From: Plectonema radiosum NIES-515 | Lineage (GTDB): Bacteria; Cyanobacteriota; Cyanobacteriia; Cyanobacteriales; Nostocaceae | NCBI RefSeq assembly: GCF_025753815.1 | Contig: NZ_JAOWRF010000211.1 | Location: 1-64,000 of the forward strand | Direction of reading: 5' to 3' | Length of the DNA stretch: 64,000 nt | Shown: positions 1 through 64,000 of the stretch, one piece after another | Layout: each line of letters starts with the position of its first letter | Numbering within the stretch: the stretch's first letter is position 1 | Notes under the pieces: model-generated | Told to the model about the DNA's origin: nothing | What the model saw: only the letters and a program-made list of their open reading frames with translations | Databases searched by the model: none | Translations under genes and position numbers: made by a program

Positions 1-66
1 CCTCCCCCAACTACAGGCTGGCAAACGCTAAAATGGTTGCTACAGTTAAATTTCATTCACCGATTC

Positions 67-339
67 ATGTTCACAATCGACTTAACCTTAAGAAATACGC
101 CTTTCCCCGTATCAGTACAACGTAAAACATCTGAGGATGCTGAAGCTGTTTACCAATTGATTTTGGCAGCGATGCGCTCTGGCAACCCTGATATTGTGGA
201 ATTAATATGTGAAGGCAAGACAGAGAAAAAAATTGCCGTCCGTGCTAGTGAAATTTCTGGGGTACAAATATCTCAGAAAGATGGTGTAGCTGCTGGTGGT
301 GCTAGACCACCTGGTTTCTTTGCCCTAGCGTCTGAGTAA
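67..339 (+). CDS. UPF0367 family small cyanobacterial protein
   Basis: A 90-residue protein of the UPF0367 family, which I recognise from the opening MFTIDLTLRNTPFPVSVQRK, the central KKIAVRASEISGVQI and the closing ARPPGFFALASE. The family is known as a conserved cyanobacterial protein of unknown function. An upstream in-frame ATG at 37 would add ten residues, but family members begin at the MFTIDL methionine, so I chose 67. No signal peptide or membrane segment is seen. It ends 18 bases before an ABC ATPase gene on the same strand, so the two are probably co-transcribed. The family call is firm; the function is unknown. Confidence 0.85.
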   Translation: MFTIDLTLRNTPFPVSVQRKTSEDAEAVYQLILAAMRSGNPDIVELICEGKTEKKIAVRASEISGVQISQKDGVAAGGARPPGFFALASE

Positions 340-357
340 GCCATCGGTGGTATAAAA

Positions 358-1035
358 ATGGCGGAACTGGGCATTGAGGTCAAGGATTTAAATTTCAGTT
401 GGACTAATGGAGAGAAAGTTATCAAATCTTGCTCTCTAGAAGTACCTCTTGGTGAATTTTGGATGCTTTTGGGTACTAATGGCAGCGGCAAATCAACTTT
501 GCTCAGATTACTTGCGGGATTATTAGCACCTCAGTCTGGAGAAATTCGGGTTTTGCATCCCGTTGGCTTTGTCTTCCAAAATCCGGATCATCAATTGGTG
601 ATGCCAACTGTTGGTGCAGATGTGGCTTTTGGACTGGTGGAAGAAAAATTGCCGCTAAAAATAGTCAGAGCAAGGGTTGAGGAAGCGTTGGGGGCAGTGA
701 ATTTGCTTTCACTGCAACGACGCCCCATCTATGCTTTGAGTGGTGGACAGAAGCAGCGAGTGGCAATTGCTGGTGCGATCGCTCGTCGCTGTGAGGTCTT
801 ACTATTAGATGAACCTACTGCTTTACTCGATCCAGATAGCCAACTGGACTTGGTAGCTCAAGTACGTCGTTTAGTCAAAAGTCGGAATATGACGGCTCTT
901 TGGGTAACGCATCGCCTAGACGAGTTAAATTACTGTGATGGCGCTTTCTTACTAGAAAAAGGCTCTCTAGTTGATCAAGGTGAAGCTTCACGCTTGAAAC
1001 AACGTTTGATGGAGGTACACAACGAAGCCTCTTAA
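358..1035 (+). CDS. ECF/CbiO-type ABC transporter ATP-binding protein
   Basis: A 225-residue nucleotide-binding subunit with all ABC motifs: Walker A GTNGSGKS (residues 39-46), Q-loop in FQNPDHQ (Q74), signature LSGGQ (127-131), Walker B LLLDEP (148-153) and H-loop His185. The QNPDxQ sequence at the Q-loop is characteristic of energy-coupling-factor A subunits (EcfA/CbiO), which power vitamin or metal uptake. Plant plastids have similar single-subunit proteins linked to metal homeostasis. No T component or substrate-binding S component lies nearby, so the substrate cannot be named. It follows the UPF0367 gene by 18 bases and a strong hairpin lies 69 bases after the stop, which fits a two-gene operon. 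Confidence 0.85.
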   Translation: MAELGIEVKDLNFSWTNGEKVIKSCSLEVPLGEFWMLLGTNGSGKSTLLRLLAGLLAPQSGEIRVLHPVGFVFQNPDHQLVMPTVGADVAFGLVEEKLPLKIVRARVEEALGAVNLLSLQRRPIYALSGGQKQRVAIAGAIARRCEVLLLDEPTALLDPDSQLDLVAQVRRLVKSRNMTALWVTHRLDELNYCDGAFLLEKGSLVDQGEASRLKQRLMEVHNEAS

Positions 1036-1103
1036 TATTTACTTGTCCAGCTTTCTTTTATCCCAAGCTAATAATTAATCAATTAGGAATTACAAACAAC
1101 TGC

Positions 1104-1129
1104 AACGCGCCTTTTAAAAGGCGCGTTTT
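1104..1129 (+). terminator. Rho-independent terminator after the ABC ATPase gene
   Basis: A perfect 24-base palindrome (1104-1127, arms built on AACGCGCCTTTT) is followed by further T residues. It lies 69 bases after the ABC ATPase stop codon and before the next + strand gene, as expected for an intrinsic terminator. Confidence 0.75.
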
Positions 1130-1263
1130 CAGTTTATAGAGCAACTTTACACAACTCCAGTACATTTTTTGTTTTCTGTAATATAGTGTTACAACCAGTG
1201 CTTCAATTACTATAAAAGTTATGAATGAATTTTGTTAACTCTAGATAATTGTGATTAAAAACC

Positions 1264-1815
1264 ATGCCCCCCTCCTTACTTCCAGCCGTTTTGTTAGTGG
1301 ACGGCTACAATATAATTGGCGCTTGGCATTGCCTGAAAAAAACCCGTGACCATGTTGGATTAGAGGCAGCACGCGGCGAATTGATTGAAACTTTAATCAG
1401 TTACACTGCTTTTGAGGGTTATGAGACTCAAATCGTGTTTGATGCCCAATATCAAAATTCCTCTAGCAATAAAGAAATTATTACAGAGCTTTTATCAGTT
1501 CATTACACTGATTTTGGACAGACTGCTGACACGTACATCGAAAAAACCTGTGCGTCTTTGCGCTCTTCATTAGCACAGTCTCTGATTTCTCGCGTAATTG
1601 TTGCCACATCAGACCGGGCACAACAGCTGATGATACTAGGTTATGGTGCCCAATGGATGTCCGCTCAAAAACTATGTTGGGAAGTGGAAGCCACTGTGTG
1701 TCGATCGCGGCAAAAGTATCAAACAAGAAAACAACCTAAAACTAGATTTCTCGCAAATTCTATCGATCCCAAAGCGCGGCAGCGTCTGGCGCAATTGCGA
1801 ATGGGAGTAAATTAA
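1264..1815 (+). CDS. YacP-like NYN domain protein (putative ribonuclease)
   Basis: A 183-residue protein of the YacP/Rae1 group of NYN (PIN-like) domains. The conserved acidic residues are visible: Asp13 in VDGYNIIGA, Asp60 in VFDAQ, Asp89 and Glu93 in TADTYIEK, and Asp117 in VATSD. In this fold they bind metal for RNA cleavage. Bacillus Rae1 is a ribosome-associated endoribonuclease; whether this cyanobacterial protein does the same is inference. The C-terminal 30 residues are basic (RSRQKYQTRKQPKTR), which fits RNA binding. The gene stands alone between a terminator upstream and tRNA-Asn downstream. Confidence 0.8.
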   Translation: MPPSLLPAVLLVDGYNIIGAWHCLKKTRDHVGLEAARGELIETLISYTAFEGYETQIVFDAQYQNSSSNKEIITELLSVHYTDFGQTADTYIEKTCASLRSSLAQSLISRVIVATSDRAQQLMILGYGAQWMSAQKLCWEVEATVCRSRQKYQTRKQPKTRFLANSIDPKARQRLAQLRMGVN

Positions 1816-1969
1816 ATATTAAGATTAATTTATCGCCAAGTTACCTCTGTCATTGGGTTTGGATGGAAAGGATTATGGACTCTAAGTATCTTGGAAAAAG
1901 TTTTTTGGAAAAATTTTCGCTCAGGTACTTGCCAAATCCTATCTTTACCCTTAACATAAGAAATTGTGA

Positions 1970-2041
<72 letters not shown>

Positions 2042-2050
2042 TTAAAAAAG

Positions 2051-2078
2051 TTAGGAGTTAGGAGTGATGAGTTAGGAG
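2051..2078 (+). repeat. Short tandem heptamer repeat (TTAGGAG) beside tRNA-Asn
   Basis: Four consecutive heptamers (TTAGGAG, TTAGGAG, TGATGAG, TTAGGAG) start ten bases after the tRNA. The unit is the reverse complement of the ACTCCTA unit in the large island at 12267-12434. It belongs to the STRR class known from heterocystous cyanobacteria. Confidence 0.7.
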
Positions 2079-2107
2079 TTGCTAACTTATAGCTTCTGAG
2101 TAAATGC

Positions 2108-3316
2108 ATGTTCCAGAATACGCTTACTGAATACGAGACAGGCAAGTGGGTAAAGTTATGGTTGCTTGATTCATCGGTAACGTTTCTGAATCATGGTTCG
2201 TTTGGTGCTTGTCCTAAGGCTGTGCTGTCAGGGCAGCAACGATTGCGGGAGCAGTTAGAACAAGAACCACTGCGATTTTTTGGCAGGGAGTGGGAAAAGT
2301 TGCTGGATGAGGCAAGGAGGAAACTAGCGGAATTTGTGGGTGCGGATGCCGAAAATTTGGTATTTGTTCCAAATGCGACGACTGGTGTAAATTCTGTGTT
2401 GCGATCGCTTGTCTTTCATCCAGAAGATGAAATTCTCACAACTAACCATGAATATAACGCTTGCCGTAATGCTTTAGATTTTGTCGCTAGTCGCACTGGG
2501 GCGCGGGTGGTGGTGGCAAAAATTCCTTTTCCTTTAGAATCCTCAGAACAAATTTTATCAGCGGTAATTGAGCGAGTTTCACCCAAAACACGATTAGCAC
2601 TTTTGGATCATGTTACCAGCCAGACTGGGTTAATCTTCCCGATTCAGCAGTTGGTGAAACAGTTGCAACAGCGCGGTGTGGATACGCTTGTAGATGGTGC
2701 CCACGCGCTGGGAATGCAACATTTAAATTTATCAGAAATTGGGGCGACTTATTACACCGGGAATTGCCATAAATGGCTGTGTGCACCAAAAGGTGCGGCG
2801 TTTTTGTATGTACAACCCCATAAACAGTTAGAAATTCGTCCGTTGACAATTAGCCACGGTGCAAATTCACCACGAACTGATAAATCACGCTTTCAGTTGG
2901 AATTTGATTGGATGGGTACAGACGATCCTACAGCTTATATGTGCGTACCGGAAGCGATCGCTTTTATGGGTTCTCTGTTACCTGGTGGGTGGAGTGAATT
3001 AAGACAGCGAAATCATCAGCTAGCATTGCAGGCAAGACAGCTACTTTGTGAAGCGTTGAACGTGTCGGTGCCATGTCCAGATGAGATGATTGGTTCTATG
3101 GCAGTTGTTCCTATGCCTACTGTGTTGGAAAGTCGCAATTTTATGTCTTTGCACGATGAATTATTTGATAGATTTGGGATTCAAGTGCAAGTGGTTCCCT
3201 GGCAGGAAAAACCGAAGTTACTGGTAAGGGTTTCGGCGCAAATTTACAATACACTGGAACAGTACGAGTATTTGGGAAAGGCGTTGAAAGAGTTAATTCT
3301 TAAAAATGTTAATTAA
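2108..3316 (+). CDS. Class V aminotransferase-fold PLP enzyme (isopenicillin N epimerase-like)
   Basis: A 402-residue fold-type I PLP enzyme of aminotransferase class V. The PLP lysine is Lys222 in GNCHKWLCAPKG, and the cofactor-ring Asp196 and His199 lie in DGAHALGM. The N-terminal FLNHGSFGACP and FFGREWE match the isopenicillin N epimerase/cysteine desulfurase-like subgroup. Annotated members often carry the epimerase name without a beta-lactam pathway, and no such genes occur here, so the substrate is unknown. The start at 2108 is the ATG in GCATG; no strong ribosome binding site is evident. It is monocistronic, between tRNA-Asn and a small membrane protein gene. Confidence 0.8.
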   Translation: MFQNTLTEYETGKWVKLWLLDSSVTFLNHGSFGACPKAVLSGQQRLREQLEQEPLRFFGREWEKLLDEARRKLAEFVGADAENLVFVPNATTGVNSVLRSLVFHPEDEILTTNHEYNACRNALDFVASRTGARVVVAKIPFPLESSEQILSAVIERVSPKTRLALLDHVTSQTGLIFPIQQLVKQLQQRGVDTLVDGAHALGMQHLNLSEIGATYYTGNCHKWLCAPKGAAFLYVQPHKQLEIRPLTISHGANSPRTDKSRFQLEFDWMGTDDPTAYMCVPEAIAFMGSLLPGGWSELRQRNHQLALQARQLLCEALNVSVPCPDEMIGSMAVVPMPTVLESRNFMSLHDELFDRFGIQVQVVPWQEKPKLLVRVSAQIYNTLEQYEYLGKALKELILKNVN

Positions 3317-3357
3317 CTGTTGTTATATCGTGGGAGCGCAAATCACACATACGCTCT

Positions 3358-3382
3358 GAGACGTTCCACACAGAAACGTCTC
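3358..3382. repeat. Dispersed GAGACGTT/AACGTCTC hairpin
   Basis: Arms GAGACGTT (3358-3365) and AACGTCTC (3375-3382) enclose a nine-base loop, 42 bases after the aminotransferase stop. Related inverted repeats recur at 14563-14583 and 24935-24960, so this is a repeat family that may also act as a terminator. Confidence 0.5.
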
Positions 3383-3598
3383 TAGGACGGTAGGTAGGTT
3401 TTTATTGCTGTTAATTAAACAGATATGATATTAAATACCTATAAACCTAGTAGTTGTAGGATTGCTTGCACTGTACCTAATACTAACTCAAACTGAGTAG
3501 ATAGTTAATGAAAGTATACATTTGACTATGCAAAAAGTAACTATGATTCAACCAATCTACCCTATAAGTAGAATTGTTTAAATGCTTCGGATGGAAAC

Positions 3599-3835
3599 AT
3601 GAGAGTTTGGCTTGCCTGCTTTTTCGTGCTGTTTGCCCTAGCAAAATTGTTTGATTGGGTGCAAGAACTTTCTCTACCGCTGCCAATCTATATTTTAGGT
3701 GGGGCTTTTTTAGCCGTTGCTTCTAACTACGATAAGATTGTCGGCTCTTACTTCAGCGATGCTATTAGTGAAGCGCTACCTGAACAACCGCAGGTAGATT
3801 CATCTTCTGTCGAAAAAGTCAATACATCGTTATGA
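3599..3835 (+). CDS. Small hypothetical membrane protein
   Basis: A 78-residue protein I cannot name. Two hydrophobic stretches are visible: about residues 3-17 (VWLACFFVLFALAKL) and 26-43 (LPLPIYILGGAFLAVASN). A short acidic, Ser-rich tail without membrane character follows. The start ATG at 3599 lies just after GGATGGAAAC, which could serve as a weak ribosome binding site. It reads as a real gene because of the clear membrane pattern and sensible length. Nothing in the neighbourhood suggests a role. Confidence 0.6.
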   Translation: MRVWLACFFVLFALAKLFDWVQELSLPLPIYILGGAFLAVASNYDKIVGSYFSDAISEALPEQPQVDSSSVEKVNTSL

Positions 3836-4064
3836 AAAAATAATTATACAGGGATGGTGAATTACCTCAGAAACAGATAAAGTACTATAAGTTGATCGAG
3901 ACAGTGTATTATCACGCGAAAACGCCAAAAAAGTAAGCGATGACCTGAGTGGAAGCGGATAAGTAACGAGTGAGTAGTTACAACATGCGGCTCAAGGCTA
4001 TAAATCGGTGTTCAATTTACTTGAAATAATTACACAGAAAAGTTAATTTACTAACCTGTGAGTC

Positions 4065-5276
4065 ATGAATTCAACACTCGGTCGTTTGGGTGAAGTTGCC
4101 ACACTGTTTTTCAAATTGGGTATCATCGGTTTCGGGGGTCCGGTTGCTCATATCGCGATGATTGAAGATGAGGTAGTTAAGCGGCGCCAGTGGATGACAC
4201 GAGAGCATTTTCTGGACTTAGTTGGAGCAACAAATTTGATTCCGGGTCCGAATTCTACAGAAATGGCAATTCATGTAGGATATGTCTACGCGGGATGGTT
4301 GGGACTGATTGTTGCGGGTGTTTGTTTTATTTTACCTGCGGTGTTAATTACAGGCGTATTTGCCTGGATTTATGTTAGCTATGGCAATTTGCCCCAAGTC
4401 GCTCCTTTATTGTATGGAATTAAGCCTGCTGTTTTAGCGGTGATTTTGGATGCGCTTTGGCGTTTGGGAAAAAAAGCTGTAAAAAGTAGTCAAATGTTGG
4501 CGATCGCCTTGGGTGTAGTAGTCTTATTATTGGTGTTGAAACTCTCGGAAGTGATTGCCCTATTAATTGGGGGTATCTTAGGTATGATTTGGTTGCGTAG
4601 TGGCGATCGCAATAATACCCCACCAAACACAGCAAACTTTATCATTGCTAATTTAACTTCTTGTGCGGCTTTTAAAACAACAGCTTCTTGTGCGGCAACT
4701 AGTGCACATACAATAGCAAACGTCTCTTTGTGGAAATTAGGTTTATTTTTCCTGAAAGTCGGTAGTGTGTTATTTGGCGGTGGTTTTGTGTTGGTAGCGT
4801 TTCTCGAAGGTGGATTGGTTCAGGAATACGGCTGGTTAACGCAACAGCAGTTGCTCGATGCCATCGCGATCGGTCAATTTACCCCAGGACCAGTTCTTTC
4901 TACCGCTACCTTTATCGGTTACATCATTGCAGGTGTTCAAGGTGCAATTGTCGCTACGGTGGGAATTTTTCTGCCGTCGTTTTTTTTCACGGCTATTCTT
5001 AATCCCCTTGTTCCTCGCTTACGCACATCTTTATGGACAAGTGCCTTTCTTGATGCGGTGAATGTCAGTGCTGTGGCATTGATGGTTGTTGTCAGCTTGG
5101 AATTAGCAGCAGCGACTTTAATCGCAAAAACTGCGTATAAAGTGGACTTTTTAGCTGTGGCGATCGCTATTATCTCAGCCGTTTTGCTGATTCGCTTCCG
5201 CATCAATGCTGCATGGTTAGTTTTCGGTGGTGCTTTCATCGGATGGGTAGCTTCGCTTTTAGGTTACACTCCTTGA
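4065..5276 (+). CDS. chrA: Chromate transporter, two-domain CHR family
   Basis: A 403-residue bidomain CHR protein. Each half carries the family signature: FFKLGIIGFGGPVAH and NLIPGPNSTEMAIHVGY in the first half, FLKVGSVLFGGGFVLV and GQFTPGPVLSTATFIGY in the second. About ten to twelve membrane segments are expected in the inner membrane, with a hydrophilic linker around residues 185-225. ChrA proteins export chromate from the cytoplasm; many cyanobacterial members are untested and may move other anions. The ATG at 4065 follows AACCTGTGAGTC. There is no chrB or sulfate gene nearby. Confidence 0.88.
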   Translation: MNSTLGRLGEVATLFFKLGIIGFGGPVAHIAMIEDEVVKRRQWMTREHFLDLVGATNLIPGPNSTEMAIHVGYVYAGWLGLIVAGVCFILPAVLITGVFAWIYVSYGNLPQVAPLLYGIKPAVLAVILDALWRLGKKAVKSSQMLAIALGVVVLLLVLKLSEVIALLIGGILGMIWLRSGDRNNTPPNTANFIIANLTSCAAFKTTASCAATSAHTIANVSLWKLGLFFLKVGSVLFGGGFVLVAFLEGGLVQEYGWLTQQQLLDAIAIGQFTPGPVLSTATFIGYIIAGVQGAIVATVGIFLPSFFFTAILNPLVPRLRTSLWTSAFLDAVNVSAVALMVVVSLELAAATLIAKTAYKVDFLAVAIAIISAVLLIRFRINAAWLVFGGAFIGWVASLLGYTP

Positions 5277-5293
5277 TCCCCAGAGCGAATATG

Positions 5294-5354
5294 AACAGTT
5301 TCAACTGTTTGATTGAAGCGTGAATCTCCGTCCTTTAAGGACAAAGAGGATGTT
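5294..5354 (+). mobile_element. Possible decayed right end of an IS200/IS605-type element
   Basis: Two small hairpins stand in the 403-base gap after chrA: AACAGTT/AACTGTT (5294-5309), then GTCCT/AGGAC (5330-5342) inside GTGAATCTCCGTCCTTTAAG, followed by AGAGGATGTTAAC. From memory this resembles the right end of cyanobacterial IS605/IS607-class elements, where a CCCCGTCCTTTA hairpin is followed by GGATGTCAA. No transposase or TnpB remnant is left nearby. It may instead be the chrA terminator. Apart from a HIP1 octamer near 5457, I see nothing else in the gap. Confidence 0.35.
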
Positions 5355-5679
5355 AACTATTTAAATTACGATTGCTTCGGACATTTGATAAGTAATCAAC
5401 TTCATATGGTATGATGACTCTGAGATTAGAAGTTGGTTAAATTATCAGCCGCTTTGCGATCGCACAAGGATTAAGACGATATAGGGGTTCTCACTCCCAT
5501 GAGATAGATAAAAACGCTGATCTAGCAATAGCTTTAGTCCCAAAAACTGCACTTTTTCAGAGCAGGAAATGCGGTAGTATATGAGCTAGCCCATTAATAT
5601 CCTGTCGTCTGCCCTCTGTCTTTCTTTGTCAGGTCAGAAACCTCAAATAAAAATATTACATCAATTGTCAACTCAAATA

Positions 5680-7311
5680 ATGAATAATTTCTCTTTAGTT
5701 CCAAATATCATCGCAGAGGTTACACAGAATTTGCCTTCAATGCCGCTTACGAGTCCTTGGAAGACGTTAGTAATGAATGCAATTGTAATCCTTGTATTGT
5801 ATATTTTTATCTTTTACATTCTTCGCTTCTGGTTTCGTCGATTCCGCTCAGATGCAGCGATTATGGCGCTGAATGTCTCGAAAATCCCCGCCTTAATTGT
5901 TAGTATTCTTCTCAGCCTAAAACTCTTTTTCGTGTCACTAGGAACAAGCCAGTTGCTGGCACAGGTTCAGAAAAGTTTCTCTGCAATCATCATCCTTACA
6001 GTAACTTTCTGGCTAGTTCGTTTTATGACCGAAGTAGTTGTCTACTATCTAGTGGATTTTGCCGAGAAAAGTGAGGCGCAGTGGGATGATGTCTTTGTAC
6101 CACTGCTGCAAAATGTCTTGCCAGTGATTATCTACATAACTGGAGGGTTATTCTCTCTTCAAGCTTTTGGTGTCGATTTGACTGGATTGTGGGTTGCTCT
6201 GGGAGGAGCAGCCTTTATTCTCGGTTTTGCCTTAAAAGATATCTTGGGTAATTTTTTTGCTGGTTTGGTGTTATTGATTGATTCTCCGTTCCGTTTTGGT
6301 GATGTGGTGATTCTAGGGAGTGGAAAACAAGCAATCATCAAGAAAGTTGGGTTACGGTTGACTACTTTTTATGTAATTGATCAACACTGCGATTTATATG
6401 TACCCAACAATTCAATTCAAAGTGAATCGATTCTTAACTTAAGTCGTCCCACAGCCCATTACTACTACACCCTTTCCTTTCCTGTAAAGAGTGATGCCGA
6501 TCCATCTCGTGTGATTCAACTGATGCAGTCAGTCATTCTTGCTCATCCGGATACCTTAGGCAATGTGGATCACAAGCTTCAAATGCTGAATGAATATTTT
6601 GGAATGTCGGAGGAACCGACTAAAGCACTTGAAAAGCGAGAGGCTGGGCAGTTGCGATTGTTGGCTGAGAAGGAGGTCAATGCTCTGTTAGCAAAGGTGG
6701 AACAAGGATTTGATGATCTTTCAGATAAAATTGCTCGCATGGAAGATGGAGGTTTAGATAAAGAAGAGATTAGAAACCTTCAACGGGTTTTTATGGATGT
6801 TTGTCAAATGATTGGGATGGAGGTATTATCTGACCGCTTAGTTAGGAGCAAACGTGTGTGGTTGGAGGAATCCCCCCAAGCAATTGCTGCCGAGGGAGCG
6901 CTGATTGGTTTAATCCGCTGTTGGTATCAATCTTGGTTAAAAGATCCAGATTTGCTCCATGAGGATCGAGTTCAGCTACCGAAGTATTGGGAGCAAAAGA
7001 TTAATCTGCTCAAGATCAAAATGAATAAACTTTTTGTGAGAGTGAATAAAACTTCATCAGACGATACTCGCTTGGATGATGCCATGACATCTCTACGGAT
7101 GTGGATGCAAGAAAATTTCAAAACTACCCGCAACGAATGGCAAGAACCTAAAATTTGGGTTAGCGAAGTTCAGCAATCAGAGCGAAATTTTAGCGTTAAG
7201 TTCTACGTGGACGATATTACCTTAGAACACTGCGAACGGGGCGTGCGAATTAAGAGTGAAGTCAATCGAGAACTGACCTGGCAATTGAGACGGTCTTACC
7301 TTTCTTTGTAG
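5680..7311 (+). CDS. MscS-family mechanosensitive ion channel
   Basis: A 543-residue small-conductance mechanosensitive channel homologue. N-terminal membrane segments lie at roughly residues 25-45, 60-85 and 95-115. The pore-lining helix is in GGAAFILGFALKDILGNFFA, followed by the beta domain beginning GLVLLIDSPFRFGD. The protein is much longer than E. coli MscS (286 residues), with an extended, charged cytoplasmic region of about 250 residues. The channel would open under membrane tension. I chose the ATG at 5680; a TTG at 5626 adds 18 polar residues and is less likely. It is monocistronic. Confidence 0.85.
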   Translation: MNNFSLVPNIIAEVTQNLPSMPLTSPWKTLVMNAIVILVLYIFIFYILRFWFRRFRSDAAIMALNVSKIPALIVSILLSLKLFFVSLGTSQLLAQVQKSFSAIIILTVTFWLVRFMTEVVVYYLVDFAEKSEAQWDDVFVPLLQNVLPVIIYITGGLFSLQAFGVDLTGLWVALGGAAFILGFALKDILGNFFAGLVLLIDSPFRFGDVVILGSGKQAIIKKVGLRLTTFYVIDQHCDLYVPNNSIQSESILNLSRPTAHYYYTLSFPVKSDADPSRVIQLMQSVILAHPDTLGNVDHKLQMLNEYFGMSEEPTKALEKREAGQLRLLAEKEVNALLAKVEQGFDDLSDKIARMEDGGLDKEEIRNLQRVFMDVCQMIGMEVLSDRLVRSKRVWLEESPQAIAAEGALIGLIRCWYQSWLKDPDLLHEDRVQLPKYWEQKINLLKIKMNKLFVRVNKTSSDDTRLDDAMTSLRMWMQENFKTTRNEWQEPKIWVSEVQQSERNFSVKFYVDDITLEHCERGVRIKSEVNRELTWQLRRSYLSL

Positions 7312-7420
7312 GTTCAACATCGCCTTTACCGGTTAATTAGTTATTATGGGCGTGCATCTGTGCAAAAAGTTGAAAACGCTCTCCCCCTGCACTATGAAGC
7401 CCCCAAGCTGCGGTCTGAAT

Positions 7421-7463
7421 AACAACGCTCTCCCCCGTCTTTAAAGACGGGGTTTATCCCTAT
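7421..7463. repeat. 43-bp dispersed hairpin repeat, copy 1
   Basis: A perfect 20-base palindrome, CCCCGTCTTTAAAGACGGGG (7433-7452), sits in a 43-base sequence starting AACAACGCTCT and ending TTATCCCTAT. A near-identical copy lies at 24808-24850. Copy 1 is about 110 bases after the MscS gene and could act as a terminator. The rest of the 345-base gap shows nothing else. Confidence 0.75.
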
Positions 7464-7656
7464 AAGTCTTTAACCGGGGTTGATCCAAACCAGTTATGTA
7501 TGCGTTTTCCGCAAATGTCCACTAAATCAGCGATTAGAGGTATAGCGATCGCTGTCGCAAAAATACCAAATTCATCAAGAGATTGCCTTGCCTAGCCATG
7601 ACCCTAGTAAAAGGTCGTACTGTGTAAGCATAAAGGTAATATAGAGGCAGACCGAC

Positions 7657-7830
7657 ATGACTATTGAAACAGCCACGAAATATTACATAGCCAATAAGCC
7701 AGTACGCCATAAAATATTAGGAGAAATGTTCATTGTCGATTTGTACCCGTCTAGAGTTGGCAGCGTGCGGGTAAAACTTGCCAACGGTGTAGAGATGGAT
7801 TGCCAGCTAGAGTTTCTAGACCCTGTGTAA
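7657..7830 (+). CDS. Small hypothetical protein, 57 aa
   Basis: An ORF of 57 codons beginning MTIETATKYYIANKPVRHKI and ending CQLEFLDPV. A good ribosome binding site, GAGG in ATAGAGGCAG, lies about ten bases before the ATG. The composition looks like a small soluble beta-rich protein: alternating hydrophobic residues in the second half, a VRVKLANGVEMDCQL stretch and no membrane segment. I do not recognise a family. The clean start signal and lack of competing ORFs argue that it is real. It stands alone between MscS and the methyltransferase. Confidence 0.55.
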   Translation: MTIETATKYYIANKPVRHKILGEMFIVDLYPSRVGSVRVKLANGVEMDCQLEFLDPV

Positions 7831-8016
7831 TACTCAGGGCAAACGGATCTAAATTTGCTTTAACTCACCTGTTGCATCAAGCTCCAACACCAGATATTAC
7901 TGTATTAAAAACACGCTTTATCTACGTGATTTAGGTCAAGTTAAGGGTTTCTTAGCTTGCCTAATCGCGGGCTTTGTTAGTATAGTCCCAGGCTAAAGCG
8001 TCTGAGGGCAAAGACG

Positions 8017-8706
8017 ATGACAGATAAAATTATTCAACAACAAATCGCGTATTACCGTGCCAGGGCAAAGGAATATGATGAGTGGTTTTATCGGCTTGGT
8101 CGCTACGATCGCGGTGAAGAATTCAACCAGCGCTGGTTTGACGAAGTTGCTGTTGTCAAAGCCGCATTATATCAACTTCAAGCCGCAGAGAACATCTTAG
8201 AATTAGCCTGTGGAACAGGTATCTGGACGCAAGAACTTGTAAAGATTGGCAAGAAAATTACTGCGATTGACGCTTCAGAGGAAGTAATTGAAATTAATCG
8301 CCAAAAGTTACTTTCATTTCCTGTGAAATATCACCAACTTGATTTATTCACATGGGAACCGGACATTGAATATGATTTGGTATTTTTTGCTTTTTGGCTT
8401 TCTCATGTACCACCAGCATTACTTGATTTGTTTTTGAGAAAAGTTTATAATTCTGTTCGCGTTGGCGGACAAGTTTTTTTGGTAGACTCACGCTTTGAGC
8501 CTACATCTACAGCCAAGAATCATATCTTTGAATCCGACAAAAACATTTATCAAACCCGGAAGTTAAATAATGATGAAGAATTTCAGATAGTCAAGATTTT
8601 TTATCAGCCTGATGAACTTTATAACAAGTTGCTAAAAGTTGGATTTAAGGCTGATATCAAGGTAACGAACAACTATTTTATTTACGCTAATGGAACAAAA
8701 ATTTAG
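8017..8706 (+). CDS. Class I SAM-dependent methyltransferase
   Basis: A 229-residue class I methyltransferase. Motif I is ILELACGTGIWTQEL, and the ribose-binding acidic residue follows in ITAIDASEEVIE. The next conserved block is EYDLVFFAFWLSHVPP. It would methylate a small molecule in the cytoplasm using S-adenosylmethionine; the substrate cannot be read from sequence. Its N-terminus (ARAKEYDEWFYRLGRYD) is typical of stand-alone cyanobacterial members. No partner gene lies close by: the gaps are 186 bases upstream and 201 downstream. Confidence 0.8.
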   Translation: MTDKIIQQQIAYYRARAKEYDEWFYRLGRYDRGEEFNQRWFDEVAVVKAALYQLQAAENILELACGTGIWTQELVKIGKKITAIDASEEVIEINRQKLLSFPVKYHQLDLFTWEPDIEYDLVFFAFWLSHVPPALLDLFLRKVYNSVRVGGQVFLVDSRFEPTSTAKNHIFESDKNIYQTRKLNNDEEFQIVKIFYQPDELYNKLLKVGFKADIKVTNNYFIYANGTKI

Positions 8707-8907
8707 GTATAAATTAAAATACTTACTTTAAAGGTATCAGTTTTGACCAAAATTATTCATGATAAAACTTCATATTTTTTTACAAACGATTTATTATATT
8801 TATCCGTCAGCTATGATCTACAAAGATATATTTGACAAGCAAGGTTTAAAATAATTTTTTCCCATAAAATTATTGATGAGTTGCATTATTTAAGCAACAT
8901 TTGAGAA

Positions 8908-10200
8908 ATGAAAATACATAAATATCAGCAAAAAATACTACAAAAGCTTAAGTGGACAATTGGAATATTTTTTGCTGTATTATTGGGTATCATTCTATCC
9001 ATTCAGCAAGTTTTATCGCAGCAGCCAGTAGTTTTGAACTTGTTGATGACGGCACCCGATGCCCAACCTTGGAAAATAGGCATTGTCAAAGACTTTGAAG
9101 CGAAAAATCCGGGAATTCGGATCAATGTTATTGAAGGACCCAATGCCACAAATTTGCTTGAAGACCTTTATACTTCGGCTTTTATTTTGGGTGACTCTCC
9201 TTATGACCTAGTAAATATGGATGTCATTTGGACACCGAAATTTGCAGCGGCTGGATGGTTGCTTTCTTTGAGCGATCGCATCACAAAAGAAGAATTAGCC
9301 GCATTTTCTAGAAAAGATGTAGAAGCCGGAATTATCGAGGGCAAATTATATCGAATTCCCATGCGAAGTGATGTGGGAGTACTCTATTATCGGCAAGACT
9401 TACTCAAACAAGCAGGATTTCAACCACCAGAAACCATTGCAGATTTGCTGAAAATTTCTCAAGCGCTGAAAAAACAGGGCAAAACTAATTGGGGTTATCT
9501 TTGGCAAGGTCGGCAATATGAAGGTGCTGTAGCGATGTTTGTCGAAGTTTTAGAAGGGTTTGGGGGATTTTGGGTAAATCCGAATACGTTAGAAGTTGGA
9601 CTGGATCGACCAGAAACATTAAAAGCGATCGCCTTTCTCAAACAAACAACTCAAGAAGGCATTTCTCCACCTGGAGTCACAACATACATCGAAGAAGATA
9701 CAAGGCGAATTTTTCAAAGTGGTCAAGCCGCATTTTTACGCAGTTGGCCCTATGTTTGGTCTTTAGCAAACGCCAAAAATTCGCCAATTCAAGGCAAAAT
9801 CGGCATTAAATCAATGGTTGGTATTGACAAAAAAAATGGCGCAGCTTGTTTAGGTGGTTGGGGTTTAGGAATTAGCAAATCATCAAAACATCCCGAAGAA
9901 GCTTGGAAAGCAATTAAATATTTTACAAGCGAAGAAGCACAGCGGCGATTTATTTTGAACGCCGGTTTTGTCCCCAGCCGACGCGCATTATTTACAGACC
10001 CAGAAATTATCGCCAAATATCCCCACTACCCCAAATTATTAGAAATAGTTGATAAAGCAGTTTTACGTCCACCTATAGCCCAATATGCCCAAGCCTCAGA
10101 CATTTTGCAACGTTATTTAAGTGCCACTTTAACAAATAGCATGACTCCGGAAAACGCCATGAAAGCCGCTGCAAATGAAACACGGAGATTGTTGAAATAG
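8908..10200 (+). CDS. Sugar ABC transporter substrate-binding protein (CUT1, family 1)
   Basis: A 430-residue extracellular solute-binding protein of family 1 (MalE/UgpB/GgtB-like). The N-terminus has a basic region and then a hydrophobic signal core (IGIFFAVLLGIILS), with mature sequence starting near residue 38. No lipobox cysteine is seen. Typical family segments follow: GILYYRQD-like VGVLYYRQDLLKQAG, a binding-site region around GYLWQGRQYEG, and SSKHPEEAWKAIKYFTSEEAQ near the C-terminus. It is the first gene of an importer operon with two permeases and an ATPase. Possible substrates are di- or trisaccharides or a compatible solute such as glucosylglycerol; the sequence does not decide. 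Confidence 0.88.
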   Translation: MKIHKYQQKILQKLKWTIGIFFAVLLGIILSIQQVLSQQPVVLNLLMTAPDAQPWKIGIVKDFEAKNPGIRINVIEGPNATNLLEDLYTSAFILGDSPYDLVNMDVIWTPKFAAAGWLLSLSDRITKEELAAFSRKDVEAGIIEGKLYRIPMRSDVGVLYYRQDLLKQAGFQPPETIADLLKISQALKKQGKTNWGYLWQGRQYEGAVAMFVEVLEGFGGFWVNPNTLEVGLDRPETLKAIAFLKQTTQEGISPPGVTTYIEEDTRRIFQSGQAAFLRSWPYVWSLANAKNSPIQGKIGIKSMVGIDKKNGAACLGGWGLGISKSSKHPEEAWKAIKYFTSEEAQRRFILNAGFVPSRRALFTDPEIIAKYPHYPKLLEIVDKAVLRPPIAQYAQASDILQRYLSATLTNSMTPENAMKAAANETRRLLK

Positions 10201-10258
10201 ATAGTGGATAGTGGATAACTGTTGACTGTCAACCAACAACTAACAACCAACAATTAAC
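10201..10258 (+). repeat. Heptamer repeats between importer genes
   Basis: The 62-base gap between the binding-protein gene and the first permease gene is built of heptamers. There are two ATAGTGG units (10201-10214), then AACCAAC, AACTAAC, AACCAAC and AATTAAC (10231-10258). This is an STRR-type array with different units from the one at 12267. Confidence 0.65.
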
Positions 10259-10262
10259 AAAT

Positions 10263-11147
10263 ATGCAAACAATTCGAGGTAGAGAACAACGCACAGCATT
10301 AATTTTATTATTGCCCGCTTTCTTAATGCTATTGTTTGTTTTTGGCTACCCGATCGCTCGTGCTTTTTGGTTAAGTTTGTTTACTCAAAATTTGGGAACG
10401 AAACTGCAACCTGTCTTTTCTGGCTTTGACAATTACGCACGAATGGTGGGAGATGGTCGTTTTTGGCAAAGTTTTTGGACAACTTCAATATTTACTACAG
10501 TAACCGTGTTTCTAGAATTAATTCTCGGAATGGGTGTTGCTTTGATTCTCAACCAGCCTTTTTTGGGACGCGGTGTAGTGCGAACCATCGCGATTTTACC
10601 TTGGGCTTTGCCAACAGCGCTGATTGGTTTAGCTTGGACGTGGATTTTTAACGACCAGTTTGGTGTTGTCAATGATATTTTGCGGCGATTGAATTTAATT
10701 CAAGTTGATATAAACTGGTTGGGAGAACCAACATTGGCAATGATAGCGGTAATAGTTGCTGATATTTGGAAAACTACGCCTTTTATTAGTATTCTACTAT
10801 TAGCTAGTTTGCAGTCAATTTCATCAGATTTGTATGAGGCTCATGCCATAGATGGTGCGACATCTTGGCAAAGTTTTCGGCAAATTACGCTACCGCTGTT
10901 GATACCGCAAATTCTCATCGCTACGTTATTTAGGTTTGCTCAAGCTTTTGGTGTATTCGATTTGATTGCGGTGATGACTGGGGGTGGTCCTGGGGGTGCA
11001 ACCGAAGTCGTATCGTTGTATATTTATTCTACCATTATGCGCTACTTAGATTTTGGTTATGGTGCGGCGTTGGTAGTATCTACTTTCAGTTTGTTAATTT
11101 TTATGGTGGCGATCGCACTTTTTTTTCTCAACAAATATCGGAAGTAG
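10263..11147 (+). CDS. Sugar ABC transporter permease (MalF/UgpA type)
   Basis: A 294-residue inner-membrane permease with six predicted segments, the first at about residues 12-33 (LILLLPAFLMLLFVFGYP). The cytoplasmic EAA loop that docks with the ATPase reads YEAHAIDGA followed by FRQITLPLL. It belongs to the binding-protein-dependent permease family and forms a heterodimer with the next gene product. It begins directly after the heptamer-filled gap and ends 63 bases before the second permease start. Confidence 0.9.
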   Translation: MQTIRGREQRTALILLLPAFLMLLFVFGYPIARAFWLSLFTQNLGTKLQPVFSGFDNYARMVGDGRFWQSFWTTSIFTTVTVFLELILGMGVALILNQPFLGRGVVRTIAILPWALPTALIGLAWTWIFNDQFGVVNDILRRLNLIQVDINWLGEPTLAMIAVIVADIWKTTPFISILLLASLQSISSDLYEAHAIDGATSWQSFRQITLPLLIPQILIATLFRFAQAFGVFDLIAVMTGGGPGGATEVVSLYIYSTIMRYLDFGYGAALVVSTFSLLIFMVAIALFFLNKYRK

Positions 11148-11210
11148 GGACGCTTGGACTGTCTAAGAGATATTTTTATTCCTATAGAAAATCTAAAATC
11201 CAAAATTGCT

Positions 11211-12095
11211 ATGGCTGTAATTCCTGAAGTAACTCCCACGACTCCCAAACCTACAACTAAAGTAAAGAATCCTAGAAAAAATATCTTGCTTTGGATAGCG
11301 ATCGCTTGTGTGGTAATCTTCTGTTTAGCACCTGTAATGTGGCAATTGTTGACTTCATTTAAGGTAAATCAAGATATTTCCCAAGTTCCCACCGTTTACT
11401 TTCCGACTCGCATCACCCTCAATCACTACACAGAATTATTTACTCGCCGTCCGTTTTGGCGCTACATTTTAAATAGCGCTTTCGTCTCGATTATTTCTAC
11501 CGCTTTCTCTCTAATCTTCGGCGCACCTGCTGCTTACGCATTAGCAAGATTGCGTCCTTGGGGTGGAAAATTAATTATAGCGAGTATTCTGATTATCACC
11601 TTATTTCCGGGAATTTTATTATTTTTGGGGCTGTTAGAAATTATTCAAAAGCTACACTTGGGGAATAATTATTTAGCTTTAATTATTCCCTACACCGCAA
11701 TTAATTTACCTTTAACAATTTTAGTATTACGTAGCTTCTTTGAACAATTACCAAAAGACTTAGAAGATTCGGCAAAGGTAGATGGTTATAATACCTTAGA
11801 AATGCTCTTACAAATTTTATTACCAATGACAATTCCCGCTTTAGTCACAACAGGAATTCTCACCTTTATATTTGCTTGGAATGAGTTTATCTTTGCCCTG
11901 ACATTTATTACTCGTGAAGAGATGAAAACAATTCCCGTAGCCGCAGCGCAATTAGGTGGTGCAACCCAATTTGAAATTCCCTATGGTCCGATCGCCGCAG
12001 CAACAATTGTCGGGACATTGCCTTTAGTTTTACTTGTTTTGTTCTTCCAACGCAAGATTATTCAAGGTCTAACAGCTGGTGCTGTTAAGGGATAG
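11211..12095 (+). CDS. Sugar ABC transporter permease (MalG/UgpE type)
   Basis: A 294-residue second permease with six predicted membrane segments. Its EAA loop reads LEDSAKVDGYNTLEMLLQIL, then LP. The MalG group is supported by the N-terminal cytoplasmic stretch before LWIAIACVVIFCLAPVMWQL and by the C-terminal FFQRKIIQGLTAGAVKG. I chose the ATG at 11211. A TTG at 11154 would add 19 residues in frame, but these overlap low-quality intergenic sequence. The following gap of 382 bases is unusual inside an operon and is filled by heptamer repeats. Confidence 0.88.
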   Translation: MAVIPEVTPTTPKPTTKVKNPRKNILLWIAIACVVIFCLAPVMWQLLTSFKVNQDISQVPTVYFPTRITLNHYTELFTRRPFWRYILNSAFVSIISTAFSLIFGAPAAYALARLRPWGGKLIIASILIITLFPGILLFLGLLEIIQKLHLGNNYLALIIPYTAINLPLTILVLRSFFEQLPKDLEDSAKVDGYNTLEMLLQILLPMTIPALVTTGILTFIFAWNEFIFALTFITREEMKTIPVAAAQLGGATQFEIPYGPIAAATIVGTLPLVLLVLFFQRKIIQGLTAGAVKG

Positions 12096-12266
12096 AGTTA
12101 AAAGTTAGGAGGAGCGGAAGAACCGGAATTAGGTAGAGACGTGACGCCGGAACGTCTGTACGGTAGGCGCGGAGTTAATAATTATAAAGTATAAATCAGA
12201 AATTTTCCCCCAAATTTTATCAAGATTAATTTAAAACTATTAATTACTCACTCCTAACTTTATTTA

Positions 12267-12434
12267 ACTCCTCACTCCTAACTCCTAACTCCAAACTCCA
12301 AACTCCTAACTCCAAACTCCTAACTCCTAACTCCTAACTCCTAACTCCAAACTCCTAACTCCAAACTCCTAACTCCTAACTCCAAACTCCTCACTCCTAA
12401 CTCCTCACTCCTAACTCCTAACTCCTCACTCCTA
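12267..12434 (+). repeat. STRR island of 24 tandem heptamers
   Basis: Twenty-four consecutive heptamers with the units ACTCCTA, ACTCCAA and ACTCCTC are followed by degenerate units (ACTGCTA, ACTCCGC and TCCTCC variants) to about 12466. The array fills most of the 382-base gap between the second permease and the ATPase genes. Before it, near 12138-12156, is a degenerate member of the GAGACGT/AACGTCT repeat family. Arrays of this kind are known from heterocystous cyanobacteria and have no established function. Confidence 0.9.
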
Positions 12435-12477
12435 ACTGCTAACTCCGCTCCTCCGCTCCTCCTAACTAAATAAAATC

Positions 12478-13551
12478 ATGGCAAAACTTGAACTAAAAAA
12501 TTTAAATAAGACCTATAACCCGAAAGTTATTCCAGTTAAAGACATTAGCTTAACTGTCGATGACAATGAATTTCTGACTTTACTTGGTCCGAGTGGTTGT
12601 GGAAAATCGACGACGCTGCGGATGATAGCGGGGTTGGAAGAACCTACCGAGGGTCGAATTTTGCTTGGTAGTGAAGATATTACATGGAAACGACCAGGCG
12701 ATCGCAATATGGCAATGGTCTTTCAAAGCTACGCGCTTTATCCTCACATGACCGTCTTTGAAAACCTTGCCTCTGGACTAAAGCTGAAAAAAACACCCCG
12801 ATCCGAAATTCAACAGCGGGTCACAGAAGTATCTCAACTTTTAGGATTAGAAGAATTATTACAACGCAAACCTGGTCAATTATCAGGGGGACAACGGCAG
12901 CGAGTTGCAGTCGGACGAGCGCTGGTGCGTCGCGCTCAAGCGTATTTATTAGATGAACCGCTGAGTAATTTGGATGCGCTACTCCGCGAAAGAGTCCGCG
13001 CAGATATCAAGCAAATATTCGCCGCTCAAAAAGCCCCGGTAATTTATGTTACTCACGACCAAACAGAAGCGATGACGCTTTCCACGAAAGTCGCAGTTTT
13101 AAACAATGGTTATGTGCAGCAACTCGACCCCCCAGAACGCATCTATAACCATCCGGCTAACTTATTTGTGGCTGGATTTGTTGGCAGTCCACAAATGAAT
13201 TTGCTGACATTGCCTTGTCAAGAAGGTTACGCAATATTAGGGAACTTTCGCGTAAATTTACCACATATACCGACAGTTCCACCGCAAATTGTCCTCGGTA
13301 TCCGTCCAGAAAACGTCCGCATTGCCCGACCAGAAGATACACAAACGATTCAAGGTCGAGTTTATCTAGTGGAAAACTTAGGTATGCACAATTTGGTCAG
13401 CGTGCGTGTTGCCAGTTACCAGACAGAATCGCCAACTGTACGTGCTTTGTTACCTACAGACCAAAATTGGAGTGATGCCGAAATTACACTAGCTCTACCG
13501 CCACAGAATATCCACTGGTTTGATGTTCAGTCGGGGGATGCATTTGGCTAA
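12478..13551 (+). CDS. Sugar ABC transporter ATP-binding protein (MalK/UgpC type)
   Basis: A 357-residue CUT1 ATPase. Motifs are Walker A GPSGCGKS, Q-loop MVFQSYALYPHMTV, signature LSGGQRQRVAVGRAL, Walker B YLLDEPLSNLD and H-loop YVTHDQ. The C-terminal region (about residues 235-357, with LGIRPENVRIA) is the OB/TOBE regulatory domain typical of MalK-like subunits. It would drive the two upstream permeases. The ATG at 12478 directly follows the repeat island, with AGGAG-like sequence only inside repeats, so transcription or translation may depend on signals within the array. A hairpin follows the stop. Confidence 0.92.
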   Translation: MAKLELKNLNKTYNPKVIPVKDISLTVDDNEFLTLLGPSGCGKSTTLRMIAGLEEPTEGRILLGSEDITWKRPGDRNMAMVFQSYALYPHMTVFENLASGLKLKKTPRSEIQQRVTEVSQLLGLEELLQRKPGQLSGGQRQRVAVGRALVRRAQAYLLDEPLSNLDALLRERVRADIKQIFAAQKAPVIYVTHDQTEAMTLSTKVAVLNNGYVQQLDPPERIYNHPANLFVAGFVGSPQMNLLTLPCQEGYAILGNFRVNLPHIPTVPPQIVLGIRPENVRIARPEDTQTIQGRVYLVENLGMHNLVSVRVASYQTESPTVRALLPTDQNWSDAEITLALPPQNIHWFDVQSGDAFG

Positions 13552-13552
13552 G

Positions 13553-13575
13553 TTAATCAAAGCAACTTTGATTAA
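13553..13575 (+). terminator. Hairpin terminator after the importer ATPase gene
   Basis: A perfect ten-base stem, TTAATCAAAG/CTTTGATTAA, with a CAA loop begins two bases after the stop codon. It lacks a T run, so termination is likely but not certain. It separates the + strand importer from the - strand genes beyond. Confidence 0.5.
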
Positions 13576-13634
13576 TTAAAATAGGTGAACTTGGAGCCAA
13601 CAGTAGAGCAATTAAGTCTAAAAACTGAGGAGAG

Positions 13635-13742
13635 CTATTTTTTCCAAGGTAGCTTAGTACCCATCTCAGTTAGCGCCGAGAAGACGAGATACAAGACGAG
13701 TACACCAATACTAATAATAAAAATAAGTAGGTCTTTATTCAT
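13635..13742 (-). CDS. Candidate 35-aa single-membrane-span small protein
   Basis: A 35-codon ORF on the - strand: MNKDLLIFIISIGVLVLYLV, then FSALTEMGTKLPWKK. One membrane helix (about residues 4-24) is followed by a short polar, basic tail. This is the architecture of many small cyanobacterial subunits of photosystems, cytochrome b6f or NDH-1, but I cannot match it to a named one. The ribosome binding site is weak (AGGAA about 12 bases upstream). It could be a chance ORF; the amphipathic pattern makes a real small protein more likely than not. Confidence 0.45.
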   Translation of the reverse strand: MNKDLLIFIISIGVLVLYLVFSALTEMGTKLPWKK

Positions 13743-13864
13743 TAGAATATGCTATTCCTAAATGAATTGTAAAAATTAATATTTTGCAATATAGAAATGT
13801 TTAAACGGTAAATTTAACGAATGATTAATGGTGATGAAATAAGCCTGCGGTGATTATTTTTAAA

Positions 13865-14437
13865 TTATTTTGCAGTTCTGACACAAGGCGCTTCATTATT
13901 GGAAGGAGGGTCAGCGTAAATTGCTAAAGTGCTATATTCGGGGCTACCCTCGCCATATATTACTCGAAATGCATACAACTTGGTTTTGCCTTGTTTTTCA
14001 GTAACTACTGTTAAAAGCGTATTACTAGTATTCGGTAATCCAGCAATTTTCAGCTTGGGAATTCGTCTAAGTTGAATTACATTCGCGGCTGAGTTTTTAC
14101 AATCTCCCTGACTAACATTACGGTTTTGACCAAACTGCATACAGATCGGACCATCAAAATCTATAGTTACCTGTGAAGGGTCGTTTAACCAAACTTTCTT
14201 AATTATTTCTCCAGCTTGAATAAAACTTAAGTTTGTTCCTTGTTGATACCAAATATCGATCTGAGGTGTTGCTCCCCCCAAACCCTGTGCTTGGCAAGAA
14301 AACATCGAACGAAGAACGGCATTATTAGCTAAAACACGACCTGCAACTAATAAAATTGCAGTTGAAAAAATCAAGGTAGCCAGATGTAATAAATAAGATT
14401 TATCTGGAGTATTTCCTTGTGATGTCTCGTTTTTCAT
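13865..14437 (-). CDS. VirB9/TraK-like candidate, last gene of the secretion-like cluster
   Basis: A 190-residue protein from the chosen ATG at 14437; an upstream ATG at 14470 adds 11 residues. A hydrophobic anchor or signal lies at about residues 17-38 (LLHLATLIFSTAILLVAGRV). The rest is beta-rich: NLSFIQAGEIIKKVWLNDPS, later IQLRRIPKLKIAGLPNTSN, then LLTVVTE and LYAFRVIYG. That order (a 'conditions the value' strand set, then a TVVT strand and a YAFR strand) resembles the N-terminal domain of VirB9/TraK. No C-terminal VirB7-binding domain is visible, and Cys49, Cys103 and Cys115 may form disulfides. It sits just after the VirB10-like gene. The family call is inference. Confidence 0.45.
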   Translation of the reverse strand: MKNETSQGNTPDKSYLLHLATLIFSTAILLVAGRVLANNAVLRSMFSCQAQGLGGATPQIDIWYQQGTNLSFIQAGEIIKKVWLNDPSQVTIDFDGPICMQFGQNRNVSQGDCKNSAANVIQLRRIPKLKIAGLPNTSNTLLTVVTEKQGKTKLYAFRVIYGEGSPEYSTLAIYADPPSNNEAPCVRTAK

Positions 14438-14562
14438 GGCTGCAAAGATTGAAATAGATAAATAGTTCAAGCAAATTAAATGCGGGCGTTATTAAATGAT
14501 ATCATGTCATGCATTAATAAAAACACCTTAACCCTTCTAGAAACGTTCCGCCGAATTAGTAA

Positions 14563-14583
14563 AGACGTTCCGCCGGAACGTCT
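14563..14583. repeat. Dispersed AGACGTTCCG palindrome
   Basis: Ten-base arms AGACGTTCCG/CGGAACGTCT with a one-base centre form a palindrome in the gap between the VirB10-like and VirB9-like genes. It belongs to the same family as 3358-3382 and 24935-24960. Confidence 0.6.
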
Positions 14584-14661
14584 CTACCAGAGATTAGGTA
14601 TTTCATGTCTTAATTCAGCAACGCCGAAATTTTTAATGTTTCATTCTCAAAATTATAAATC

Positions 14662-16371
14662 TTAAAACTGTGTTGTTTGATTGATATATACTTCAATTTC
14701 TTTGCCTGCGGGCAGAAACCAAACGTTAGTGCGTTGCGCCAGTCTTTTAGAGATATTTTGTTGATTGCGTTGGGAAATTTGTTGAGCTATATTAGTCGCA
14801 CCACCTTCCAAAACGCCGGCTAAGATGTTGCGTCTGGTGTCGGTGGTTTGAAAACAATTATTAGTAACAATATTAGTTCCATTAGTAGTAGTATTATTAG
14901 CAGTATTAGTACTATTATTGACGCACTGGATTCTGGTATCAGGACGATTAAATATCTCTGCTGCTTTACCAGCACCATTCAAGACGAATACTCCTACATC
15001 CGCTATCCCTACCCCAGACCCTCCTTGATTGGAATATTGGCTTGCGATGAGAGGTTTGCCTTGAGAAGCGCGAATTGTTATTGCATTTGGCGGTAAGCTT
15101 CTTTCGGTGAAGGTGTTATTATTTGGGAGAATAACTTTGACTACATCCAACTGTAGGAAGCCTTGCTCGGAAATAGAACGAACTTGAGCTAAGAACTCGG
15201 TTTTAGCAGGTAAAGCGATCGCACCATCCACGGATTTTAATGGTTCTTTCAAACGCACTACAAATACATCTTTGCCGCTTTGGTCTTTTTTATCATCCCT
15301 ACTGGTTGACCTAGTAGTTTCCCCAAATACAGCGGTCGCAAATACAGCTTTTGCCTTAGTTCCTACAGCTACGGATTTCGCGGTCTGCTGTTTTGTTTGG
15401 CTGACCGCAGGGGTTGACTCTTCTTCTGGTTCGTCGTCTGGGTTGGTATTTGTTGCCTGTAACCGAGTATTATTTACAGGTACAGGTGTAGGTGTAGGTG
15501 TAAGTGTAGGTGTAGTTGCTTTAACACTATTTTCAGTGATAGTAACCATACCGTAGCTACCTAATTTTGCTAACTTTGCCCATTCCTCAAGCGGATCTGG
15601 TGTGGGTTTGGGAGTTGCTGTAACTATTGGCTGAGTGTTTGCTGCAACTATCGGCAAAGGTGATGGTAAAATTTTCGAGTTAGCAGGCTTTTGTGGAATA
15701 GGCTTTTGTAGAATAGGCTTTTGTGGAACAGAGGGTACCTTAACGACACGCTCAACAGTGACTACGCGAGGCACATAAACTGTTCGCACGGGTGTTGGTA
15801 TCCTTTGCAGTGGTATCCTGACTGTATTGACAGAAGCTGATGGTTGTGGTTGTGAAACTGGTCGAGATGCAACCTGAGGAGAAGGCGTTGGTTTTTGAAG
15901 TCTCAGCTTTTGTTGTGCTGCTTTCACCGCTTCTGCTTGTTCAGTCAGGGCTAATTTAGTTTTTAAAGTCTCTAGTTCTGATTGTAGCTGTTGCGGGCGG
16001 GAATCGCTGATTGGTTGCGATCGCGTAGAAACAGAATTATTCTTTTTTGGCTGTTGCTTGCCAGTGTTCATTAGCTGCGACAAAAACACCCCAGCCACCA
16101 AAACTATACCCAAAGTACCAGCACCCACCAAGCCTAACTTAGCAAAGGGGTTAGATGAGAGAGATTCCTTAGTGCGAACTTCTTGAGGTTCAGACAAAGG
16201 TTGCAACGAAGAAGTTGATTCTTCTGCTGCTTCTTTGGTATTAGCTTCGGAAGATTCTTCTACCAAGCCAACCAATCTTGCCATCCGTGATTCCCAATCT
16301 AAAGTGTCCAATTCGGGTGGACTAACTAGATTTTGTGGCAAATTTTCTGAAGGAATTGAATATCGAGTCAT
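14662..16371 (-). CDS. VirB10/TrbI-like type IV secretion scaffold protein
   Basis: A 569-residue protein with the VirB10 layout. A cytoplasmic N-terminus of about 78 residues is followed by one membrane helix at 79-100 (LGLVGAGTLGIVLVAGVFL). A long Pro/Thr/Gln-rich periplasmic linker (about 105-330) carries KPIP and PTPTPTPVPV repeats. A C-terminal beta-rich domain (about 335-569) ends in NVWFLPAGKEIEVYINQT, the usual VirB10 closing motif (LPAGxExxVxVNQ). VirB10 bridges inner and outer membranes in type IV secretion. The Asn/Thr-rich insert near residues 485-515 (TNTANNTTTNGTN) is at the place of the variable antenna region. It is the second strongest family call in this cluster. Confidence 0.75.
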   Translation of the reverse strand: MTRYSIPSENLPQNLVSPPELDTLDWESRMARLVGLVEESSEANTKEAAEESTSSLQPLSEPQEVRTKESLSSNPFAKLGLVGAGTLGIVLVAGVFLSQLMNTGKQQPKKNNSVSTRSQPISDSRPQQLQSELETLKTKLALTEQAEAVKAAQQKLRLQKPTPSPQVASRPVSQPQPSASVNTVRIPLQRIPTPVRTVYVPRVVTVERVVKVPSVPQKPILQKPIPQKPANSKILPSPLPIVAANTQPIVTATPKPTPDPLEEWAKLAKLGSYGMVTITENSVKATTPTLTPTPTPVPVNNTRLQATNTNPDDEPEEESTPAVSQTKQQTAKSVAVGTKAKAVFATAVFGETTRSTSRDDKKDQSGKDVFVVRLKEPLKSVDGAIALPAKTEFLAQVRSISEQGFLQLDVVKVILPNNNTFTERSLPPNAITIRASQGKPLIASQYSNQGGSGVGIADVGVFVLNGAGKAAEIFNRPDTRIQCVNNSTNTANNTTTNGTNIVTNNCFQTTDTRRNILAGVLEGGATNIAQQISQRNQQNISKRLAQRTNVWFLPAGKEIEVYINQTTQF

Positions 16372-16562
16372 ATAGTAATTTTAAATTTAAAATTCAATAA
16401 TGACATTATGGCAGGCACCTTCAGCGGTGAGTATAAATTCAACAAAGTGCGATTAGAACGAAAACTCCGCGTCCTTTTGCACTTAGCGATCGCGCTCCTC
16501 TGCGTTGAAAAACGCGCTCGGATTAATGCTCTTCTGTACTTAGTATAGTTTAACTGAAAATT

Positions 16563-17225
16563 TTATGAACATTTTTTATCTTGTATCTCACAGATATTAT
16601 AGATTTTTAATCTAGCTTCACCAAGGCGATAAGCTGCCAAGTTCAAAGGTAACGGAGAGTTTGGTAGTGAAGCAGCTTGTTCATCAATTGCTCTCACTAA
16701 AATTATTTTATTAAACGAAACTGACTTTCCCAATCTATCAGAATTTGTAAAAATTATTTGATTAGCAAACATTTCCACTTTCCACTTTCCATCTTCTATT
16801 TTTGTGGGTTGAGAAATACTTTGTATAACCAATACATTTTCAGTTCCTTTACTTAAGTTTTCAGTGGGACTAATTTCTGATTGTAATTTTGGCTGTAATT
16901 CATTCGCTATTAGTTCAGAACTAACTTCCCAGACAGTTTTTGGCTGCTGTTGCTGCGACCAAGTAAGCATTAAGGTCATAGTTTCACCAACAAAGCGCCG
17001 AATTGTCTCTGGATGTCGCTCTAAATTCTGTTTGGGGTCTACTGTTATGGCATGTCCATCAGCAAGTTGCACTAAGCTTTGAGGTGTTAATCGTCGTTGT
17101 AACTGCTGCAACATAGACCAGTGGAAAAACAGTACTAGTAAAGTGAGCAGATGCAAACCAAATGTTGCGACGGCAAATAATGGTAGAATACCGCTTTTCT
17201 TATTTTCCGACTTAAGTATCTGCAT
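16563..17225 (-). CDS. VirB8/TraE-like inner-membrane protein, copy 2
   Basis: A 220-residue bitopic protein with a short cytoplasmic N-terminus, one membrane helix (about residues 15-37, PLFAVATFGLHLLTLLVLFF) and a periplasmic domain. It is paralogous to the adjacent upstream gene: both share IFAIATFSLHL-like membrane sequence, a VQLxDG segment, an ExMxxFVxxTMTxMxxWS segment, and a late LVRAxD block. The architecture (one helix plus a ~180-residue periplasmic domain) and position between VirB6-like and VirB10-like genes fit VirB8/TraE. I see no decisive VirB8 motif, so this remains inference. Confidence 0.5.
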   Translation of the reverse strand: MQILKSENKKSGILPLFAVATFGLHLLTLLVLFFHWSMLQQLQRRLTPQSLVQLADGHAITVDPKQNLERHPETIRRFVGETMTLMLTWSQQQQPKTVWEVSSELIANELQPKLQSEISPTENLSKGTENVLVIQSISQPTKIEDGKWKVEMFANQIIFTNSDRLGKSVSFNKIILVRAIDEQAASLPNSPLPLNLAAYRLGEARLKIYNICEIQDKKCS

Positions 17226-17275
17226 TAATATTCTCCCAAATAATACAACGCAAAAACTCTCTCAAACTCTTATCC

Positions 17276-17335
17276 CTTCTCCTTACGGAGACGCTTCGCG
17301 AAGGCTTCCTTGGCGCCCTTGGCGGTTCGTTTTTC
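17276..17335. repeat. Dispersed cyanobacterial repeat
   Basis: The sequence ACGGAGACGCTTCGCGAAGG followed by CTTCCTTGGCGCCCTTGGCG lies in the 133-base gap between the two VirB8-like genes. I recognise it as a common intergenic repeat motif of Nostoc-group genomes. A related fragment (GCGTTCGCGTAGCGTGACGG) occurs near 43060-43079. Confidence 0.55.
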
Positions 17336-17358
17336 ATTATCATAAATAAATTTAAATA

Positions 17359-18177
17359 TTATTTAATAAAATTATCAGTTTTTTGTCTATTCCCGCATAC
17401 ATTTATATCTTGATTCTGGTTATTGTATTCATCGATTAAACATAAGTTACGAATTTCGTAAATTTCTAGTTGATCGGCGCGGACGCTATAAATTGCTTTT
17501 TGCAGAACAGTGGTATTATCAACTTGTGGATAAGCAAAAGAATCTACCGCACGGACAAGTAAATCTTTATTAAAAGGAGTTACTATTGTTCTATTGTCAG
17601 CTTGTTTTTTTTGAATCAGGTCGGCTACCATCCCAACTCGCCATTTACCCAAACCAATTTTTTCTGGTGGATAAACTCGCTTAATAACTAACTGTCCGGA
17701 AATATTTTGACTGGGGTTATTATAAAAAACTTCTGGTGGTGTCATTTCTGCAATTTTACTTAAGAAACCTTTGCGGAAATCTTCAGATAAAGCAAAACTG
17801 GCTATCCAACTGGTGGTGCTAATTTTTTTGCTACCCCCTCGTGAAGTTTGAATTGATATTCCTGCATCTGCTTGAGGTTGTGTGACTTCTTCGATAGATT
17901 GCGGTGGTAGTTTTCCCGACCAATTAAACATTGATGTCATCGTTTTACTGACGAATTGTTTCATTGCTTCAGGTTCTCTTTCCGCATCAGTAACATTTGC
18001 TGGTTTCCCATCTATCAGTTGGACAAAGTTGGGAGGTTTTTTTGAACTGAGTTGGCGAATATTTATGCCTTGAAATATTAATAAAAATATAGCTGAGAGA
18101 TGCAAACTAAAAGTAGCGATCGCAAAAATTGTTAAAATACTTCCTGTTCGTTGTCTTTTCTCCAGTAAACGTACCAT
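17359..18177 (-). CDS. VirB8/TraE-like inner-membrane protein, copy 1
   Basis: A 272-residue protein with one N-terminal membrane helix (about residues 14-37, ILTIFAIATFSLHLSAIFLL) and a periplasmic remainder. It is a paralogue of the next gene downstream, and about 50 residues longer mainly through an insert around residues 95-150 and a polar tail ending in NQNQDINVCGNRQ. The shared PNFVQLIDGKP and FVSKTMTSMFNWS blocks mark the common periplasmic domain. It follows the VirB6-like gene by 24 bases, which implies co-transcription. A VirB8 role is inferred from context and architecture. Confidence 0.5.
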   Translation of the reverse strand: MVRLLEKRQRTGSILTIFAIATFSLHLSAIFLLIFQGINIRQLSSKKPPNFVQLIDGKPANVTDAEREPEAMKQFVSKTMTSMFNWSGKLPPQSIEEVTQPQADAGISIQTSRGGSKKISTTSWIASFALSEDFRKGFLSKIAEMTPPEVFYNNPSQNISGQLVIKRVYPPEKIGLGKWRVGMVADLIQKKQADNRTIVTPFNKDLLVRAVDSFAYPQVDNTTVLQKAIYSVRADQLEIYEIRNLCLIDEYNNQNQDINVCGNRQKTDNFIK

Positions 18178-18201
18178 TTAGTCATCCCCCTTACTTGAGA
18201 T

Positions 18202-19251
18202 TTATACCCTCTCCTTCACCCACGAAGCCGTATTGTTAATAGCACTAAAGACTGCAAATCCCCCAGCAGCAGCTACAAATAAAGATACAATCGGGGCTAA
18301 AATTCCCAGAAAAATTATAAACCACATTAAGTCTGGATCGGCATTCACATCTTGTCCCGGTCCATTAACAATAACTGCGGCAGTTAATCCGGCAATAATA
18401 TTAAATGAAATCTTAGAAATTCCTATCGATAAAAAGCCAGTCAGCCATGCAAAAATGGGTTTACCAGCTACAGGTAGTAAAGATGCACCCACAGCTAACG
18501 GTCCCAAAGCTGCTATCAGCAACATTGTCGCTTCTATCAAATTTTGGAAAGCATATTGCAATGAAACTAAAAAGTTTTTAATACTAATTTGGACTGTAGA
18601 ACCTAAGAAAGAATCAAATGAATTTTCGGAGATGCTAGCTGTATTATATGTAATATTATTTACTTTATTTTCTAGTCTATCTATCCAAGGTTTATCACCG
18701 TATAAATTTCTATATTCCACCCAAAGGGTGTCAGCTTTTTCCTTAGCTTTCACAAAGCATTGATTTTGTTGCTCACCAGTTAGTGACTGACAAGGACGCA
18801 ATAAAGAACCGGCTATTTCTTCACCTACAGTCATATTCAGTGCTTGCTGATAAGTTTGATTAGCGTCTGCTGTTGTGACTACTTGCTGATTCACCGTATT
18901 CAGAAAATTCCTTACTCCTAATGTTAAATTGGACAATACAGTGCCGTTTCCGGAATTAGTTAATAGTATCACTACTACAAAAGGCCAAATTAAAGCTGAT
19001 ATTGGACGAGAATAATCGCTATTTATAGCATCTTGTAGCCACTGTACCATAAAAAACAGTAGGGTTCCTACGGCAAAAAAGACACCCAGATTTGTGATCG
19101 CTCCATATAAATTATTAATAGTATCATTTTGTAATAAATCTACCCATTGTTTATCCCAACCTTCGGCAATACTTCTAGCAGTTGTGGCTCCATTACCGAG
19201 AACATCATTTATACCGATTTGAATTAATAAAGTTGGGAAAATATCTTTCAT
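18202..19251 (-). CDS. VirB6/TrbL-like polytopic inner-membrane protein
   Basis: A 349-residue protein with about five to six membrane helices: residues ~50-70 (GAITNLGVFFAVGTLLFFMV), ~82-100 (ISALIWPFVVVILL), ~235-262, ~265-292 and ~310-340. Between the second and third helix is a ~120-residue soluble loop (about 105-225) with three cysteines. This layout matches VirB6/TrbL/TraG-N type channel components of type IV secretion systems. No catalytic motif is expected. The C-terminal PIVSLFVAAAGGFAVFSAIN is glycine-rich as in many VirB6 proteins. The call relies on topology and gene order. Confidence 0.55.
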   Translation of the reverse strand: MKDIFPTLLIQIGINDVLGNGATTARSIAEGWDKQWVDLLQNDTINNLYGAITNLGVFFAVGTLLFFMVQWLQDAINSDYSRPISALIWPFVVVILLTNSGNGTVLSNLTLGVRNFLNTVNQQVVTTADANQTYQQALNMTVGEEIAGSLLRPCQSLTGEQQNQCFVKAKEKADTLWVEYRNLYGDKPWIDRLENKVNNITYNTASISENSFDSFLGSTVQISIKNFLVSLQYAFQNLIEATMLLIAALGPLAVGASLLPVAGKPIFAWLTGFLSIGISKISFNIIAGLTAAVIVNGPGQDVNADPDLMWFIIFLGILAPIVSLFVAAAGGFAVFSAINNTASWVKERV

Positions 19252-19324
19252 TTCTATAGCTTTCCTTTAAAAGGAAGTTAAGGCTCAATTAAATTATGTA
19301 TGATAAGTGTAAATAAAGGTTTCT

Positions 19325-19382
19325 CGTAGTCAGGGCTTCAGCCCTTAAAAAGGAAGATTTGAGCGGTAAACCGCTCACTACG
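19325..19382. repeat. 58-bp composite hairpin repeat
   Basis: Outer arms CGTAGT (19325-19330) and ACTACG (19377-19382) enclose two hairpins: AGGGCT/AGCCCT (19332-19345) and GAGCGGT/ACCGCTC (19361-19376). A degenerate relative lies at 24994-25046. It fills part of the 157-base gap between VirB5-like and VirB6-like genes. Confidence 0.65.
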
Positions 19383-19408
19383 TAAGAATACGTTATTAAT
19401 CATGATTT

Positions 19409-20209
19409 TTAGTTGTTAACTTTTCTGCCAAACAAATCTGCTTGAGAAGTGGTTCGCAAAAGTCGCGCTGCTTCTGCGGATGCATCTACTCTTCGAGCAC
19501 GATTTGTATCTTCTATTTGTTGAGAAAGACTTGCGAGATTTAAGTTAGAGTATTGCAAAGATTGATTTGTCTGTATTGTTTGACCAAGTGTTTCGGCTAC
19601 AATTTTTACTTGTTCGCGTTGAATTTTAGTTTGTTGGTATTGTAAATTGGTTTGCTCGCGGATACCAAGCAGTTGTCCTACTTGTCCTGCAAGTGAAGCA
19701 TTACTCGCAATTTTAGCAATTTGATCTTGAATATCATTGAGAAAAGTTTGCTGATTTTCGTCTAGGTCTTCCTTAAACACACCAATATTTTCTAGTCTGT
19801 TTTCAGTATCTTGTAACTTTGTTTTTGACCGAAGTTGACCATTTATACCCAATACACCTGCGGCTGAACTACGAGTAATTAAACGATTTATTTCATTACT
19901 AACTAAAGTTGAACGTACCACAGGATTATTTTCAAACTTACCTGATAGAGAGTTGAGAAATATATCACTAGTAACTCTTTCTCCAGCGTCAACAGGATTA
20001 GGTATACTCAATTCTCCTGTTGCACCAGTAATGGCATTTTGAGATTGAAATTCTACAGGTTTTAAACTGTCGTTTACATTATTTGTTAAATAATTTTGTA
20101 AATCTGTAGAATATGATTGAAAATCAGTCCAAACTTTGCCTAGTTGGGCTGTTGCTGGTAGGATGATGAGGAATGATAGAGAAAGTGTCAAAAGGGTGAT
20201 TTTTTTCAT
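19409..20209 (-). CDS. VirB5/TrbJ-like secreted coiled-coil protein
   Basis: A 266-residue protein with a clear signal peptide (MKKITLLTLSLSFLIILPAT, cleavage near AQA/QLG). The C-terminal half (about residues 140-250) is rich in Gln, Glu and Leu, consistent with long alpha helices or a coiled coil (NLQYQQTKIQREQVKIVAET). VirB5/TrbJ proteins are exported, mostly helical minor components of the pilus or channel, and the position after the VirB4 gene is right for one. There is no sequence motif to prove it. The region around residues 75-130 resembles a mixed, less regular domain. Confidence 0.5.
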   Translation of the reverse strand: MKKITLLTLSLSFLIILPATAQLGKVWTDFQSYSTDLQNYLTNNVNDSLKPVEFQSQNAITGATGELSIPNPVDAGERVTSDIFLNSLSGKFENNPVVRSTLVSNEINRLITRSSAAGVLGINGQLRSKTKLQDTENRLENIGVFKEDLDENQQTFLNDIQDQIAKIASNASLAGQVGQLLGIREQTNLQYQQTKIQREQVKIVAETLGQTIQTNQSLQYSNLNLASLSQQIEDTNRARRVDASAEAARLLRTTSQADLFGRKVNN

Positions 20210-20296
20210 AGGTCTGAATCGTGAAAAAATATCTAGAAATTATATAGGAATTTTGTACTTTATTTTATTAAGTACTTCAATCATATTAAAGGCAAA

Positions 20297-20421
20297 ACCT
20301 CTCCCTGACTTTGACTGGTGTCAAAGTCGTCCCTCCCCTACAAGGGGAGGGAAATATACTCCCCGTTATGGAGGAAATGTACTCCACCTTCCCTACAAGG
20401 GAAGCGGGTTGGGGGGTTAGG
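20297..20421. repeat. Dispersed hairpin-rich repeat block
   Basis: The 231-base gap between VirB4-like and VirB5-like genes holds three stem-loops: GACTTTGAC/GTCAAAGTC (20307-20328), CCCTCCCCT/AGGGGAGGG (20331-20351) and TTCCCT/AGGGAA near 20390-20403. A GGGTTGGGGGGTTAGGTC tail follows. It reads as a dispersed intergenic repeat rather than a gene. Confidence 0.6.
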
Positions 20422-20440
20422 TCTTTTTAAGATTGCCATG

Positions 20441-23185
20441 TTAACTACCACGTAATGAAGCCACTAACTGACGTGCAAATGTAGAAATTGCTTCATATTT
20501 ATCGCTGTGTTCTCGCATTATTTTACTCCGTGCAGCTTGTTCATTGGGGTTGTTAGCAACTACTGCTAATTGTTCGTAACCTGGATAATAGCGGCAAAAG
20601 GTATAAATACCGTTATTATCTAATAGCCATTGGCTATAAATGCCTTCTTTGCGAGGAAAGAAGCCTTCTGAAGCATTACGAGAAATAATTTCACGGGGAT
20701 ATTTTAATATTTGCATGAAACTATCGACGGCAACGGGTTGAATGCGTCCGATTAATCGTGTTGATAAGTTTTGTAAAATTTTCGATGCAGCTTTAGATTT
20801 GGCGATGGTATCGGGGTCTTGTGCTGATAAAATAACTCTAATTCCAGCTTTTGCACCATTGGCACAAATTCTGCCAACTAAGTCAGCAATTTGGTCAAAT
20901 TCAAATAGAATTGGTGCTTCATCAATGAAGAATATGGAAGCTGGACTGCTAAGTGCGCGTCGTAATGCTGCTGAATAGGCACTTAAAGATAGGATTGCTG
21001 CATCTTCATTATCTGAGAGGTTTCTCAAAGCAAAAACCAAAAGTTGTGCATCGGTGGGAAAGCTAGATGGTGCAGAAATCGATTGTCCGACACGACTAGA
21101 AAGCCAAAATCGCAAGCGCAATTGAATTTGACTTAAGGCATCTTCAACTCTGCCACTTACAGAATTAATTTGTAGATGTTCTGTTGTGCAAAAATAAAGA
21201 AAATCTCTTAATGTGGGGGTTTTCTGCCAAGCTGGAGTGCCAAATCCCCCTGCAATTGCGATTCGATATCGCTCTTTTATCCCTTCATCAGCAAAGAAAG
21301 CTGTTAAAGCCAAATTAAGAAGCGATCGCACGGTTTGCGATAACAGTGGATTTTCTGTAGATGAGCCTAAAACCATTGTCATTAAGGCTGATTCTAAAAA
21401 GGCAGTATAATCGAGCAGACGATCGCGCTGTTGTTCTGGATCTAGCGATCGCAAGTCTGGCTGCTCAAATAAGTTATTCGATTGTTTAGAAATATCAAAA
21501 TATGCTCCACTATCCTCCATAAACTCTGTATAGTCGGTGAAGGTAGATGTACCATCTGGTTTGGGGAAATCTAACGCCACTACCGGAATACCATGCGCCA
21601 AAGCTTGAGTTAATATTCCTGACACCAATACTGATTTACCAGCACGAGTTGTTGCGAACAGCGCTAAATTTTTATGCTCGTTAAATAAATCTAAATATAC
21701 GGGTGTTCCTCCCTCTTCGGCAATCAATTCAAAACCTTGGCGATCGCCTACTTTCGTTAATACTAAAGGCATTAATCCGGGAACTTCACTTGTTAAATAC
21801 AACTGCCGACGGTTGAAGGGTTTTGCTAACAAACCTTCCCAAACTATCGGTAAAGTTTGCAGCCAAATTTTCCAAGCATATTCTGTTTCTCTAATTACCC
21901 TTGCTGGACGTTGAAAACAGTTTTCAATATATCTTGTTGCTTCGTCTAATTTCTCCACACTTGGACGATGTACAAAAATCGCTATCCCCGTATAAATAGG
22001 TACTGCACCTTCATATAATTGTTCTTGTGCTGCAACGGATTTTCTTAATTTTAATTGAGCGTTGACATCAATAGTTCGGCTTTTTTCTTGAGCCATTGTT
22101 GCTGTCACATTCGACTGCTTCAGCACTCTTTGCAAAGTGTTTTTTACTATTGCTGGATTTGCCGCAGTTAACTCACAAAAAATCTCTGTATCAACAACTG
22201 TTTCTCTTGCTAACAATTCCCATAAATAGCGCAGTTGAGAAGATTTATTCTGCCAACCGCCAGGTTTTTCTAAAAATGTTAATGCACCAATATAATTATT
22301 CTTAACATGAACCCACGAGCGATCGGCACAAGGTACACTAGATTCCATCAGCAAAGTTGTACTGTGGATATTATCTACAAGTAATTTGGTACTAGCTAAA
22401 TCTGAATAACCTTCTTCGTGCAGTCCATTTTCATCTAAAGTCATTAATTGGGGAATATCTATCGGTGGAGTATCATTAAATCTTCTCCAGATTTCTCCCC
22501 AAAGTTCCTCACTAGTTAATGGCTTAACATCCAACGCCATTTGATTAGATAAAATTTGTTCCCAGCGACAAAAACCTTGTATGTAAGCATTGCTCACAAT
22601 GGTTTCTATACGCTGATTTTCAACTTCTGCCATATCTCCTTTGAATTTCAACCACCACAATTCAGCTTTGACTAAAAGCTTTTCTATCGAATCATCTGTA
22701 TTGGTGGAGTTTGGTTCTACGGTATAAGTGACATAAATTTTGAGAAATTTAGGTTTGCGAATACCAGAAGCAGTAAGTTCTTTTGTTCTTGCTCTTTCCG
22801 CCATTAACAAGTATTTTATATCTTTTGATGGCGTTTTTTTGATAATTGAGTTTAGTTCTTTTTGTCGCTTTTCATCGGAACTAAAAGAACTCAAATGAAA
22901 GGTTATTCTTTCATTGCCGGGAATGTCTTTTAAACCAGATTCAATATTATTAACAATTACATCTATTTGGTCTGTTCTTAAAGTTGTATGAATACCTCGA
23001 CATTCAAAACCAAAAACAAAGCAAAATCTATTTTTTTGAGTTCCCTTTGTCAAAAGATAAGCACCTATATCACGTCCACCAAGTGAGATTCGCAACATTG
23101 TCGCTAGGTGTAAAGCATCTTCAAATGGTGTTAATCTCTCACTACCTGCGACGCCGACGCTTTGTTTTCCGATTTTTTGCTTCAT
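20441..23185 (-). CDS. VirB4/TraC-like conjugation ATPase
   Basis: A 914-residue ATPase from the chosen ATG at 23185; a start at 23248 would extend into the upstream gene. The Walker A segment is ATTRAGKS (about residues 511-518), with alanine in place of the usual first glycine. Walker B is IFFIDEAP (about 751-758), followed by the sensor region GIRVILSAQD. The large N-terminal domain (about 1-480) and C-terminal RecA-like domain are the VirB4/TraC arrangement. VirB4 powers assembly of type IV secretion systems at the inner membrane. The start overlaps the VirB3-like gene by 44 bases, so they are translationally coupled. This is the most secure member of the cluster. Confidence 0.8.
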   Translation of the reverse strand: MKQKIGKQSVGVAGSERLTPFEDALHLATMLRISLGGRDIGAYLLTKGTQKNRFCFVFGFECRGIHTTLRTDQIDVIVNNIESGLKDIPGNERITFHLSSFSSDEKRQKELNSIIKKTPSKDIKYLLMAERARTKELTASGIRKPKFLKIYVTYTVEPNSTNTDDSIEKLLVKAELWWLKFKGDMAEVENQRIETIVSNAYIQGFCRWEQILSNQMALDVKPLTSEELWGEIWRRFNDTPPIDIPQLMTLDENGLHEEGYSDLASTKLLVDNIHSTTLLMESSVPCADRSWVHVKNNYIGALTFLEKPGGWQNKSSQLRYLWELLARETVVDTEIFCELTAANPAIVKNTLQRVLKQSNVTATMAQEKSRTIDVNAQLKLRKSVAAQEQLYEGAVPIYTGIAIFVHRPSVEKLDEATRYIENCFQRPARVIRETEYAWKIWLQTLPIVWEGLLAKPFNRRQLYLTSEVPGLMPLVLTKVGDRQGFELIAEEGGTPVYLDLFNEHKNLALFATTRAGKSVLVSGILTQALAHGIPVVALDFPKPDGTSTFTDYTEFMEDSGAYFDISKQSNNLFEQPDLRSLDPEQQRDRLLDYTAFLESALMTMVLGSSTENPLLSQTVRSLLNLALTAFFADEGIKERYRIAIAGGFGTPAWQKTPTLRDFLYFCTTEHLQINSVSGRVEDALSQIQLRLRFWLSSRVGQSISAPSSFPTDAQLLVFALRNLSDNEDAAILSLSAYSAALRRALSSPASIFFIDEAPILFEFDQIADLVGRICANGAKAGIRVILSAQDPDTIAKSKAASKILQNLSTRLIGRIQPVAVDSFMQILKYPREIISRNASEGFFPRKEGIYSQWLLDNNGIYTFCRYYPGYEQLAVVANNPNEQAARSKIMREHSDKYEAISTFARQLVASLRGS

Positions 23186-23510
23186 GGTTAACGAATAGTA
23201 TGCTTTGATAACGAGCAAAGCCTCTAGTCCAAGCAGGAACACCAACAAATTTACTTAAAAAACGCCAACTCCTACCACCTGTTAATATCCACCAAGTTGC
23301 CATTCCCCAAATAGTAATTAGTACCGTCCACAACCATTTTTGAAAGTCGTCTGGAAAAATTCCCCCAAAAATTCCATTGATGATAAAATAAGCTGCTAAG
23401 GCAATAAGCGTCCAAGGAAGGACTTGATCGGCGGGAATTGGTCCTAATGAAGGTTGGCTTCCTAAAATTTGATTGACTGGACGAAAGTCTTTTTCTTTGT
23501 CTTGAGTCAT
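23142..23510 (-). CDS. VirB3/TrbD-like small membrane protein
   Basis: A 122-residue protein with two close membrane helices (about residues 31-52 and 60-78: TLIALAAYFIINGIFGGIF and LWTVLITIWGMATWWIL). A cytoplasmic tail ends in the strongly basic KNRKTKRRRRR. Size, two-helix hairpin and position directly before VirB4 match VirB3/TrbD/TraL, which in some systems is fused to VirB4. The start at 23510 follows a GAAAA-rich region without a strong ribosome binding site. The overlap with the VirB4 gene supports coupled expression. Confidence 0.6.
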   Translation of the reverse strand: MTQDKEKDFRPVNQILGSQPSLGPIPADQVLPWTLIALAAYFIINGIFGGIFPDDFQKWLWTVLITIWGMATWWILTGGRSWRFLSKFVGVPAWTRGFARYQSILFVNHEAKNRKTKRRRRR

Positions 23511-23549
23511 GGAAAATTTTTCAGCTTTTTTTCATTTTATCTAAATAAA

Positions 23550-24176
23550 TTATGGAGTACTATTAGGAGTGCCAATTACAAAGCCTGTGAGAACATCAGC
23601 AATTGTGACAGCGACAACTACTAATAAGGGAGTTCTAGCGATAGTTTGCCAATCTTCATCTTTGCGAACTGCATTAATAACACCAATCAAAGAAACTGCT
23701 ATGTAAAGTAGGTAAAGTGCTCGCAACACGTTGAATATTAAACTAACTGCTTGGGTGCCATTGTTTGCTCCTGCATCTCCAGTTGTGGTTAGAGTCTGTT
23801 TAAAGAAATCTTCGGCTTTCTTAAAAAATTGGGCTTGTGCGGGAACTGCAAAATAGTCTAACCAAAATAAACTCAGGACGATGGCTACTGCTAAGATTTG
23901 TAACAATATAAGCGATCGCCTGGGTAGATGAATCTGCTGCCCAATTTGCTGTATAGTTATTGTGATTAAACTACCTACAAGTAGACAAAAAAGCAGGATA
24001 GGGCTTTTCAGGCTGATAACGCTTATAAATACTGCACAAGCAATCAAAAATGGAACAGATGAAATCAGCCGAGAACGCCAGTATTCGACTGTTCCTGTCA
24101 ATTGACGAGATATTTTGCTCGCACTACTAGTCAAGGTTTTGAGAAAAATTATCTCATGAATACTTTGTCTGGACAT
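23550..24176 (-). CDS. VirB2/TrbC-like pilin candidate with long N-terminus
   Basis: A 208-residue protein from the chosen ATG at 24176; longer starts at 24215 and 24254 are possible. Two helices occur in the N-terminal half. The second ends in LDYFAVPAQAQFFKKAED, an AQA-type signal-peptidase site. After it come about 85 residues with two helices (LIFNVLRALYLLYIAVSLIG and LLVVVAVTIADVLTGFVIG) separated by a basic loop (NAVRKDEDWQTIAR). That processed part has the VirB2/TrbC pilin layout. The N-terminal extension of about 100 residues with its own helices is unusual for a pilin. As first gene of the cluster it holds the expected position. The call is inference. Confidence 0.5.
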   Translation of the reverse strand: MSRQSIHEIIFLKTLTSSASKISRQLTGTVEYWRSRLISSVPFLIACAVFISVISLKSPILLFCLLVGSLITITIQQIGQQIHLPRRSLILLQILAVAIVLSLFWLDYFAVPAQAQFFKKAEDFFKQTLTTTGDAGANNGTQAVSLIFNVLRALYLLYIAVSLIGVINAVRKDEDWQTIARTPLLVVVAVTIADVLTGFVIGTPNSTP

Positions 24177-24283
24177 GAATTTTACTGTTACTGGCGACAA
24201 ACATATTTTATACATTATAGAAGAAGTAGCATAAAAATTATTCCTACTAGGCATAACTGCCAGTATTATAGTTAATTTATTCC

Positions 24284-24598
24284 ATGAGTTGCTGGATAAC
24301 TTCTGTCAAGCTGAAAAAAATCGCTTTCAGGGTTGTGAAAATTAATCAAACGATAAAAAAAGATACATTAATCAAGGTTGATGTCAAGTCTAAAATAGAT
24401 GCGATCGCCAAAAATCCCAAAAGACAACAACAGTTGTTTAAAATCTTCAAGGAGGGTAGTAAAATTGGTAAGGGTATCTGCCGCACAGTTGTCGATTCGC
24501 TTGGGGCGATCGCCAAAAATCGCAACACTCGAAACTTACATCTGGCACCTCGACGAAGCATGTTAAAAATTGTTCCTGATTATTCGGCTTGGTTCTAG
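24284..24598 (+). CDS. Doubtful basic hypothetical protein, 104 aa
   Basis: An open frame for a 104-residue, very basic protein (many Lys and Arg, e.g. VKLKKIAFRVVKINQTIKKD). It diverges from the VirB2-like gene and has no evident ribosome binding site. The phrase DAIAKNPKRQ and AIAKNRNTRN arise from two HIP1-containing GCGATCGCCAAAAAT sequences (24401, 24507). A 71-codon frame exists on the other strand within it. I recognise no family and regard it as a weak candidate. Confidence 0.22.
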   Translation: MSCWITSVKLKKIAFRVVKINQTIKKDTLIKVDVKSKIDAIAKNPKRQQQLFKIFKEGSKIGKGICRTVVDSLGAIAKNRNTRNLHLAPRRSMLKIVPDYSAWF

Positions 24599-24807
24599 TC
24601 CGAGAGGGATTGTAAAGCCCTGTCTCATACCTAAACCAAATAATCAGACTAACAATATAGTTAAATAAATTCTAAATTTATATTGATTTTTACACTTAAA
24701 AATTAAAAGACGCGATACCCAAGCGTCTCTACAAAAGATATCTCCAGAGTCATACGTAGAGACGTTGCATGTGCCACGTCTAATCAAGGGTTTCGGGCAA
24801 CGCATAT

Positions 24808-24850
24808 AACAACGCTCTCCCCCGTCTTTAAAGACGGGTTTTATCCCTAT
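24808..24850. repeat. 43-bp dispersed hairpin repeat, copy 2
   Basis: Same element as at 7421-7463, in the same orientation, with one base of the palindrome arm lost (ACGGGT instead of ACGGGG). It lies in a 530-base geneless stretch (24599-25128) that holds almost only repeats. A partial copy of the next element precedes it at 24787-24806. Confidence 0.75.
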
Positions 24851-24870
24851 TAATTTGTGCAGATGTCTAA

Positions 24871-24913
24871 AGGGTTTCGGGTAACGCATAGTTAATTTTC
24901 GGAAATGCCTATT
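24871..24913 (+). repeat. 43-bp direct repeat, copy 1
   Basis: The sequence AGGGTTTCGGGTAACGCATA, then GTTAATTTTCGGAAATGCCT and ATT, is repeated at 25091-25133 with one base changed (AAC to AAA). A partial third copy is at 24787-24806. Confidence 0.85.
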
Positions 24914-24934
24914 AGACGTTTCCGAAAAAGAATG

Positions 24935-24960
24935 TAGAGACGTTAAATTTAACGTCTCTA
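24935..24960. repeat. 26-bp perfect palindrome
   Basis: TAGAGACGTTAAA meets its exact reverse complement TTTAACGTCTCTA. It is the most perfect member of the GAGACGTT/AACGTCTC family in this window. It lies between the two copies of the 43-base direct repeat. Confidence 0.85.
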
Positions 24961-24993
24961 AGTAGGAGAACTAAATTAAACTTCAGATCGGAG

Positions 24994-25046
24994 TAAGGAC
25001 TTTAGTCCTTAGAATGCTTTCCCAGAGGGATAAATCGCTCACTACG
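24994..25046. repeat. Composite hairpin repeat, relative of 19325-19382
   Basis: It contains AAGGACT/AGTCCTT (24995-25010), then GAGGGATAAATCGCTC (25025-25040) and ACTACG (25041-25046). This is the same modular plan as at 19325-19382 with diverged bases. Confidence 0.55.
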
Positions 25047-25090
25047 AACTCATATTTTATTTTATATTTAATTATGTCCACCTACTTACA

Positions 25091-25133
25091 AGGGTTTCGG
25101 GTAAAGCATAGTTAATTTTCGGAAATGCCTATT
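25091..25133 (+). repeat. 43-bp direct repeat, copy 2, supplying a stop codon
   Basis: It matches 24871-24913 at 42 of 43 bases. Its end lies across the 3' end of the carbamoyltransferase gene: the TAG stop (bases 25129-25131, read on the - strand) is inside the repeat. Confidence 0.85.
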
Positions 25134-26862
25134 TAATATCGTTGCGTTCTACATAATAAGAACCCAAAACAATAGCATCCATATGAGTTCTTAAGAAGCA
25201 CTTGATAGCTTCATCTGGTGTCCGGACGATGGGTTCATTTTCGTTGAGGGATGTGTTTAGGACAATGGGAACACCTGTACGTTGAGCAAATGTATTAATC
25301 AAGTCCCAATAGAGGGGATTGGTACTGCGACTGACACTTTGTAAGCGTCCTGTGCCATCAACATGGGTAACAGCAGGAATTTGGTCTCTTTTTGCTGGGT
25401 GAATTTTAAAGACTTTTTCCATAAAGGGTGCCGGTTCATCGATTTCAAAGTATTCGCCGACTCTTTCTTCTAAAATGCTAGGAGCGAAGGGGCGAAACTT
25501 TTCTCGGAATTTGATTTTCAAGTTGATTATATCTCGCATATCAGCGCGACGGGGATCGGCTAAAAGGGTTCGATTGCCTAAAGCTCTAGCTCCAAACTCC
25601 ATTCTGCCTTGGAACCAACCGATTACTTTACCTTCACAAAGAGTATCAACAACATGATGTAAGAGTGCATCCCGCTCTAATTTTTTGGGTTGTAGATTGT
25701 GATGTTGCAAAGCTAACAAGCATTCCTCATCAGAAAATTCTGACCCCCAGTAAGCATGGTCTAGGACAAATTTTCTCGGTTGCTTTAGCAGTTGATGCCA
25801 AATATAGAAGGCTGCACCAAAACATGTGCCGTTGTCAGCTGCACCTATGGGAGTGTAGACATTTTTAAAGGGGGTATTTTGAGTTATTTTGCCGTTAGCG
25901 ACAGAATTCATGGCTACACCACCCACCAAACAGAGATTTTCGCTTTTGTAGCGATCGCTTAAACACCTCAGCAGATGAAAGATAATTTCTTCAGTCACAG
26001 CTTGCACAGATGCGGCAATATTTTGATGCTTTGATGTCACTTCCGATTTCGGATCTCGCGCTGCACCGAGTAATTTTTCTAACTCTGGGCTGTGGAATGC
26101 CTGGACAGTTGGAGAACCACTTTCCCAGTTCATCGCAATACCTTGGGTGTGGTGGTTAAAGTAGTCGAGATTTAATTCAAAGCTGTCTCCTTTAGGATAT
26201 ATAATGCGGCGAAAGGCTTCCAAGTATTCAGGTTCACCATAGGGAGCCAATCCCATAACTTTATACTCATCACCGTAAGCCGGAAAGCCGAGGTATAAAG
26301 TAATAGCGTTGTAGAGGTAGCCGACGGAATGGGGATAGTGAGTGCGAGAAAAATATTCTAACTCGTTACCGCGTCCGGCAGCCGAGAGAGTGCTGACAAA
26401 ATCTCCCATACCGTCGATTGAGAGAATTGCCGCTTCTTCAAAAGGAGAAACAAAAAAACCACTTGCCAAATGGGTGGTATGATGCTCTAAGTTGTGGATT
26501 TTGGCGCGGATATCTTCTGCTTGGCAGTGACAGGCATCGGCTAATTGTTGCAGAAGACTCGCAGATTTGCTTTGCTTGTTAAATCGATCCAAAAGCGATC
26601 GCACCGAAGGACGATTTTGCAGAGTAAACAGTAGCTTGCGATTTAAGTTGGCTTTGGGATTGAAGGATACAGCGACATGCTCTAAATCTGCGGCACTAAT
26701 ACCACCCACTTTTAAGCAATAGCGAATAGATTCTGCGGGAAATCCAGCCCAATGTTTAACTCGATTAAATCGTTCTTCTTCAACTGCGGCAACGAGTTCA
26801 CCGTTTTGGAGCAAGCAAGCTGAGGCGTCACCGTGGTAAGCGTTAATTCCGAGAATGTTCAT
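25129..26862 (-). CDS. NodU/CmcH-family carbamoyltransferase
   Basis: A 577-residue carbamoyltransferase of the NodU/CmcH/TobZ family. The N-terminal GINAYHGDASACLL and VAAVEEERFNRVKH, the EHHTTHLASGFF segment, AILSIDGMGD, LVGGVAMNS and GRMEFGARALGNRTLLADPR are all family blocks. These enzymes move a carbamoyl group from carbamoyl phosphate through an adenylate intermediate to sugar or antibiotic hydroxyls. Next to a polysaccharide locus, a sugar substrate is likely. It ends in a repeat that provides its stop codon, so the last few residues may differ from relatives. The DUF218 gene lies seven bases upstream, so the two are probably co-transcribed. Confidence 0.9.
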   Translation of the reverse strand: MNILGINAYHGDASACLLQNGELVAAVEEERFNRVKHWAGFPAESIRYCLKVGGISAADLEHVAVSFNPKANLNRKLLFTLQNRPSVRSLLDRFNKQSKSASLLQQLADACHCQAEDIRAKIHNLEHHTTHLASGFFVSPFEEAAILSIDGMGDFVSTLSAAGRGNELEYFSRTHYPHSVGYLYNAITLYLGFPAYGDEYKVMGLAPYGEPEYLEAFRRIIYPKGDSFELNLDYFNHHTQGIAMNWESGSPTVQAFHSPELEKLLGAARDPKSEVTSKHQNIAASVQAVTEEIIFHLLRCLSDRYKSENLCLVGGVAMNSVANGKITQNTPFKNVYTPIGAADNGTCFGAAFYIWHQLLKQPRKFVLDHAYWGSEFSDEECLLALQHHNLQPKKLERDALLHHVVDTLCEGKVIGWFQGRMEFGARALGNRTLLADPRRADMRDIINLKIKFREKFRPFAPSILEERVGEYFEIDEPAPFMEKVFKIHPAKRDQIPAVTHVDGTGRLQSVSRSTNPLYWDLINTFAQRTGVPIVLNTSLNENEPIVRTPDEAIKCFLRTHMDAIVLGSYYVERNDIK

Positions 26863-26869
26863 GTTGGTT

Positions 26870-27454
26870 TTAATGTACTAAATTATAAGTTTTTTTCAGT
26901 TCTGCTCCAGTGTAGCCTGTAAAAATCCACACTATAGAACGGATTAAATCACGTAGGATGTGAGTTCTCTTTTCTGGTGGATTGATCGATGGAGCAGAGA
27001 CAGGAGTAAATGTTATACCTTGGCTACCAAGGATGATGGTGGCGATCGCCTTTGCTCTGGGCATATGAAAGCTGGAAGTAATTAGAAATAAGTGTTGTAT
27101 ATTGTGTTGTTTGAAGTCATTCACTAGAGAGGTAAAGTTAGTGACTGTATCAACAGCACGACGATCAATATGCACGCGTGTCAGAGATATACCTGCGGTT
27201 TGAAAAGTTTTGTGTATCTCGTCTCGGCTTGAGCCAGAAGATATCCAGATATCTAGGGATGGATACCACCGTGCTAGTTCCGCAGTCAAACTTTCCCGCT
27301 TTGATCCACCACCTAAGGTAAGGAAAGCTTGAGGTTGGGGTGTTTGGTAGGAGGCGATCGCTAATCGAATTGGAATGATGCTCAGTAGGGTGAGGATAAA
27401 ACCTACAAGAGCAAATATCCAATATTTCTTGGCTAGTAAATAAAATCGTTTCAT
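26870..27454 (-). CDS. YdcF/ElyC-like DUF218 domain protein
   Basis: A 194-residue protein with one N-terminal membrane helix (about residues 13-33, IFALVGFILTLLSIIPIRLA) and a DUF218 domain. The domain opens with AFLTLGGGSKRESLTAELA, continues with IWISSGSS and the RRAVDTVTNFTSLV segment, and includes LFLITSSFHMPRAKAIA. Relatives such as ElyC, SanA and YdcF sit at the envelope, and ElyC affects lipid-carrier-linked envelope precursors in E. coli; the reaction is not established. It stands seven bases before the carbamoyltransferase gene. Confidence 0.8.
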   Translation of the reverse strand: MKRFYLLAKKYWIFALVGFILTLLSIIPIRLAIASYQTPQPQAFLTLGGGSKRESLTAELARWYPSLDIWISSGSSRDEIHKTFQTAGISLTRVHIDRRAVDTVTNFTSLVNDFKQHNIQHLFLITSSFHMPRAKAIATIILGSQGITFTPVSAPSINPPEKRTHILRDLIRSIVWIFTGYTGAELKKTYNLVH

Positions 27455-27598
27455 CTAAAACCTTGTCAATTGACTGCTGATGTTCCAGTCAGGCGATCGC
27501 TACAAATCCATTGACATGACAAACTGATTTTGAATGATGGATCTGGTAGCTTAAGAGCTTTAATTCTGCCTTGTGCCCACAACTAACGGCTTAATAGG

Positions 27599-28390
27599 TT
27601 AAGAAATTTCTTCCGGATCAATCCCCATAACCCGGAGTCTTTCAGCTAATCTAACAGCTTTTTGTTCGGCTTGTTCAGCCCGTTGACGTTCTTGTTCAGT
27701 CCGTTGACGTTCTTGTTCTGTCCGTTGACGTTCTTGTTCAACTAACTCACTTCCCCAAAGCAATAAATTTCCAGATTTATCCCACCAGCGTAACCAATAA
27801 CCCTCAAACTCCGCTTTTTTACCCATCCACGTACCCAGAAATAAGTTCAAAGCTTCTATCCAAAAGCGTTGATTTTCATCTGGGGATTGTGCTTCGTACT
27901 TACCATTCACCAAGTTGTAAACTTCTAAAATAGCTATTTGCGGATGGAAAATCACGTAAGTGGGAATTTTTAAAATATGTTCGTAAAAATACCACTTTCC
28001 GTAGGGATAATGAGGATTAATCGAGTATTCCCCTCCTTCCGTTGCTGAGATAAATTCCATGACAATAGTAGGGTTTTCTCCCTCAGCATGAGGAGTGTAG
28101 CTACGGCGAATTTCCCCTGGGGGTAAAGGCTTAACTGATGGGACATAAACCCAATCAGGAGCTTTGACAACAGTTTTGTCGCCAACTGTAGCACAAATAC
28201 CAAAATTGGTGGCAATTAACATTGATTCGAGAATTAAGTCAGCTAATTCTAGAGATTCTCGCAGAGCAGCAGCGAGCAGGGGTTGCAGGTTATTTTCCAC
28301 TGGTTCATCCGGTAGGGGAAAATCCGCCGGTAGTTTCTCCCAGGTTATAGGGGGTAGGGTATTTCGCGGCTGAAGTTGCAAAGGTGTCAT
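27599..28390 (-). CDS. Uma2/DUF820 family protein with C-terminal coiled coil
   Basis: A 263-residue protein of the Uma2 (DUF820) family, an expanded cyanobacterial group with a PD-(D/E)XK nuclease-like fold. The core is about residues 30-190: ICATVGDKTVVKAPDWVYVP, then PTIVMEFISATEGG and YVIFHPQIAILEVYNL. The D-ExK-like residues fall in KAPDW and VMEF. The C-terminus (about 215-255) is a coiled coil of EQERQRT repeats encoded by 21-base tandem units. Function is unknown; some members occur as transposon-like repeats in genomes. It is flanked by short spacers between unlike genes. Confidence 0.75.
   Translation of the reverse strand: MTPLQLQPRNTLPPITWEKLPADFPLPDEPVENNLQPLLAAALRESLELADLILESMLIATNFGICATVGDKTVVKAPDWVYVPSVKPLPPGEIRRSYTPHAEGENPTIVMEFISATEGGEYSINPHYPYGKWYFYEHILKIPTYVIFHPQIAILEVYNLVNGKYEAQSPDENQRFWIEALNLFLGTWMGKKAEFEGYWLRWWDKSGNLLLWGSELVEQERQRTEQERQRTEQERQRAEQAEQKAVRLAERLRVMGIDPEEIS
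27681..27743 (-). repeat. Three 21-bp tandem units in the Uma2 gene
   Basis: Three units beginning CGTTGACGTTCTTGTTC (27681-27701, 27702-27722, 27723-27743) differ only in their last bases. They code for EQERQRT heptads, so length changes would extend or shorten the coiled coil in frame. Confidence 0.85.
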
Positions 28391-28467
28391 GGTCAGATGC
28401 GATCGCTAAAGGTATCCATTTCTTCTATGATAATTTGTACTTCTGACAGGGAATTATCGATGGTGCG

Positions 28468-29658
28468 TTACGCTGGTAAAGGGTTTTCATCCGTAATTGC
28501 AGAGTAAACTGAGGAAAGATTTTGAGCGATCGCACTCCAAGAGTATCGGCTATTCACCAGACGTTGACCATTTTCACCTAACTGTTGCCGTAGAGCCGCA
28601 GATTTGAGTAATTGAGCGATCGCAAATGCTAGAGTATCCTCTTCTCCCTCCACAACTAATCCAGCTTCGGATAAAGCAATTTCTGGAGCTATTTGCACAC
28701 CAGGAGTAACAATTACTGGTAATCCCACTGCCATAGCTTCTGCGACTGCAATGCCAAAGTTTTCTGAAAACGATGGCAAAACAAAGATATCAGATCCTTG
28801 GAGGAGCAATTGTTTATCCTCACCTGTGACGAAACCGGCAAATGAAGTTTGAGAAGTTAAACCGCAGTTTGCGATTAAATTTTTTAAATCATCAATATAG
28901 TCTGGCTCTCCTCCACCAGCTAAAATTAGATGGAAATTGTCATTTTTAGCAGCCAATTGCTTAAGCGATCGCACCAGCAAATCCGGACGCTTTTTGTAAT
29001 GGAGACGAGAGAGAAACAACACTACTGGTATCTCACTCTCGATTCCATAAACATAGTGCAGCTTCTGTTTAGCTTCTGGCAAATAAATTGGCTGATTCAC
29101 TCCTAAAGGTAAGGTAATCGTAGGAGTTTTAATACCAAAGTTGCGGACATCTTCGGCTTCACTAGCTGACGTGCAATGTATAGCAGCAGCACGATTCAAA
29201 TTATGTCGTTCAATCAAAAGTGTATATATTTGTTTTTTGAGCCTACTTTGGGCTAAAGCCCAAGGCTCTAATTGTCCCATCGCTCGGACTGTGTAGGGAA
29301 TATTTTGCCATCTAGCAATTGTCCCGGCACAGCTAGAGCCATAAGAAAATAAATAGTGGATATCCAACAAGTCGTAATCTTTCATATGCTGCCAAAGCCA
29401 ACGAGTCAGTGCTTCCGAGAAGATAAACTCTTTCATTCGATGAGAATATCGGGGCAAAAACCATACAGGAACTTGCTGATATTCGACACGTTGATTGAGG
29501 GGTACATCTAACACTAATTCATCTGGACCATTATCATTGGTCGTGGCAATTTCAGTGTCAACACCACACTCACGCAAAGCTTTAACTAAATTCAAAACTA
29601 CTTCGGTTGGTCCCCCTAAACTTGGACTGACTGAAGGAATAACATGTAAAATTTTCAC
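28468..29658 (-). CDS. GT4 family glycosyltransferase
   Basis: A 396-residue GT-B fold retaining transferase. The N-terminal GGPTEVVLNLVKALRECG donor loop and the C-terminal FSENFGIAVAEAMAVGLPV, which holds the E-x7-E motif, are typical of GT4. It would transfer a sugar from a nucleotide donor to a growing saccharide at the inner face of the membrane. It overlaps the next upstream gene by four bases (ATGA type), showing operon organisation. Donor and acceptor are unknown. Confidence 0.88.
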   Translation of the reverse strand: MKILHVIPSVSPSLGGPTEVVLNLVKALRECGVDTEIATTNDNGPDELVLDVPLNQRVEYQQVPVWFLPRYSHRMKEFIFSEALTRWLWQHMKDYDLLDIHYLFSYGSSCAGTIARWQNIPYTVRAMGQLEPWALAQSRLKKQIYTLLIERHNLNRAAAIHCTSASEAEDVRNFGIKTPTITLPLGVNQPIYLPEAKQKLHYVYGIESEIPVVLFLSRLHYKKRPDLLVRSLKQLAAKNDNFHLILAGGGEPDYIDDLKNLIANCGLTSQTSFAGFVTGEDKQLLLQGSDIFVLPSFSENFGIAVAEAMAVGLPVIVTPGVQIAPEIALSEAGLVVEGEEDTLAFAIAQLLKSAALRQQLGENGQRLVNSRYSWSAIAQNLSSVYSAITDENPLPA

Positions 29659-30860
29659 CTATAATTCATTAAGCTAGCTAGGGTTTGTTTGAACTTCTCA
29701 AATCCGAAAGTATCAATTACTTTCTGCCGAAGAATTTCCGGCTGATACAAGATAGGATGGAGATAAGTGCCTTTTAAAATTTGGATCAAAGATTGGGCGA
29801 TCGCTTCCACATCATCTGGGTTGACTAAAACACCTAATTCTCCCCCGCAAAGAGCATCAATTGCTCCATCTTGGTTTCCTCCCAGAACGGGTTTGCCACA
29901 GGCTAATGCTTCTAAATATACAATACCAAAGCCTTCGCCTTTACTGGGCATGGCAAAAACATTACAAAGATTGTAGTAGTCACACAGTTCATTATCAGGG
30001 ACGAATCCTACTAGAGTAACGCAATCTTGCAAACCCAGTTGAGTAATTAGTTGCTCAATTCTGCGGCGATCGTCGCCTTTACCAGCTATTATATAATGGA
30101 CATCTGGAAGCTGACGCCTAATTTCAGGTAAAGCTTGAATAATTTTGTCATAACCTTTGTAGCCATCAGCACTTGCTAATCGAGCTACGGTTAAAATAAC
30201 TGGCTGTTCAGGTTTTAGTCGGTATCGGTCTAACAAATATTTCGGTTTCTCAGTAATTTGGAAACCACTGACATCAAATGTATTAGGTAAAATATCGATT
30301 TTACTAGGATCTAAGTTTTGTTCTTTTAGCAGGCGATCGCGTGTGTAATTGCTCACTGCTAGAATGCGATCGGCATGAAATAAAGCAGTTTTGAGGGCAG
30401 GGTTTCTGATATTCCAAGCATCAACACCGTGAGCAACAGTCCAGTAAGGTATACCAGTTAGACGTTTTAGTAAATAGGCAACGACCGTAAAATTCAGATG
30501 GGAAGAGATAATTAGATTAGGAGATTGCCAAAAACTAAATTGGAAAATTTGAATAGCAAAAGCAAGCGTCCTTAACTTTATATGCCACTTACCTGCAAAG
30601 TGAAATCGGGTATTATTTATCAATGAAAATTTGGAAAAGCTGCGAGTATCGTGTTTGAGAAAAACATCATATTCAATATGAGGATATAAACTTTGTAACG
30701 CTTCCAGTAAGAAAGCTGAATATACCTGTACACCACCTTTAAATTCAAAAATATTAGGAAACCATATGTGTAAATGCTTATATTTTTTATATTCCCGATT
30801 ATTTGTGATGCTTATATGCTGATTTAAAAAATAATCGGAGTCAACATTTATCTTCGTCAT
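29655..30860 (-). CDS. GT4 family glycosyltransferase
   Basis: A 401-residue GT4 enzyme. The N-terminal FEFKGGVQVYSAFLLEALQ is the acceptor-side glycine loop. PVILTVARLASADGYKGYDK opens the donor domain, and GEGFGIVYLEALACGKPVLGG carries E-x7-E. The first 35 residues are polar and longer than usual. It overlaps the downstream GT4 gene by four bases and is 13 bases from the upstream one, so three GT4 genes in a row are translationally linked. Confidence 0.88.
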   Translation of the reverse strand: MTKINVDSDYFLNQHISITNNREYKKYKHLHIWFPNIFEFKGGVQVYSAFLLEALQSLYPHIEYDVFLKHDTRSFSKFSLINNTRFHFAGKWHIKLRTLAFAIQIFQFSFWQSPNLIISSHLNFTVVAYLLKRLTGIPYWTVAHGVDAWNIRNPALKTALFHADRILAVSNYTRDRLLKEQNLDPSKIDILPNTFDVSGFQITEKPKYLLDRYRLKPEQPVILTVARLASADGYKGYDKIIQALPEIRRQLPDVHYIIAGKGDDRRRIEQLITQLGLQDCVTLVGFVPDNELCDYYNLCNVFAMPSKGEGFGIVYLEALACGKPVLGGNQDGAIDALCGGELGVLVNPDDVEAIAQSLIQILKGTYLHPILYQPEILRQKVIDTFGFEKFKQTLASLMNYR

Positions 30861-30873
30861 ACCAGAGATTTAT

Positions 30874-32019
30874 TCACATAATTTTAGCTTTTTTCAAAGA
30901 TTTGTCGCCAATGACTTGTTGATAATTTTCAATATATTGACTAATCATTGTTTCAACTTGAAATCTTTGGCAATTAACAAATCCTTTTATTTTACATTCT
31001 TCCAATATAGGAAAATAGTCAATGATTTTTTCTGCGGCTTTTTCAGGATTATCCGGTTCTATATATATAGCTGCATCTCCTCCCACATCATTCATCGGAA
31101 GACGGTTTGATGTAAACACAGGACAACCACAAGCTTGAGCTTCTATAATAGGCCAGCCAAACCCTTCATAAAGGGAGGGAAATAGTAAGGCAGTAGCAGA
31201 AGAATAAAGCGATCGTAAATTTTCATTATCAATATTCACTAATTCTATAATCTTTTGAGTCATATTATGCATATTGATAAACTGATGCATTTCTTCTGTC
31301 ATCGGTTTACCAGCCATGACTAAATAAAAATCTCGTTCTTTGAGTTGTAGCATTAAATGATAAAAAATTTCTAAAACTCCTAGCCGATTTTTGTACCAAA
31401 AATTTCCCCCAACATGAAGAATAAATTGGCAATCTGGAGGAACTCCTAAAGCTTCTAAACGTTGCTTGGCTTCTATAGTTGTCATTGGGGTATAGGGATA
31501 GTTTAGCCCCATAGAAATACAACATACAGCACTTTCAGAAAGAGAACTCAGCCTTAACACATCGCTTCTAGTTTCTTGGGAAACGCAGACAACTTTTTTA
31601 GCTTGATTCAGTCCCTTCATCATCATTTGCTGCAATTGTTTCCCACTCCATCCAGTTTTATATTCAGGAAACTCTCCCAAACCCGAACGAACGGCTAATA
31701 AATCATGACAAGTCACAACATGAGGTATGTTTGCCAAATATTTTGTGTAAACGGCATTGCCGTGATCGCATATATGAACTACATCTGCCCAAGATAATGC
31801 TTGACGCAATTGCGATGGAAAGAGAATTAATTTATCAATATAACCTAACCATTTTTTTAATAACTGCGAAGATAAACCAAGCCTACCATAATACGGTATT
31901 GGACGAATGACACGCACTTCGTGACCAAATTTAGTTAAATAAAATTCCAGCATAGAAGCAAACCTATCCATGCTTTGTATTGCATCTGACTGATAATTAC
32001 CTATCACTAAAATTTTCAT
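30874..32019 (-). CDS. GT4 family glycosyltransferase
   Basis: A 381-residue GT4 enzyme. The opening MKILVIGNYQSDAIQSMDRF is diverged from the usual GG loop. The donor domain includes FILHVGGNFWYKNRLGVLEI and LFPSLYEGFGWPIIEAQACG with E-x7-E. It resembles mannosyl- or rhamnosyl-type transferases that act in O-antigen-like clusters, but the donor cannot be fixed. A PhyH-family gene precedes it by 29 bases. Confidence 0.85.
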   Translation of the reverse strand: MKILVIGNYQSDAIQSMDRFASMLEFYLTKFGHEVRVIRPIPYYGRLGLSSQLLKKWLGYIDKLILFPSQLRQALSWADVVHICDHGNAVYTKYLANIPHVVTCHDLLAVRSGLGEFPEYKTGWSGKQLQQMMMKGLNQAKKVVCVSQETRSDVLRLSSLSESAVCCISMGLNYPYTPMTTIEAKQRLEALGVPPDCQFILHVGGNFWYKNRLGVLEIFYHLMLQLKERDFYLVMAGKPMTEEMHQFINMHNMTQKIIELVNIDNENLRSLYSSATALLFPSLYEGFGWPIIEAQACGCPVFTSNRLPMNDVGGDAAIYIEPDNPEKAAEKIIDYFPILEECKIKGFVNCQRFQVETMISQYIENYQQVIGDKSLKKAKIM

Positions 32020-32048
32020 TTCTTTTGATAAATCTGGCTTATTTATGA

Positions 32049-33008
32049 TTATTTATTTTGTTTGAGATCCCATAATATTCGCTTGGCATTAATAATTACG
32101 TTAGCAGGCAATAAAGAATTTACTATATATTTGAAAAAAGCTTCTACTGTTTGAGGTAATAACCTTTTTTGTAGTGCTAATATATCTTGAGGTTTCAGAG
32201 TAGCAACTGAAGAGTTTGGGAAAGCCGGATAAGTTCTTGAAAAACCAAATCCGAGATAATCCATTACTTCTGGAGTTAAATTATCAAGATATTCAGTATT
32301 AACTAGATTTTTTTCACCATGTCCTACATATTCACTACCAACTTGATCCACTTGAAAAAGTAAAGTAGTTCTGTTATAATTATCATCCTGAAAAGGTTCA
32401 GCCCGATGAATACCGTGAATATCAGAAATTATCAAGCTTCCCTTTTTCATGGGGAATGAAAGTATATCGGGTTTGTAATTTTTTTCGATAAAATCATCAC
32501 TTAAGTAAATTTCGTGGTCATATTTACTAGACCACTTATGAGAACCTTTAAGATATTGAAATGCATTTGTTGTCACATCCGAGAAATAAATTAAAAATAA
32601 TAGACCAGGCATATTATGCTTGGCAGCTAATTGCTTACCACTCTGCAAGTTATTGTCTGTATGCCAAGGCATATGAGCTTTTTGATTAACTTGATAAACT
32701 CGATGATTTGTTAATTTATAATTATCATCAAAATATTCCTTACAAATCTCTAAAATTTTTCTAGATGTAATGATATCGTATGTTTTTTTAGAGCTCGCTA
32801 GGCAATGGGTGAAAAATTTAATATTTTGGGCAATAACTACACCAACATCATTATTGTTGACTAAAATCGAGTTGAAATCTACTTCTTGAAGTAGTTCATC
32901 AATATATTGTTCTTCCAATGCTTCTTCAGCAGCAAAATATCCCTTGTTTTTGAGGTCATTAACTATTTGAGTAGTACTGGCATTTGTAAAATTTAAATTA
33001 AACACCAA
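32049..33008 (-). CDS. PhyH-family Fe(II)/2-oxoglutarate dioxygenase-like protein
   Basis: A 319-residue protein of the phytanoyl-CoA dioxygenase family. The iron-binding HxD pair is in MPWHTDNNL and the distal histidine is likely in DIHGIHRAEP. The conserved FQYLKGSHKWSS lies between them. Family members hydroxylate lipids, amino acids or sugars. Inside a glycan locus it might modify a sugar or lipid carrier, which is inference. It lies between GT4 genes with a 29-base spacing downstream, which implies co-transcription. Confidence 0.75.
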   Translation of the reverse strand: MVFNLNFTNASTTQIVNDLKNKGYFAAEEALEEQYIDELLQEVDFNSILVNNNDVGVVIAQNIKFFTHCLASSKKTYDIITSRKILEICKEYFDDNYKLTNHRVYQVNQKAHMPWHTDNNLQSGKQLAAKHNMPGLLFLIYFSDVTTNAFQYLKGSHKWSSKYDHEIYLSDDFIEKNYKPDILSFPMKKGSLIISDIHGIHRAEPFQDDNYNRTTLLFQVDQVGSEYVGHGEKNLVNTEYLDNLTPEVMDYLGFGFSRTYPAFPNSSVATLKPQDILALQKRLLPQTVEAFFKYIVNSLLPANVIINAKRILWDLKQNK

Positions 33009-33143
33009 TTAATATCTCCTTTTTGATATACATTATTTCTGATTGAATAAATAGTAAGAGGTTTCAAAAGTTCAAACAAAGAACGATTTTTTTGATTTTA
33101 TCATCTCAATTAATTCATAGGATATATATAGGAATATTGATTT

Positions 33144-34637
33144 TTATATTTGTTTAGATTGACCTCCCAATAACAATTTAAACATTAAATATAAACCGAA
33201 AGAAATATTAACTGCTGCTCCTATCATCAGAGACAAATTAGACTCTTGATAAATTAGAGGAAATAAGATTGTAGCTCCGATCACAACTTCTAGTGAATCC
33301 ATTCTAGAAGCATTAAGTTTTTGCTCAAGAAAGGCTAAAAATAATCCTACCAGTGGCATTCCTATCAGCACACCTAAAGAGCCAAAGTTAGCGTACATTT
33401 CTACAATCCAGGGAAGGTTCCATGCGGTGGTATAGTCGTTACTTCCTAGATACTTATAACGTCTACCAAACTCATTTGCTATCTGTTCTGTAGGTTTATC
33501 AGGCCACAACGCACGAGGAATATAACTGGTCAATAAGTTTGAGTAAGTTTTGCCACCCCAGTAAGGGACTATAGTTGGTGTGTCATCAACTATATTTGAG
33601 AATAGGAGAATATGTGCTGTTCGCTCTGTAGCGGAAACTTTATGCGAGTCTTTTTTTTTGTATTCAGCACCAAGATTAGAGTATTGCTTAATAACAAGAT
33701 CTGTGAATAATTTAACCTTTTCGATGGGATTTGAGTGAGAATATTTTCCACCCCATGTTAAAGCACGAAATTCGTATTTGACTGGATTGAAAATTATATA
33801 AAATATAATTGAAAGACTTATCAATGTAACTGGAAAGCGCTTACGCTCATACCAAATAACTATAGTCATGAATAGACCTAGAGTCATCATTTGGGCTAAA
33901 GCGCCAGTAGCAAGACGAGAAATTAGTTCTATTGGCAGACATACACCTAAAAATACCCATGTTTGAAAAGATGGTAGTCGGCTACGCGACCAAAGAATAT
34001 AAAGTATCCCAAAAGCTAAATATCCAATTGGCTCTAGTAACTGGTTTAAAGAGGGAATTGCTCTAATAAATGGAATAAATAAACCAGCCAAGTGTAACAG
34101 AAGTAGTTGCCAGACAATAGTTAGGAGTTTACTTTTTGAATATGCTCCTGATAGCTGAATAGGAGAAATTTTCTGCAATAAAGATGATTTAGAAACATAG
34201 TAGGAAATATTCATTCCAAGTAGACTTATAAATACTAAAATTAAAGCTTCATTAGTCACATTTGCCAAAGAAAAGCGCTTGATAACAGCAAATTCTAGTT
34301 CTTTAGAAAAGATAGGTAAACCAAAGCTAGTGACGTAAAAAATACCAACTAGTGGGAAAAATGGTATCGGTGGTCGTTTGCGGTCTGATAAATACTGTAT
34401 ACTTGGCAAAAAACCTACCCAAATTATCGACAATGCCATGAGTGCTTTGTCAATAGAGATTGGTTCTGGACGATGCTTCAGCAGGTAACCACTAGCTACA
34501 ACTAAAATAAAGATGAGAAATAGGCGCAGTCTTCTAAAATAACGTTCTTGCTTTATTTTCGCTTGAATAAGAGCAATTTGCTCATAATTTTGCGACTGAT
34601 TTAAATCACCGTCAATTTCACCATGATAATTATACAC
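33144..34637 (-). CDS. Polytopic membrane protein, candidate polysaccharide polymerase (Wzy-like)
   Basis: A 497-residue protein with about eleven to twelve membrane helices, starting near residue 36 (LRLFLIFILVVASGYLL). The longest soluble loop lies at about residues 310-385 (YKKKDSHKVSATERTAHILL and SYIPRALWPDKPTEQIANEF), where O-antigen polymerase-type proteins have their large periplasmic loop. The LWPDKP phrase is common in such polymerase candidates of cyanobacteria. It would join repeat units outside the membrane. Sequence identity between Wzy proteins is low, so this is a topology and context call. Confidence 0.6.
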   Translation of the reverse strand: MYNYHGEIDGDLNQSQNYEQIALIQAKIKQERYFRRLRLFLIFILVVASGYLLKHRPEPISIDKALMALSIIWVGFLPSIQYLSDRKRPPIPFFPLVGIFYVTSFGLPIFSKELEFAVIKRFSLANVTNEALILVFISLLGMNISYYVSKSSLLQKISPIQLSGAYSKSKLLTIVWQLLLLHLAGLFIPFIRAIPSLNQLLEPIGYLAFGILYILWSRSRLPSFQTWVFLGVCLPIELISRLATGALAQMMTLGLFMTIVIWYERKRFPVTLISLSIIFYIIFNPVKYEFRALTWGGKYSHSNPIEKVKLFTDLVIKQYSNLGAEYKKKDSHKVSATERTAHILLFSNIVDDTPTIVPYWGGKTYSNLLTSYIPRALWPDKPTEQIANEFGRRYKYLGSNDYTTAWNLPWIVEMYANFGSLGVLIGMPLVGLFLAFLEQKLNASRMDSLEVVIGATILFPLIYQESNLSLMIGAAVNISFGLYLMFKLLLGGQSKQI

Positions 34638-34661
34638 AGTGTTTAATTACCTAAAGTTTTT

Positions 34662-35834
34662 CTATCTGGAATTCACTAAGTCTTTAATTTTGCACAATAG
34701 AGGAGAAAAAGCAGATTCATAATTATACCTTTCTTCAAAAGCTTGTCGAGCGGCTAAACACATTTCTTCGTATTTGCCAAAGTCACTCAGAATATCCTGA
34801 ACAGCAGATGCAATAGATTGAGGATCGTCAGGATCTGCAAAACGAATCCAACTCTCATTAATAAGATATTCTTGGTAATTTGGAAAATTACTGACAATTA
34901 CTGGTACTCCACAAGCAGCATATTCATAAATTTTATTACAAGCAGTTACGCAAGCTACGCGATCAAAGCTAATATTTTTGTAGAGAGCAAAACCTATTGT
35001 TGCTAACAATGTAGGAGCTTGTAAATCTTTATACGGCAGGGTTCCTAAATAAGAAAATTTGGTTGACATCTTCAGATGTTCCACCCAATTCCCAAGTTTT
35101 TCAGCATTATCAGTGGTAATAAAACCAACAAATTTAATATTTAAATTTTTGTTTAACAGTGAAGCGGCAGTTACAATTTCCTGCATAGCACTGGCATTTG
35201 AAATCGACCCTCTGTAGAAGAACGTGATAAACTCCCACCGCTTCTTGATTACCATAACCCAATCTTCTGGAAGGTTGAAAACACATTTTAACGGAAAGTT
35301 AGGAACAATTATTGGTTCTTTTTTAATCTTAGTAACTTTCTGAAAAAATACTGCCCTATCTTTATCAGGAAATACAGTAACCACAGCTTTATTTATCCAG
35401 GTTCGTTCTGCTCTATGAGTCCATCCAGATAAAGAAGTTAAAGGAGCCAGATGTTCGCTAGTTTCATGGCTTTGGTATACTATGGGAACTCTTTGAGGGA
35501 GGGATAGTTGGCAAAGATAAGTTACAGTGTAGGCAAAAGTATCATAAGCATAGATGAGAGATACGTCTTTTAAAAGATCGCGTGCTTGACCAACAAAATT
35601 AATATATTCCCAAAATTTAGCTTTTGCTGATGCTTGCTCTCGTTCTTTTACTGTTGTATATTTTCCCAGTCGGTATATCTTAACATTAGAAGGATATTCG
35701 CGATCAGGAAGTTCTTGATTACGACCGATCAAAACCACATCAAAGTGTTCTGATAATAAATGAATAGCGTTAACTGTTGGAGGATAGTGGTCGGGATTTG
35801 CATAGATAAGCATTCCGATAATTTTTTTACCCAT
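34662..35834 (-). CDS. GT4-like glycosyltransferase
   Basis: A 390-residue GT-B fold protein. TPTLLATIGFALYKN and IYEYAACGVPVIVSNFPNY form the donor-side motif region, with a single glutamate plainly visible (YEYAACG). The N-terminus opens with MLIYANPDHYPPTVNAIHLL. It follows the polymerase candidate in the same direction with a 24-base spacing. Specificity is unknown. Confidence 0.78.
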   Translation of the reverse strand: MGKKIIGMLIYANPDHYPPTVNAIHLLSEHFDVVLIGRNQELPDREYPSNVKIYRLGKYTTVKEREQASAKAKFWEYINFVGQARDLLKDVSLIYAYDTFAYTVTYLCQLSLPQRVPIVYQSHETSEHLAPLTSLSGWTHRAERTWINKAVVTVFPDKDRAVFFQKVTKIKKEPIIVPNFPLKCVFNLPEDWVMVIKKRWEFITFFYRGSISNASAMQEIVTAASLLNKNLNIKFVGFITTDNAEKLGNWVEHLKMSTKFSYLGTLPYKDLQAPTLLATIGFALYKNISFDRVACVTACNKIYEYAACGVPVIVSNFPNYQEYLINESWIRFADPDDPQSIASAVQDILSDFGKYEEMCLAARQAFEERYNYESAFSPLLCKIKDLVNSR

Positions 35835-35890
35835 TCTTACACCTTATTTGAAAATTAGGCTAGTACACCAAGCGCGGAAATCTGTTTTAT

Positions 35891-36295
35891 TTATGAGCGA
35901 GAAGGTGGTAAACAGAGATATTCGTCATCCTCTAAGGTTTCTAGGCAAGAGGCATGATGGTTGAAGATTTGATACCCTGCATCCTTTCGATCTGCTGGTA
36001 GTGAGATAAAACCCCAATTGGCTCCGATATCCCAAAAAGTATCTCCTGTTTTTAACCATTCTTTCAACCAAGCTATGAGATGAGGCTCGTATGTATCTGT
36101 ATATACGGCTAAATCTGGAACTAATTTATAGATTTCCCCATTCACACGCTTACGGATAAAGTTTTTAGCCGGATATTTTAATAAAGCTGAGTGATAAAAA
36201 TTACTGGTAAAACTCATGAAACTATCGGCTCCTAATCTTTGTAGGAAGGCTTTGATCGAACGAACTGTAGTCACAAGTGGTGTATCAAAAATCAT
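35891..36295 (-). pseudogene. Truncated FkbM-family methyltransferase
   Basis: A 134-residue frame whose first 100 residues match the N-terminus of FkbM methyltransferases. It holds a preceding alpha-helical part, then TGDTFWDIGANWGFISL, which contains SAM-binding motif I. After that point the usual FkbM continuation (a block such as GRVYAFEP) is missing. Instead the frame runs PADRKDAGYQIFNHHASCLE to a stop. FkbM proteins are normally about 250-300 residues, so the catalytic domain is lost, probably by deletion or rearrangement. The rest of the gap shows no second half in any frame. Confidence 0.75.
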
Positions 36296-36372
36296 AATTC
36301 TCGAAGGTTAAGTACTTGTATGGAATTAATAATTTTAGATATAAAAATCTAGATGAAAAAGAGGGCATACAC

Positions 36373-37521
36373 TTAGTTAAAAAGATACAAATAATTATTA
36401 ACTATCTTTTCACCATATTCATCCCAAGACAGAGACTGACGTGCTTGTTCTAAGGCATTTCTTCCCATCTGCTCTCGCTTATCTGGGTTTTCGTAGAAGA
36501 AAAGTATTTTTTCTTTCAAAGTTTCTACAGTCCGAATTGGGACACAAAAACCATCAATACCATCCCTGACAATATCCTCCCCACCTGTATTAGTGGTATG
36601 AATTATAGGTAAACCACATGCCATTGCTTGCGGTTGAACCATTGCCAAACCTTCTTCAATTGATGCTAGACAAAATACTGAACATTGCGAGTAGAACCAT
36701 CGCAGTTGATTTTGAGGTTGCTTACCTTTGTAGATAATACGATCGCTTTGATATTTAGCTAAAAAAGGTTTGATTTCGGGAGCAATTGCACCTACAAGCC
36801 ACAACTCTGCTTTGGGTAAGTTTAACTCATAAAAAGCTTGCAATAAATACTGTATACCTTTACGTAGGTTAATACCACCACAGTGGATAACTCGAAAGAT
36901 ATCATCTTCTTTTGGAACTGGATAAAACTCTGCAAGAGAAGTTCCATAGGGAACATGAATTAGTTTACTTTCTGATATTCCCTGTTCTAAAAAAGTACGT
37001 TTCGCAAATAAGCTGGGAACAGTAATTTTGTCAGCATCAGCATAGGATTTTATTTCTCTTTCGTATATTCCAGGATGAGTTTCGGTAAATTTTAATCCCC
37101 ATCTTTCATATTCTTCTTTAAGAATTTCTGTTTGATAATGCATGTGGCTACTACCGCGCTCAATTATTGTTTTTGCACCTAGTTCTTTAGCCCTATGCAG
37201 AGACCAAAAATTATATCCTGACCAACCCACAAATAAATCAAACCCAGATGATAAGCTATTTGTTACTGAGCGGTCAAACTCCTCTACAAACCATAGTTGT
37301 AGGTTGCGATCGCCTCTTAGCCAAACTGGTAATCTATACCAGCTGCGAGATAGAGCTTCCAAATGCCATATAGAATGAATAAACTGTTTATCAATACCAA
37401 ACTTAGTAATGGCAAAACTTGGATAGGTAGAGATTAATTTATGTAAATATTTTTTTGTTTGTAATTGTTGGGCTAAGTTAAATGCATGAAAGCGTCCGCA
37501 GACTGAAACAGTTACCTTCAT
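36373..37521 (-). CDS. GT4 family glycosyltransferase
   Basis: A 382-residue GT4 enzyme. The donor domain holds RVIHCGGINLRKGIQYLLQA and LASIEEGLAMVQPQAMACG. In the last segment the second glutamate of E-x7-E is replaced by glutamine, a variant seen in some active GT4 proteins. The N-terminal MKVTVSVCGRFHAFNLAQQL is characteristic of a subgroup in cyanobacterial glycan loci. The 17-base spacing to the upstream gene supports one operon. Confidence 0.82.
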   Translation of the reverse strand: MKVTVSVCGRFHAFNLAQQLQTKKYLHKLISTYPSFAITKFGIDKQFIHSIWHLEALSRSWYRLPVWLRGDRNLQLWFVEEFDRSVTNSLSSGFDLFVGWSGYNFWSLHRAKELGAKTIIERGSSHMHYQTEILKEEYERWGLKFTETHPGIYEREIKSYADADKITVPSLFAKRTFLEQGISESKLIHVPYGTSLAEFYPVPKEDDIFRVIHCGGINLRKGIQYLLQAFYELNLPKAELWLVGAIAPEIKPFLAKYQSDRIIYKGKQPQNQLRWFYSQCSVFCLASIEEGLAMVQPQAMACGLPIIHTTNTGGEDIVRDGIDGFCVPIRTVETLKEKILFFYENPDKREQMGRNALEQARQSLSWDEYGEKIVNNYLYLFN

Positions 37522-37538
37522 TGACTTACTATGTATTT

Positions 37539-38591
37539 TTATAGTGCAATATTCTGAACTTGACTATTTTGATCAAATATTATTTCTTGATAAAGATTAG
37601 CAATTTCTGTAACTCTATCACTAATCGTATTTTCTAACGCCTTCTTATAACCAGCCTCAGCAATAGATTCAATTAGAGCAGGATTTTGTAACAGATATTG
37701 AACTTTCTGCCTCAATTCATCAGGATTAGAAAAATATACAGCTTCTTTATCTTCAGCAAATAAATTCACTAACACTTCACTCCGTTCACTCAACATCAGT
37801 GTTGCTGTCGCAGGAATCTCATATGTTCTAATATTGTGCCCCTCTTCATTCTGAGGACGCAAAATATTTAAACCTATTTTGGCAGAGCCTAAAATTTCCG
37901 GAATTTCTGTATAACTGCACATTCCTTGGGACAGACCTTTTAATCCAGGTTCTTTACAATGACTATTCCAGTAATTAGACCCCCAAAGTCCTAAACGATA
38001 ATCAGCGATCGCCTTTAAATATTGCTCTCGCTTTCGGCTAGCATCCCAATTACCAATAAACGTTACATCATAAGCGGGGTTAGCCTGTTTTTTGGGAAAG
38101 TGATATTCAACATCGCTACAAAAGGGATGAAAAAAAGCTTTTTTTACACCATTGGCAATTAAGCGTTCAACTAGTTCTTGACTCCAGATAAAAGCTGCAT
38201 CCCACAAGGTAAATCCCTGTTCTACCCAGGAATTAGTGTGGGTATGATGTGCATCTACGGGATTGTCAGTAAAAAAGACAAAAACTAGACCATGTTGCTG
38301 CAAAGCCAGAATGCTGTCAGGATTAATTAAACGAGGTGAAATAACTAAAGTTAAATCAGGCTGAAACTGATTTGCTATGTCCAGTAATTTCTGATTTGCT
38401 AATTTTGCCAGTGGTTGCCATGCCAACCGCCAAGCTACTTTATCCCACAATGAAGCAGAATATAAACTCGGTGCAGCTGCTTTCCAGGTGAAATGTTGCA
38501 CTTCACAGCCAAAGGCAGAAAATCCTCGTCCGTAAACTTCTTCGGTACGCCCTATTTCTAGTGTATCTCCAACTATCAAGACTTTTTTCAT
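37539..38591 (-). CDS. CgeB-like glycosyltransferase (DUF3880/GT1-type)
   Basis: A 350-residue protein with the layout of CgeB-type proteins: an N-terminal Rossmann domain (VLIVGDTLEIGRTEEVYGRG), an FFTDNPVDAHHTHTNSW segment, and a C-terminal half with GLNILRPQNEEGHNIRTYEI and EIPATATLMLSERS. These are putative glycosyltransferases of the GT-B class. CgeB of Bacillus modifies the spore surface. It directly abuts the upstream GT4 gene (stop and start are adjacent), which implies coupled translation. Confidence 0.75.
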   Translation of the reverse strand: MKKVLIVGDTLEIGRTEEVYGRGFSAFGCEVQHFTWKAAAPSLYSASLWDKVAWRLAWQPLAKLANQKLLDIANQFQPDLTLVISPRLINPDSILALQQHGLVFVFFTDNPVDAHHTHTNSWVEQGFTLWDAAFIWSQELVERLIANGVKKAFFHPFCSDVEYHFPKKQANPAYDVTFIGNWDASRKREQYLKAIADYRLGLWGSNYWNSHCKEPGLKGLSQGMCSYTEIPEILGSAKIGLNILRPQNEEGHNIRTYEIPATATLMLSERSEVLVNLFAEDKEAVYFSNPDELRQKVQYLLQNPALIESIAEAGYKKALENTISDRVTEIANLYQEIIFDQNSQVQNIAL

Positions 38592-39785
38592 TTAAGCTTT
38601 GACCTGCAAATAATTTAAGGCTTGTTTGAGTCCCTGCAAATCTTCCTGATAGCTCCACTTTTGGATCTGTTGAAAGCTGATATCTCCTGCCGAAGACTGG
38701 TTGGTGATGCAAAACCGAATTGACTCTGCCAAAGCCGCAACATCTCCTACAGGAAAAGTTCGTCCATTTTGCCCCTCTTTCACCAAGTCAGGCACACAGC
38801 CCACGCGATCGCTCACAACTACCGCTTTGCCAGCATTCATCACTTCGTTGATTGCCAATCCCCAAGGCTCAAAATCAGATGGTAAGACAAATACGTCGCA
38901 CAAGTCATAAACAGCAGGCATTTGGGACTGATTGCGAAAACCTAAAAAGCGAATGGATTGCCAGTTTGTTTCTTTGGCTTGGGCTTCCAGAATTGGACGC
39001 AAAACTCCATCTCCCACAAATAACAAGTAAGGGTCTGGCTCTTGCACACCATCAGATGAGAGCAATCGATAAGCTGCGAGCAAATCCTGGGGACGCTTTA
39101 CATCAATGAGTTTGGCAGCATAGAGAATTATAGGTCTATCTGGATCTAAATTGAGCGATCGCCGTAGTTCTTCACGATGGGCATGAGCTACTACAGCTTG
39201 CTTTTGGAAGTAATCATTATCAACGGCATAGGGCACGCAAAATAGCTGTTTATCCTCAACTCCATACCTCTTGTAAAACTGACGATTAAAAGTCCCGATG
39301 TAGAGAAAACCAGCAATCTTCTTAAAAAGCCAGCCTAAAAAAACTTTTTTTGCAATTTTTTTAAACGCATTAGTTGGTTCACTTATACCGTTAGACTCTC
39401 CCCGAATCAACACTGGAATGCCCAATTTATTAGCTGCCAGCACTGCTTGTATACTACACAGCCAAGACCACCCATGCACCCAAATTGCATCGAATTGTCC
39501 TTGTTTTAACTGTTTAGAAATATCCTTAGCAAAAGATTGTTGTAAGACATTTTGCTGTTTCTTACTACCCCAGCAGTCTAAAAAATGATAATCGTAACCC
39601 TGTGTTAATGGCACATCCCATTCAATTAATCGCCCAAATCCCTCATCCTGATAAGCCTTCAAGGAAAAATCGCTGTAAAAAAAAACCTTTAGCTCAATTT
39701 CTGGATCTGCCGCGATCAGCCGCAACAAAGGAGCTTGATACTGAATGGGATGAGAGACAAAATAAGCTAAACGTAGCATGAGCAA
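38592..39785 (-). CDS. GT4 family glycosyltransferase
   Basis: A 397-residue GT4 enzyme. MLMLRLAYFVSHPIQYQAPL is typical of a GT4 subgroup found in EPS loci. PIILYAAKLIDVKRPQDLLA opens the donor domain, and LPSDFEPWGLAINEVMNAGK carries E-x7-E. An alternative start at the second methionine (residue 3) would not change the reading. It abuts the CgeB-like gene without a gap. Confidence 0.86.
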   Translation of the reverse strand: MLMLRLAYFVSHPIQYQAPLLRLIAADPEIELKVFFYSDFSLKAYQDEGFGRLIEWDVPLTQGYDYHFLDCWGSKKQQNVLQQSFAKDISKQLKQGQFDAIWVHGWSWLCSIQAVLAANKLGIPVLIRGESNGISEPTNAFKKIAKKVFLGWLFKKIAGFLYIGTFNRQFYKRYGVEDKQLFCVPYAVDNDYFQKQAVVAHAHREELRRSLNLDPDRPIILYAAKLIDVKRPQDLLAAYRLLSSDGVQEPDPYLLFVGDGVLRPILEAQAKETNWQSIRFLGFRNQSQMPAVYDLCDVFVLPSDFEPWGLAINEVMNAGKAVVVSDRVGCVPDLVKEGQNGRTFPVGDVAALAESIRFCITNQSSAGDISFQQIQKWSYQEDLQGLKQALNYLQVKA

Positions 39786-39830
39786 AGTTGTAATTTTAAA
39801 GTATTAATTTGATAATATTCTTACTATTTT

Positions 39831-40847
39831 TCAAGTCATATTTGCTAGCTTGAAAATTTCCCACACACGGGTCTCCCAACTCCAATTATCTGCTAATCTT
39901 TCTCTATTTTTTAAAGCAGATTGAAAATAAATATAACGATTTTCCCATAGCTCTTCCCAAATTAACTTTAAATGCTCCTGACTTTGCGTATAATCGATTG
40001 GAATTACTAAATCAGAACCAAATATCTTTTCAAATTCCGGCTCTTTAGGAGCTTGACCAACAATCACTGTGCCACTGGCAGCGGCTTCAAACCATCTACA
40101 AGTCATTGGACTAAATGTCAGAACTCTTTTAGGATTAGTTAGCTCTACAGGCCAGGAAAAGGTAAAAAAACTGTGTGCCAGATGCCATGCATATTGTCTA
40201 TAATTTTCGCAGGGGTCTAGTTGCGGTTGTAGACCAGTTGTTGTGGTGTATTCATAATACTTATCAGTTTGCAAACAATATTCTTTGATACTATGATGAA
40301 CATTTTGTAGCCGACGACCATACGCAGAAAAACTAATTAATTTTTCTTCTTTTGCAACTGGTTTAAACCGATCAAGCTTCACACCTTGAGGCACGGCATA
40401 CCATTTGTGTTGTGTTTGTTCCTCCAAAAAGGGAAGCGCTCCATGAAAAGAAGTGATGGCAAGATCCCATTTTGCTGACTGTAAAACCCGACGAATTGAA
40501 GGTAGTTGTGCCTCAAAAGTATCAAATATGTAAAGTATTTTAACTCCAACATGTCGATCCCAATTTTTGAATAAATCGAGAGGGAAGTTTTCGGGACCCA
40601 TGAGTATCAGCCAAAGAACATCTGCTTTCAGGTCACACTCAACTTTGGGAATAAATTTTCGCAAGTTACTATATCGAGTTCCATGTCCTATACGATCCTC
40701 AATAAACGTTGGTAATTTTCGCTTTGGCATTACTACAGGATGTCCACTCGTAACACGAATTATTTCCTCCTCAAAATCTCGAAGCATTCCATATTCAAAA
40801 CCGTTGAGAGCTGGGTCAGTAAGTACAATATGCTTTAAGTTCATCAT
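39831..40847 (-). CDS. Glycosyltransferase-like protein (CgeB-related GT-B fold)
   Basis: A 338-residue protein I place with CgeB-like or GT1-type transferases. Its C-terminal block has RVLTFSPMTCRWFEAAASGT and VIVGQAPKEPEFEKIFG, which is where such proteins bind donor phosphates. The N-terminal half (FEEEIIRVTSGHPVVMPKRK) has no recognisable motif. Context among GT genes supports the call. The reaction is unknown. Confidence 0.62.
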   Translation of the reverse strand: MMNLKHIVLTDPALNGFEYGMLRDFEEEIIRVTSGHPVVMPKRKLPTFIEDRIGHGTRYSNLRKFIPKVECDLKADVLWLILMGPENFPLDLFKNWDRHVGVKILYIFDTFEAQLPSIRRVLQSAKWDLAITSFHGALPFLEEQTQHKWYAVPQGVKLDRFKPVAKEEKLISFSAYGRRLQNVHHSIKEYCLQTDKYYEYTTTTGLQPQLDPCENYRQYAWHLAHSFFTFSWPVELTNPKRVLTFSPMTCRWFEAAASGTVIVGQAPKEPEFEKIFGSDLVIPIDYTQSQEHLKLIWEELWENRYIYFQSALKNRERLADNWSWETRVWEIFKLANMT

Positions 40848-40905
40848 CCTTGTTAGTCAGTCATCAAAGGAGAGCAAAAATAGAAAGTAGGTGAACCATG
40901 TTTAA

Positions 40906-41955
40906 CTACAATCTGTACTGCCAGCTCTTGTAAATTTCCTCGAAAATATCATCTAATGATTTGGTGAGACTCCACTCTGGATATTGAGCCTGCATTTTGC
41001 TTAAGTCGCTGATGTAGCAAATGTGATCTCCCTCGCGGTTTTTATCAACATATTCGTACTGCATCTTCTTGCCGCTAAGGGTAGCAATTCGCTCAAAAGC
41101 CTCTAAAATTGAGCAACTGTTCTGCCTACCGCCACCTAAATTATACACCTCAGCGCAACGGGGATTTCCCCAAAAGGCGTGAATGAACCTAGCTACATCC
41201 AGGGAATGGATGTTATCTCTGACCTGTTTACCCTTGTATCCATAAATGCGGTAAAGTTTACCTTCCAAATTGCACTTAATTAAATAACTCAAAAATCCAT
41301 GTAACTCAACACCACTATGATTTGGTCCGGTTAAACACCCACCACGCAAACAACAGGTTTTTATCCCAAAGTAGCGTCCATATTCTTGTACTAAAACATC
41401 AGCTGCTACTTTAGAAGCTCCAAAGAGGCTATGTTTACTTTGATCGATGGAAAAGTCTTCAGTAATACCATTGTAGTAATCTGGATCGCTATAGTCCCAG
41501 CGAGTATCTAACTCCTTTAAAGGGATAGTGTTGGGTCGATCGCCATAAACTTTGTTGGTACTCATATGAATGAATACTGCTTCCGGAATGTGTTGGTGAA
41601 CAGCTTCTAAAAGGTTGAGAGTACCAACAGCGTTAACATCAAAATCATCGAATGGTCGAGATGCTGCTAAGTCGTGACTGGGTTGAGCAGCAGTGTGAAC
41701 TACCATGTCAGGTTTTAAGGACTTTAGACAATTGAGAATCCCTAAGCGATCGCGAATATCAAGTTCAACATGCTGAAAGTTTTGATGATTTTCTAAAAGA
41801 CGTTTTTGGTTCCAGCGGGTATCACCAGCAGCACCGAAAAAATCGGCTCGCTGATTGTTGTCGATACCATAAACTTGCCATCCTTCTTTGCAGAAGTAGT
41901 CAACAACTTCTGAGCCTATTAGACCGGAGGAACCTGTCACAAGTAATTTATTCAT
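40906..41955 (-). CDS. NAD-dependent epimerase (CDP-tyvelose/paratose 2-epimerase-like)
   Basis: A 349-residue extended SDR from the ATG at 41955; the frame could start 15 bases earlier. The nucleotide motif is [18 protein letters not shown], then [14 protein letters not shown]. In this subgroup the usual Tyr-x3-Lys region reads [20 protein letters not shown], i.e. SLFGASK, so Tyr may be replaced by Phe, as I also recall for some CDP-paratose epimerase-like proteins. Blocks [20 protein letters not shown] ([19 protein letters not shown]) and [10 protein letters not shown] match the CDP-paratose 2-epimerase group. The likely role is supply of a deoxysugar or epimerised donor. A missing Tyr would need checking. 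Confidence 0.7.
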
Positions 41956-42065
41956 TGTTCTTAAAAGCAATTTTAAATCTGGTTGATTGTTAATTCAATT
42001 ATTCATTATCGCCGAAAATAATGTTTCTTTTTTAAAGATTTTATAAATTTACACGAACATCTTTT

Positions 42066-42971
42066 TTAGATAAAATTATATTTTTCTATCTCCCAATAAG
42101 AATCTGGTAAAGATAGATTATGTTTGACGATCTTTTTGCCTATGTAGCCAAACCTCGAAGCAACTATATTTCGAGCTTTAGGTATTTTATCAAGCTTCAA
42201 TGTGATTGATAAATTTGTGTAAATATTTGGAGAGTAACCCAATTGATCTCGCATAATAGATAGGACTTTTTCCGCTTCACTGGCATACGCTAATTTATCT
42301 GTAGTCTTCTGTTTTGATTGGCTGCGAAAACCACCCAATGGTGAATATGTTCCATATAGTTCTGCATGAAAATAAAAACGTGACCAGAGTTCAAAGTCAC
42401 TTGCTAATTTTAAATCTGTACGTACATAACTTCCCGCTTTTTCCCATAGACTGCGACGCCAAAAAGTAGACTCCTGCTGTATTATCCAGCATTTATCCTG
42501 ACTCTTTCTACCCCAAGGAACGAAATAACCATCCAAAAATGCTTGCCTGGAATAACCAGGAATTGAGCCAAATCCTGTACAGAAACCATCCCAATCCCAG
42601 CCGCCAGGATTTAACGTTCCTAGCCACTCAACTTGCGGAAGTTTAGACATAATATTGGCTACTGTTTTTAATGTCCATGTACAATACATATCATCACTAT
42701 TCAGCCATGCCATAATCTCACCATTGGCATAGGCGAATCCCTTGTTGATAGCATCATATTGACCCTTGTCAGGTTCACTGCACCAGAAGTGCAGATAGCT
42801 TTCGTATTTTTTAATAATTTCTAAACTGCCATCTGTTGATCCACCATCAATAATGATATATTCAAGATTAGGATAATTTTGGGACAACACACTTTGGATG
42901 GTTGCTTCAAGAAATTCAGCTTGATTGAAAGAAGGAGTTACTATAGAAATTTTTGGCGCTTCTTTAAGCAT
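42066..42971 (-). CDS. GT2 family glycosyltransferase
   Basis: A 301-residue GT-A fold inverting transferase. [20 protein letters not shown] and [18 protein letters not shown] form the donor-binding region. The DxD-like motif is NSDD in MAWLNSDDM. It lacks membrane helices. Members with TPSFNQ and IDGGSTDGS often make the first non-carrier sugar additions in O-antigen loci, which is family knowledge rather than evidence here. Confidence 0.88.
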
Positions 42972-43092
42972 TATAAATATTTAGCTAAGTCTCATAATGG
43001 GTAATTTTGGTCTATCGCTGCTAGGGTTGAGCGTTCCGAATAGTAACAGTTTTGCTCTATGCGTTCGCGTAGCGTGACGGAGAAATCGTCTT

Positions 43093-44316
43093 CTAATTTT
43101 GCAATAGCTGACTGTATAGTTCAATATATCGCTGCGCCTGCACTTCTAGAGGGTATTCCTCTAGAGCGATCGCTCGACAATTTTGACCCATGCGATCGCG
43201 TTCTTCACCGTCTTCAAGCAGTTGAATAATCCCATTACAGAAATCTTCTACATCTTCTGGTTGTGCTAGATAACCAGTAATACCAGGACGTACTAAATCG
43301 GGAACCCCACCAATCTTAAAAGATACCATCGGCGTACCACATGCCATACTCTCCTGTAGTACCAAAGGTAAATTATCAGCACGGGTGGGAAAAATAAACA
43401 GGTCAGCAGCAGAATAAGCTATTGACTTAAGGCGATCGCTGCTAATGTAGCCTAGATTCAAGTTTGACATTCCAACAAGATCCGAGATTGTTTCACTGCT
43501 ACTGCCAATAGTCAGTAATAAAATTTCTGCTTTCAACGACTCTGGTAAACTCTGCAAGACCTTTAATAACAAGTCACCACCCTTGCGATCATTTTTCAGA
43601 TTGTCTGCTCCAAACATTAAAACTTTTTTATTTGGTGGAATGTCAAGAATCAAACGACATTGTTTGGTATCTATAGGTTGATAGGCTTGTGTATCAATTC
43701 CGTAAGGAATGTAATGAATTGGGAAGCAATTGAGCATACTCTGCTTTGCTTGCTCTGCTAGCCATTTACTTGGAGTAACAATAGTTAGGTTAGACCTGCT
43801 ATAAACCCAGTTTTTCAGTTTCCACTCAAGATGAGTATTATCTTTGCTAACAGCCGGATAAATATCTGGATAAGGACATTGACCACAACCAATTTTCCAG
43901 CGATCGCAGTCAAAACTATAGGCACAATGCCCAGTGAAGCTCCACATATCATGGAGTGTACAAATAGCCGGTTTACTCTCAGTTAATGAAGGTATTGCTA
44001 AGTAGTTAAAGTAATCACTATGAAGGTTGTGAAAGTTGAGGACATCTGCTTGTTTGTAGAAGCTATGTTTAGGAATATCAAAGCTACTGATTTTGTTAAT
44101 ATAGTTAAGTCCAAAACCCCAAGTGAAACGATAAAGCTGATTTTCGATGTGGCGTCTAGTGTGAGGAACAACTGCTACGCGATCGCTGCTAGTTTTGACT
44201 GTTTCTACGAGTAAGCGCGAATCAATACCCTGATCTAGCAAACCTTGATGTAGTCGGTAGCCTGCGATCGCAGCTCCACCACCAATATCTGATTGATTAA
44301 TATGTAGTACATTCAT
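43093..44316 (-). CDS. GT4 family glycosyltransferase
   Basis: A 407-residue GT4 enzyme. MNVLHINQSDIGGGAAIAGY is the glycine-loop N-terminus of a well-known subgroup (WcaC/colanic-type naming), and HNLHSDYFNYLAIPSL follows. A cysteine set in GHCAYSFDCDRWKIGCGQCP is a metal-like cluster typical of this subgroup. The donor region includes LPLVLQESMACGTPMVSFK. Start is the ATG at 44316; the methyltransferase gene ends 22 bases upstream. Confidence 0.87.
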   Translation of the reverse strand: MNVLHINQSDIGGGAAIAGYRLHQGLLDQGIDSRLLVETVKTSSDRVAVVPHTRRHIENQLYRFTWGFGLNYINKISSFDIPKHSFYKQADVLNFHNLHSDYFNYLAIPSLTESKPAICTLHDMWSFTGHCAYSFDCDRWKIGCGQCPYPDIYPAVSKDNTHLEWKLKNWVYSRSNLTIVTPSKWLAEQAKQSMLNCFPIHYIPYGIDTQAYQPIDTKQCRLILDIPPNKKVLMFGADNLKNDRKGGDLLLKVLQSLPESLKAEILLLTIGSSSETISDLVGMSNLNLGYISSDRLKSIAYSAADLFIFPTRADNLPLVLQESMACGTPMVSFKIGGVPDLVRPGITGYLAQPEDVEDFCNGIIQLLEDGEERDRMGQNCRAIALEEYPLEVQAQRYIELYSQLLQN

Positions 44317-44338
44317 ATATTAATAACAGAAAAATCCT

Positions 44339-45256
44339 TTAGCTAATCTTTTCCAAGCAAACATATAACGTATGTCCTGGGATGAAATTACGCAGCAAAG
44401 GAGAATTTTTCAGAACAGGTTGTAATATCTGATAACCAAATCGAAAGGCTAAACTTTGCAATAGACGTATTTTGGGCACTTGAGATAATTGTACTGAAAT
44501 ATACCAACCAACGTGATAAGTAGCTAGAGGTTCTATTCTGAATTGCTTAAGCCGAAGAGGAAAAATAGAAGTAAGGCTCTCGAAAGTTGCTTGACACCAG
44601 CGAGTCATATGATGAGGAGGTTGATCGAGTAGATTATTCTCGCAATATTGCAGGAAAGATTCAGAATTTGGGACAGATATTATTAATTTTCCGCCAGGCT
44701 TAACTAGCTGGATCAAGGATTCTAGAAAAAGACGAGGATCTGAAACATGTTCTAAGACTTGGAAAGCACAAACGGCATCAAATTGGTTTGCCATTTTATG
44801 AGAAAATTCATTTAAATTTATCTGAGAAACTGGAATTCCTTTTTGTCGAGCATAGTTAACAGCACTTGAATTAATTTCAATTCCTTGAGCCTCTAATTTT
44901 GCTTCTTTACATAATCGGTCTACAAAAGCACCTCTTCCACAACCCACTTCTAATACTTTGTGACACCCCTGTAAATCTTGTAGAGCTACGTCATGCTCCC
45001 ATTTATTAGGCATATAGTACCAATCGTACTTTTCAAGTTGCTCATAGAGCTTATCAGAGCCAACCGTATTATCAGGCATGAAAAACTGCAACTTTGTTTG
45101 ATTGCACTGATATAGACAGATTTCTTCATATTCTCCGAGTTCTTCAGCAATGTCTATTTGAAAAACCCGCTTCCAATCAGAGATTATTTGCGTTGTCTGA
45201 ATATTTTTAAGCCGGGTTACATAGCCTAACTTATTGAGAGGACTAAATACAGTCAT
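44339..45256 (-). CDS. Class I SAM-dependent methyltransferase
   Basis: A 305-residue methyltransferase. Motif I is KVLEVGCGRGAFVDRLC, followed by the acidic residue in AQGIEINSSAVNYARQKG and motif II/III regions DAVCAFQVLEHVSDPRLF and PGGKLIISVPNS. The first 100 residues form an extra N-terminal domain. Between an ABC exporter ATPase and a GT4 gene, a role in O-methylating or capping a glycan is plausible. Chain-terminating methylation coupled to Wzt export is known elsewhere, which is worth testing here. Confidence 0.82.
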   Translation of the reverse strand: MTVFSPLNKLGYVTRLKNIQTTQIISDWKRVFQIDIAEELGEYEEICLYQCNQTKLQFFMPDNTVGSDKLYEQLEKYDWYYMPNKWEHDVALQDLQGCHKVLEVGCGRGAFVDRLCKEAKLEAQGIEINSSAVNYARQKGIPVSQINLNEFSHKMANQFDAVCAFQVLEHVSDPRLFLESLIQLVKPGGKLIISVPNSESFLQYCENNLLDQPPHHMTRWCQATFESLTSIFPLRLKQFRIEPLATYHVGWYISVQLSQVPKIRLLQSLAFRFGYQILQPVLKNSPLLRNFIPGHTLYVCLEKIS

Positions 45257-45274
45257 TTTTAATTATTTGATTAA

Positions 45275-46555
45275 TTAAGTAGTAACTAGATGATGTTCTT
45301 TCCAAGGTAAATCAACTATGACAACACCCATAGAATTGTGTTTGTCGTATTTTGCTAACCGAGTTCCAGTTTCATTGATATTAAAACTGAGAATATGCTC
45401 GTGAAGCTCAAAAATTTGTACCATTGGCTGGTGAGCACCGATTGTTATGAAGTAAGAGCCTGGCATTAAAAACATAGCTGGAATTTCTATCGAAGCCTCA
45501 TATATTCCTGGATTCCGTTCATGACATATATTCGGATGACAATCTGATTGATTAGTTGTAAAAACTGCTCTGACATCATCGGTTTCGATCCGCAATGAAA
45601 TCTCAGCATTCTGAAGCCTGTCTGTCACTTCATAACTTAAGTTAATCTGAAAAGGATAGCGAACATCTATTTCTGAAGAAATTTTACCTTCATGATTAGA
45701 AACTGAAAATTCTTTGAAAAAGATTGGCTTATTTCTACTTGGACTTAGCTTTTTATAGGCATTATTATCACTGTCTGATGTTAAATATTTAGAGACAATT
45801 GAGTTAACATCGCCAACATATTTAATTTGACCTTGATTGAGATAGATTGCCTTGGTGCATAACTGTGTTATTGTCCCCATATTGTGGCTGACAAATAATA
45901 CTGTCCTCCCTTCCTTACCTACGTCCTCCATTTTCCCTAGGCACTTCTTCTGAAACTGGGTATCCCCTACTGCCAGTACTTCATCCACAATCAAAATTTC
46001 TGGCTCCAAATGGGCAGCAACCGCAAATGCCAACCGCACATACATTCCAGAAGAATAACGCTTAACTGGCGTATCTAAAAACTTCTCTACTTCGGCAAAA
46101 GCAACAATTTCATCAAACTTCTTTTTTATCTCAGCTTTGCTCATACCCAAAATAGCACCATTGAGATAAATATTTTCTCTACCGGTTAACTCTGGATGAA
46201 ACCCCGTTCCAACTTCTAATAGACTTGCCACTCTTCCTTTAATAGCAATTCTGCCCCTACTTGGTTCGGTAATGCGGCTCAAAATTTTCAATAAGGTCGA
46301 TTTTCCGGCTCCATTGCGACCAATAATGCCAACTCTATCACCTTGCTTAATTTCAAAAGAAACATCTTTTAAAGCCCAAAACTCTTCTCGTGTTGGGTTA
46401 AACTTTGATTCGCTTGAATGACGAAGCTTGCGACCAATTGATTTTGCCCCATTCGCAATCACGTCCCGTAACGCTTTGTAGCTATTTCCTCCTTCTTGAT
46501 GCTGCAAGATATACGTTTTGCTTAAATTTTCAACTCGAATGATGGTATCAGACAT
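45275..46555 (-). CDS. wzt: Polysaccharide ABC transporter ATP-binding protein (Wzt/KpsT family)
   Basis: A 426-residue ATPase. Walker A is GRNGAGKST, signature YSSGMYVRLAFAVA, Walker B ILIVDEVLAVGD, H-loop FVSHN, with the KpsT/Wzt-specific GTGFHPELTGRENIYLNG. The last ~165 residues (about 255-420) are a beta-rich Wzt C-terminal domain that in E. coli O9a reads the chain terminus of the export substrate. It would pair with a Wzm permease, but no ABC-2 membrane subunit lies in the window on either side. The methyltransferase gene 18 bases downstream could make the terminal cap. Confidence 0.9.
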   Translation of the reverse strand: MSDTIIRVENLSKTYILQHQEGGNSYKALRDVIANGAKSIGRKLRHSSESKFNPTREEFWALKDVSFEIKQGDRVGIIGRNGAGKSTLLKILSRITEPSRGRIAIKGRVASLLEVGTGFHPELTGRENIYLNGAILGMSKAEIKKKFDEIVAFAEVEKFLDTPVKRYSSGMYVRLAFAVAAHLEPEILIVDEVLAVGDTQFQKKCLGKMEDVGKEGRTVLFVSHNMGTITQLCTKAIYLNQGQIKYVGDVNSIVSKYLTSDSDNNAYKKLSPSRNKPIFFKEFSVSNHEGKISSEIDVRYPFQINLSYEVTDRLQNAEISLRIETDDVRAVFTTNQSDCHPNICHERNPGIYEASIEIPAMFLMPGSYFITIGAHQPMVQIFELHEHILSFNINETGTRLAKYDKHNSMGVVIVDLPWKEHHLVTT

Positions 46556-46710
46556 TTGCTTCGTACACTCTCATTGTTCACAAAATTGTCTTATGAAAAG
46601 CTTGATGTCTTTGGTCTTATCCAAAAACTATCTCAGGTTTTTGAGGAAGCAAAACTTGCCCTAAATTAAAGAATATAAATATTCAGTATTAACTGCTACT
46701 TAAATATAAC

Positions 46711-47775
46711 TTAAGTACACGAACCAATGATTTCAGCAATTTTAGCAGACGCCTTACCCTCGCCATAGAGTGTAGGAGCTTCTGAGGGAGGAGTGAAGTT
46801 AGCGATCGCTTGACATAATGTCTCAGGCTGTACCAGTTGATTCCAACCCACCTCTACCGTTTCTTTCCATTCTGTTTCATTGCGGAGTGTCAAGCAGGGA
46901 CGACCTAAAATATAGGCTTCCTTTTGTATCCCTCCAGAATCTGTAATCACAGCTTTGCAAGCACTTTCCAGCATCAGCATATCCAGGTAACTAACTGGTG
47001 GAATTGCCAAAATTGAGTTGGTATTAAGATAGTGACTCAATCCCATTTTTTCGATTTTAGCCTGGGTGCGAGGATGGATCGGAAAAACAACCGAAAAATC
47101 TAATTTTGTCAAATTATCGAGAATCGAACTCAGACGATGGCTATCATCTGTATTACTAGGTCGGTGAATGGTAGCAAGATAAAATTTGTTTGGTTGCAAT
47201 TGATACTTCACAAGAATTTCAGAAGTCTGCTTTGCTTTAGCCTGATAAGTCAAAATAGAATCCATCATAACATCTCCAACCAGGTGGACTCCTTCAACAA
47301 TCCCCTCTTTTTGGAGACATTCCACTGCTAAAGGGGTAGGAGCAAAGAGAAGTTGCGAAAGATGGTCAGTTACAACTCGATTAACTTCTTCAGGCATTTG
47401 GCGATTAAAACTTCGTAATCCTGCTTCTATATGAGCAAGTGGAATACATAATTTTGCAGCAACTAAAGCACCTGCCAATGTGGAGTTAGTGTCGCCATAA
47501 ACACATATCCAATCAGGTTTGACTTGAAGTAAAAATTCTTCTAGTTTTTCCATCATTCGACCTGTCATTGCCCCATGATTCAGGCTATGAATGTTCAAAT
47601 GATAATCAGGCTCAGGCAAGCCTAAATCTTGGAAAAAGATATCAGACATTAATGAATCAAAGTGCTGCCCTGTATGAATAATTTTTTCATATATACCAGC
47701 ACTTTTCAAAGCAGAACTAACTACAGATGCTTTAATAAATTGCGGCCTAGCACCCAATATTGTAGCGATTTTCAT
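46711..47775 (-). CDS. UDP-N-acetylglucosamine 2-epimerase (WecB/WbpI type)
   Basis: A 354-residue non-hydrolysing 2-epimerase. Family blocks are MKIATILGARPQFIKASVVS, HTGQHFDSLMSDIFFQDLGL, CVYGDTNSTLAGALVA, HIEAGLRSF and VITDSGGIQKEA. It converts UDP-GlcNAc to UDP-ManNAc, or, in the WbpI branch, acts on the diacetamido uronic acid form. Since WbpA/B/D/E-like genes lie at the right end of the window, a WbpI role is attractive but cannot be told from WecB by eye. It is flanked by about 155 bases and 78 bases of spacer. Confidence 0.86.
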   Translation of the reverse strand: MKIATILGARPQFIKASVVSSALKSAGIYEKIIHTGQHFDSLMSDIFFQDLGLPEPDYHLNIHSLNHGAMTGRMMEKLEEFLLQVKPDWICVYGDTNSTLAGALVAAKLCIPLAHIEAGLRSFNRQMPEEVNRVVTDHLSQLLFAPTPLAVECLQKEGIVEGVHLVGDVMMDSILTYQAKAKQTSEILVKYQLQPNKFYLATIHRPSNTDDSHRLSSILDNLTKLDFSVVFPIHPRTQAKIEKMGLSHYLNTNSILAIPPVSYLDMLMLESACKAVITDSGGIQKEAYILGRPCLTLRNETEWKETVEVGWNQLVQPETLCQAIANFTPPSEAPTLYGEGKASAKIAEIIGSCT

Positions 47776-47853
47776 CAGTTATTTTTAATACTATAGCATT
47801 TTTTAGTCTGCTGAGGTACAAATTTATCTGCGTCCATCAGCGTTTATCTATCT

Positions 47854-48687
47854 TCATCTGCGGTTAATTCTTTCTTTATTTCTGTACCTGATGAATGTGG
47901 GAATCGCTACATATCCATATCGCAACATCCAGGCTTTTTGGGGTTTCAATGCTTGTCGCACAATGAGTTGAACAATGTACTTTAAGTGACTCAAAATCAC
48001 TCTTGTGACACGCAGCTTAGACTGCCCAAACTGCCTACGACTCAATTGTGCTGGATATTCTACTACTTTATATCCCCTTAACATTGCTTCTGCTACTATC
48101 TCTACCAGTCCAAGAAATCCTGGATGTGTGATTGGCACTGTTTCTAGCACTTCCCGTCGGTAGGCTCTAAACATACTTGTATAGGTATAGAGCTTTTGTG
48201 GCAATACTAACCTATAAAGCTGTGACAAACCTTTACTGAGAAATAAACGCCACTCTGGAACATTTTTCACCCTACCTTTGGGATGGTAAGGAGAAGCTGT
48301 GACAATATCAATATCTCCATGCATTAAATTCAAAAGACCAAGAAGATCTTCAGGATCATAAGTGCAGTCACTATCTATAGTGCAGATAAGATCGGCTGTC
48401 GAGTGTATCAAACCAGTTTTTGTTGCTGCTGAAAGTCCTTTATTTTTGGGATGACGGATGATCTGGGCTTGTTGACCAAAGTATTGCTCTAATTTCAAAA
48501 ATGTGTCGTCGCTGCTACCATCATCAACACAAATAAGTTCCACCGACCTCTCTAAGCGCAGCTTTGCTAATACTGGCAACAGCTTTTCCTTGAGAAATTG
48601 AATACTTTCAGACTCATTAAAGCATGGAACAATAATACTTACTGATAGTTTCTCTTTGGTATTCTTCAATTCTAGGGATTGTAAGTT
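47854..48687 (-). CDS. GT2 family glycosyltransferase (DPM1/ArnC-like, no membrane helices)
   Basis: A 277-residue inverting transferase from ATG at 48687 (another ATG at 48714 adds nine residues). SVSIIVPCFNESESIQFLKE, LICVDDGSSDDTFLKL and LICTIDSDCTYDPEDL (the D-x-D region) match polyprenol-phosphate sugar synthases such as DPM1. The C-terminal membrane helices of ArnC/GtrB are absent. It may load a lipid carrier, as in ArnC-ArnT systems, and a PMT-type protein and an ArnE/F pair occur in the locus. That link is inference. Confidence 0.83.
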   Translation of the reverse strand, partial: NLQSLELKNTKEKLSVSIIVPCFNESESIQFLKEKLLPVLAKLRLERSVELICVDDGSSDDTFLKLEQYFGQQAQIIRHPKNKGLSAATKTGLIHSTADLICTIDSDCTYDPEDLLGLLNLMHGDIDIVTASPYHPKGRVKNVPEWRLFLSKGLSQLYRLVLPQKLYTYTSMFRAYRREVLETVPITHPGFLGLVEIVAEAMLRGYKVVEYPAQLSRRQFGQSKLRVTRVILSHLKYIVQLIVRQALKPQKAWMLRYGYVAIPTFIRYRNKERINRR

Positions 48688-48759
48688 CATTTTTTTAGCT
48701 TTTATTAATGACAAAGAGTAGTTTTGAGGACTAACGAAAAATCATCCGTAAATTTAGAG

Positions 48760-48788
48760 AAAAAAAATCCTTCCTATTTCTAGGAAGG
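48760..48788 (-). terminator. Intrinsic terminator on the - strand
   Basis: Read on the - strand, CCTTCCTA-GAAA-TAGGAAGG forms an eight-base stem with a tetraloop and is followed by A and then eight T residues. It lies between the propeller-like protein gene and the GT2 gene, so the two are separate transcripts. Confidence 0.85.
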
Positions 48789-48843
48789 GGTGAAGAGTGG
48801 GCTAATGAATACTTTTTAATGAATTTAAGTACAAGCAAGTACA

Positions 48844-48879
48844 AGCTTATTTATCTTTTGCATGTCAGATAAATAAGCT
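48844..48879. other. 13-bp stem-loop downstream of the propeller-like gene
   Basis: AGCTTATTTATCT and AGATAAATAAGCT pair over 13 bases around a ten-base loop, 43 bases after the stop codon on the - strand. No T run follows. It may be an mRNA 3'-end stabiliser ahead of the terminator at 48760. Confidence 0.6.
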
Positions 48880-48921
48880 CTATAAAATCTTAGATATTTG
48901 AGAATTTTCGATTTGTCTTAC

Positions 48922-49914
48922 TTATCGAGTAAACGCAATTTTATCTACCGCGACTTTTGACAAAAGCGTCATTTCTCCTGTTTTCCTATCCACAGCTAAA
49001 AGAGAATTAGTTTTATCGTTTTCAAACCTAGCAAGTGCAATCAGTTGACCTGATGGAGAGAAAGTTAAACTGAGTAAGTCATTTGGCAAAGGCTCTTTGT
49101 TGTAAGTTAATTGTGCCAGTTTGTTAATTAATAATCTGCCAGTAAGTACCGAGATTCTTTGTGGGTCTAGTTGTACTAAAGTTGTGGCGTCATCACGATC
49201 AAGGGTGGTAGCAAAAAATGTCCCATCAGGGGCTAGAGCAAGATTGCTAAACCGTATATCTGGTGGGAGATCTGGCAGCTTTAATTCAGTATCATAAGTG
49301 ACCTTACCATTCTTTGGGTCAATAAGTACCAATTCAAAAGGAGGAGGTCCTCCAGTTTGGCTAACTACACTAATAATTTTGTCATCTTTAGTGGCTACCA
49401 CATACTCAATAGTACTGTTGCTTTTTTTAAAGCCTGATACTTTTTTAGATTTATTAGATTTTGGAGACTTTTTATCGGTAAATAACAGCTTACTGTAATT
49501 ACCCTTTTGGTCTGATCCTACGGTACTAGTAATAATTGTACCATCTGAGAGGACAGCCAAACCAGTTATCCGTTCACTGGGTTGACTATGTATAGCTTTA
49601 CTAACTTTCTCAGTTTTTGTATCTTTATTATCAACTGTTTGGGTTGGAATCTCTGTACTCAGTTTTTCTTCACCACTTGAGAAATCTGAAGAAACTGAGA
49701 AATCTAAAGATACTAAGGTCAATGCTGGAGTGCTATTTTCTACATCAGTAGAGACTTTCTTGCTCTGCTTAGTTGTATTAGAGGAAAAGCGTACCCCAAT
49801 CAGCGATTGCGAGTTTTGTGCAATGCTCTTACCTGCAAAATTGGCGATCGCAGTTGTAGCCGCGCTGACAATTACCATCTGACCAAATCTGCGACGTCTT
49901 ATTATTAGATTCAT
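48922..49914 (-). CDS. Exported propeller-like protein with Tat-type signal
   Basis: A 330-residue protein I do not recognise by name. The N-terminus MNLIIRRRRFGQMVIVSAAT has the R-R-x-F pattern of a twin-arginine signal. From about residue 115 to 330 it holds repeated blocks of a WD40- or NHL-like propeller type: ITGLAVLSDGTIITSTVG, SNLALAPDGTFFATTL, SLTFSPSGQLIALARFE and the closing KTGEMTLLSKVAVDKIAF. Residues 40-115 are Ser/Thr/Lys-rich and low complexity. It probably sits outside the cytoplasmic membrane. A decayed partial copy is next to it. Confidence 0.6.
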   Translation of the reverse strand: MNLIIRRRRFGQMVIVSAATTAIANFAGKSIAQNSQSLIGVRFSSNTTKQSKKVSTDVENSTPALTLVSLDFSVSSDFSSGEEKLSTEIPTQTVDNKDTKTEKVSKAIHSQPSERITGLAVLSDGTIITSTVGSDQKGNYSKLLFTDKKSPKSNKSKKVSGFKKSNSTIEYVVATKDDKIISVVSQTGGPPPFELVLIDPKNGKVTYDTELKLPDLPPDIRFSNLALAPDGTFFATTLDRDDATTLVQLDPQRISVLTGRLLINKLAQLTYNKEPLPNDLLSLTFSPSGQLIALARFENDKTNSLLAVDRKTGEMTLLSKVAVDKIAFTR

Positions 49915-50004
49915 GATTTTTGCTCTTACCGTAATTTATTCTACTTTCGTGATAAAAAGTTAGTTTTTGTTGAAAACCCAAAGACAACACAAGTAATGTT
50001 CTGG

Positions 50005-50250
50005 CTATATTTTCGATTTTTCCAACTTACGAGGAAACACTATTTTGTCTACCGCCACTTTTGATAGCAGGCTCATCTCTCCAGTTTTCATATCTACAGA
50101 GAAAAGAGAATTATCTTTCTCATTTTTTAAATTAGCAAGAGCAATAAGGTGACCTGATGGAGAGAAGGTTAAGCTAAGTAAGTCATTTAGTAGAAGCTTT
50201 GCTCCCATGAGGGACTGTGAAAATTCTAACCTTGGTCTTACCTCCTTTCT
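50005..50250 (-). pseudogene. Decayed partial copy of the propeller-like protein gene
   Basis: A 67-codon frame (50005-50208, M start) matches the C-terminus of the neighbouring gene: NDLLSLTFSPSGHLIALANL versus NDLLSLTFSPSGQLIALARF and KTGEMSLLSKVAVDKIVF versus KTGEMTLLSKVAVDKIAF. Reading upstream in frame gives EFSQSLMG, which resembles QNSQSLIG near residue 37 of the intact protein. So the copy appears to be a full gene with about 230 internal codons lost. The DNA is clearly diverged, so the duplication is not recent. Confidence 0.75.
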
Positions 50251-50291
50251 TTGGCGATCGCTGTCCTGGGTAACATGAGATTTTTCGCAGG

Positions 50292-50313
50292 GGGTGGCAA
50301 TTATTTGCCACCC
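50292..50313 (-). terminator. Hairpin after the 1005-aa protein gene
   Basis: GGGTGGCAA/TTGCCACCC with a four-base loop begins 15 bases after the stop codon on the - strand. It has a strong GC-rich stem but only a weak T-rich follow-on. Confidence 0.65.
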
Positions 50314-50327
50314 GCGTTGTCTTTATT

Positions 50328-53300
50328 TTAAGGTACAATTATGCCGGCATCTGGCGTTTGTGGTCTGGCATTCATATCTGCCAGAATATTGACAACCATT
50401 TGCTTGACACGAATATCTGTGCGTGGCGTTGGCACAGTATCACTATCCAATCCAAATGCAAACTGGATAGAACCAGTTGAAAAGACTTTAGCACCACTAG
50501 TAGCCGTGTAGCGGACTGCGTTTGAGATGTTGAAATTGGTATTCGCAGGAAGGGTTTGTTGGTTGGACGGTTCATCATCGATCGCCCTTGTTTCAAAGAT
50601 GACTGGCGACTGCGATAGAATAACTAACCCGCTTGGGGTAAAGCCATTGTTAACCACCGCATCCCATTCATAACCTACTAACTGACCGAGTGAGTCACCG
50701 TTGTTTAAGTTGGTATGGGCGTAGTAAGGATCTGAACTGTTGCTCACGATAAAGTCGAACCCACCGTAGAGGACGCTGCTTTTATCTCCGGTGTACAGTA
50801 CCCCCAGCAATGCATTTTCAGGTCTGTTAATCTGTGCGCCACGGAACTTGTTGGTCGCATTAGCCGAATTCTGTGCTGCAAGCGGATCTACAATCCAATC
50901 ATACTTGTAGCACGCCATGATTCGGTTGCTTGTCCCTGTACTGGAGTTCTCAAGCCGCACTCGCCAGTAAGCTGTATTAGCGCAGAAAAATCCCAAATTG
51001 ACTCCAGCATCGCGAGCTTGCTCGACATTATTGCGCTCTTCTAGCGACCAGTACTCGTCATGTCCGACCGATAGAAATACTTTGTAACGCTGGAGCAACT
51101 GCGAATTAGCGTGGACATCCACATTCGTGACGTAGGAGACGTTATAACTTTGGGATTCCAACCACCGCACCATATTGTATTCCCAGCGCGTCATAGTGTT
51201 GTATTCATTAGTTCCAGCGCCATTGTAGAAGGGGCGATCGTAGGAAACCTTAAACGCTCGCTGACCAGAATCGCTGTTAAATCCATACACGCTGTAACCG
51301 CCAGTATTCGTATAAGCCAGATAATTGTTAAAGCTAGCCTGGAACAAAATATCAGCAGTGCGGCTGTCATCGCGGACGACAAACCAAATTGGGAATTGCA
51401 CTCCGGTCTGGTGAGTCAGTTTGGCAATGTACAGACCACTAGTCCAGTTTGAACCTATCTGTAAGGTATAAGAGGTTGACCAGTTACATTCAACCAGACG
51501 AGTGCTAGAGTCCACAGTATAGGGTGGCTGGGTAATACCGTTGAGGGAACCACTGCTAAATATTAGCCGTCCTCCTGCACCGCCGTAATAACCTAAACGG
51601 TAAACGTCGATGGTATACGTTCCTAGCTCTGCTAGGGAAACTTTGATATCCAGGCTACCGCCCTTATTGACGCTCGTTGCCGCCGTGTAGCCTACAATCT
51701 CATTGTAAGCGTAGTTCGTAATCTTCCAGTTGGTCGTGCCAGGGTTTTGGTTTTCTATATAAATAGCATTGGAGTTAGCAGGAGCCGCTTTGGCTGTGAA
51801 GGTGGTATTGCCTATGCCTGAGGCAGTTGCAGTCACAATCGCAGCATCATTTGGTCCACTAGGTATCGCTCCCAAGGTCAACACCGTGCTTGCTTGACCA
51901 TTGGCAGCGGTTACTGCACTAGTCGGGGAAACAGAACCACCACCACTGGTGACTGCAAAGTTTACAGTGACACCTGACTGTGGATTACCAGCACCGTCTT
52001 TAACTTGTACAATCAAGGGGTTGGATAAAGCAGTTCCTACAGTACCAATTTGATTATCACCACTCACCTTGATGATGCTACTACCAACGAGGAATACAAT
52101 ATCGCGGAAATAGTTGCTATTTCGGTAGGAATTTGTTGGCAGAGTATTGGTAGTACCGTAAACGCCGTTGTTGCCGTCAGCTACTGAACTGAGATCCCCA
52201 TTAACAATAGAGTTTGTAAGTTGATCGTAGGTGAGGGGGAAATAGCTATTGCAGTTAACGCTGACTACGTAAGTTGTGTTAGGTTCGATTGCCAATGGGG
52301 TGTTTAAAAGCTGCTGCTGCCAACCTGAGACTGTCTCATTTAAAAAATTAACAGATGCCAGATTTTGACCTGTTGATGACCAAATTTTGCCTACATGGTT
52401 TCCAGTTTCACTAGCTGCTTTCCAATAGCGAATAGCTCTAATTTGGCCTCCCTTGGCACTACGAAATTTCATCCCAAGTTCATAGGGAGCACCATCACTA
52501 ACATCAGGGATGCTTGGTGTCTGATTTGTAAAAATAGTTTGATTGTTGGTTCCCCCAGCAGGATTAGCTGTGGCTGTAAAGGAGACGCTGCCTATGCTAG
52601 ATGCCGTTGCACTTACAGTATTTGTCACAGGACTTGTTGCACCAGATGCAGCCCCCAATGTGAGCACCGTGCTAGCCTGACCATTGGCATTAGTTACCGC
52701 ACTAGTCGGGGAAACTGAACCACCACCAGTGGTGACTGCAAAGTTTATTGTCACTCCTGATTGGGGATTTCCAGAACCGTCATTAACTTGCACGACCAAG
52801 GGGTTAGGCAAAGCATTTCCCGCTGTACCAGTTTGATTATCACCACTTAGTTTGGTAATTGTCGGAATATTGCTAACGGCGGCGAATACTATGTCACGAT
52901 AGTAATTGCTATTCCGGAAAGAATTGCTTGGCAAAGAATTCGGATTACCAAACACTCCATTGTTGCCGTCAGCAACTGAACTGAGATCCCCATTGACAAT
53001 AGAGTTTGCAAGTTGATTAGAACTCATGGGGAAATGGCTATTGCAGTTAACGCTAACTAAATAAGTTGTGTTAGCTTGAATATTCAGTGGGGTACTTAGA
53101 GCCTGCTCCTGCCATCCGGAAGCTGTCTCATTGGAGAAAGTAACACTTGCCAGGGGAGTGCCACCCGTTGCTGCCCAGATTTTGCCTACATGGGTTCCAG
53201 TTTCACTAGCCGCTTTCCAATAGCGAATTGCGCTAATTTTACCTACCTTGGCACTGCGAAATTTCATGCCCAGTTCGTAGGGTACGCCATCGCTAACATT

Positions 53301-53345
53301 TTGAATACTTGGTACTTGAGTTGTAAAAATATTTTGGTTGGCCAT
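50328..53345 (-). CDS. Large DUF4082 / Big-1 / dimethylformamidase-like multidomain protein
   Basis: A 1005-residue protein with an internally repeated N-terminal half. Residues about 1-160 and 268-423 are DUF4082-type domains (shared VSDGVPYELGMKFRSAK and VGKIW, then VNCNSHFP or VNCNSYFP). Each is followed by a Big-1-type immunoglobulin domain (about 165-267 and 425-530, shared NPQSGVTINFAVTTGGGSVS-like blocks). The C-terminal part (about 535-1005) resembles the large subunit of N,N-dimethylformamidase (LGTYTIDVYRLGYYGGAGG, SVGHDEYWSLEERNNVEQAR, ARTDIR-like end). No signal peptide is seen despite surface-type domains. Catalytic activity is unproven. Confidence 0.8.
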   Translation of the reverse strand: MANQNIFTTQVPSIQNVSDGVPYELGMKFRSAKVGKISAIRYWKAASETGTHVGKIWAATGGTPLASVTFSNETASGWQEQALSTPLNIQANTTYLVSVNCNSHFPMSSNQLANSIVNGDLSSVADGNNGVFGNPNSLPSNSFRNSNYYRDIVFAAVSNIPTITKLSGDNQTGTAGNALPNPLVVQVNDGSGNPQSGVTINFAVTTGGGSVSPTSAVTNANGQASTVLTLGAASGATSPVTNTVSATASSIGSVSFTATANPAGGTNNQTIFTNQTPSIPDVSDGAPYELGMKFRSAKGGQIRAIRYWKAASETGNHVGKIWSSTGQNLASVNFLNETVSGWQQQLLNTPLAIEPNTTYVVSVNCNSYFPLTYDQLTNSIVNGDLSSVADGNNGVYGTTNTLPTNSYRNSNYFRDIVFLVGSSIIKVSGDNQIGTVGTALSNPLIVQVKDGAGNPQSGVTVNFAVTSGGGSVSPTSAVTAANGQASTVLTLGAIPSGPNDAAIVTATASGIGNTTFTAKAAPANSNAIYIENQNPGTTNWKITNYAYNEIVGYTAATSVNKGGSLDIKVSLAELGTYTIDVYRLGYYGGAGGRLIFSSGSLNGITQPPYTVDSSTRLVECNWSTSYTLQIGSNWTSGLYIAKLTHQTGVQFPIWFVVRDDSRTADILFQASFNNYLAYTNTGGYSVYGFNSDSGQRAFKVSYDRPFYNGAGTNEYNTMTRWEYNMVRWLESQSYNVSYVTNVDVHANSQLLQRYKVFLSVGHDEYWSLEERNNVEQARDAGVNLGFFCANTAYWRVRLENSSTGTSNRIMACYKYDWIVDPLAAQNSANATNKFRGAQINRPENALLGVLYTGDKSSVLYGGFDFIVSNSSDPYYAHTNLNNGDSLGQLVGYEWDAVVNNGFTPSGLVILSQSPVIFETRAIDDEPSNQQTLPANTNFNISNAVRYTATSGAKVFSTGSIQFAFGLDSDTVPTPRTDIRVKQMVVNILADMNARPQTPDAGIIVP

Positions 53346-53830
53346 GATTCTTGCCTGGGATACATTTGTGAAAAATGAAGAAAAAATCAGTTTGATAAAT
53401 AGTAATTACACTAAAAATCAGCCCGTTTATGGAGTATCAAAGTCAGATGATGACTGACTTTTTCGGGTTAGAATGAGTGATGCTTTTAAATACTTATAAT
53501 TGGAGTTGAGACTAATTTTGCCTATTAAAGCGCCAAACCTTTATGTAGACAGGCTTTCCTAATTGACAGGCATTTTATCATTCGGAATGAGAAAATGCTT
53601 ACTACACAATGGTTGTAGCCTTACAAATCGAATTTAGTCTAAACTCCAGTTATAAATATGACGCGATGATCATCTGAAAAATTGTGTTTTCTAGCATTCG
53701 ATAAAACTTACCCATAACTACCTAAATCTAGACTTAACTGGACAATCATTTGTTTTGGTGTTTACTTCCAGCACAGTCAAGGTGGCGATCGCCAAAAAAT
53801 ATGACTGTCAACAAAAAGCATATTATCAAT
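53346..53830. other. Geneless stretch after the PMT-type gene, left part
   Basis: I see no gene in this stretch. There is an inverted repeat GCATTTT...AAAATGC with interrupted pairing around 53569-53596, and a HIP1 octamer at about 53788. The upstream region of the 1005-aa protein gene (its promoter side) should lie within the first 150 bases, but no clear -10/-35 pair can be defended. Confidence 0.5.
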
Positions 53831-53867
53831 AATGTATTGAATTTATTCTTAATAAATTCAATACATT
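53831..53867. terminator. 17-bp perfect stem-loop
   Basis: AATGTATTGAATTTATT and AATAAATTCAATACATT pair over 17 bases around a three-base loop. It lies about 165 bases beyond the stop of the PMT-type gene on the - strand, so it could end that transcript. There is no T run, so this is moderate evidence. Confidence 0.5.
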
Positions 53868-54032
53868 ACAAAAAGAGTGTTTAAATAAAAAATATGGAGC
53901 TGAGATACTTTTTTGACAAACATTCTGATAATTACGCATATTCTGACTATTACTCATGCCTCGATAAGCCTTAGGATTAGAAAATACCTCCCGAAAAATA
54001 TCGACTATCTCACTGATGAATTCGCTGATTCC

Positions 54033-55823
54033 TCAATTACGAGCGTAAAGCCGAATCTCTCCCTGATCCATCGAGTCATTCACTGGAAAGGTATGCACTA
54101 ACCGATGTTGTTGAGTAATCCAGCGATCAACCAGTGGATTGAATTCTGCATAGTTTTTATAGCTCCACTCCGAGAAAGAACGGGGCAAATACACAATCAG
54201 TTCAGGTGCATTAGCTTGCATACGTTTCAGAAATTCCTGCTCTTCCTCAGCAGTTGAAAGAACTGATGGAAAAAAGATAAATTCTCGACTGGGGGAGTGA
54301 GTTGCTGTCAGAAAATTGAGGAAACTGCTTTCGGGTAACACCAGAACGGAGGAAGCACCATCCTTTTTGATCGCGCTGATAGTTTCTTGGAATGCGTGTG
54401 AAAGGGAAGGATATTTAGTATAGAAAGTTCCATAAGATGAATTGACTTCGTAGCGGTACTGACTTAACTCGTGTAGTTGCAGACCACCAGCGATTAGCAG
54501 ACAAATCAGCAAGTAACGCCCAATGACTTTACCACTCTGCTGAACTATCTGGTAAAGCAGTGTGAAAAATAGCAGGATTACTGATGGGGCATATAGTCCA
54601 TAGGCAAAGATGCGAAATCCCCAACGGGCATTAAGCAACAATGAGAAAACTAGCAATGCCCACAGAAGTGGTGCATTTTTATCTTGGGGTAATCGGGGCT
54701 GCCTGAAGGTGAACCATCCGACGAAAACTGGCAGTGACCAAGACAAATCCGCTAGAGGCTGGTAAATAGACTCGAGAGAATAGTACTTGAGCACTGACGA
54801 TTTTAGCCCGGTTAGTCCCAAAAGGGAGAAACCGACACTTACAGATGCTTCGGTTAAGCTCATAAACCATCTAGAACTCTTGACCCATGTGAGCTTTGAG
54901 ATCAAGTGAGCGGCTATTACTGATGCCAAAACGATCGCAGAACTAAAAAAGAAAGCCTTGAAGGGACTATACCAAGCAGAAAAAGTTTTGGCTGGTGAAT
55001 TCTGAAAAATAGTACTTTGACTCAAAATGCTGAACTTAGGAGATGGAAATAATGATAAATAAAGCGTTTCCCAGGAAACTTGCGTCGCAAGTAAGGTAAG
55101 TGGGAGAAACGCACAGATACCTGCTACTAAGATTATGATTATACTTCGCCACACTCTGGTGCGGAGATTTTGAGGAGAGTAGAGGTTGACACCGACTAAT
55201 ACACCTCCAAATGCAGCGACTCCGTACTCCTGCTTGGCAAGTCCAGCCAGTCCACAGGCGATCGCAGCTGCCACTAACCATCCTACTTGTTTACCTTTGC
55301 TACTGGTATAGTAGTCGAGGAAATTGAGAGCTAGAAAACAGAATACTATTGCATAAACTGACCCATAACTATAAGGCACGATAAAATTCAATGGACTTGC
55401 ACCTAAAGCACAGTATATCAACATACATAGGGTGCAAAGAGCTGCCCAATGCCCACTAGTAAGCCGCTTAGCTAGGCGATAAAATAGCAAGGTTGTTAAC
55501 AAAGCTAAGACCAGACCTACTAAGTAAAACACTTTTAAATGGTGTCCAAATAGAAAAAGGGCTAGTGCATTGGCATAATAAGGAAGTGGACCATAATAGG
55601 TTTGTAGATCTCGATAGAGTAATTCCCCTCTCAAAAGTCGAGCCGAAATTTCAACCTCGCGACCAAAGTCTCTGATTGGTTGGTTGAGCATTTTGCCCCA
55701 ACTAGCCCAAGCAAAAAGGGTAAACCAGCCAAGTACGGCAACTAGCCAGGGATCAAGTTGTGAAGAAACCTTCAACAAATGCTTCTTAACTTTAGAAATT
55801 TCGGACTTAGCATTATAAACCAT
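54033..55823 (-). CDS. GT39/PMT-type membrane glycosyltransferase (ArnT-like)
   Basis: A 596-residue protein with about eleven to thirteen membrane helices, beginning near residue 25 (VAVLGWFTLFAWASWGKML). After helix 1 comes NQPIRDFGREVEISARLLRG and YYGPLPYYANALALFLFG, the first periplasmic loop of PMT/ArnT-type enzymes, where an acidic residue is catalytic. The last 130 residues form a soluble domain. ArnT-type enzymes transfer sugars from undecaprenyl phosphate to lipids or proteins at the outer face of the inner membrane. The gene stands in a glycan locus together with ArnE/F-like transporters. Confidence 0.78.
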   Translation of the reverse strand: MVYNAKSEISKVKKHLLKVSSQLDPWLVAVLGWFTLFAWASWGKMLNQPIRDFGREVEISARLLRGELLYRDLQTYYGPLPYYANALALFLFGHHLKVFYLVGLVLALLTTLLFYRLAKRLTSGHWAALCTLCMLIYCALGASPLNFIVPYSYGSVYAIVFCFLALNFLDYYTSSKGKQVGWLVAAAIACGLAGLAKQEYGVAAFGGVLVGVNLYSPQNLRTRVWRSIIIILVAGICAFLPLTLLATQVSWETLYLSLFPSPKFSILSQSTIFQNSPAKTFSAWYSPFKAFFFSSAIVLASVIAAHLISKLTWVKSSRWFMSLTEASVSVGFSLLGLTGLKSSVLKYYSLESIYQPLADLSWSLPVFVGWFTFRQPRLPQDKNAPLLWALLVFSLLLNARWGFRIFAYGLYAPSVILLFFTLLYQIVQQSGKVIGRYLLICLLIAGGLQLHELSQYRYEVNSSYGTFYTKYPSLSHAFQETISAIKKDGASSVLVLPESSFLNFLTATHSPSREFIFFPSVLSTAEEEQEFLKRMQANAPELIVYLPRSFSEWSYKNYAEFNPLVDRWITQQHRLVHTFPVNDSMDQGEIRLYARN

Positions 55824-55980
55824 TGTGCGACAATATTCGGATTTTTAAGTCAGATTAATTCGCTCCGAACAATTCACTCGAAGCATTTATTTTTGCTTTT
55901 ACTCTTCAACAAGTGTTTCTCGAATGATAAATTTTTTATATTTTAAATCGATTCAGTAATTACAGTTTTGATTGAGTCGA

Positions 55981-56011
55981 AGTTGGGGTGGCGTGTCGCG
56001 CCACCCCAACT
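55981..56011. terminator. 13-bp GC-rich stem-loop
   Basis: AGTTGGGGTGGCG (55981-55993) pairs perfectly with CGCCACCCCAACT (55999-56011) around a five-base loop, about 110 bases after the stop of the repeat-protein gene (- strand). It is a likely terminator or a dispersed repeat. Nothing else is seen in the 298-base gap. Confidence 0.6.
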
Positions 56012-56121
56012 TGAGAGTGCGCGATCGCCTAAATTGATGATGAAGATACGCCCCGAATTTGATAACCCAAGTTGCGGGTTATTATCCCAATAAAGTGAAA
56101 TTTCCGGCTACAACTAAACAG

Positions 56122-57234
56122 CTAGCAAGAGTGGTTGTCCTCACCACTTGGGTCAAGAATGTATATACCACTGGTCCCATTCTCGAATTGAGCATAGAAA
56201 ACAAATTTGCCAGTATTGTTCAACCCCTTTTTCGAGAAGAAAAGGTTTTTCACATTGGAACCACAGAGATTATCACCCACAGCAATCACTTTATCAGCAA
56301 CTGGGTCTGACCCCTTGAAAATGCCAACTGTACCATCATCTAAAATAGCCTTGAAAGCAACTTGACCTGCGTCGTTGATTGCGGGATTTTCAAAAAAGTC
56401 AAATGGACCCCTATTATCAACAATTTTAGTAGGACTATTCCCAGCGCTAACAGTATAAATGCCCTCCCCTGCAAGCCCCTTTAGAACTCCATGAAAAGCA
56501 ATACTGCCTGAGTTGTTCATGACGGGAGGGTACAAAAAGCTAAAACTATCATCGCTGGAGTCAATAGTAGTGTTGGAATCAACAATGGTGGTTGTTGCCC
56601 CGTCACTATCGACGGTGAATATACCACTACCTCCCGTCTTTAAGCTAGCCGAGAAGCTAATAATGCCTAAGTCGTTGATGGAGTATCCATTAAATTGGCG
56701 ATAAGCAATGTTGGTGTCAGCAATGGGAGTTGTGACTCCGACTTGATAGAGCAAAATTTTCTGAACGTTGTCTACGTTAGACAAAAAAGCTACAGCACCA
56801 TTGTTGTTTATTACTGGATCTTGATATACACCTCTAGGCTGGCTGCTCTCGGCGATAGTGGTAACTACTTCATTCTCAACAGTAAATATGCCACTACCTA
56901 TGGTATTCAAGTTAGCTTGGAAGGGCAGTGTACCTGCATCGGTGATTGTAGGGGTATTTTCAAACAAACTAAAGGGGCTATTATTGTTAGCAATGTTAGT
57001 AGTGACCCCACTGCGACTGATGTAAATACCAGTAGCTTTACCTTCAACCAGGTTTGCCGAAAAGACTACAGTGTCTTGATTGTTTATTGTAGGAGAAGAC
57101 CCGAAACTATTAAATAAAGGGTCATTACTGTCAGCAATTTTAGTGTAAGTGCAAGCAAAAGCCTCACTGGTAACTAGCAAGCTCAGAGAAAGACAAACTG
57201 CGGTAGCCACTGAGAACCGTTTTATTGCAATCAT
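56122..57234 (-). CDS. Exported seven-repeat protein (DUF7453-like)
   Basis: A 370-residue protein with a signal peptide (MIAIKRFSVATAVCLSLSLL; cleavage near AFA/CTYTK). It contains about seven repeats of roughly 45 residues, each with a core of the type N-N-x-G-x-V-x-F-x-A: PTINNQDTVVFSANL, PTITDAGTLPFQANL, PVINNNGAVAFLSNV, YSINDLGIISFSASL, PVMNNSGSIAFHGVL, PAINDAGQVAFKAIL and GLNNTGKFVFYAQF. I recall such repeats as DUF7453-type surface proteins, often with PEP-CTERM tails; no such tail occurs here. A beta-propeller fold is plausible. Confidence 0.7.
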   Translation of the reverse strand: MIAIKRFSVATAVCLSLSLLVTSEAFACTYTKIADSNDPLFNSFGSSPTINNQDTVVFSANLVEGKATGIYISRSGVTTNIANNNSPFSLFENTPTITDAGTLPFQANLNTIGSGIFTVENEVVTTIAESSQPRGVYQDPVINNNGAVAFLSNVDNVQKILLYQVGVTTPIADTNIAYRQFNGYSINDLGIISFSASLKTGGSGIFTVDSDGATTTIVDSNTTIDSSDDSFSFLYPPVMNNSGSIAFHGVLKGLAGEGIYTVSAGNSPTKIVDNRGPFDFFENPAINDAGQVAFKAILDDGTVGIFKGSDPVADKVIAVGDNLCGSNVKNLFFSKKGLNNTGKFVFYAQFENGTSGIYILDPSGEDNHSC

Positions 57235-57353
57235 GGAATTTTATTAGTATGAAAACATACAATGTTTAGGTATTTTACCTCATTCAAAAAAAATTCAGGC
57301 AGGCAGGTTAATTAAATTAATCTTAATATACAAAGTAGTTAATAACTCTTCCA

Positions 57354-58661
57354 TCAAGTTGAGCATTTATACTGATCGCTAAATTTTTGGCTAAATTCGT
57401 TAACGTGGGCGACAACTGTATTGTTATTTAAAGTGTCATTGACAAACTGTGAAGTGTTGAGAACGAAAAAATCATCGTGTTCGGTGACTATCTTTGGTAC
57501 CAAGTGGGAATAGTTTAAGACCTGTAGTGGTTGCATTTTCGTGGCACGATTAATATGTGCTGCCACGATGTCATCTGCTTTAAGTTGTGGGAACATTAAA
57601 TGCAATCCCCGAAAAAATAATGAGCGCAATTCTTCGTCTGTTTGTTTTAAGAGAGGATCGTCGGAATGTACGTATTTTGGTAAGTAGGTAAGATGCAGTC
57701 CCGCTGTCTCCTGTAAAGAGACTAAATTGCTCATACCCAGAATTCCTGTAAAGGGAATACGTTGATCGGCAAGATTAACTATGTAATAAGGAACCAAAGC
57801 CTTGCGGGTAATCACTGACATACAGATTACACCGAGATATTCTACTGTAGAGTCGCCAATTTGTACCAAGCTGCGATCGGCAATTTGTTGCAGAATATTT
57901 ACAGGTCCAGTAAAGATTACTTTGTCAAAATGCTCTTTTGTCTGCTTATATTCAACCCACAGTCCACCTTTTGAATCTGGTTTAACATATTTAACTGCAA
58001 CACCAGTGCAAATATTACCCCCAGCAGCACAAATTAATTTTTCTAATTGGTCAAAAACAGTTTTGTAACCACCGGCTACATAACCAAGTTGTTCTTTATG
58101 TAACTTGCTATCACGAGCGGAAAACAGACGTTTAATATATGACCAAATAAAGACTGCTGAGACACGCTTATAATTCTCTCCTAGTTTGGCTAACAATAAA
58201 GGTTGCCAAAGCTTTTCGTATGTATTTTTGCCGGATATTTTTAACAGCCAATCTTCAACAGTAATTTTCTCCAACCGTTGCCAATTATTAATTTTGGAAC
58301 CATATAGCAAAGTTAAAGCTAACCGAAACTTGCCGATAATAGTTAGTGGCGGAAAGCGCAAAAATTCTATAGTATTGCTAATTGAATACAATTTTTGGTC
58401 TATGTAACATCCTGTAAGAGTAGGACGCCAACGCAGCTTATCCCCTAAATTAATCTCCTTCAGAAAATTTATTAACTGAGTATCAGATGGGAGAATAACG
58501 TGATAAAATCGATCCCAAACGAAGGAACCGTAATCATGGTAAGTAGCAAGTCCGCCAAGTTGGTTGTTGCTTTCAAAGACGGTTACTTTATGACCTTGCT
58601 GCGAAAGTCGGTAGGCTAATGTTAGCCCCATGATTCCGCCGCCAATAACAGCAATATTCAT
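57354..58661 (-). CDS. FAD-dependent amine oxidase/UDP-galactopyranose mutase-like oxidoreductase
   Basis: A 435-residue flavoprotein. The FAD-binding motif is IAVIGGGIMGLTLAYRLSQQ, then VTVFESNNQLGGLATYHDYG. The substrate region and C-terminal GFG-type block resemble the amine oxidase/protoporphyrinogen oxidase group often found next to sugar epimerases in glycan loci. It could act on a lipid carrier or nucleotide sugar. It is three bases from the epimerase gene upstream, so the two are translationally coupled. Confidence 0.75.
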   Translation of the reverse strand: MNIAVIGGGIMGLTLAYRLSQQGHKVTVFESNNQLGGLATYHDYGSFVWDRFYHVILPSDTQLINFLKEINLGDKLRWRPTLTGCYIDQKLYSISNTIEFLRFPPLTIIGKFRLALTLLYGSKINNWQRLEKITVEDWLLKISGKNTYEKLWQPLLLAKLGENYKRVSAVFIWSYIKRLFSARDSKLHKEQLGYVAGGYKTVFDQLEKLICAAGGNICTGVAVKYVKPDSKGGLWVEYKQTKEHFDKVIFTGPVNILQQIADRSLVQIGDSTVEYLGVICMSVITRKALVPYYIVNLADQRIPFTGILGMSNLVSLQETAGLHLTYLPKYVHSDDPLLKQTDEELRSLFFRGLHLMFPQLKADDIVAAHINRATKMQPLQVLNYSHLVPKIVTEHDDFFVLNTSQFVNDTLNNNTVVAHVNEFSQKFSDQYKCST

Positions 58662-58664
58662 GAT

Positions 58665-59660
58665 TTAATATTTGTAGAGATTAAGACTGCGATGCCATGC
58701 AATAGTGCGAGACAGCCCTTCTTCTAATTTCACCTCAGCTTTGACACCAAGAATTTGTTCGCAACGGGTGCTATCGGGTACACGTCTTCTCACATCTTCG
58801 TATTTGTTACCTGTAAAAGATTCATAGGGAACAAATTTCACTTTAAGTTCTCCAGGTGTGTTACTAAGTCCCTTGATGGTTTTAGCTAAATCGAGGATGG
58901 TTATTTCGCGATCGCTACCAATATTGAAAATTTCCCCATTAGCTTCGGGTTTAATCGTCGCAGCGTAAATACCTGCTACAGTGTCGCTCACATAAGTAAA
59001 ACTCCGGGTTTGCAATCCGTCACCATGAATGGAAATTTCACCATCGTTTAATATTTGTTCAATAAAAACTGATTGCGGTCCCCCCCACCAAGACAGGTGA
59101 TGGCGCGGTCCATAAGAACCAAAAAAGCGTAGAATTACAACTGGAATATCATAGCTATCTTGATAAGCAAAAGCTAAATGTTCATCAAACAACTTAGATA
59201 CAGCATAGCTCCAACGAGCTACTTTCGATGAGCCAATAACTGAGTTATCGTCTTCGTTAAAAGGTAGTTTGGGATTACGACCATATACGTCAGAAGTTGA
59301 GGCAAGGACGCATTTACAATTCAAGTTTCGTGCTAATTCTAAAACGTTTTCTGTACCTTGGTAATTAATTTTGAGAGTATCAATTGCTTTGCCGTAACGA
59401 GGTATTTTGAAAGCGGCAAGGTGAACGATGCAATCGATATCATTTTCTAAATTTTCAAATGTGCTTTTTTCCGTGACATCTTTTTGGATAAATTGAAATG
59501 CTTTATTGCTCAAATGTTCAGCAATATTTTCTAATTTCCCCATTGAGAGGTTATCGATCCCGATGACCTGATGACCCGATGCCAATAGCTTATCTAGCAA
59601 GTGAGAACCAAGGAATCCAGCGACACCTGTAACTAAAATTTTGTGAGGAGCTTCAGCCAT
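58665..59660 (-). CDS. NAD-dependent nucleotide-sugar epimerase/dehydratase (extended SDR)
   Basis: A 331-residue extended SDR. ILVTGVAGFLGSHLLDKLLA binds NAD, ASTSDVYGRNPKLPF holds the catalytic Ser/Thr region, and WSYAVSKLFDEHLA holds the Tyr-x3-Lys pair. The late FTYVSDTVAGIYAA and EIFNIGSDREITIL blocks match the UDP-glucose 4-epimerase/UDP-glucuronate decarboxylase group. Which of these it is cannot be decided. The gene lies between the FAD oxidoreductase and the ArnE/F-like pair. Confidence 0.83.
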   Translation of the reverse strand: MAEAPHKILVTGVAGFLGSHLLDKLLASGHQVIGIDNLSMGKLENIAEHLSNKAFQFIQKDVTEKSTFENLENDIDCIVHLAAFKIPRYGKAIDTLKINYQGTENVLELARNLNCKCVLASTSDVYGRNPKLPFNEDDNSVIGSSKVARWSYAVSKLFDEHLAFAYQDSYDIPVVILRFFGSYGPRHHLSWWGGPQSVFIEQILNDGEISIHGDGLQTRSFTYVSDTVAGIYAATIKPEANGEIFNIGSDREITILDLAKTIKGLSNTPGELKVKFVPYESFTGNKYEDVRRRVPDSTRCEQILGVKAEVKLEEGLSRTIAWHRSLNLYKY

Positions 59661-59709
59661 AAAAGTTTCTTTTTGTTAAATTTAAAAAAGTAAGTCTGGG
59701 CTGATTTAA

Positions 59710-60069
59710 TTATGTTTGGACAACAAGAATTACACCCGCTACAATCACAGCGATTCCTAACCATTGGCTAAACACAACATTTTCACGCAGAAAACGATGA
59801 GAAGCCAACGGTACGAGAGCAAATGTTAATCCTAGCGCTGGAAATGCCTGACTCAGAGGAATTGTCCGCAATACAATCAGCCACAATACGGTAACAACTA
59901 CATAAGAGATAAACCAAATCCAAAAATAAGGAGAAAATAACAAGTCTCGAACTGAATTGCTTGTTTCCTTAGCGGAACTAGAACTTTGAAATGCATACTT
60001 TAGCGAAAGTTGCCCTGCTGTACCCAGCACGACTATAAGTAATAAAATCAGCCAAGGAATTATATTCAT
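59710..60069 (-). CDS. SMR/EamA-type small transporter, ArnE/ArnF-like subunit 1
   Basis: A 119-residue protein with four membrane helices (IIPWLILLLIVVLGTAGQLS, ...YFWIWFISYVVVTVLWLIVL..., ...LGLTFALVPLASHRF..., IAVIVAGVILVVQT). The SLKYAF and SLSQAFPAL-like features match small multidrug-resistance fold transporters. ArnE and ArnF form a heterodimer that flips undecaprenyl-phosphate-aminoarabinose. It is paired with the next gene (33 bases away), so a heterodimer is likely. The carried lipid-linked sugar is unknown. Confidence 0.7.
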   Translation of the reverse strand: MNIIPWLILLLIVVLGTAGQLSLKYAFQSSSSAKETSNSVRDLLFSPYFWIWFISYVVVTVLWLIVLRTIPLSQAFPALGLTFALVPLASHRFLRENVVFSQWLGIAVIVAGVILVVQT

Positions 60070-60102
60070 AAATGAATACCTTTCGTGTAAGTTATTGTAA
60101 CT

Positions 60103-60507
60103 TTAACTAACTCCTTTCTGGATTTGGCTATTTTTAATTGGAAGCGCTACCAAAAGAACTCCCAAAAAAATTAGAACTACTCCAACTACTCGAATTAGGG
60201 TAATTTTTTCATCAAAGAAGTAGTATGAACCGAAAAGGATGCCGACGTAGTTTAAGCTACTAAGAGGATAAGCAATACTTAGTTTGACAGTTCGTAGAGC
60301 AAAGATCCAATTGACTATTCCGAGACTATAAACACTCAAAGCCAAGACTAATTGCTGAATAAATGTCCAGGTAAATAATCCTTCACTTTTATTGCTCATA
60401 GTATGTTTCATCAGCAATTGTCCAACGATACCAAAGGCAATGCTGAGAAACAAAGTTAAATATGAAATTAATTTCAAACGAGAAGGAGATGATTCAGCGT
60501 TCATCAC
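60103..60507 (-). CDS. SMR/EamA-type small transporter, ArnE/ArnF-like subunit 2
   Basis: A 134-residue protein with four membrane helices (KLISYLTLFLSIAFGIVGQL, ...VLALSVYSLGIVNWIFAL..., ...AYPLSSLNYVGILFGSYYF..., IRVVGVVLIFLGVLLVALP). The LLMKHTM segment after helix 1 and KLSIAYPL match the SMR pattern. It has the same layout as its neighbour but low sequence identity, as for ArnE and ArnF. The start at 60507 is an ATG within the MMNAESS start; the second Met could also serve. Confidence 0.7.
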   Translation of the reverse strand: MMNAESSPSRLKLISYLTLFLSIAFGIVGQLLMKHTMSNKSEGLFTWTFIQQLVLALSVYSLGIVNWIFALRTVKLSIAYPLSSLNYVGILFGSYYFFDEKITLIRVVGVVLIFLGVLLVALPIKNSQIQKGVS

Positions 60508-60539
60508 AAATTACCATAAAAAATCAACGTATGGCGCTG

Positions 60540-61667
60540 TTAAGTTAATGCAAAAAAAGCTTGACTTACAGATTCAACAACTACTTTTTGTGCTGATGCA
60601 GTCAATTCTGGAAACATCGGTAAAGATAAAACTTCATGGCTTAATTGTTCACTAATTGGTAGTGAACCAAGGGGATAATTCAAGTTAGAGTGTACCTGTT
60701 GTAAGTGGAGAGGGATAGGATAGTACACCATTGAACCTATTCCTTTTTCTTTGAGAAATTTCTGCACGTTACTGCGTTGTTTATCTAAAACCCTGATGGT
60801 AAATTGATTCCATACTGAATTTCCTTCCTGCACAGTTGTAGGTAGGACAATGCCTTTAACATTAGCGAGTTGATTTCTGTAATAATCTGCAATTTCAGCC
60901 CTCGCAGAATTCCATCGATCCAAATACTGTAACTTGACTAAAAGAACAGCTGCCTGTATTGTGTCTAAGCGGCTATTGAGTCCTAATTCTTCATGCTGAT
61001 ATTTAACTTTACCGCCATGCCTGCGTAAATACTCAACTCGCTCTGCAATTACTTTATCAGAAGTAGCGATCGCACCACCATCGCCAAAGCATCCTAAGTT
61101 TTTGGTAGGGAAGAAGCTAAAACAACCAACATCTCCAATTGTCCCGACTTTTTGACCTGACCAGACAGCACCGGTTGCTTGAGCGCAATCTTCAATCACT
61201 TTTAAATTATACTTGCGGGCAATTTCCATAATTGCCGTCATATTGCCAGGGCGACCGTACAAATGCACTGGTAATATAGCTTTGGTGCGCTCTGTAATTT
61301 TGGATTCAATTAGCTCAGTATCGATATTGTAGGTATTTAAATCAACATCGACAAAGACAGGAGTCGCTCCCACTATACCAATTGCTTCTGTGGTGGCAAT
61401 AAATGTGAAAGGTGTCGTTATCACTTCATCACCAGCACCAATCCTCAAAGCTCTCAGAGCTAAATGTAGCGCATCTGTTCCAGAGTTACAGGAAATTACT
61501 TGATCGCAACTCAAATATTGAGCAAACTCTAATTCAAACTCTTTGACTTGCGGACCCATAATGTAGCGTCCACTAGCCATGACTGCACAGATATTTTTTT
61601 CTATCTGGGCTGCTATACTTTGATATTGACAAGTTGCGTCAAATGGGGGAATATTCACAATCGTCAT
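60540..61667 (-). CDS. DegT/DnrJ/EryC1/StrS aminotransferase (WbpE-like)
   Basis: A 375-residue PLP sugar aminotransferase. The cofactor lysine is in CFSFFPTKNLGCFGDGGAI and the preceding EDCAQATGAVWSGQKVGTIG is the phosphate/His region. It uses glutamate or a similar donor to aminate a keto sugar nucleotide. Together with the next two genes it matches the WbpE step that forms UDP-3-amino-GlcNAc-uronic acid. It overlaps the WbpD-like gene by four bases. Confidence 0.88.
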   Translation of the reverse strand: MTIVNIPPFDATCQYQSIAAQIEKNICAVMASGRYIMGPQVKEFELEFAQYLSCDQVISCNSGTDALHLALRALRIGAGDEVITTPFTFIATTEAIGIVGATPVFVDVDLNTYNIDTELIESKITERTKAILPVHLYGRPGNMTAIMEIARKYNLKVIEDCAQATGAVWSGQKVGTIGDVGCFSFFPTKNLGCFGDGGAIATSDKVIAERVEYLRRHGGKVKYQHEELGLNSRLDTIQAAVLLVKLQYLDRWNSARAEIADYYRNQLANVKGIVLPTTVQEGNSVWNQFTIRVLDKQRSNVQKFLKEKGIGSMVYYPIPLHLQQVHSNLNYPLGSLPISEQLSHEVLSLPMFPELTASAQKVVVESVSQAFFALT

Positions 61668-62275
61668 TCCATCCTTTTAATTTGATTTTCACTGCAATAT
61701 TCATAGGTGCGATCGCAAGCTTTACAAATAGTAGTTTTTTCAAATTCATCTAACTTCGCACCGCACTCACACATCCAACCAACTTGCTTTGCCGGATTTC
61801 CATAAACTAGTGCGTAATCGGCAATATCTTTTGTCACAGTTGAACCAGCACCAATAAATGCATAACGTCCAATTGTATGACCGCAAACAATTGTTGCGTT
61901 TGCACCAATTGTCGCTCCTTGCTTCACCAAAGTTACTAAATAATCATCGATTGTATTGCGAGGAAAAGCAGAACGCGGTGTATTAATGTTGGTAAAAACA
62001 CAACTAGGACCGCAAAAAACATCATCTTCTAAAATTACACCCGCATAGAGAGAGACGTTATTTTGAATTTTGACATTTTGCCCAATTTTTACCTCAGAAG
62101 CAACAAATACATTTTGTCCTATTTTACACTTTTCACCAATCACCACATCTTTCATAATGTGGCTAAAATGCCAGATTTGACTTCCCGCACCAATCGTACA
62201 CGGCAAATCAACATAAGCTGATTCATGTACAAAATAATCTAAACTTTTTGCCGTTGAGGCACTATCCGTTGACAA
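61664..62275 (-). CDS. Left-handed beta-helix N-acetyltransferase (WbpD/WlbB-like)
   Basis: A 203-residue hexapeptide-repeat acyltransferase. The repeats run from CTIGAGSQIWHFSHIMKDVV to GASTIGANATIVCGH-like GATIGANATIVCGHTIG. FTNINTPRSAF and the VYGNPAKQVGWMCECG end are typical of WbpD/WlbB. A C-terminal zinc-ribbon-like CECG...CKACD follows. It would N-acetylate the 3-amino group of UDP-GlcNAc(3NH2)A using acetyl-CoA. It overlaps both neighbours slightly, so the three genes form one operon. Confidence 0.88.
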   Translation of the reverse strand: MSTDSASTAKSLDYFVHESAYVDLPCTIGAGSQIWHFSHIMKDVVIGEKCKIGQNVFVASEVKIGQNVKIQNNVSLYAGVILEDDVFCGPSCVFTNINTPRSAFPRNTIDDYLVTLVKQGATIGANATIVCGHTIGRYAFIGAGSTVTKDIADYALVYGNPAKQVGWMCECGAKLDEFEKTTICKACDRTYEYCSENQIKRME

Positions 62276-63269
62276 CTTGAACCTCCTTTAAGTAAACAGC
62301 TTTCCCTGAAGATTCTAGCGATTCTTGAGCGGACTGTAAAACAGTCAAAACATCAATTCCGTTTTGAACGTTGGTTAGGGGAATCTGTCTGCTTTCTACA
62401 CAACTAAGAAAATGTTTGCATTCTTGCGTTAGAGGTGATACTGCCTCAAGAGGAATGACAATTTGAGAATTTAATTTGAGTACGGGAATATCATCTTGCA
62501 ATTCAGCTTGCTGGTCGTAAAAAGTCAACTTGGCATCAACAGAAACATCATCAAAGACTAATGTACCAGAATCTCCAACTACTACAAGTCGCTGTTCTTT
62601 AAAAGGATGCAACCAACTGACAAAAATATGAGCTTTGATTTGCTCAAATTCTAGATTCACAAGACAAAAATCTTCAACTTTGCCTAAGGTAGCACTACCT
62701 ACAGCTTGTACAGTTCTAGGTAATTTGCCCACAAATCCGAGAATTGAACATATGTCATGAGGAGCGAAGCTCCAAAGCACATTTTCTTCAGTTCTCACTT
62801 TCCCAAAACTTAAGCGATTGGAATAAATATATCGCAGTTTACCAATTTTTCCTTCAGCGACAAGAGCGCGAAGTTTAACTAAAGCTGGGTGGTACTCTAG
62901 TAAATGTCCAACCATGAGAATGCGATCGCTTTTAAAAGCAGCATCTATCAAAAGTGCATCTTCTAGCGTCAAAGCCAAAGGTTTTTCAACAAACACATCT
63001 TTGCCGGCAGCTAATGCTTGCACTGCTAAACTTGCATGAGTTGGTGCTGGGGTAGCTATTACTACCGCTTGTACATCTGGCATTGCTAATACTTTGGCAA
63101 AGTCAGAAACTGCCTCAACATCAAATTTTGTTTTTAACTCTTCTAAAATTTGCTGGCTGGAATCACAAATTATCCGCAGTACACCTAATTGAGCAAATTC
63201 TCGAACTAAATTCTTACCCCAATATCCACAGCCTATTACTGCTACATGTTTATCACAGCGAGGTATCAT
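62262..63269 (-). CDS. Gfo/Idh/MocA oxidoreductase (WbpB-like)
   Basis: A 335-residue NAD-dependent oxidoreductase from the ATG at 63269; a GTG at 63317 would add 16 residues. The cofactor motif is VAVIGCGYWGKNLVREFA and the family lysine-proline pair is in VFVEKPLALT. It would oxidise the 3-position of UDP-GlcNAc-uronic acid for the aminotransferase that follows. It overlaps the acyltransferase gene by 14 bases. The start is uncertain because the upstream gene ends directly before the GTG. Confidence 0.85.
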   Translation of the reverse strand: MIPRCDKHVAVIGCGYWGKNLVREFAQLGVLRIICDSSQQILEELKTKFDVEAVSDFAKVLAMPDVQAVVIATPAPTHASLAVQALAAGKDVFVEKPLALTLEDALLIDAAFKSDRILMVGHLLEYHPALVKLRALVAEGKIGKLRYIYSNRLSFGKVRTEENVLWSFAPHDICSILGFVGKLPRTVQAVGSATLGKVEDFCLVNLEFEQIKAHIFVSWLHPFKEQRLVVVGDSGTLVFDDVSVDAKLTFYDQQAELQDDIPVLKLNSQIVIPLEAVSPLTQECKHFLSCVESRQIPLTNVQNGIDVLTVLQSAQESLESSGKAVYLKEVQVVNG

Positions 63270-63317
63270 AAACAATTCAAAATCCCCAATAATCAAAGAA
63301 AGCAGATTATTTCGCAC

Positions 63318-64000
63318 TCAAGCAACAACCGTATTTTCTGTTTTTAAACCTTTTGTTGCTAAAACGTTGCGGGTATCAACAATTAAGGATGAATATTCAG
63401 CTACCAAATCATAATCGACATTATCATGATCGGTGATAATGATAACGGCATCAAACTTCTGCAAATTTTCTTGGGTTAAAGATACAGATTGTAAGTTTAT
63501 TTCTGGATAATGACGATGATTGCAACACGTCGGGGCATAAGGATCGTGATATTCTATATGTGCTCCTTGCCTTTGTAAAAGCTGAATTATTTTCAAAGAA
63601 GGACTTTCGCGCTGGTCGTCAACATTTTTCTTATAAGCTACTCCTAAAATTAGAATTCGAGAGTTTTTCAAAGGTTTGCCGTGATTATTCAGTGCTGCAA
63701 CTAACTTATCGACTACATAGTTAGGCATTAAAGTGTTCACTTCACCTGCCAATTCAATAAATCGTAAAGAAACATCATATTCTCTGGCTTTCCATGTTAA
63801 ATAAAATGGATCTATAGGAATACAATGTCCACCCCATCCTGGACCTGGATAAAAAGCATGGAACCCAAAGGGTTTTGTTTTTGCGGCTTCAATCACTTCC
63901 CAGATATCTATATCCATTTTTTGAAACAAAATCTTTAATTCATTTACCAATGCAATATTGACTGCGCGGTAAATATTTTCGAGAATTTTAGTTGCTTCTG
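63318..64000 (-). CDS. Nucleotide-sugar dehydrogenase, C-terminal part (WbpA-like)
   Basis: An incomplete gene that runs off the right edge. The last 227 codons are here, including upstream in-frame ATKILENIYRAVNIALVNE. The TTG at 63950 is therefore not the start. The catalytic cysteine is in GWGGHCIPIDPFYLTWKA, and LILGVAYKKNVDDQRESPSL is the cofactor/dimer region. The family oxidises the C6 of a UDP-sugar to a uronic acid, here probably UDP-GlcNAc. It directly precedes the WbpB-like gene. Confidence 0.88.
   Translation of the reverse strand, partial: EATKILENIYRAVNIALVNELKILFQKMDIDIWEVIEAAKTKPFGFHAFYPGPGWGGHCIPIDPFYLTWKAREYDVSLRFIELAGEVNTLMPNYVVDKLVAALNNHGKPLKNSRILILGVAYKKNVDDQRESPSLKIIQLLQRQGAHIEYHDPYAPTCCNHRHYPEINLQSVSLTQENLQKFDAVIIITDHDNVDYDLVAEYSSLIVDTRNVLATKGLKTENTVVA

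Follow-up and report, generated by a model that had tools for sequence, protein, structure and literature searches.

The type IV secretion cluster described here, from Plectonema radiosum NIES-515, is very probably a domesticated, coupling-protein-independent (non-conjugative) type IV secretion system (T4SS) derived from MPF_C, the cyanobacterial type of mating-pair formation. It occupies positions 13865-24254 of the window, the 64,000-nucleotide stretch of DNA that was analysed, as nine consecutive ORFs on the minus strand in the order VirB2-3-4-5-6-8a-8b-10-9. The channel half (VirB2, 3, 4, 5, 6, 8, 10 and 9) has been shown to be complete and under selection, and a device for DNA mating has, it seems, become a permanent tool of the cell. 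As an overall explanation, a domesticated MPF_C machine for the assembly of a pilus or the secretion of cargo from the periplasm is the one we consider reasonably likely; the original prediction had offered protein export or a pilus, and this is still the best reading. It is flanked by ordinary chromosome, with genes for a carbamoyltransferase and for an ABC transporter of sugars.

Gene content and relation to conjugative plasmids

The original prediction had placed nine minus-strand genes in an order close to VirB2-3-4-5-6-8-8'-10-9, and these ORFs are present and collinear with the clusters of conjugative plasmids (Table 1). The nine genes were compared with up to 14 plasmid and ICE clusters of the MPF_C type, which is characterised by the homology and order of its mating-pair genes (the alr7204-alr7211 set). 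All nine proteins have been found to be homologous to those of MPF_C plasmids (such as plasmids A and C of Trichormus variabilis ATCC 29413), where the same order, VirB2-3-4-5-6-8-10-VirB9-like, occurs with one VirB8 rather than the two of the chromosomal type. In the plasmids an alr7212-type protein and VirD4 come next and many also carry a relaxase, whereas neither of the first two accompanies the chromosomal cluster and no relaxase has been found nearby. On pCC7120alpha, another plasmid of the type, virB4 is alr7206 and virD4 is alr7213 (PMC8600333). The seven proteins other than VirB4 and VirB10 have no trustworthy Pfam or NCBIfam match, but every one of them has a positional counterpart, homologous to it, in the annotated conjugative clusters on cyanobacterial plasmids.

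Table 1. Genes of the cluster, with coordinates in the window and the basis of each assignment.
Product	Position	Strand	Basis or remark
VirB2-like pilin precursor	23550..24176	-	ORF from 24254; likely start 24176, from the starts of relatives
VirB3-like short membrane protein, 122 aa	23142..23510	-	Plasmid homology and position
VirB4 ATPase	20441..23185	-	NCBIfam profiles, plasmid homology, Walker A/B
VirB5-like exported protein, 266 aa	19409..20209	-	Assigned by position
VirB6-like polytopic membrane protein, 349 aa	18202..19251	-	Plasmid homologue at equivalent position
VirB8a, 272 aa, first VirB8	17359..18177	-	Plasmid VirB8 homology and tree
VirB8b, 220 aa, second VirB8	16563..17225	-	Predicted fold; duplicate restricted to this clade
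VirB10/TrbI	14662..16371	-	Pfam TrbI and plasmid homology
VirB9-like, 190 aa	13865..14437	-	Predicted fold and plasmid homology; ORF from 14470, probable start 14437, from the starts of relatives

Individual components

In the VirB2-like protein, a long leader with two hydrophobic segments is followed by an AQAQ/F processing-like site, and alignment with chromosomal and plasmid homologues has revealed a further pair of hydrophobic segments that has a conserved RKDEDW loop. The protein has no Pfam match, and a homologue is found at the equivalent position in plasmid and ICE clusters. The VirB3-like protein matches the product of the plasmid gene preceding virB4 at 36-48%, and its gene overlaps the virB4 start; a weak match to Pfam TraL was obtained in one relative only. 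VirB4 itself matches the NCBIfam profiles TraC-F-type (1.7e-14) and VirB4_CagE (2e-13), both under the cut-off, and plasmid VirB4 at 52-60%, with the Walker A and B motifs kept in 88 of 88 relatives. Its start is assigned to ATG 23185 instead of TTG 23248 because the upstream stretch holds a stop in many relatives. PF03135 also misses a clear VirB4 of the window's genome, and its absence here therefore carries no meaning. The VirB5-like gene is conserved in 77 of 80 loci, its product begins with what resembles a signal peptide, and weak homology (22-32%) links it to the plasmid gene following virB4, its putative identity as VirB5 being given by position only. The VirB6-like protein matches the product of the equivalent plasmid gene at 31-41%, and one member of its family matches Pfam TrbL/VirB6 at 0.011. 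Pfam scans carried out member by member on the VirB2, 3, 5 and 6 families gave nothing convincing; these four predicted assignments, supported by homologues at equivalent plasmid positions, are probable on the grounds of position and plasmid homology.

VirB8a matches the single plasmid VirB8 at 32-46%, and in the VirB8 tree the a-clade has a support of 100/99, the a, b and a+b clades having 98-100. The AlphaFold model of VirB8b (pLDDT 81) matches the VirB8 structures CagV (Z 13.5) and TraE (Z 13.4) with an rmsd of 2.5-2.6 over 130 residues, which confirms, at the level of the predicted structure, the NTF2-like periplasmic domain fold of VirB8. This second VirB8 is found in 80 of 82 clade clusters and in none of 15 plasmid/ICE clusters; a single VirB8 duplication, at the base of the clade, marks the chromosomal family. 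VirB10 comprises an N-terminal membrane helix, a Pro/Thr-rich linker and a C-terminal TrbI domain (Pfam TrbI 2.5e-5, residues 335-569; 24.6 bits, with the curated cut-off at 35), and is homologous to plasmid proteins annotated as 'TrbI/VirB10 family protein'. The identities first proposed for VirB4 and VirB10 are thus borne out by profile matches, under the curated cut-offs, together with annotated plasmid homologues. The VirB9-like protein matches the product of the plasmid gene after virB10 at 32-44%. Its model (overall pLDDT 63, rising to about 80 within the domain) matches the TrwF/VirB9 N-terminal domain with a Z of 10.1 over 104 residues, as well as a chain of the X. citri core complex (9.8), CagX (9.2) and a Dot/Icm chain (8.6). 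It seems from the model to correspond to the VirB9 N-terminal domain only, and its 190 residues appear too few to accommodate the C-terminal domain as well. The predicted folds thereby agree with the VirB8' and VirB9 originally proposed. Profile searches with VirB8, the VirB9-like protein and VirB10 against PDB sequences detected no relative. In several relatives (G091, G133, G174, Gloeothece and Calothrix) the VirB9-like gene is detached from the cluster.

DNA-transfer components and comparison with known systems

The window had been predicted to contain neither VirD4 nor a relaxase. By tblastn, no VirD4 or alr7212-type protein is detected in it, and the two have 0 matches beside the cluster in 104 clade sources (2.13 Mb), with queries that detect 7 of 8 (VirD4) and 8 of 8 (alr7212-type) plasmid/ICE loci. 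Two MOBV queries and one MobA/VirD2-like query for a relaxase gave no match in the window or the 104 sources, which says little, given that they were silent in the 8 plasmid/ICE controls too; a Pfam Mob_Pre search was silent throughout and is hence uninformative on this point.

Precedents exist for T4SSs that lack VirD4 (PMC12857230 section 20), and the clade possesses, like Bordetella Ptl, Brucella VirB and Bartonella Trw, a complete VirB channel without a coupling protein. Trw is derived from conjugation, has kept VirB2 and VirB5 in the absence of VirD4 and is thought to be an adhesion pilus (PMC12857230), although it is proteobacterial and has several VirB2/VirB5 copies where the present system has a VirB8 pair. 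Ptl and Brucella VirB secrete proteins without a coupling protein (PMC12857230), with cargo and host known, whereas no cargo candidate exists here. In the domesticated machine, VirB4 together with VirB3, VirB6 and two distinct VirB8 proteins would form the inner-membrane base, VirB10 and the short VirB9 would span the periplasm and outer membrane, and VirB2 and VirB5 would make a pilus. By analogy with these three systems, such an assembly may serve as a surface pilus or an adhesion pilus, or in two-step export, or both; in such export, cargo would reach the periplasm via the general secretion pathway. That its actual function is a pilus or two-step protein export has, in our estimation, about an even chance. 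More tentatively, it might constitute a fixed organelle of heterocystous cyanobacteria, derived from MPF_C and with a mixed VirB8a/VirB8b base, for contact-dependent protein delivery or adhesion, whether among cyanobacteria or with symbiotic partners.

Helicobacter pylori ComB also has a VirB set without VirD4 (PMC12857230), and its gene content, VirB2-4 and 6-10, is similar (PMC12857230 section 20). A DNA uptake machine of this type, in which a VirB channel lacking VirD4 and VirB11 leads to the periplasm and ComEC to the cytoplasm, is nonetheless unlikely here, as a putative VirB5 (assigned by position) is kept in the cluster whereas ComB has none, and about half of the family does without the cluster. 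ComB belongs to another lineage, and its DNA uptake has been experimentally shown. Competence in cyanobacteria is, moreover, generally credited to type IV pili and ComEC.

Genome-wide, 12 of 23 carriers encode TraG/VirD4-family proteins elsewhere, which could act in trans, all 12 being detected with Pfam TraG-D_C; a protein search and this profile found none in the other 11, four of which are one-contig genomes. The window's genome is among the former, since the check for VirD4 outside the window, suggested at the outset, located it in a complete MPF_C cluster on contig C221. These data could be accommodated by a helper conjugation machine, with relaxase and coupling protein borrowed from co-resident plasmids that are moved in trans. 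This is less likely still than DNA uptake, because such use cannot explain the upkeep of the cluster everywhere when 11 carriers have no VirD4, and because most VirD4-bearing carriers also hold a second, non-clade VirB4.

Distribution, phylogeny and selection

The cluster has been recorded in 80 named loci, nearly all from Nostocales. In the sample of the phylum, 22 of the 43 genomes from the family to which the window belongs (heterocystous cyanobacteria) carry it, and 1 of the 343 genomes from outside that family. This near-restriction to one mostly heterocyst-forming family would suit a cell-to-cell channel within the filament, for septal or heterocyst communication. Such a channel is very doubtful, more so than the helper machine: with about half of the family lacking it, the cluster is not a core heterocyst or septum part, and the unicellular Gloeothece carries it as well, on plasmid Cy782201.

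The chromosomal VirB4 proteins form one clade apart from the plasmid type (support 100), and this clade largely tracks the rpoC1 tree, with a Spearman coefficient of 0.79 (0/5000 permutations) and 9 of 20 splits in common where 0.14 would be expected, a vertical signal. The cluster is under purifying selection, with dN/dS values of 0.07-0.43 for eight of its genes. Flanks are common to most cluster pairs above 95% VirB4 identity, which indicates that clusters mostly stay in place, and differ among the closest relatives of the window, which indicates that relocation occurs.

The suggestion that the element had lost its mobilisation half stands as ancestry and fails as a description of a present-day relic, as intact, selected, coupling-protein-free copies occur across Nostocales with a VirB8 pair that arose once. 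Decayed cluster fragments do exist, on contig C370 of the window's own genome and on L063, but the idea that the cluster is the decaying rest of a conjugative element that had integrated, kept by chance, is refuted at the level of the whole clade and retains next to no probability, MPF_C ancestry notwithstanding, in view of the Walker motifs present in 88 of 88 relatives, the purifying selection, the retained VirB8 duplication and the vertical signal.

Relation to previous descriptions

The protein-secreting T4SSs known to a 2016 survey were confined to MPF_I and MPF_T (PMC4793230). A selected, coupling-protein-free MPF_C family in many heterocystous cyanobacteria would, if true, have been domesticated separately, in a phylum for which few dedicated secretion machines are known. 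MOBless cyanobacterial T4SSs have been known since 2011, when cyanobacteria were listed among the environmental carriers and protein secretion was suggested (Guglielmini et al., 2011; PMC3158045). They are likewise chromosomal, and they lack a relaxase; in the portion of that article available to us, the family, its gene content, VirB8 pair, distribution and absence of a coupling protein are not described, and we have found no published description of the present family. One VirB8 duplication defines the whole chromosomal family and, as a once-only event, offers a way to test the role of VirB8 at the channel base. As some carriers have no coupling protein at all, conjugation functions would not mask the effects of a knockout there.

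Neighbouring genes

No neighbour of the cluster is conserved across genera, and the surroundings therefore give no pointer to a cargo. Flanking genes for CemA, MltA, a G3P acyltransferase and a DUF3086 protein were considered and set aside, their conservation being confined to the Nostoc group. A 35-aa membrane peptide (13635-13742), encoded in a conserved block downstream, was rejected as a tenth component; genomes of the family have it with and without the cluster, mostly unlinked.

Composition of the Cluster and Gene Identities

The type IV secretion (T4SS) cluster has complete channel parts, has lost the coupling half of its plasmid counterparts, carries a duplicated VirB8 and is under selection. 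It is located in a 6.59 Mb genome close to Tolypothrix, Spirirestis and Hassallia, where nine open reading frames, all on the minus strand, fill 13865–24254. The families first assigned to VirB4 and VirB10 have been confirmed by profile matches, although these lie under the curated cut-offs, which indicates that both proteins are divergent. The VirB4 start was set at ATG 23185, since many relatives have a stop in the preceding stretch. Each of the other seven genes has a same-position homologue in the conjugative clusters of cyanobacterial plasmids, and VirB4 is 52–60% identical to plasmid VirB4. Position and plasmid homology, with faint Pfam support, also back the putative identities of VirB2, VirB3, VirB5 and VirB6 in the original prediction; one VirB6 relative has a Pfam TrbL match at 0.011. 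The structure predictions bear out the VirB8b and VirB9-like assignments: the predicted VirB8b fold (pLDDT 81) matches VirB8 structures (Z 13.5–12.5, approximately 130 residues). The VirB9-like fold is closest to the TrwF/VirB9 N-terminal domain (Z 10.1, 104 residues); the next seven matches, the weakest at Z 7.2, are without exception chains of T4SS core complexes (X. citri, CagX, Dot/Icm, F plasmid), with other folds only from Z 6.4 down. The VirB9-like protein seems too short for the VirB9 C-terminal domain, and its gene does not adjoin the cluster in several relatives. The chromosomal-type VirB2 precursor has an unusually long hydrophobic leader, of approximately 115 residues counted from the likely start, with two hydrophobic segments ahead of a processing-like site.

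Coordinates of the cluster, its neighbours and related loci in the same genome
Feature	Position	Strand	Remark
Membrane peptide	13635-13742	-	unlisted, 35 aa, MNKDLLIFIISIGVLVLYLVFSALTEMGTKLPWKK
T4SS cluster	13865-24254	-	nine genes
VirB10/TrbI	14662-16371	-	profile match 2.5e-5
VirB10 C-terminal domain	14662-15369	-	
VirB4/TraC	20441-23185	-	profile match 1.7e-14
VirB2 precursor leader	23832-24176	-	
Upstream repeats	24785-25133		three copies of a 22-nt repeat, 44-nt direct repeat
Second MPF_C cluster (L091)	C221:82797-95726		complete
alr7212-type homologue (L106)	C377, near 33229		convergent with relaxase gene

Distribution and VirB8 Duplication

A scan of genome contigs retained 80 named loci, nearly all from Nostocales, with VirB4 79–98% identical, several of them on near-complete chromosomes (Calothrix NIES-4105, C. 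brevissima NIES-22, Nostoc carneum NIES-2107). When the type is defined by VirB4 identity of approximately 74% or more across nearly the whole protein, it is present in 22 of the 43 genomes of the window's family and in one of 343 others (386 cyanobacterial genomes sampled). A Gloeothece relative is carried by the 880 kb plasmid Cy782201, typed as non-mobilizable. The VirB4 tree separates the chromosomal-type proteins, as a single clade (support 100), from those of plasmids and ICEs. The original suggestion of an element that lost its mobilisation half holds for the ancestry of the cluster, but the type is a chromosomal family and not a stray remnant. One locus (L063, Nostoc sp. T09) lacks VirB6, VirB8a and the VirB9-like gene, has a partial VirB8b and is apparently decayed.

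The plasmids have one VirB8, to which VirB8a and VirB8b of the window are both homologous. Of 82 clade clusters, 80 have the pair; the other two (L065, L071) are interrupted by contig ends. None of 15 plasmid/ICE clusters has it. VirB8a, VirB8b, the two jointly and plasmid VirB8 each form one group in the tree (support 98–100), which indicates a single duplication predating the split of the Gloeothece, G133 (a sampled genome outside the family) and Nostocales copies.

Loss of the Coupling Half

In plasmid clusters the order is VirB2-3-4-5-6-8-10-VirB9-like, followed by the alr7212-type gene and VirD4, with a relaxase in some. A tblastn search of 104 clade sources, which total 2.13 Mb with the window and represent some genomes twice, gave no match to VirD4, alr7212-type or relaxase proteins. 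In eight plasmid/ICE control loci, VirD4 queries were positive in seven and alr7212-type queries in all, which upholds the predicted absence of VirD4 from the window; the relaxase queries were silent, so that negative is weak. The phylum sample includes 23 carrier genomes, and 11 of them have neither VirD4 by protein search nor a TraG-D_C domain, four of these being single-contig genomes (G174, G284, G352, G382); the domain was detected in the remaining 12. VirD4 was matched in 18 of 21 genomes whose VirB4 types are all non-clade; in the other three the VirB4 matches are partial.

VirD4 does occur elsewhere in the genome, where the second MPF_C (cyanobacterial mating-pair formation type) cluster, which is complete, carries it along with VirB9-like and alr7212-type genes. 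Its VirB4 is 62% identical to that of the window, and further fragments occur on contigs C11, C84, C195 and C370. The alr7212-type family is unannotated (400–600 aa). Its homologue on contig C377 (30–37%) lies beside a relaxase gene in convergent orientation, and the 3.4 kb locus shows no VirB genes, so the protein probably belongs with the DNA-processing half. In seven PLSDB plasmid records (L086, L087, L089, L090, L097, L098, L101) MOB-suite calls the clusters MPF_T, whereas the literature assigns the cyanobacterial type to MPF_C; plasmid typing tables may thus mislabel such clusters.

Inheritance and Selection

Across 23 genomes, the VirB4 tree tracks the rpoC1 region (Spearman 0.79, 0 of 5000 permutations), with 9 of 20 splits in common (random mean 0.14). 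Compared with the window, RpoC1 is 91–99% and VirB4 74–98% identical inside the family. In G133 the values are 80 and 78%, and a VirB4 as similar as in-family copies despite the lower RpoC1 identity suggests that its cluster was gained horizontally. Flanking genes are mostly common to pairs with VirB4 more than 95% identical, and no cluster neighbours are conserved between genera. The nearest relatives of the window have different flanks, with the conserved block stopping abruptly near 13613 and 24410, indicating that relocation happens. The upstream repeats lie next to the site at which synteny with relatives is lost.

Simple pairwise dN/dS estimates against three close relatives, noisy from low dS, were 0.07–0.17 for VirB4, 0.10–0.16 for VirB6, 0.08–0.27 for VirB8a and VirB8b, 0.31–0.43 for VirB2 and VirB5, and 0.39–0.90 for the outlier VirB10, whose C-terminal domain gave 0.43–1.12 (approximately 1.1 in one of the three pairs, unlike other genes). 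The conserved ATPase motifs of VirB4 are kept in 88 of 88 relatives. VirB2, VirB5 and VirB10 are the parts nearest the cell surface, and their faster change would fit a contact role, which is only suggestive.

Possible Function and Precedents

The cluster proteins would assemble a channel that spans the envelope, in which VirB4 would be the only motor encoded in the cluster and VirB2 and VirB5 would form a pilus. Such a machine could act without a coupling protein, either as an adhesion pilus or on cargo collected from the periplasm. Ptl, Brucella VirB, Bartonella Trw and ComB likewise lack VirD4 (PMC12857230) and serve as precedents. Guglielmini et al. (2011; PMC3158045) defined the cyanobacterial VirB4 group and described MOBless T4SS, in cyanobacteria among others, with protein secretion as a possibility. 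According to Abby et al. (2016; PMC4793230), protein-secretion T4SS are known only within MPF_I and MPF_T. No description of the cyanobacterial VirB8-pair family turned up in text searches of an open-access library.

Membrane Peptide beside the Cluster

The single-helix peptide downstream of the cluster, with a conserved EMGTKLPWKK end, apparently represents an undescribed small protein family. In Desmonostoc and the Tolypothrix group it adjoins the cluster; it is unlinked elsewhere, and occurs in at least 23 of 44 genomes searched, whether or not the cluster is present.
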